From NCBI GenBank assembly GCA_001873285.1, contig MNYV01000074.1, positions 1-19,018 on the forward strand: 19,018 nucleotides of DNA, written 5' to 3'. Both the position numbers and the translations under genes were made by a program. This document shows, one piece after another, positions 1 through 19,018 of the stretch. The DNA is from Nitrospirae bacterium CG2_30_53_67. GTDB taxonomy: Bacteria; CG2-30-53-67. The notes under the pieces are model-generated. The model was not told where the DNA came from and ran no database searches. It worked only from the letters and a program-made list of their open reading frames with translations. Position 1 is the stretch's first letter; every line of letters starts with the position of its first letter.

Positions 1-690
1 AGGCCCATGATTCAATGGGTCTATGAACGGGTGAGCCGTGCTTCTCTAATTCAAGATGTGATCGTGGCCACGGATGACCGCAGGATCCGAGATGCGGTGC
101 TGGCATTCGGCGGGCGGTGCGTGATGACGTCTCCTTCGCATGTAACAGGCACGGACCGGCTTGCCGAGGCGGCCCAGGATTTGAAGGCCGGCATCATCGT
201 CAATGTCCAGGGGGATGAGCCGTTGATCGAACCCGGTGTCATAGACGCCTGCATCCGCCCCATGATGGATGGAGGGGCCTTCCCGGCGGCGACCCCATGT
301 ACAAGAATTAAGTCCAGAGATGAGCTGATCAATCCCGACGTGGTCAAGGTGGTTATGGACCGGGACGGGTTTGCGCTCTATTTCTCCAGATCCCCGATCC
401 CCTATGACCGGGATCACGGCCCGATCGAAGTGGATGTGACTGGGAACCTCTTTTTCAAGCATATCGGGATTTATGTCTATCGGAGGGATTTTCTGCTGAA
501 GTACAGCCGCATGGCGCCGACGCCGCTCGAGGTTCGGGAGAAGCTGGAACAGTTGAGAATCCTGGAAAACGGGTACAAGATTCGGGTGGTGGAGACCGAG
601 TACGATTCGATCTCCGTGGATACGGAGGAGGATTTAAGGAGGGTGCAGGACCTCAGTCGTCATTGTCGGGTCCCCGGTGTCATCCCCTGA
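1..690 (+). CDS. kdsB: 3-deoxy-manno-octulosonate cytidylyltransferase, 5' end cut by the window
   Basis: CMP-Kdo synthetase: couples CTP and Kdo to give CMP-Kdo, the activated donor for lipid A-core assembly in the cytoplasm. The reading frame is open from base 1; the first codons (R-P-M-I-Q-W-V) align with the GKPMI segment of the family, so roughly the first 25 residues, including the N-terminal nucleotide-binding loop, lie outside the window. Visible family motifs are VNVQGDEP (the pyrophosphorylase signature), NPDVVKVVMD, FALYFSRSPIPYDRD, HIGIYVYRRDFL, PLEVREKLEQLRILENG and the closing VDTEEDLRRVQ. The family normally ends a few residues after that last motif; here about ten extra residues are encoded by the first units of an intergenic repeat, which also supplies the TGA stop. 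It is followed by pyrG, which makes its CTP substrate. Identification is secure; the ATG at 7 is internal, not the start. Confidence 0.95.
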   Translation, partial: RPMIQWVYERVSRASLIQDVIVATDDRRIRDAVLAFGGRCVMTSPSHVTGTDRLAEAAQDLKAGIIVNVQGDEPLIEPGVIDACIRPMMDGGAFPAATPCTRIKSRDELINPDVVKVVMDRDGFALYFSRSPIPYDRDHGPIEVDVTGNLFFKHIGIYVYRRDFLLKYSRMAPTPLEVREKLEQLRILENGYKIRVVETEYDSISVDTEEDLRRVQDLSRHCRVPGVIP

Positions 691-719
691 TCCCGATGTC
701 ATTCCCCGATCCAGTTGTC

Positions 720-721
<2 letters not shown>
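659..721. repeat. Degenerate tandem repeat, about 19-bp unit, overlapping the kdsB 3' end
   Basis: Units beginning GTCAT or TGTCAT start at 659, 678, 697 and 716, giving spacings of 19-20 bases, and each continues into a C-rich CCCC(T/C)GA-like core. The first unit and part of the second lie inside the kdsB frame, and the kdsB stop codon (688-690) is in the second. The last unit runs into the hairpin at 720-742. Confidence 0.75.
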
Positions 722-2548
<1,827 letters not shown>

Positions 2549-2585
2549 TGAGGGTCATTTCCGAGGATATTGGTTGAGAGTTATG

Positions 2586-2665
2586 GGTTCAAGGGTCCGA
2601 GGGGTCAAGGGGCCAAGTGAACCACTCAAACTACTTGAATCCTTGAATCCTGAGATACTCAAACT
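2586..2665. repeat. Short repeats in the pyrG-kdsA gap
   Basis: The 181-nt gap between pyrG and kdsA contains an inverted pair GGTTCA (2586-2591) / TGAACC (2618-2623). The pair encloses two imperfect copies of a TCAAGGG-type unit, and is followed by doubled TTGAATCC and doubled ACTCAAACT. No convincing promoter or terminator was found. The purine-rich end of the gap holds the kdsA ribosome-binding region. Confidence 0.45.
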
Positions 2666-2729
2666 CTTCTAACCTACTAAAAGAGAGAAGAACCAAGGAT
2701 GAAAGGAAGAAGAACCGGGGATTACTGAT

Positions 2730-3569
2730 ATGACTGCTATAGTAAAGATCGGGCCGGTTACCGTCGGGGGAGGCGCTCCCCTGGTCCTGATCGCGGGCCC
2801 CTGCGTGATCGAAAGTGAAGCCTTGACCATGAAGACAGCCGAGGCCCTGAAGAAGACGGCCGAAGATGCGGGGATTTCCCTGATCTTCAAATCATCTTAT
2901 GACAAGGCCAACCGGTCTTCTTACTCATCCTTCCGGGGGCCGGGCCTGAAGGCCGGGCTCAAGATCCTGCAGCGGGTTCGCGAGGAGCTTTCCCTTCCCG
3001 TCGTTTCTGATGTCCATGTTCAAGAGGAGATCCATCAGGCCGCGGAGGTCCTGGACGTGCTTCAAATTCCAGCGTTCCTGTGCAGGCAGACCGATTTCGT
3101 CATGCAGGTTGCCCGTGCCGGCCGGCCGGTCAATGTGAAAAAGGGGCAGTTCATGGCGCCTTGGGATATGAAAAATGTGGTAGAGAAGATCCGGCATGCA
3201 GGAAACCAAAGGGTGATGATCACCGAGCGGGGGACCAGCTTCGGATACAACAATCTTGTGGCCGACATGCGTGCGCTTCCGATCCTGCGCGGGTTTGATG
3301 TGCCCGTGATCTTCGACGGTACGCACAGCGTGCAGCTTCCCGGCGGTCAGGGGACCTCTTCCGGCGGGCAGCGGGAGTTTGTGCCTTTTCTTACGCGCGC
3401 GGCCGTTGCCGCCGGTGTGGACGGGATCTTCCTGGAGGTTCATCCGGAGCCTGATAAGGCTTTGTCCGACGGTCCCAATATGCTCCCTTTGAAAGACCTC
3501 CCGGACCTTTTGTCCCAAGTCAAGGAGATTGATGATATGATCAGGAGAGGAAGGGAAAACATAGGATGA
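2730..3569 (+). CDS. kdsA: 3-deoxy-8-phosphooctulonate synthase (Kdo-8-phosphate synthase)
   Basis: Condenses phosphoenolpyruvate with D-arabinose 5-phosphate to give Kdo 8-phosphate, the committed step of Kdo formation, in the cytoplasm. Its 279 residues fit the family (E. coli 284) as a single DAHP-synthase-type TIM barrel. Visible motifs are IAGPCVIESE (21-30), FKSSYDKANRSS, FRGPGL, SDVHVQEE, IPAFLCRQTD, VNVKKGQFMAPWDM, ERGTSFGYNNLVADM, VIFDGTHSVQ and GIFLEVHPEPD. Cys25 in AGPC sits where the metal-dependent class has its ligand Cys, whereas the E. coli metal-independent enzyme has Asn; metal dependence is therefore predicted. The next gene, kdsD, makes its arabinose 5-phosphate substrate. 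The start is preceded by a GGGG stretch at 2717-2720. A tiny nine-codon frame ends one base before the ATG. Confidence 0.97.
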   Translation: MTAIVKIGPVTVGGGAPLVLIAGPCVIESEALTMKTAEALKKTAEDAGISLIFKSSYDKANRSSYSSFRGPGLKAGLKILQRVREELSLPVVSDVHVQEEIHQAAEVLDVLQIPAFLCRQTDFVMQVARAGRPVNVKKGQFMAPWDMKNVVEKIRHAGNQRVMITERGTSFGYNNLVADMRALPILRGFDVPVIFDGTHSVQLPGGQGTSSGGQREFVPFLTRAAVAAGVDGIFLEVHPEPDKALSDGPNMLPLKDLPDLLSQVKEIDDMIRRGRENIG

Positions 3570-3575
3570 TTTTGT

Positions 3576-3617
3576 GAGGTATTAAATCCTAAATAGGATT
3601 TAGAATTTATAAACCTC
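3576..3617. other. AT-rich inverted repeat between kdsA and kdsD
   Basis: AAATCCTA (3584-3591) and TAGGATTT (3594-3601) form a perfect 8-bp inverted repeat around AA. It is flanked by GAGGT (3576-3580) and ACCTC (3613-3617), which can extend the pairing. No T-run follows, so it is not a standard terminator. It could be an operator or an RNA-processing or stabilising hairpin inside the operon. Confidence 0.5.
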
Positions 3618-3651
3618 TCCACCTATATTGCCTTAGGAGGCTGGAAGCGGA

Positions 3652-4641
3652 ATGAAGCCTAAAAATCGAGACGTGATTGCAACGGCGAAGAAGGCCCTTA
3701 AGATCGAGGCCGAGGCCATTCTCGCCATGATGGACCGAGTGGATGAGCGCTTCAGCCAGGCGGTCCAAGCCATTTACGACTGCAAGGGCCGGGTGGTCGT
3801 GACCGGTATGGGAAAGTCAGGCCATATCGCCAGGAAAATCGCTTCCACTTTCTCCAGCACCGGGACCCCGGCCTTGTTTTTCCATCCGGCCGAGGGGGTG
3901 CACGGCGACCTGGGGATGATCGTTAAAGGTGATGTGGTCCTGGCCCTCTCCAACAGCGGCGAGACCGAAGAGTTGTCCGTGATCCTCCCCCTGATCAAAC
4001 GCCAGGGAAATGTCCTGATCGCCATGACCGGGGATGCCGGTTCTACCCTTGCGAAACGGAGCGATATCGTACTTGATGTCGGGGTAAAGAAAGAGGCCTG
4101 CCCTTTGGATCTTGCCCCCACGGCAAGCACCACCGCGGCCCTGGCCATGGGCGATGCCCTGGCCGCGGCCCTGCTGGATAAAAGGGGATTCAAGGCCGAA
4201 GATTTTGCCCTGTTGCATCCCGGCGGGACCCTGGGTAAGAAACTCCTGCTCAAGGTTTCGGATGTGATGCACGTCGGGAATGAAGTGCCGAAGGTCAAGG
4301 TTTCCGACCTCATGAAGGACGTCATTTATGAGATCACTTCAAAGAAACTCGGGATGACGACCGTCGTGAGCGAAAAGGGTGAATTCAAGGGGATCATCAC
4401 CGACGGGGACTTAAGGAGATTCCTGGAGAAAGAGATCGGCAAAAGGTCCGATCCTCTCTCAAAAAAGGCCGGAGACGTGATGACCAGGAGCCCCAAGACC
4501 ATCGAGAAGGACGCATTGGCCGCCAAGGCCGTCCAGATCATGGAGAGCTACTCCATTACCTCCCTGGTCATCCTGAACCATTCAAAGGAACCGGCAGGTG
4601 TGGTCCATCTGCATGATCTGTTAAAGGCCGGAGTCGTATAG
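3652..4641 (+). CDS. kdsD: Arabinose-5-phosphate isomerase (SIS plus two CBS domains)
   Basis: Interconverts ribulose 5-phosphate and arabinose 5-phosphate, feeding KdsA; cytoplasmic. Its 329 residues match KdsD/KpsF (about 328). The SIS sugar-isomerase domain occupies roughly 40-175, with RVVVTGMGKSGHIARKIAST, the EGVHGDLGM loop, ALSNSGETEE (the phosphosugar-binding Ser/Thr stretch) and LAPTASTTAALAMGDALA. Then comes the family linker FALLHPGGTLGKKLLLKVSDVMH, followed by two CBS domains (about 210-265 and 275-329), the second with VMTRSPKTIEKDALAAKAVQIM. AGGAGG at 3635-3640 lies upstream of the ATG. The gene follows kdsA by 82 nt, consistent with one Kdo operon. The operonic position favours kdsD over a capsule-linked kpsF paralogue. 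A kdsC phosphatase gene usually follows in related operons but is absent here. Confidence 0.96.
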   Translation: MKPKNRDVIATAKKALKIEAEAILAMMDRVDERFSQAVQAIYDCKGRVVVTGMGKSGHIARKIASTFSSTGTPALFFHPAEGVHGDLGMIVKGDVVLALSNSGETEELSVILPLIKRQGNVLIAMTGDAGSTLAKRSDIVLDVGVKKEACPLDLAPTASTTAALAMGDALAAALLDKRGFKAEDFALLHPGGTLGKKLLLKVSDVMHVGNEVPKVKVSDLMKDVIYEITSKKLGMTTVVSEKGEFKGIITDGDLRRFLEKEIGKRSDPLSKKAGDVMTRSPKTIEKDALAAKAVQIMESYSITSLVILNHSKEPAGVVHLHDLLKAGVV

Positions 4642-4671
4642 ACTCCGTCGGATTCAAAAAGGAGGGGAGAA

Positions 4672-5853
4672 ATGGCTGAGAACCGAGAGGTGAAGATACA
4701 ATCCGAGATCGGTAAGCTTCTGCTTCGTGAATCCAGGGACAGAGAGAAATTTATTCAAAAGGTGGAAAATCTTGCCGCCCGGTTGGGTGATGATCTTTAT
4801 CCTTCCCTGTTCTTTACCACAGCCCACCTCGAGTTTGAGAAAAAGGCGGCAAAGAGACACTGGAAGGAGGTTATGCGCCACTGGGAAAGGATGAGTCTGA
4901 ATGTAAAACGAGAGATGGATTTCCGCGTAGCCCTCCTCGATTATTTCATAGACATCAACAAGAGGATCAGGAATCCGAAGATCATCGAGATCAAGATATT
5001 TCAGAAAACTCAACAGGAGACCCTTGTCGACGAGCTGACCCAGCTTTACAATTACCGCTATTTTATCAAGTCTATGGACCAGGAGATCGTGAGGGCGAGA
5101 CGCTATCATTCGCCGCTGACTCTGGTGATGTTTGATGTGGATGATTTCAAACATTATAATGATGCCAACGGCCACCTTTCAGGAAACAAATCCTTGAGAA
5201 GGCTTGCCCAGATCATCAGGAATAGTGTCAGAAACGTGGATGTCGTGGCCCGATACGGAGGGGAGGAGTTCGCCCTGATCCTGCCGGAGACCAACAAGGA
5301 AGGGGGGCTGGTCATCGCCGACCGTATCCGTGAAAAGGTCGAACGGAGCGCTTTTTTGAAAGGGGAAAAACAGCCGCTTAAGAAATTTACCATCAGCGGA
5401 GGGATCGCCACCTTGAATGTGGATGCGGGAAGAGCGTCGGAGCTGATCAAGAAGGCCGATCAGGCCCTCTACCGCGCCAAGGCAAGGGGAAAAAACCAGG
5501 TCGCGTTTTATATTGATGAAAAGAGAGATTACGAGCGGGTATTGGTTGCCCTCTCCGGCCGGCTCACCGTAGCCTCGGATTCCGGTGATATCTTTCAGGT
5601 CATCAACATCAGCGAAGGAGGCCTCCTCTTCCATTTTCAGAAGGCCCTTGCTGTGGGATCGATTCTCCATCTCTTCCTGAATCTGCCGGAACGAAAGAGG
5701 CCCATCAATTGTAAGGCCAAGGTCAGGCGTGTGGAAGAAGTGAAAAAGAATAAGACATACGAGATCGGCGTAAGCATCACCCAGATCCGGGAACCTGATA
5801 AGAAAGCCCTGAGACGCCTGATCCATATTTTCAAGGAGAAAAAAGCGGAATAA
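4672..5853 (+). CDS. Diguanylate cyclase with C-terminal PilZ domain
   Basis: Predicted to make cyclic di-GMP from two GTP and to bind it. Residues 1-115 are a charged, largely helical region that I do not recognise. A GGDEF domain follows (about 116-280): DELTQLYNYRYF, FDVDDFKHYND (metal-binding Asp), the intact catalytic GGEEF at 196-200, and ISGGIA. The inhibitory I-site RxxD is present as RNVD (187-190), five residues before GGEEF, so product inhibition is likely. The C-terminal PilZ domain (about 284-390) keeps the c-di-GMP-binding pair RDYER (285-289) and NISEGG (312-317). No membrane segment or signal peptide is seen, so it is probably cytoplasmic. AGGAGGGG lies just before the ATG. 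It begins 30 nt after kdsD, so it is probably co-transcribed with the Kdo genes. One protein may thus both make and sense the messenger; its target is unknown. Confidence 0.92.
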   Translation: MAENREVKIQSEIGKLLLRESRDREKFIQKVENLAARLGDDLYPSLFFTTAHLEFEKKAAKRHWKEVMRHWERMSLNVKREMDFRVALLDYFIDINKRIRNPKIIEIKIFQKTQQETLVDELTQLYNYRYFIKSMDQEIVRARRYHSPLTLVMFDVDDFKHYNDANGHLSGNKSLRRLAQIIRNSVRNVDVVARYGGEEFALILPETNKEGGLVIADRIREKVERSAFLKGEKQPLKKFTISGGIATLNVDAGRASELIKKADQALYRAKARGKNQVAFYIDEKRDYERVLVALSGRLTVASDSGDIFQVINISEGGLLFHFQKALAVGSILHLFLNLPERKRPINCKAKVRRVEEVKKNKTYEIGVSITQIREPDKKALRRLIHIFKEKKAE

Positions 5854-5856
5854 TAA

Positions 5857-6630
5857 TCACTGACTCTTTTCCAGGCTCTTTGCTTCCTCCCAGAGACGGT
5901 CCATCTCTTGAAGAGAAAGCGTATGGAGTTTCAACTCGTTCCGGACGGCGTACTCTTCGATATACTGGAACCGGGAGATGAAACGCTGTGTGGACTTTCT
6001 CAGGGCGTCTTCCGAACTGACCCGGATGAACCGGGAGAGATTCACGAGAGCGAAGAGGATATCTCCGAGTTCGTGTTCGATCTCCGATGGATCGTTTTTC
6101 TTTAAGGCATGTTTCAGCTCTTGAAACTCTTCCTCCACCTTATTGAGGACCTCGGAGGTTTCTTTCCAGTCAAATCCGACGCGGGCGGCCCGGTCCTGAA
6201 GGCGGCCCGCCCTGATCAGGGCGGGAAGGGCCTGCGGGATCCCATCGAGGATAGACCGCCGCTCCTTGCCTTTCTTCTCCTCCCGCTTGATCTGTTCCCA
6301 GCGGTGGAGCACCTCTTCGGCGTTCTCCGCCTTTTCATCCCCGAATACGTGCGGGTGCCTTCTTAAAAGCTTTTCGTTGATCCCCTGAACCACATCCTCA
6401 AAGGAAAAGGCCTGTTCTTCCCTTCCGATCTGGGAAAGAAAGACGATCTGGAGGAGCAGGTCCCCCAACTCTTCTCTGACCCGATCCTTGTCTCCGCTTT
6501 CGATCGCCTCCAGCACCTCGTAGGTCTCCTCGATCAGAAAGGGTTTGAGTGATTCCATGGTCTGCTTCCTGTCCCAGGGGCAGCCCTTGTCGGAGCGAAG
6601 CTGGTCCATGATGGATAGAAGCTTGTTCAT
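5857..6630 (-). CDS. mazG: Nucleoside triphosphate pyrophosphohydrolase MazG
   Basis: Hydrolyses (d)NTPs to NMP and pyrophosphate, a housekeeping or stress-related clean-up enzyme in the cytoplasm. From the chosen start it has 257 residues (E. coli 263) and two MazG domains. The first (about 1-115) has GCPWDRKQT, EETYEVLEAI (34-43) and [12 protein letters not shown] (53-64), giving the metal-binding EExxE...ExxD set, then RRHPHVFGD. The second (about 135-255) has EEEFQEL and HELGDILFALVNLSR. I chose the ATG at 6628-6630 because MNKLLSIMDQLRSDKGCPWD aligns with the family N terminus; no strong Shine-Dalgarno decides it. In-frame ATGs at 6648 and 6660 and a TTG at 6684 would add 6, 10 or 18 residues. 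It converges on the GGDEF-PilZ gene with three bases between the stop codons, leaving no room for a separate terminator. Confidence 0.95.
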   Translation of the reverse strand: MNKLLSIMDQLRSDKGCPWDRKQTMESLKPFLIEETYEVLEAIESGDKDRVREELGDLLLQIVFLSQIGREEQAFSFEDVVQGINEKLLRRHPHVFGDEKAENAEEVLHRWEQIKREEKKGKERRSILDGIPQALPALIRAGRLQDRAARVGFDWKETSEVLNKVEEEFQELKHALKKNDPSEIEHELGDILFALVNLSRFIRVSSEDALRKSTQRFISRFQYIEEYAVRNELKLHTLSLQEMDRLWEEAKSLEKSQ

Positions 6631-6726
6631 TCCGGTCTGATGGTACATAAAATGAATCATAGAACTTTCATCAGATGGAGTCAATAAACGAATTTTTATT
6701 GTTCCTGAAATAAAAAAATGTTATTA

Positions 6727-6742
6727 AAGCATCTTCATGCTT
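6727..6742. promoter_or_regulatory. Palindrome overlapping a -35 box, possible operator
   Basis: AAGCAT (6727-6732), spacer CTTC, ATGCTT (6737-6742): a perfect 6-bp inverted repeat whose right arm contains the first two bases of the TTGACA at 6741. Its placement suits a repressor or regulator site for the downstream lipoprotein gene. No regulator is identified. Confidence 0.45.
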
Positions 6743-6769
6743 GACAATTTTTTCATAACCCTGTATTTT
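6741..6769 (+). promoter_or_regulatory. Sigma-70-type promoter for the DUF4382-like lipoprotein gene
   Basis: TTGACA at 6741-6746, a 17-nt spacer and TATTTT at 6764-6769. This is a full-consensus -35 and a good -10 in the only large gap before the lipoprotein gene, giving a 5' leader of roughly 65 nt. The spacer is AT-rich. Confidence 0.7.
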
Positions 6770-6840
6770 AGAGCCGAAATGTAACGCTTATCAACGTAAG
6801 AAGAAGGTTTATTTTACATGAGCAAGATCTGAAAAGGAAA

Positions 6841-8361
6841 ATGGTCATGGCCTCGTATACATGGATGAAAAGGTTTTTTTCTCTGTTTTTTGCCTTATGG
6901 CTTCCGATGCTGCTCCTGTCGTGCGGCGGGGGCGGGGGCGGCGGCGGGACAGTCAACAATCCATCGGCCACGCTTCAGACCAATACGGTCCAGGCCGGAA
7001 GCGTGGCGGTACTCCTGACGGACAACCCCACGGACGAGTTCTCTGAAATCAACATTACCGTCACCGGGGTTGAGCTTCTCTCGGATGAGGCCAAGGTCAT
7101 GCTTTTTTCCGGAGAAAAGACCTTTGATCTGCTCAAACTGCAGAATGAATCGAGCCTCTTCTCGGTCAGCAGCGATGTTCCGCCGGCCTGGTACAACAAG
7201 ATCCGTCTTCATGTGAGCAAAATGGAACTGGTCAGAAGAGATATGGACGGCAACATCATCGAGGTGATCGAGCCCAAACTGACCGGGAACGGAAAGCTCG
7301 ACCTGAACCCGAGGGGGCCTTTTCTGGTCGAACCCGGCGGGACCCTGATCCTGCAGATCGACATAGATGCCCAGAAATCCATCCATATCACTGATGCCGG
7401 TGAAAGCAGCCAATATGTCTTCCGCCCGGTGGTCTTCGTCGATATCATCGGCGGGCAATATACCGGAAAGCTCGTGAGGGTGGAAGGGCTGGTCAAAGAA
7501 CTCAACCCGGAAAACCGGACCTTTGACCTCTGCCCGTCCGACACAAGCTTCCGGGCCGAGTCCGTACCGCAGAACAAGGATTACGATGGGAATCCGGAAC
7601 AGTTGACAGAGGGCTGCGTGGCCGTCCACGTTTCTGATACGACGTCCCTCTTTGACGCAGAGGGAGATCCCGCTCCCGTCATAGACATCAAGAATGGGGA
7701 CTTTGTCTCGGCTATCGGCCATTTTCAAGCCTTGGAGGATGACCCTGGAGAAGATCATCACATGCTGGACCTGGACGCCGAGGTGATCGAGATCGGCCCA
7801 TTTTTCAGCCTGGCAGGGACCATCCACTCGTCACCCGATGTTACGGAGACCTTTGAATTTGACATCAGTCCTGAACAGGGCTTCCTTCTGAACGGGCCGG
7901 TGAAGGCCCTGCTTCAGAACGGCACAAAGATCTTTTCCGATTCAGGCATCGAACTTTCGGCATCGGATATCAGGCAGGGCATGTCCGCAAAGATAGACGG
8001 CATCCTGGTGCTCTCGGACACGGAACCCGACCTGCTCAAGGCCGCTTTGATCATCCTGAACACAACCGAGGCGCCTCCGCTCACAGAGATACAGGGAACA
8101 GCCTCGAACGTGGACTACGAAAACCGGGGCTTTGACCTCATCACGTCGACCCAGACGGTCTGCGTCAAGGTTCCCATGGACACATTGATTTTTCTGATTC
8201 CTTCAGATGACGAAATTCAGGCCTCCTCCGAAGGAAATGTCGAATTTGAATACCTGAAGGATGAAGACAAAGTCAAGGTCTCCGGCGTCTTCGATGCCAC
8301 GGAGTGCCTGGTGGCCCAGACCATCTGGATCCAGACCAACTCACCCATTGTCATAGATTAG
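6841..8361 (+). CDS. Probable surface or periplasmic lipoprotein with DUF4382-like domain
   Basis: 506 residues. The N terminus is a lipoprotein signal: basic MKR, hydrophobic FFSLFFALWLPMLLL, then lipobox LLSC with Cys28, followed directly by eight glycines. Residues about 53-205 read as DUF4382 (GSVAVLLTDNPTDEFSEINITVTGVELLS ... LLKLQ ... WYNKIRLHVSKMEL), a beta-rich domain of unknown function common in exported bacterial proteins. The C-terminal half has three loosely repeated beta units, starting near VRVEGLVKELNPENRTFDL, FSLAGTIHSSPDV and IQGTASNVDYENRGFDL, which resemble DUF5666-type modules. No catalytic motif is seen. The ATG at 6841 has AAGGAA just upstream; the ATG at 6865 (MKRFFSLFF) is an alternative start giving a more typical signal peptide. 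It is a single-gene unit behind its own promoter. Export and lipidation are well supported; the function is unknown. Confidence 0.82.
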   Translation: MVMASYTWMKRFFSLFFALWLPMLLLSCGGGGGGGGTVNNPSATLQTNTVQAGSVAVLLTDNPTDEFSEINITVTGVELLSDEAKVMLFSGEKTFDLLKLQNESSLFSVSSDVPPAWYNKIRLHVSKMELVRRDMDGNIIEVIEPKLTGNGKLDLNPRGPFLVEPGGTLILQIDIDAQKSIHITDAGESSQYVFRPVVFVDIIGGQYTGKLVRVEGLVKELNPENRTFDLCPSDTSFRAESVPQNKDYDGNPEQLTEGCVAVHVSDTTSLFDAEGDPAPVIDIKNGDFVSAIGHFQALEDDPGEDHHMLDLDAEVIEIGPFFSLAGTIHSSPDVTETFEFDISPEQGFLLNGPVKALLQNGTKIFSDSGIELSASDIRQGMSAKIDGILVLSDTEPDLLKAALIILNTTEAPPLTEIQGTASNVDYENRGFDLITSTQTVCVKVPMDTLIFLIPSDDEIQASSEGNVEFEYLKDEDKVKVSGVFDATECLVAQTIWIQTNSPIVID

Positions 8362-9005
8362 ATCTACTCATCTTCGCTTTTTTTTGGTTTTTGGGGGACA
8401 CCCATTAACGCTCAGGATGATTTTGAAAGGCGGTGACGAGTATACTTACCCCGTAACCGCTGCGAACCATATCAGGACATCCCTTACCGTGGGAAAGAAG
8501 AGAAACAGATGGAAGCTCGTGTCCTTCGGCAGTCCTCATAGTCCGTTTCAAGCAAAATAGAGAAAGCGCCCATCTTACCTGACTGAACACGTAACAAGTG
8601 AAGGCCAGAGGGTCAAAAGTGAAGGCCAGAGTGAAGGCCAGAGGGTCAAATCTTTTATATTGACAAGTCATGAAGCGTTTATCAACACTATGTCAACATT
8701 AAAGACTCTCAGAAACACTCAGAAACTCATGTAAAGAAAATATATGGATAAGAAAATGCATGCGCTGATTCTGAGTACAGAGTAAAGGCAATGACAGGAG
8801 TTGATCCGACTATTCATAGTTTCGATGTCGAAGCGATACAAGAAGGTGATCATTCAATAGAAAAATTGACCACTATGGGACTGGCTTGGATAAACAAGGC
8901 GAACCCATGAATAAAAAACTGGATGGATTGTGCCCGAATTTAGTATGCATGTCTTTGGGAACGTTTTTACTTTAGAACCGTCCCAAGCAAGGTCCTCAAA
9001 ATCCC
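8362..9005. other. Gene-poor accessory stretch with short repeats
   Basis: No convincing gene in 644 bases. After the lipoprotein stop there is a T8 run without a stem, then GGGGGACACCC. A reverse-strand frame (8405-8671) exists, but part of it translates tandem repeats and its composition is not protein-like. Further right are a 10-bp tandem repeat (8708-8727), a 39-codon + strand frame from ATG 8791 to TGA 8910 with no match I recognise, and an imperfect inverted repeat (8955-8963 / 8979-8986) just beyond the end of the nucleotidyltransferase gene. The latter might end its transcript but has no clear T-run. The stretch looks AT-richer than the flanking genes and may be the debris of insertions. 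Confidence 0.5.
8598..8650. repeat. Tandem repeat of GTGAAGGCCAGA, three copies
   Basis: GTGAAGGCCAGA begins at 8598, 8619 and 8631. The first and third copies are extended by GGGTCAAA (8598-8617 and 8631-8650), while the middle copy is only the 12-mer. It looks like replication slippage of a 20-21-bp unit. Confidence 0.85.
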
Positions 9006-9329
9006 TTATGCTGCCTTCATCTCGATACCCTTGGTTCTGATTTCATAGATCAAAGGAATCCAAGTGTCATTGTTGTAAGACTCAAGAGAGATGGGTACGG
9101 GCTCAATCCTGGGATCAATTTGGCTGGCAATTTCAAAAAGCTTGGCACTCCCGGCATAGCCTTTCTTCCCGAAATCAGGTGATACGACGGCAACATCAAT
9201 ATCACTGTACTCATGAGCCCGTCCTGAAACCCTCGATCCGTAAATAATCACCTTGGAGACCTTAATCTTGTGTCTCTTCAGTTCCGTGACAAAGGCCTTT
9301 ACTATTCTGACAATTTCTTTTTCAACCAT
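9006..9329 (-). CDS. Minimal nucleotidyltransferase (MNT), MntA-like partner of a HEPN protein
   Basis: 107 residues with the pol-beta-superfamily signature GSRVSGRAHEYSDID: Gly31-Ser32, ten residues, then Asp43-x-Asp45, an exact GSx10DxD metal/nucleotide site. Small nucleotidyltransferases of this kind pair with HEPN proteins. In characterised type VII toxin-antitoxin systems (MntA/HepT) the MNT silences the HEPN ribonuclease by adding AMP. Here the HEPN gene lies immediately upstream and overlaps this one by 28 nt, so translational coupling is likely. The ATG at 9327-9329 is preceded by AGAGAGG at a good distance. The active site looks intact, so the protein is probably catalytically competent. 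An alternative view is that such HEPN/MNT pairs have functions other than toxin-antitoxin; the sequence does not decide. Confidence 0.88.
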   Translation of the reverse strand: MVEKEIVRIVKAFVTELKRHKIKVSKVIIYGSRVSGRAHEYSDIDVAVVSPDFGKKGYAGSAKLFEIASQIDPRIEPVPISLESYNNDTWIPLIYEIRTKGIEMKAA

Positions 9330-9703
9330 TTATAGACCTCTCTGATATCCTGCATTTTTCTGTCGGCAAATTGTTTCGTGCATTTCTCATAAAAGCGCGT
9401 TTGCTGCCTTGGGTATCTTGCTTCGAAATGGAATTCCATGAAGGCCGCGAGTTTTTTCATGATCTTTTGCGGGATCCCGGTATCTATCTGGCCTGCAAGC
9501 AGAGGCAAAGAATGCGTATACGGGGCATGTTTACGTGTGGTTCTGACGACAAGGGCCTTCAGTAATTTTTCAAGTGCCAGATGACCGATAAACAGGGCAT
9601 ATGGATATTTCTTCTTTTCATAGAGCGCCTTTGCCACATCCAGATCATATTCTGCACCTTCCAACCAGTATTGAACAGTCTTTTCGATATCAAATTTCAG
9701 CAA
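9302..9703 (-). CDS. HEPN-domain protein, partner of the nucleotidyltransferase
   Basis: About 133 residues, all-helical HEPN fold typical of the short family: YWLEGAEYDLDVAKALYEKKKYPYALFIGHLALEKLLKALVV, then THSLPLLAG and the late ARYPRQQTRFYEK segment. HEPN proteins paired with MNT enzymes are often ribonuclease toxins with an RX4-6H motif. An RTTRKH string after the LEKLLKALVV helix fits the spacing but not clearly the usual place, so nuclease activity is uncertain. Start choice: GGGAGG at 9715-9710 lies six bases before the TTG at 9703-9701. A GTG at 9721 would add six residues but would put the Shine-Dalgarno inside the gene and has no Shine-Dalgarno of its own. It has its own promoter at 9829-9801 and overlaps the MNT gene downstream. 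A toxin-antitoxin or defence role is inference. Confidence 0.85.
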   Translation of the reverse strand: MLKFDIEKTVQYWLEGAEYDLDVAKALYEKKKYPYALFIGHLALEKLLKALVVRTTRKHAPYTHSLPLLAGQIDTGIPQKIMKKLAAFMEFHFEARYPRQQTRFYEKCTKQFADRKMQDIREVYKWLKKKLSE

Positions 9704-9800
9704 ATCAGACCTCCCATCCACAATTGGGCGTCTCTGGTCATTTCATCCATGCAGCCGTATGGCCGTCTTCTGCTCTTTGGGTGATCTTCCGTCTCCGTTA

Positions 9801-9829
9801 TTATTATTGTTCCAGTTCTCAACAGTCAA
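9801..9829 (-). promoter_or_regulatory. Promoter for the HEPN/MNT pair
   Basis: On the minus strand TTGACT (9829-9824), a 17-nt spacer and TAATAA (9806-9801), followed by AAC. It lies about 100 nt upstream of the HEPN start with no gene between. The close match to the sigma-70 consensus supports independent expression of the pair. Confidence 0.6.
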
Positions 9830-9913
9830 GACAAATCTTCAAATGACTTTTTTCCACAACCCGATGGGCCGGTAGCAAGTGATCAGCCGTCAGCCTCCAC
9901 TTAAAAAACGAAT

Positions 9914-10100
9914 CTATTTGATCCATACGGTCTGGATGTTCACAAACTCCTTGATGCCGTAGTGGGAAAGCTCGCGGCCGTATCCCGAGTCCTTGATCCC
10001 GCCGAAGGGGAGCCGAGGGTCGCTCGCCACCATACCGTTGACGAAAACCGCCCCGGCTTCGATGCGGCGGGCCGGCGCCTCACCTTTTTCTTTGTCCCGG
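9914..10100 (-). pseudogene. 3' remnant of an aldehyde dehydrogenase gene
   Basis: The minus frame ending at 9914 encodes [24 protein letters not shown]..., then [35 protein letters not shown]. This is the C-terminal end of a succinate-semialdehyde-type NAD(P) aldehyde dehydrogenase. Only about 62 of about 455 residues remain; the Rossmann domain and the catalytic Cys and Glu are missing. Similarity appears to stop near 10100, although the frame stays open to a GTG at 10153. No other part of the gene is visible in the window. It is therefore a decayed or deleted gene, or an end carried in with an insertion or rearrangement. The surviving sequence shows no frameshift, suggesting a fairly recent loss. 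Confidence 0.85.
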
Positions 10101-10270
10101 ATTCTTATGGTTTCGCAAGCGATTCTCCGTCCGATCCATGGCTTGAGAATCACGGGATGAAGTTGATTTCAGGAACCCTATCGCTTGAATCCAGACGCAG
10201 CCTGGAGAAGATGAGGATGTGCTTTCAGGTTTCGGCAGTTAAAAAAATCGGTTTTTACCCATGAAATTTC

Positions 10271-10299
10271 TTGAAATTGTTGAAAAAATAAATTAGACT
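10271..10299 (+). promoter_or_regulatory. Possible promoter of the 87-residue gene
   Basis: TTGAAA at 10271-10276, a 17-nt AT-rich spacer and TAGACT at 10294-10299: good -35, weak -10. The gene starts about 40 nt after the -10, and the palindrome GCCATATGGC (10316-10325) lies in the leader. Confidence 0.35.
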
Positions 10300-10339
10300 G
10301 TGACTGGATTGTTGAGCCATATGGCATGAGGAGAATTCT

Positions 10340-10603
10340 ATGAAGATTACAGATCATAATAAAGCCAAACGGCTTGCCCGCACGATCCTCTCGGATATCG
10401 CTCTTTACAACAAGTCCAAGATTGAAAAAGGGATCAAAAACGACAATCTTTTCGATCTGCTGAAGGAGGATCTGGATAAGGGTCTTGAACTTTACCGGAG
10501 CCGCGTGGCGCCCGAGATTACGGATCATACCAACTATTACAATCATGCCGTGGTGGATATTCTGGTCAGGAAGGGAGGGAATATAGAGTCTGATATCTGG
10601 TAG
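10340..10603 (+). CDS. Small conserved-looking protein of unknown function
   Basis: 87 residues with no signal peptide or membrane segment. It is strongly helical and charged: KRLARTILSDIALYNKSKIEKGIKNDNLFDLLKEDLDKGLELYRSRV, then a C-terminal NYYNHAVVDILVRKG. The pattern RLARTI-SDIALYN...GI-N...LL-E-L--G--LY--RV recalls, from memory, a short module found alone or at the C terminus of larger proteins in deltaproteobacteria; no named family can be given. AGGAG at 10327-10331 stands a good distance before the ATG. It is followed after 77 nt by the EF-G-2 gene. Coding status is well supported by the ribosome-binding site and protein-like composition; function is not. Confidence 0.75.
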   Translation: MKITDHNKAKRLARTILSDIALYNKSKIEKGIKNDNLFDLLKEDLDKGLELYRSRVAPEITDHTNYYNHAVVDILVRKGGNIESDIW

Positions 10604-10616
10604 TCCCTGCCTGCGC

Positions 10617-10645
10617 CACCGCGGGGGAGCGGTGTCTGGTTTTAA
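10617..10645 (+). terminator. Weak terminator-like hairpin
   Basis: CACCGC (10617-10622) pairs with GCGGTG (10629-10634) around a 6-nt purine loop, followed by TCTGGTTTT. The stem is short and the T-run poor, so termination would be partial at best. It lies between the 87-residue gene and the EF-G-2 gene. Confidence 0.35.
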
Positions 10646-10680
10646 AGTCCGTTTGCAATTTTTTGGCTGAGAGGTGATCT

Positions 10681-12786
10681 ATGGCAAAGCTGGATCCGTC
10701 TTCTGTCCGCAATCTGGGTATGATAGGGCATGGGGGGGTAGGTAAGACCTCGCTTGGTGAGGCCATGCTCTTCAATACGAAAGTCACCACCCGTTTGAAC
10801 CGTGTTGACGATCACAATTCCATTCTTGACTTTCTTCCCGAAGAGATCGATAGAAAAAGCACCATTTCTTCATCCATGGCCATGGTCCCATGGAACGGGA
10901 CCGACCTCTATTTCATGGATACGCCGGGCTATACCAACTTTCTGGCCGACACCAAGGGTGTGCTCAAGGCCATGGACTCGGCCCTCGTTCTTCTGAGCGC
11001 GGTTTCCGGGGTCAAGGTGGAAACCGAGAAGGTCTGGAGTTATGCCATGGAGTATGGAATCCCGAAGATGGTTTTCATCAACAAGATGGACAGGGACCGG
11101 GCCGACTTTTACAGGGCCTTGGAGAGCATGGAGTCCATTCTGAAGAAGACCCCCCTGGTTATCACACTCCCCATAGGCAAAGAGGCAGGTTTCAAGGGGG
11201 TCTTCAACCTTCTGAGCATGAAGGCCTGTGAATATGCTGAAAACGGCTCCGGGACCTTCAGCACGACCTCCGAGGTTCCGCAGGAGTTGAAGGACCAGGT
11301 GGAGCATTACCGTGAGCAGCTCGTTGAGACTGCGGTGGAGAACGACGATCAACTCCTGGAACGATACCTGGAGGGGGGAGAGATCAAAGACCAGGAACTC
11401 CTCTCCGCCATTTCCAAAGGAACTCTTCATGGCAAATTTGTTCCGGTTTATTGCGGTTCAGCGGTTAAGAATATCGGTGTTCATCAGCTTATGGACGGTC
11501 TGGTCTCCTTTCTCCCGTCCCCAGGGCAAAGCGCCGAGGTGAACCCGATCAAAGGGACCAACTCCAGGTCTTCCGAAGAGGTGACCCGGCGTCCTTCCCC
11601 TGAGGAGCCTTTTTCCGCCCAGGTCTTCAAGACCATTGTGGACCCCTTCACCGGAAAACTTTCACTTTTCAGGGTCTATTCCGGCGTCCTGCATTCTGAT
11701 TCCACGGTTTTAAACGCCAACCGGGACGAGAAGGAACGGGTGGGACACCTTTTTTGCCTGTATGGAAAAGATCAGAAACCCGTGGATGAAATCGGACCTG
11801 GACAGCTCGGCGCCGTAGCCAAACTCAAGAATACATCCACCGGGGATACTCTTTGTGACGATAAGGCCCCGATCAAACTTTCTCCGCTCATTTTTCCTGA
11901 GCCCATCATTTCCTATGCCATAGAACCCAAGTCCAAAGGGGATGAAGACAAACTGAGCAATGCCCTCCATCGGATCAGTGAGGAGGAACCGACCCTGAGG
12001 GTCCATCGTCATGAGGAGACCATGGAGTTGATCGCCTCGGTCATGGGCGAGGTGCATATGGAGGTCATCCTTTCCGCCCTGAAACGAAAGTTCGGTGTGG
12101 AGGTGACCCTCAAGGCGCCCAGGATCCCTTACAAGGAGACGATCCGGAAAAAAGTGGAGGTCCAGGGCAAGTACAAGAAACAATCCGGGGGACGGGGCCA
12201 GTACGGGGATGTCTGGATCCGTTTTAAACCTCTTCCGAGGGGGGGAGGCTTCCAGTTCCAGGATGAGATTGTGGGAGGGGTGGTGCCCAGGCAATATATC
12301 CCTGCCGTGGAAAAAGGGCTGCTGGATGCGATCAAGAGCGGTCCCCTGGCCGGGTCTCCGATTGTGGATGTCCAGGCCGCCCTTTACTATGGATCCTACC
12401 ATGACGTGGATTCCTCTGAAATGGCCTTCAAGATTGCAGCCTCCATGGCCCTGAAAAAGGCCTGGGCCGAGGCCGATCCGGTTCTTCTGGAACCGATCAT
12501 GAAACTTCAGGTCATCGTGCCGGATGAGTTTATCGGAGGCGTCATCAGCGATCTGAATTCCAAGCGGGGCAAGGTCCTCGGGTTTGAAACCAGAGGAGTG
12601 ACTCAGGTGGTAACCGCTTTGATCCCCATGGCTGAAACCCTCCAGTATTCTGCCTCATTGCGGTCTATCACTGGTGGAAGAGGTTATTTCGAAATGGGTT
12701 TTGACCATTATGAAGAACTCCCCGCACACCTGTCAGAGAAGGTGATCGAGGCAGAGAGAAAGGTAAAGGAGAAGGTACAGGAGTAA
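10681..12786 (+). CDS. Elongation factor G-like GTPase (EF-G-2 family)
   Basis: 701 residues with full EF-G architecture: G domain (about 8-285), domain II (about 310-400), then domains III, IV and V to the end, domain IV containing GRGQYGDVWIRFKPL. The P-loop is GHGGVGKTS (16-24) rather than the canonical GHIDAGKTT, and the G3 motif is DTPGY (80-84) where translation EF-G and EF-Tu have DTPGH. The catalytic His is thus replaced by Tyr, as in the EF-G-2 group that includes the Thermus protein (DAPGY). NKMD (134-137) and GSA (G5) are intact, so GTP binding is expected, while ribosome-stimulated hydrolysis may be slow or absent. This marks a paralogue rather than the essential translocase encoded in the str operon. 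GAGAGGTGAT precedes the ATG. Its role is unknown; ribosome-associated regulation is inference. Confidence 0.92.
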   Translation: MAKLDPSSVRNLGMIGHGGVGKTSLGEAMLFNTKVTTRLNRVDDHNSILDFLPEEIDRKSTISSSMAMVPWNGTDLYFMDTPGYTNFLADTKGVLKAMDSALVLLSAVSGVKVETEKVWSYAMEYGIPKMVFINKMDRDRADFYRALESMESILKKTPLVITLPIGKEAGFKGVFNLLSMKACEYAENGSGTFSTTSEVPQELKDQVEHYREQLVETAVENDDQLLERYLEGGEIKDQELLSAISKGTLHGKFVPVYCGSAVKNIGVHQLMDGLVSFLPSPGQSAEVNPIKGTNSRSSEEVTRRPSPEEPFSAQVFKTIVDPFTGKLSLFRVYSGVLHSDSTVLNANRDEKERVGHLFCLYGKDQKPVDEIGPGQLGAVAKLKNTSTGDTLCDDKAPIKLSPLIFPEPIISYAIEPKSKGDEDKLSNALHRISEEEPTLRVHRHEETMELIASVMGEVHMEVILSALKRKFGVEVTLKAPRIPYKETIRKKVEVQGKYKKQSGGRGQYGDVWIRFKPLPRGGGFQFQDEIVGGVVPRQYIPAVEKGLLDAIKSGPLAGSPIVDVQAALYYGSYHDVDSSEMAFKIAASMALKKAWAEADPVLLEPIMKLQVIVPDEFIGGVISDLNSKRGKVLGFETRGVTQVVTALIPMAETLQYSASLRSITGGRGYFEMGFDHYEELPAHLSEKVIEAERKVKEKVQE

Positions 12787-12868
12787 GGTATCCCGTTTAC
12801 GTGATAGGGGAGGCCCCCTTTTCAGGGCATGAGCAAAAATCTCTAAGTATTGAATAAAACGAAAAAAC

Positions 12869-12898
12869 TTGACTTTCTGCAGGAGGATATAGTATTTT
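12869..12898 (+). promoter_or_regulatory. Promoter for ihfA
   Basis: TTGACT at 12869-12874, an 18-nt spacer and TATTTT at 12893-12898, about 54 nt before the ihfA ATG. The region is AT-rich and lies in the only gap between the EF-G-2 gene and ihfA. Confidence 0.5.
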
Positions 12899-12951
12899 TA
12901 AATAAAGGCTTTATGGTTTCTTCCGTGCGGAATGATCGGGGAGGAAAATGA

Positions 12952-13272
12952 ATGACCAAGGCAGACATTGTAGAGGAAGTCTATAGCAGAGTCGGATTTT
13001 CCAAGAAAGAATCTGCGGAAGTTGTTGAAACCGTTATGGAAACGATAAAAAAGACATTAGAAGGCGGCAAAACGGTTAAAATAGCCGGCTTCGGAAACTT
13101 TGTGATCCGCAGCAAGGGATCCAGAAAAGGGCGGAATCCCAAGACCGGCCAGGAAATAGAGATTACACCGCGGCGTGTGGTGACGTTCAAACCCAGCCAA
13201 GTCCTGAAAGAGCATATCTTAAACTATAAACCCTCCGGTGGTGAGTCGGCTGAGGGGGGTGAACCTGCTTAG
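12952..13272 (+). CDS. ihfA: Integration host factor subunit alpha
   Basis: DNA-bending nucleoid protein of the HU/IHF family, acting as a heterodimer with IHF-beta at specific sites in promoters and recombination sites. 106 residues: MTKADIVEEVYSRVGFSKKESAEVVE, GKTVKIAGFGNFVIRSKGSRKGRNPKTGQEIEITPRRVVTFKPSQVLK. The GRNPKTG turn with its intercalating Pro and the RRVVTFKPS end fit the alpha subunit better than HU. The last 16 residues (after LNYKPS) form a Gly/Glu-rich tail. GGGGAGG at 12939-12945 gives the start; an ATG four bases earlier is out of frame. It is followed by a MerR-family gene, an arrangement I recall from many deltaproteobacteria, which supports the ihfA assignment. Confidence 0.92.
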   Translation: MTKADIVEEVYSRVGFSKKESAEVVETVMETIKKTLEGGKTVKIAGFGNFVIRSKGSRKGRNPKTGQEIEITPRRVVTFKPSQVLKEHILNYKPSGGESAEGGEPA

Positions 13273-13285
13273 TGGCCCTATTCGT

Positions 13286-13303
13286 AAATACGGTGACGTA
13301 TTT
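13286..13303 (+). other. RNA hairpin with GTGA tetraloop between ihfA and merR
   Basis: AAATACG (13286-13292), loop GTGA, CGTATTT (13297-13303), then TTCTATT. The stem is a perfect 7 bp and the loop is of GNRA type. The stem is AU-rich and the T-run is interrupted, so it may be a weak terminator or a stability element within the ihfA-merR transcript. Confidence 0.5.
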
Positions 13304-13335
13304 TTCTATTGATGATGAATTCTTTTTTTTAAACC

Positions 13336-13674
13336 ATGCAAAAAATACCGAACAAATTCTTCTTTCGAATCGGCGAGGTCAGCAAGCTGACCGGCGTTGA
13401 ACCGCATGTCCTCCGCTATTGGGAGACCGAGTTCAAGAGCCTGCACCCGAAAAAGAATAAGGCCGGCCAGCGGGTCTATAAGAAAAAGGACGTCATGCTG
13501 ATCCTGAGCATCAAGGAGCTCCTCTATCAGCAGAAATATACCATCGCCGGCGCCAAGAAAAGGATCGAATCGGAGCAGGATCTTAACGTCCTCTCCGTAT
13601 CCAACCCCGGTCTCAAAGACACCCTCCATGAAGTGAAGGAAGAGCTGAAGGAAGTCCTCAAGGTTCTTTCATAA
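13336..13674 (+). CDS. MerR-family transcriptional regulator
   Basis: 112 residues. The N-terminal winged helix-turn-helix FRIGEVSKLTGVEPHVLRYWETEFKSLHPKKNKAGQRVYKKKDVMLI is a clear MerR DNA-binding domain, with the HVLRYWE recognition segment and an R-Y in the wing. Next come KELLYQQKYTIAGAKKRIES and a short C-terminal coiled coil (LKDTLHEVKEELKEVLKVL) that would mediate dimerisation. No metal-binding cysteines or large effector domain are present, placing it in the short MerR subgroup that accompanies ihfA. There is no Shine-Dalgarno before the ATG: a T8 run and AAACC precede it, and an in-frame TAA at 13330-13332 rules out an earlier start. Translation may rely on the U-rich leader or on coupling to ihfA 63 nt upstream. 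Its target is unknown. Confidence 0.9.
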   Translation: MQKIPNKFFFRIGEVSKLTGVEPHVLRYWETEFKSLHPKKNKAGQRVYKKKDVMLILSIKELLYQQKYTIAGAKKRIESEQDLNVLSVSNPGLKDTLHEVKEELKEVLKVLS

Positions 13675-13700
13675 TGGCGTTTGACATCTCTATCTCTTCG

Positions 13701-14885
13701 TTACGGCAGGTCACCGGTATTCATCTCCGCGCCTGGATCAGGATCTTGATCTTTTCTTAAAAGGATATAGAGCTTCCCTCCGGATTTGAGATGCCCTGCC
13801 GTGGCCGCGGCAGAATCGCCCTCTCCGAGAAAGATGTCAACCCTCTGATGCCCCCGAATGGCTCCACCTGTATCCTGGCTCACGGCAAATCCCCCCCGCT
13901 CTTGCCATCCATTGATTTCTCCTAACTGGTTGAAGAGGGGAAAACGGGCGCTGTAATAACAGAGGCTTCCCGTGGGGATGACGGCCGGGTCCGTGGCCAG
14001 GGAGCGGTAAGGTGTAAGAACCATGTCTCCGGCCCCCTGCGGCCCGGCCTCGGTGGTTTTGAAAAAGATATACCGTTCATTGCGGTTCATGATCTCTTCC
14101 TGCTCTCCGGGGTGCAGGCGAAGATATTTTTTAATCGTCGGGAGAGTGACTTCATGGGTTTCGAGCCTCCCCTGGTTGATGAGGACCTTGCCCAGGGATG
14201 TATAGGACCGCCCGTTGCTTCCGTCGTATCGCACCCGGACCGTGCTTCCGTCAGGAAGGCGGATGATCCCGGACCCTTGAACATGGAGAAAAAAACGCTC
14301 AACCGGATCATCGAGGTAGAGGAGTTCCAGACCTCGGCCGGATAATGTCCCCTGGGTGTCGATCTCCTTCCGGGTAAAATGACCCTGCTTCGCCGAGGAA
14401 AAGGGGATGAACCCAAGGCAGGAAGGACTGTTTTTTGTGATGAGGTCATCGGGCCTGCGGTAGAGAGGGTAGCGAAAGCGTTCAGTCGGTTTCAAGCTTC
14501 CCTGAAGCAGAGGGGAATAATATCCTGTGAATAAGATGGGGCCGGGGACCTCATACAGATCAAATGCCTGTCTAATTCGGCCGTTCAGTTCGGATGCGTC
14601 TTTGGCATCCGAGAGGATTTGGAGAAAAGAGGAGAGGGCCTCTTGGAGGTCCCTTGCGGTGCAGGATCGATTCCCGATCATGACCTGATCTTGAGGTTTT
14701 AGCCGGGACACGGCCTCAAGGGAATTTTGCACGGCGCTTTTTATGGACTCGAGGTGTCCGGTATCTTCCATGAGCGGATAGGCATCCGTTCTTGCGAACG
14801 GGATCCCGGAGGTTTTTGGGGGATGCAGAGGAATGCAGCCCTGGAGAATCATCAGAAAAAGAATAAAAAGGCACCGGCGCTTCAT
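13701..14885 (-). CDS. mltA: Membrane-bound lytic murein transglycosylase A
   Basis: Cleaves the MurNAc-GlcNAc bond of peptidoglycan with 1,6-anhydro ring formation; predicted outer-membrane lipoprotein. 394 residues: signal KRRCLFILFLMILQGC with lipobox Cys17. The MltA barrel follows (about 110-285; FTGYYSPLLQGS, RYPLYRRPDDL, LLYLDDPVERFFLHVQGSG). Last is the 3D domain (about 295-375) with ATDPAVIPTGSLCYY, SQDTGGAIRGHQRVDIFLG (conserved Asp338 and Asp350) and a GDSAAATAGHLKSGGKLYIL end. The catalytic Asp lies in this last domain. The ATG at 14883-14885 is three bases after the nadA stop, with GAGGG directly upstream, so it is the last gene of a unit with nadA. Its muropeptide products would be substrates for sugar recycling, and an AmgK-like kinase gene lies about 3.7 kb away. 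Identification is secure. Confidence 0.96.
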   Translation of the reverse strand: MKRRCLFILFLMILQGCIPLHPPKTSGIPFARTDAYPLMEDTGHLESIKSAVQNSLEAVSRLKPQDQVMIGNRSCTARDLQEALSSFLQILSDAKDASELNGRIRQAFDLYEVPGPILFTGYYSPLLQGSLKPTERFRYPLYRRPDDLITKNSPSCLGFIPFSSAKQGHFTRKEIDTQGTLSGRGLELLYLDDPVERFFLHVQGSGIIRLPDGSTVRVRYDGSNGRSYTSLGKVLINQGRLETHEVTLPTIKKYLRLHPGEQEEIMNRNERYIFFKTTEAGPQGAGDMVLTPYRSLATDPAVIPTGSLCYYSARFPLFNQLGEINGWQERGGFAVSQDTGGAIRGHQRVDIFLGEGDSAAATAGHLKSGGKLYILLRKDQDPDPGAEMNTGDLP

Positions 14886-14888
14886 CCC

Positions 14889-15845
14889 TCATTCCCTGGG
14901 TATGGCGAGCATCCGGTCCAGCGCCGCCTTGGCGCGGACACGAATCTCTTCGGGTACGGTGATGACGGTCTCCATGGTCTCGAGCGACCGGGCCACAAGT
15001 TCGAGGGTCGTTCGCTTCATGTTCTGGCAGGTCAGTATGGGAAGGTCCCAGGGCGCGGGATCGTCGGAGAGGATGTAGAACCTCTTGCCCGGGTTCTGTT
15101 TCCGGAGATTATAGAGAAGCCCCCGTTCGGTTCCGATGATGAACTCCCTGGCCGGAGATTTCCCGGCATAGCGGAGCATGCCGGAGGTGCTGGTCACATG
15201 ATCGGCGAGTTTGAGCACATCCATGGGGCATTCGGGGTGCGCCATGAACAGGGCATCCGGATGCTCGGTGCGGGCCTTCTTCACCATTTCCACGGTGACC
15301 AAATTGTGGACGATGCAAAACCCCTTCCACGCGATGATCTCCTTGCTCGTGAACTGCCGGGCATAGGCGGCCAGGTTCTTGTCCGGGATGCAGATCACCC
15401 GGTCCGAGTCCAGGGAATTGATCACGTTCACCACATTGGCCGAGGTGCAGCAGATGTCGCTTTCGGCCTTGACCGCGGCCGAGGTATTGACATAGGCCGC
15501 CACAGGCACGCCGGGGTGTTGCTCCTTCATCCTGCGCAGTTTCTCAACCGTCACCATATCGGCCATGGGGCATCCGGCGTACCAGGCCGGGAGGAGCACG
15601 GTCTTTCCCGGGTTGAGGATGGCTGCGCTTTCCGCCATGAAGTGGACGCCGCAAAAGACAATGACCTCCGCATCGGCGTCCACGGCCCGTCGGGAGAGTT
15701 CCAGGGAGTCGCCGGTGTAGTCCGCAATCTCCTGCACCTCGTCCACCTGGTAGTTGTGCGCCAGGATCACGGCGTTCCGCTTCTTTTTCAATGCCAGGAC
15801 TTTATGACTGAGTTCTTCAATGACTTGTGCGGACGGTTCGTTCAT
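14889..15845 (-). CDS. nadA: Quinolinate synthase
   Basis: Makes quinolinate from iminoaspartate and dihydroxyacetone phosphate for NAD synthesis; cytoplasmic 4Fe-4S enzyme, sensitive to oxygen. 318 residues in the three-fold NadA architecture. Visible elements are ILAHNYQVDEVQEIADYTGDSLELSR, FCGVHFMAESA, Cys92 in YAGCPMADM, Cys206 in AHPECPMDV and Cys273 in TCQNMKRTTLE (the three cluster ligands), and the substrate-contact segments YVNTSAAVKAESDICCTSANV and STSGMLRYA. The start codon overlaps the stop of the upstream glycosidase gene in an ATGA of four bases, and mltA begins three bases after its own stop. Translation of all three is probably coupled. No nadB or nadC is in the window, and its place between two envelope genes has no obvious metabolic reason. 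Confidence 0.97.
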   Translation of the reverse strand: MNEPSAQVIEELSHKVLALKKKRNAVILAHNYQVDEVQEIADYTGDSLELSRRAVDADAEVIVFCGVHFMAESAAILNPGKTVLLPAWYAGCPMADMVTVEKLRRMKEQHPGVPVAAYVNTSAAVKAESDICCTSANVVNVINSLDSDRVICIPDKNLAAYARQFTSKEIIAWKGFCIVHNLVTVEMVKKARTEHPDALFMAHPECPMDVLKLADHVTSTSGMLRYAGKSPAREFIIGTERGLLYNLRKQNPGKRFYILSDDPAPWDLPILTCQNMKRTTLELVARSLETMETVITVPEEIRVRAKAALDRMLAIPRE

Positions 15846-17353
15846 TTTCCCTCCAGAATCACAGGGCTTTCACTCAATAGAATGTCCGCCGAGCCGCCGG
15901 ATACGGGATAGGTCTTCATGGCGAATGCCTGGTCATCATCGGATAGATTGCGGCCGAATTCGGCGGCAGGAACGATCTCCGTGGCTGTGATGGTTGTACC
16001 CGTGAGACCCGTCAGAGTCAAAGATTTGGTATCGCCTGGAAGATAGCCGGGTTCGTCGAAGTCATCCCACCAGGCGATATAGATGGGCAGGCTGTTTTTC
16101 TCGATACGAAAAACATAAACATGCTCGCTCTCCGTGCCTTCGTGCAGAATCGTAAGGCTGCTCCAGTCCGCATCCCCCAGTTTCTCGGTCATCTTTTGAT
16201 AGGTGTAATAGCCCAGTTTTTTAATACCCAGCCCCAGGTCATTCGAGCCTTCTCCATCGTAGATCAGTCCGGTGTGATCAAAGTAGCTGTCCTGGTTTTT
16301 AAATCCTTCCATCAAACCAAAAGCCGGGAAGACCTTGTCCACGCCTCGGGACAGGGGGTAGATGAATCTCTTGAAATAGTCGCCGGCTTGCTGGGCCTCG
16401 GTCTGCATGGGCTGTTCATCCGTGGGACTGCCGGAGTAGGCCCCCATCTCGGTGATCCAGATCGGTATATCGGATGGAAAGCCGTCGGTCGTGAGTGTGG
16501 ATCGGATATGGTCGAGGACATCTTTGCCGCCGGCCGTCTCCCTCAGGCGGTATTCACCGAGTGCATTGCCATACCAGTGGAAATCAAAAATGTCCACGTA
16601 TTGACCTCCCAATTCAGCGAGAATAGGGGCGTAGAACTGGTCAAATTCCCATATGTAATTGTATGGAAAACCTGTCGCGCCCCCGATCAGGACTTTGCAG
16701 TCAGGGCAGACCTGTTTGACGGCCTGGTAAGTGATCATCTGCAACCCGGCAAAATCCGAGCGGTTATCGTTCGTGGGTTCATTCCCGACCTGCCAGTACT
16801 TGATCGGATTGAGAAGCCCGGGCATGTCTTCTAAGCCGTCGCCATCGTATCGTTCCACGGTTGCCTTTACGAAAGCAGCATATTGAGCCTCATCAATGGG
16901 GAGCCATGAGCCGGGGAGACATCGGCCCTGGTCCATCCGCGCTTGAGGGGAGATATTCGCGATGATGCTGATATCTGTCGGGACCTTTCCATATTCATCA
17001 TCATTCAGAGAAAAGTCAAAGGCGTTCACCGCAAGATCCGGCTGGATCACCGACCATAAGGCATATAATGAAGGCCGGGTGAACCTGACCCCGATATGGA
17101 GGGCATCCGTATAACCATTGTCTTGATACCCTTGCTTGGAAACCTCCGCAGGATGAAAGCCGAAGGGAGATCCTTGTTCTATACCGGAAGACGTCCCCTG
17201 CCGGTTGGTTCCGACATCCACATGGCTGCTCAGGCTGTTATGGTCTCCGTTATCGGCGCCTCCGCCGTCTCTGACTCCGCATCCTGCCATCAACAGCAGG
17301 AGAATCAGGAAGAGGAACCATGAGTGAGTGGGATGTGTCGGAATTTTTTTCAT
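15842..17353 (-). CDS. Clan GH-A-like glycoside hydrolase, lipoprotein
   Basis: 503 residues. Lipoprotein signal: MKK, a hydrophobic WFLFLILLLLMAGC with lipobox Cys25, then a Gly/Asp/Ser-rich linker to about residue 62. The remainder fits a (beta/alpha)8 glycosidase. WQVGNEPT (187-194) has the NEP signature with acid/base Glu192; DFHWYG (257-262) follows; and IPIWITEMGAYSG carries candidate nucleophile Glu302. The spacing of the two glutamates matches retaining clan GH-A enzymes (GH5, GH39 and relatives). Family and substrate cannot be set by eye. The C-terminal part (about 410-500) looks like a beta-sandwich accessory domain. Start: AAAGG lies just before the ATG at 17351-17353. Its stop overlaps the nadA start by four bases. 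Predicted location is the outer membrane or periplasmic face, acting on an extracellular or envelope polysaccharide. Confidence 0.85.
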   Translation of the reverse strand: MKKIPTHPTHSWFLFLILLLLMAGCGVRDGGGADNGDHNSLSSHVDVGTNRQGTSSGIEQGSPFGFHPAEVSKQGYQDNGYTDALHIGVRFTRPSLYALWSVIQPDLAVNAFDFSLNDDEYGKVPTDISIIANISPQARMDQGRCLPGSWLPIDEAQYAAFVKATVERYDGDGLEDMPGLLNPIKYWQVGNEPTNDNRSDFAGLQMITYQAVKQVCPDCKVLIGGATGFPYNYIWEFDQFYAPILAELGGQYVDIFDFHWYGNALGEYRLRETAGGKDVLDHIRSTLTTDGFPSDIPIWITEMGAYSGSPTDEQPMQTEAQQAGDYFKRFIYPLSRGVDKVFPAFGLMEGFKNQDSYFDHTGLIYDGEGSNDLGLGIKKLGYYTYQKMTEKLGDADWSSLTILHEGTESEHVYVFRIEKNSLPIYIAWWDDFDEPGYLPGDTKSLTLTGLTGTTITATEIVPAAEFGRNLSDDDQAFAMKTYPVSGGSADILLSESPVILEGK

Positions 17354-17397
17354 CTTGACCTTTAAAAAACGCGTTCTTTAAAAGGTTTCGGGCTCTC

Positions 17398-17430
17398 CTC
17401 AGGATAACAGCCATTCGGCATTCCGCTGAG
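17398..17430 (-). other. Leader hairpin upstream of the glycosidase gene
   Basis: CTCAG (17398-17402) and CTGAG (17426-17430) can pair, enclosing a small GCC/GGC hairpin (17410-17412 / 17417-17419). It lies between the terminator at 17443 and the glycosidase start codon. The stems are short, so it may have no function; part of this stretch resembles, from memory, dispersed intergenic repeats. Confidence 0.35.
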
Positions 17431-17442
17431 AAGATGCATTTC

Positions 17443-17529
17443 AAAAAAAGCGGCCGGCTCTCAGACATGAGCTGACAACAAGCCCGAAAAGGGGACCGTA
17501 AGGCAGAATTCAGTCCGAACGGCCGCGAT
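17443..17529 (-). ncRNA. Candidate structured small RNA or attenuator leader with intrinsic terminator
   Basis: On the minus strand a promoter (17564-17536) is followed, at the expected start distance, by GCGGCCG (17526-17520). About 63 nt later comes its exact complement CGGCCGC (17456-17450), and then seven T (17449-17443). The closing stem plus U-run is an intrinsic-terminator arrangement. Between the arms three small hairpins can form: GGAC/GTCC, CCC/GGG around CTTTT, and CTCA/TGAG around TGTC. The expected transcript is about 84-87 nt. It could be a free small RNA, or a terminated leader (attenuator or riboswitch-like) for the glycosidase-nadA-mltA unit, whose first codon is 90 nt further on. 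I could not match it to a known riboswitch class by eye. Promoter, stem and T-run agree with each other, but expression is unproven. Confidence 0.55.
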
Positions 17530-17535
17530 GATGGG

Positions 17536-17564
17536 ATTATATGAATAAATGGCGATAGAGGCAA
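17536..17564 (-). promoter_or_regulatory. Near-consensus promoter for the candidate RNA and glycosidase operon
   Basis: Minus strand TTGCCT (17564-17559), 17-nt spacer, TATAAT (17541-17536). The perfect -10 and ideal spacing place the start near A17529 or G17526, at the first base of the long-range stem. Confidence 0.7.
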
Positions 17565-17575
17565 GGGAGAAATGT

Positions 17576-17600
17576 GAGAGCGGCATCTTCACGGCCGCCG
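17576..17600 (-). terminator. Possible weak terminator after the 212-residue gene
   Basis: On the minus strand GCGGC, a 9-nt loop and GCCGC, followed by TCTCACATTT, about 30 nt after the stop codon at 17629. The T-run is poor. It would separate the hypothetical gene from the next promoter at 17564. Confidence 0.3.
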
Positions 17601-17628
17601 GATGACGCGCAGCATTCAATAGGGCCGC

Positions 17629-18267
17629 TTACTGATCGGCGGTTTTTGGAAGGAGTTTGGAGCAGATATCATTGTACAGGGTTTGATGCCCTTCCCGTAC
17701 AAACTGCTCTCTCCCGATCCGGTTCACGACCTGAATGACCTCGTTGGCCACATAGGCCTCGGTCTCGGTAAAGCGGTACTGGCCGGGATTTTCGATCTTC
17801 TGAAATTCATGGTCATAATAGCGCAGGTTCCCCATGCAACGTTTATACATGGCACAAAGAAAAACCGAATGGCTGCGAAGTTTGAAATAATATGTCTTAT
17901 CGGGTTCAATAAAATTGAGGCAGGCCTCCCTGTAGATCTCAAAGAGACCCGATTCGCTGATCCCGTTGGCGCCGCTTTTATCTTCACGGGGCTTACTTTT
18001 CAGCAGGCCGTCACTCCTTCCTGCAACCGCATAAGAGCGTGAACGGTTCATGGAGAGTGAATTGAAAACCGCGACCACCTTGTTCAACGCATTCTGGCGG
18101 GTCAGAAAAGACTGCTGAAGTTTGTGCGTGGCCCGTTTCAAGTCCTCGGCGCTTTTCTTCAATTCCTCGGAAACCTTGAGATAGGGGTTTTGGAAATCGA
18201 GGGCCGGGGTCTTTTCTTTCTCCATCTTGATGATGCCGCTGAATAAGTGGAATCCCTTAAAAAACAT
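17629..18267 (-). CDS. Protein of unknown function, 212 residues
   Basis: I do not recognise a family. There is no signal peptide or membrane span. Residues 26-70 (NPYLKVSEELKKSAEDLKRATHKLQQSFLTRQNALNKVVAVFNSL) look like an amphipathic helix or coiled coil; a polar linker follows (about 75-102); then an aromatic-rich helical part (LFEIYREACLNFIEPDKTYYFKLRSHSVFLCAMYKRCMGNLRYYDHEFQKI) and a tail FTETEAYVANEVIQVVNRIGREQFVREGHQTLYNDICSKLL. The start at 18267 is well supported: AGGAG lies six bases upstream. A second ATG, residue 15 (MEKEKTPALDF), is possible. It is transcribed away from the kinase gene and has its own likely promoter. Protein-like composition and the ribosome site support a real gene; the function is unknown. 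Confidence 0.75.
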   Translation of the reverse strand: MFFKGFHLFSGIIKMEKEKTPALDFQNPYLKVSEELKKSAEDLKRATHKLQQSFLTRQNALNKVVAVFNSLSMNRSRSYAVAGRSDGLLKSKPREDKSGANGISESGLFEIYREACLNFIEPDKTYYFKLRSHSVFLCAMYKRCMGNLRYYDHEFQKIENPGQYRFTETEAYVANEVIQVVNRIGREQFVREGHQTLYNDICSKLLPKTADQ

Positions 18268-18287
18268 ATCTGCTCCTGAATATACTT

Positions 18288-18317
18288 ATTTTAACATTAT
18301 TGCATGAAACATGCCAA
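18288..18317 (-). promoter_or_regulatory. Promoter of the 212-residue gene, with a palindrome in the spacer
   Basis: Minus strand TTGGCA (18317-18312), 18-nt spacer, TAAAAT (18293-18288). The perfect inverted repeat GCATG-AAA-CATGC (18302-18314) overlaps the -35 edge and the spacer and could be an operator. Confidence 0.45.
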
Positions 18318-18414
18318 AAAGTCTATTTTTTCCTGATTTATTTTTTCCTTTTTCCCTGGAATAACTTATGCGCATTTCTGAACATTCTGCAGGTCTCCCG
18401 GCCTCGAGATGTGT

Positions 18415-18476
18415 GAAAAAGTTTACCATTTTTATGAAAACTTTTTCCACTTTTATCCAAACTTTTTCCACTTTTA
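18415..18476. repeat. Array of AAACTTTTTC elements, one inverted and two direct
   Basis: An 18-bp unit AAACTTTTTCCACTTTTA occurs exactly at 18438-18455 and 18459-18476 (21-bp period, about two helical turns). Its core is inverted at 18415-18424 (GAAAAAGTTT). The array ends 16 bases before a near-consensus -35 box, in the gap between divergent genes. The even spacing on one face of the helix suggests a regulator-binding array. Confidence 0.7.
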
Positions 18477-18492
18477 AAAAAGACGAGTCTGT

Positions 18493-18521
18493 TTGACACC
18501 CCATGTGACCGGTGTTAATAT
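18493..18521 (+). promoter_or_regulatory. Near-consensus promoter for the AmgK-like kinase gene
   Basis: TTGACA at 18493-18498, a 17-nt spacer and TAATAT at 18516-18521. This gives a leader of about 65 nt before the TTG start at 18593. Confidence 0.72.
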
Positions 18522-18592
18522 GGCGAAGGCCGGAACGCAAACCCATATACAGACACGTCCGCCGCCATACCGCGGACCGATCGGAATCTGTT

Positions 18593-19018
18593 TTGGACTC
18601 TGAGATCAAAACCATAAAGAACCTTTTTGCCTCGTCTCTGAACATGGCCCCAGACCGGATTGAGATTCTCCCTCTTCACGGTGATGCATCGGACAGAAGA
18701 TTTTTCCGCGCACGCATACCCGGAGGAGAGACTCGCGTGGTGATGCAGTTGGGAACGGACCTCCCCTCTCCGGAAGACCCGGACAGGCTCCCTTACATCA
18801 ACATCCTGAACCATCTCACCCTCTGCAAGGCCGCCGTGCCGAAACTCCACCTGTACGCCCCGCAACAGGGGATCCTCATCCTCGATGACCTGGGGGAGAT
18901 GACGCTGAATGACCATGTCCGCCGCTTCGGGCTCCCGGCATCGATTCCGCTCTATCGAAAGGCCATCCGGGAACTCCTGATCCTGCAGATCATCGGGACC
19001 CGGAAGGCCTGCGGACAT
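18593..19018 (+). CDS. Aminoglycoside phosphotransferase-family sugar kinase (AmgK-like), 3' end cut by the window
   Basis: 142 codons are visible and run off the right edge. From a TTG start the frame reads MDSEIKTIKNLFASSLNMAP, then IEILPLHGDASDRRFFRARI, VVMQLGT, PYINILNHL, VPKLHLYAPQQGILILDDLGEMTLNDHV. The GDASDRRFFR nucleotide-loop motif and the LDDLG hinge are those of the COG3178 phosphotransferases, which include AmgK, the anomeric MurNAc/GlcNAc kinase of peptidoglycan recycling. The catalytic HxDxxxxN loop would lie beyond the window. The TTG at 18593 is chosen because GGAA lies seven bases upstream and the N-terminal length suits the family. The first in-frame ATG (18644) has no Shine-Dalgarno and would cut into the N terminus. 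The frame stays open upstream to the promoter, so a slightly earlier start is possible. Family assignment is good; substrate specificity is inference, supported weakly by the nearby mltA. Confidence 0.85.
   Translation, partial: MDSEIKTIKNLFASSLNMAPDRIEILPLHGDASDRRFFRARIPGGETRVVMQLGTDLPSPEDPDRLPYINILNHLTLCKAAVPKLHLYAPQQGILILDDLGEMTLNDHVRRFGLPASIPLYRKAIRELLILQIIGTRKACGH

Follow-up and report, generated by a model that had tools for sequence, protein, structure and literature searches.

A dispersed promoter block and a predicted short leader RNA ahead of a glycosidase-nadA-mltA operon in an uncultured Nitrospirae bacterium

The interval ahead of the glycosidase-nadA-mltA operon of Nitrospirae bacterium CG2_30_53_67 carries one copy of a genus-specific promoter block, TTGCCT-17-TATAAT, that is dispersed before unrelated genes, and the leader that follows it probably yields a short RNA mostly ending before this glycosidase/NAD-synthesis cluster. 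The element is real, beyond chance and fairly ordinary as regulatory elements go; it is not a recognised riboswitch. All features of note are read on the minus strand of the window, i.e., the whole stretch of 19,018 nt of contig MNYV01000074.1 that we analysed. The account that we favour, at slightly better than an even chance, is that of a reused promoter-leader module with one copy in the window: RNA synthesis would begin near 17529 and end for the most part at the T-run, and read-through would feed the operon.

The operon is compact. Its first gene (15842-17353) encodes a glycosidase-like lipoprotein of 503 aa that has no Pfam match and whose putative activity and name come from the sequence-only reading that preceded this work. 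It overlaps by 4 nt with nadA (quinolinate synthase; 14889-15845; NadA E 3e-120), and mltA, with MltA plus 3D domains (13701-14885), comes 3 nt after nadA. Since the three genes are so tightly packed, the interval 17354-17628 is the natural site of a shared leader. Upstream of the leader, on the same strand, lies a family-conserved gene of 212 aa (17629-18267). Of the eight genomes that made up our comparison set for the phylum, two of them from the genus (the window genome, G000, and a congener, G001), six carry it. An amidase gene follows the orthologue of the 212-aa gene in G001, and the window interval 3' of this gene is thus a synteny break. A clear hairpin comes soon after the stop codon of the orthologue in G002, G003 and G004; the window is without a hairpin at that place. 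A short tandem repeat (18414-18476; about three copies of the 21-bp unit TGAAAAAGTTTACCACTTTTA) lies upstream of the 212-aa gene.

The letters of the promoter (17536-17564) are as the sequence-only reading gave them: the -35 box TTGCCT occupies 17564-17559 and the -10 box TATAAT 17541-17536, with a spacer of 17 nt between them. They match the sigma-70 hexamers at 10 of 12 positions with 17-nt spacing, and a consensus scan between the 212-aa gene and the operon gave no other promoter. The block recurs at other loci far beyond chance, with homology extending over about 17528-17567. A 201-bp query compared by blast with the congener gave a 41-bp match (88%, E 8e-8) that covers the promoter and not the RNA. 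Pattern and profile searches then placed a block of 29-40 bp, spacer included, near-identical at seven places: three in the window genome (C60, C74, which is the window, and C123) and four in the congener (C18, two at C50, and C69). These strong copies score E 1e-17 to 1e-20 per genome in the profile search, values that are flattering because the profile was built from these same seven copies; the blast match is independent of that profile. Diverged copies were found at C123:13874 and, more weakly, at C123:16028, G001:C95 and G001:C150; G002 gave a single weak match. By pattern, the six genomes of the phylum outside the genus have no copy. A wider scan of about 378 further genomes (386 in all) returned one match with two mismatches, and the reversed control likewise gave one, which is the chance level.

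Across copies, the spacer shows the same strong conservation as the hexamers. Within the block from -35 to -10, none of the seven copies has diverged as far as that in the window; the hexamers and spacing of the window copy are intact despite the other substitutions. The pattern TTCnTATAATCCC is rare (three matches in each genome), and the reading of the block as nothing more than a standard promoter used across the genus was therefore rejected. A viral origin was also rejected: matches in viral contigs share the searched pattern alone, and there is no phage or plasmid match. The block has an antisense frame (LYEEMGMEAR..) that is open for 25-72 codons depending on the copy, with no Pfam or plasmid match. 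This frame is broken in the window and is not conserved as protein, so the block does not owe its conservation to coding. The 72 open codons belong to the copy at G000:C60 (L005:152-330, the DUF433 promoter), where the frame reads ..LYEEMGMEARKIKEAWQFVRS..EIKKTLSGK, also with no Pfam or plasmid match; its counterpart in G001 (L002) resembles this frame shortened by an internal deletion.

Every copy with a known downstream gene faces that gene. DUF433 stands behind the copies at G001:C18 and G000:C60, ORF6N behind one copy at G001:C50 and also behind a diverged copy at C123, a small Cys-rich ORF behind the copy at G000:C123, a PLD-SNF2 helicase, itself followed by a type IIG restriction gene, behind the second copy at G001:C50, and the glycosidase in the window. 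The two species have almost the same sequence for DUF433 and its promoter, a pair that shared descent with the gene can explain. The same promoter thus stands at several places per genome and the genes downstream of its copies are non-homologous, the two sequence-based criteria of a known kind of dispersal, that of mobile promoters or promoter propagation (Matus-Garcia, Nijveen and van Passel 2012, doi 10.1093/nar/gks787; van Passel et al. 2014, doi 10.1534/genetics.114.162883), here taken as presented in papers citing that work (PMC5906472, PMC9208149, PMC8049555). As in those accounts, we find short near-identical promoters, confined to one lineage, before non-homologous genes, and see no transposase of their own. 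The block differs from mobile promoters, as those papers describe them, in that the copied stretch at times takes in part of the leader RNA and that one gene (DUF433) travels with its promoter; promoter activity and active mobility are putative here. The best reading is that the block would be a dispersed element of the mobile-promoter type serving accessory and defence genes. That promoter and leader are common to different genes suggests movement independent of the gene.

The predicted RNA or leader of about 85 nt (17443-17530) is supported by its fold and by a homologous sequence at G001:C69. From the -10 box we infer a start at 17528-17530, and we place the end at the T-run. The closing stem is made of a 5' arm GCGGCCG (17520-17526) and a 3' arm CGGCCGC (17450-17456), both found by direct reading and in the fold. 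The stem had been thought to begin at the first transcribed base; the arms exist, and the stem begins 2-4 nt after the likely start. The claim that seven T follow the closing arm directly holds (17449-17443), and together with the rod this run forms an intrinsic-terminator-like end. The 87-nt RNA 17529-17443 has a minimum free energy of -33.5 kcal/mol and forms one long irregular rod, whose GC arms extend into UUCGGAC/GUCUGAG and smaller helices, instead of the three separate small hairpins proposed earlier inside the closing stem. None of 200 dinucleotide shuffles was as stable (z -3.36). The arms and T-run, taken alone, are a modest signal, because 23 of 200 shuffled windows (~11%) contain a perfect GC-rich 7-bp arm whose partner lies no more than 100 nt away and is followed by at least six T.

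A compact short-loop hairpin is typical of intrinsic terminators and not strictly required. The window resembles an intrinsic (Rho-independent) terminator or attenuator leader in its GC-rich paired region with seven T directly after it, ahead of an operon, and it has the stable GC-rich stem and U-run of such terminators (-33.5 kcal/mol, T7). Unlike them, its stem is very long and irregular in place of a compact short-loop hairpin: the closing arms are 63 nt apart, the rod is longer than typical terminators, and a scan for short-loop terminators did not report it. It further differs from attenuator leaders in that no antiterminator, leader peptide or ligand site was identified in it, and from both in that its structure is not conserved in the one homologue. 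The 5' region in full is predicted to fold as the rod followed by two hairpins. One of these (17392-17437; z -1.8) lies between the T-run and the start of the glycosidase gene; the other, ACCTTTTAAA-gaacgcg-TTTTTTAAAGGT (17358-17386), holds the probable Shine-Dalgarno sequence AAAGG (17363-17359) in its 3' arm, in a stretch that scores only z -1.8. The frame 17250-17564, which overlaps the RNA and whose translation the sequence-only reading had named as a refutation, shows no sign of being translated: it runs into a stop in the G001:C69 copy and Pfam gave no match, and we rejected it as a protein.

The length of leader held in common varies between copies. The copies before ORF6N (G001:C50) and the Cys-rich ORF (G000:C123) have about 30 nt of leader in common, the helicase leader at G001:C50 has its first ~25 nt in common with the window RNA, and the window and G001:C69 have the RNA region in common (~80 nt), with 55 of 87 aligned positions identical (about 63%). 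The local score of this last pair is 21, against a maximum of 15 in 5,000 shuffles. The conserved blocks are GAATTCTGC (17503-17511), whose GAATTC is also in the helicase leader, and TGTCAGnTCAT..CTGAGA, with TTGTTGTCAGCTCATGTCTGAGA at 17459-17481 in the window. The C69 site follows an efflux operon; beyond it come a high-copy repeat and then the end of the contig, which leaves this copy with no assignable gene. Searches of the six remaining genomes of the phylum gave no homologue of the RNA region.

The structure of the window RNA is not kept in this homologue. In the alignment, C69 preserves 16 of the 28 window pairs as standard pairs, whereas a register shifted by one position preserves 15, and one pair is changed on both sides, figures that come from two sequences only. 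The consensus fold of the two reaches only -7.1 kcal/mol, the C69 RNA by itself is no more stable than its shuffles (z -0.3), and it lacks the T-run; C69 can form a closing stem GGCAGA/UCUGCC in another register, 2.3 kcal/mol above the optimum. The idea of a structured short RNA with a terminator is thus borne out by the stable fold and terminator-like end of the window and not by G001:C69. The check for conservation and covariation that had been proposed gave homology of sequence, with pairing that hardly exceeds that of the shifted register. Absence of covariation and of a conserved stem in related genomes had been given as a refutation, and it has come about in part, because the C69 copy drops the window's stem, terminator and pairing.

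In the module that we favour, a near-identical -35/spacer/-10 block stands before unrelated accessory genes with a shared leader of varying length. Sigma-70 RNA polymerase would start at about 17529, and the RNA would fold as a GC-closed rod followed by U7 and mostly terminate near 17443, releasing a short RNA. Read-through would supply the compact glycosidase-nadA-mltA operon, in which the predicted AU-rich hairpin may also mask the first ribosome-binding site. The output of the promoter would be held down by an ordinary terminator in the leader, which would also stop read-through from the upstream 212-aa gene; such a mechanism implies no ligand and no sensor.

The sequence-only reading had offered a leader that responds to some signal, and a riboswitch or protein-dependent attenuator acting on the operon, e.g., through NAD status, would fit a terminator-like structure placed between a promoter and tightly packed genes that include nadA, with a further predicted hairpin over the Shine-Dalgarno sequence. 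NAD-related riboswitches stand ahead of nadA or transport genes, and the window leader, too, precedes an operon containing nadA. Unlike them, it has no covariance-model match: Rfam gave none at the gathering score, in line with the earlier failure to recognise a known riboswitch family by eye, and a search of 17300-17640 at E up to 5 returned only eukaryotic and viral families at chance level and no NAD-related family. Neither membership of a known family nor a covarying conserved structure before related genes was found for the window leader (two sequences). The only homologous RNA, that of the congener, lacks the T-run and, as far as its contig shows, does not lie beside a glycosidase operon, and no alternative antiterminator pairing came to light in the window leader. 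Blast of the leader against fetched glycosidase loci from other phyla found nothing, and none of those homologues adjoins nadA. A leader conserved with the glycosidase is thus rejected, and since these glycosidase homologues from other phyla are without it, a sensing role is argued against; we consider such a role very unlikely.

If the locus encodes a small RNA of ~85 nt that acts in trans, is confined to the genus, has a promoter and terminator of its own and lies at differing places in the two congeners, this would account for the window-C69 homology above all 5,000 shuffles, with its conserved blocks, and for the autonomous promoter and the stable fold and T-run of the window. It would sit poorly with the loss of fold and terminator in the C69 copy, with there being only two copies, both in one genus, and with the first ~25 nt doubling as the 5' leader of a protein gene at G001:C50, and we regard it as unlikely. 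A bolder form, in which such a regulatory small RNA spreads with a defence/toxin-antitoxin promoter, forms a shared accessory-gene regulon and has been co-opted here to control nadA, seems highly improbable to us. The window could also hold a remnant: at a rearrangement breakpoint, an accessory gene (defence or toxin-antitoxin) would have been lost and its promoter and leader left behind, and the rod and T-run would be decaying or due to chance. In favour of this, the interval is at a synteny break, the genes behind other copies are of defence type, the copy here has diverged furthest among the seven in its -35 to -10 block and the arm-plus-T feature arises in 11% of shuffled windows. The intact hexamers and spacing, the fold at z -3.36 and the lack of any other promoter in the consensus scan between the 212-aa gene and the operon make a remnant quite unlikely in our estimate.

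The favoured module would mean that, in an uncultured lineage, a whole promoter, hexamers and spacer together, can be put to use again before defence-type genes that are unrelated to one another and, in this case, before a metabolic operon. Were the copies a real regulon, the conserved 17-nt spacer would offer a handle on the joint switching of such genes.

Other features came to light in the window and its relatives. An MNT-type nucleotidyltransferase gene (PADLOC PDC-S09 match) adjoins a partner that is HEPN-like by eye, at 9006-9721 on the minus strand, and the two are likely a toxin-antitoxin pair. A tandem repeat with a 19-bp unit, CCCGATGTCATCCCCCGAT, lies between the first gene and pyrG (673-728) and resembles common intergenic repeats. 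The locus at G001:C69 holds an interspersed repeat of ~150 bp (L006:68-218) with a long inverted repeat and a predicted fold of -68 kcal/mol; this locus has no Rfam match. The repeat is found at many other loci (e.g., L054-L058, L061-L066, L068-L072) and in all six genomes of the family, with 78 matches to the query in G000, 57 in G001 and 65 in G002; the two other genomes of the class have no full copies. A 33-bp fragment of it, 85% identical, lies in the window at 13268-13300, at the end of an HU/IHF-like gene (12952-13272).
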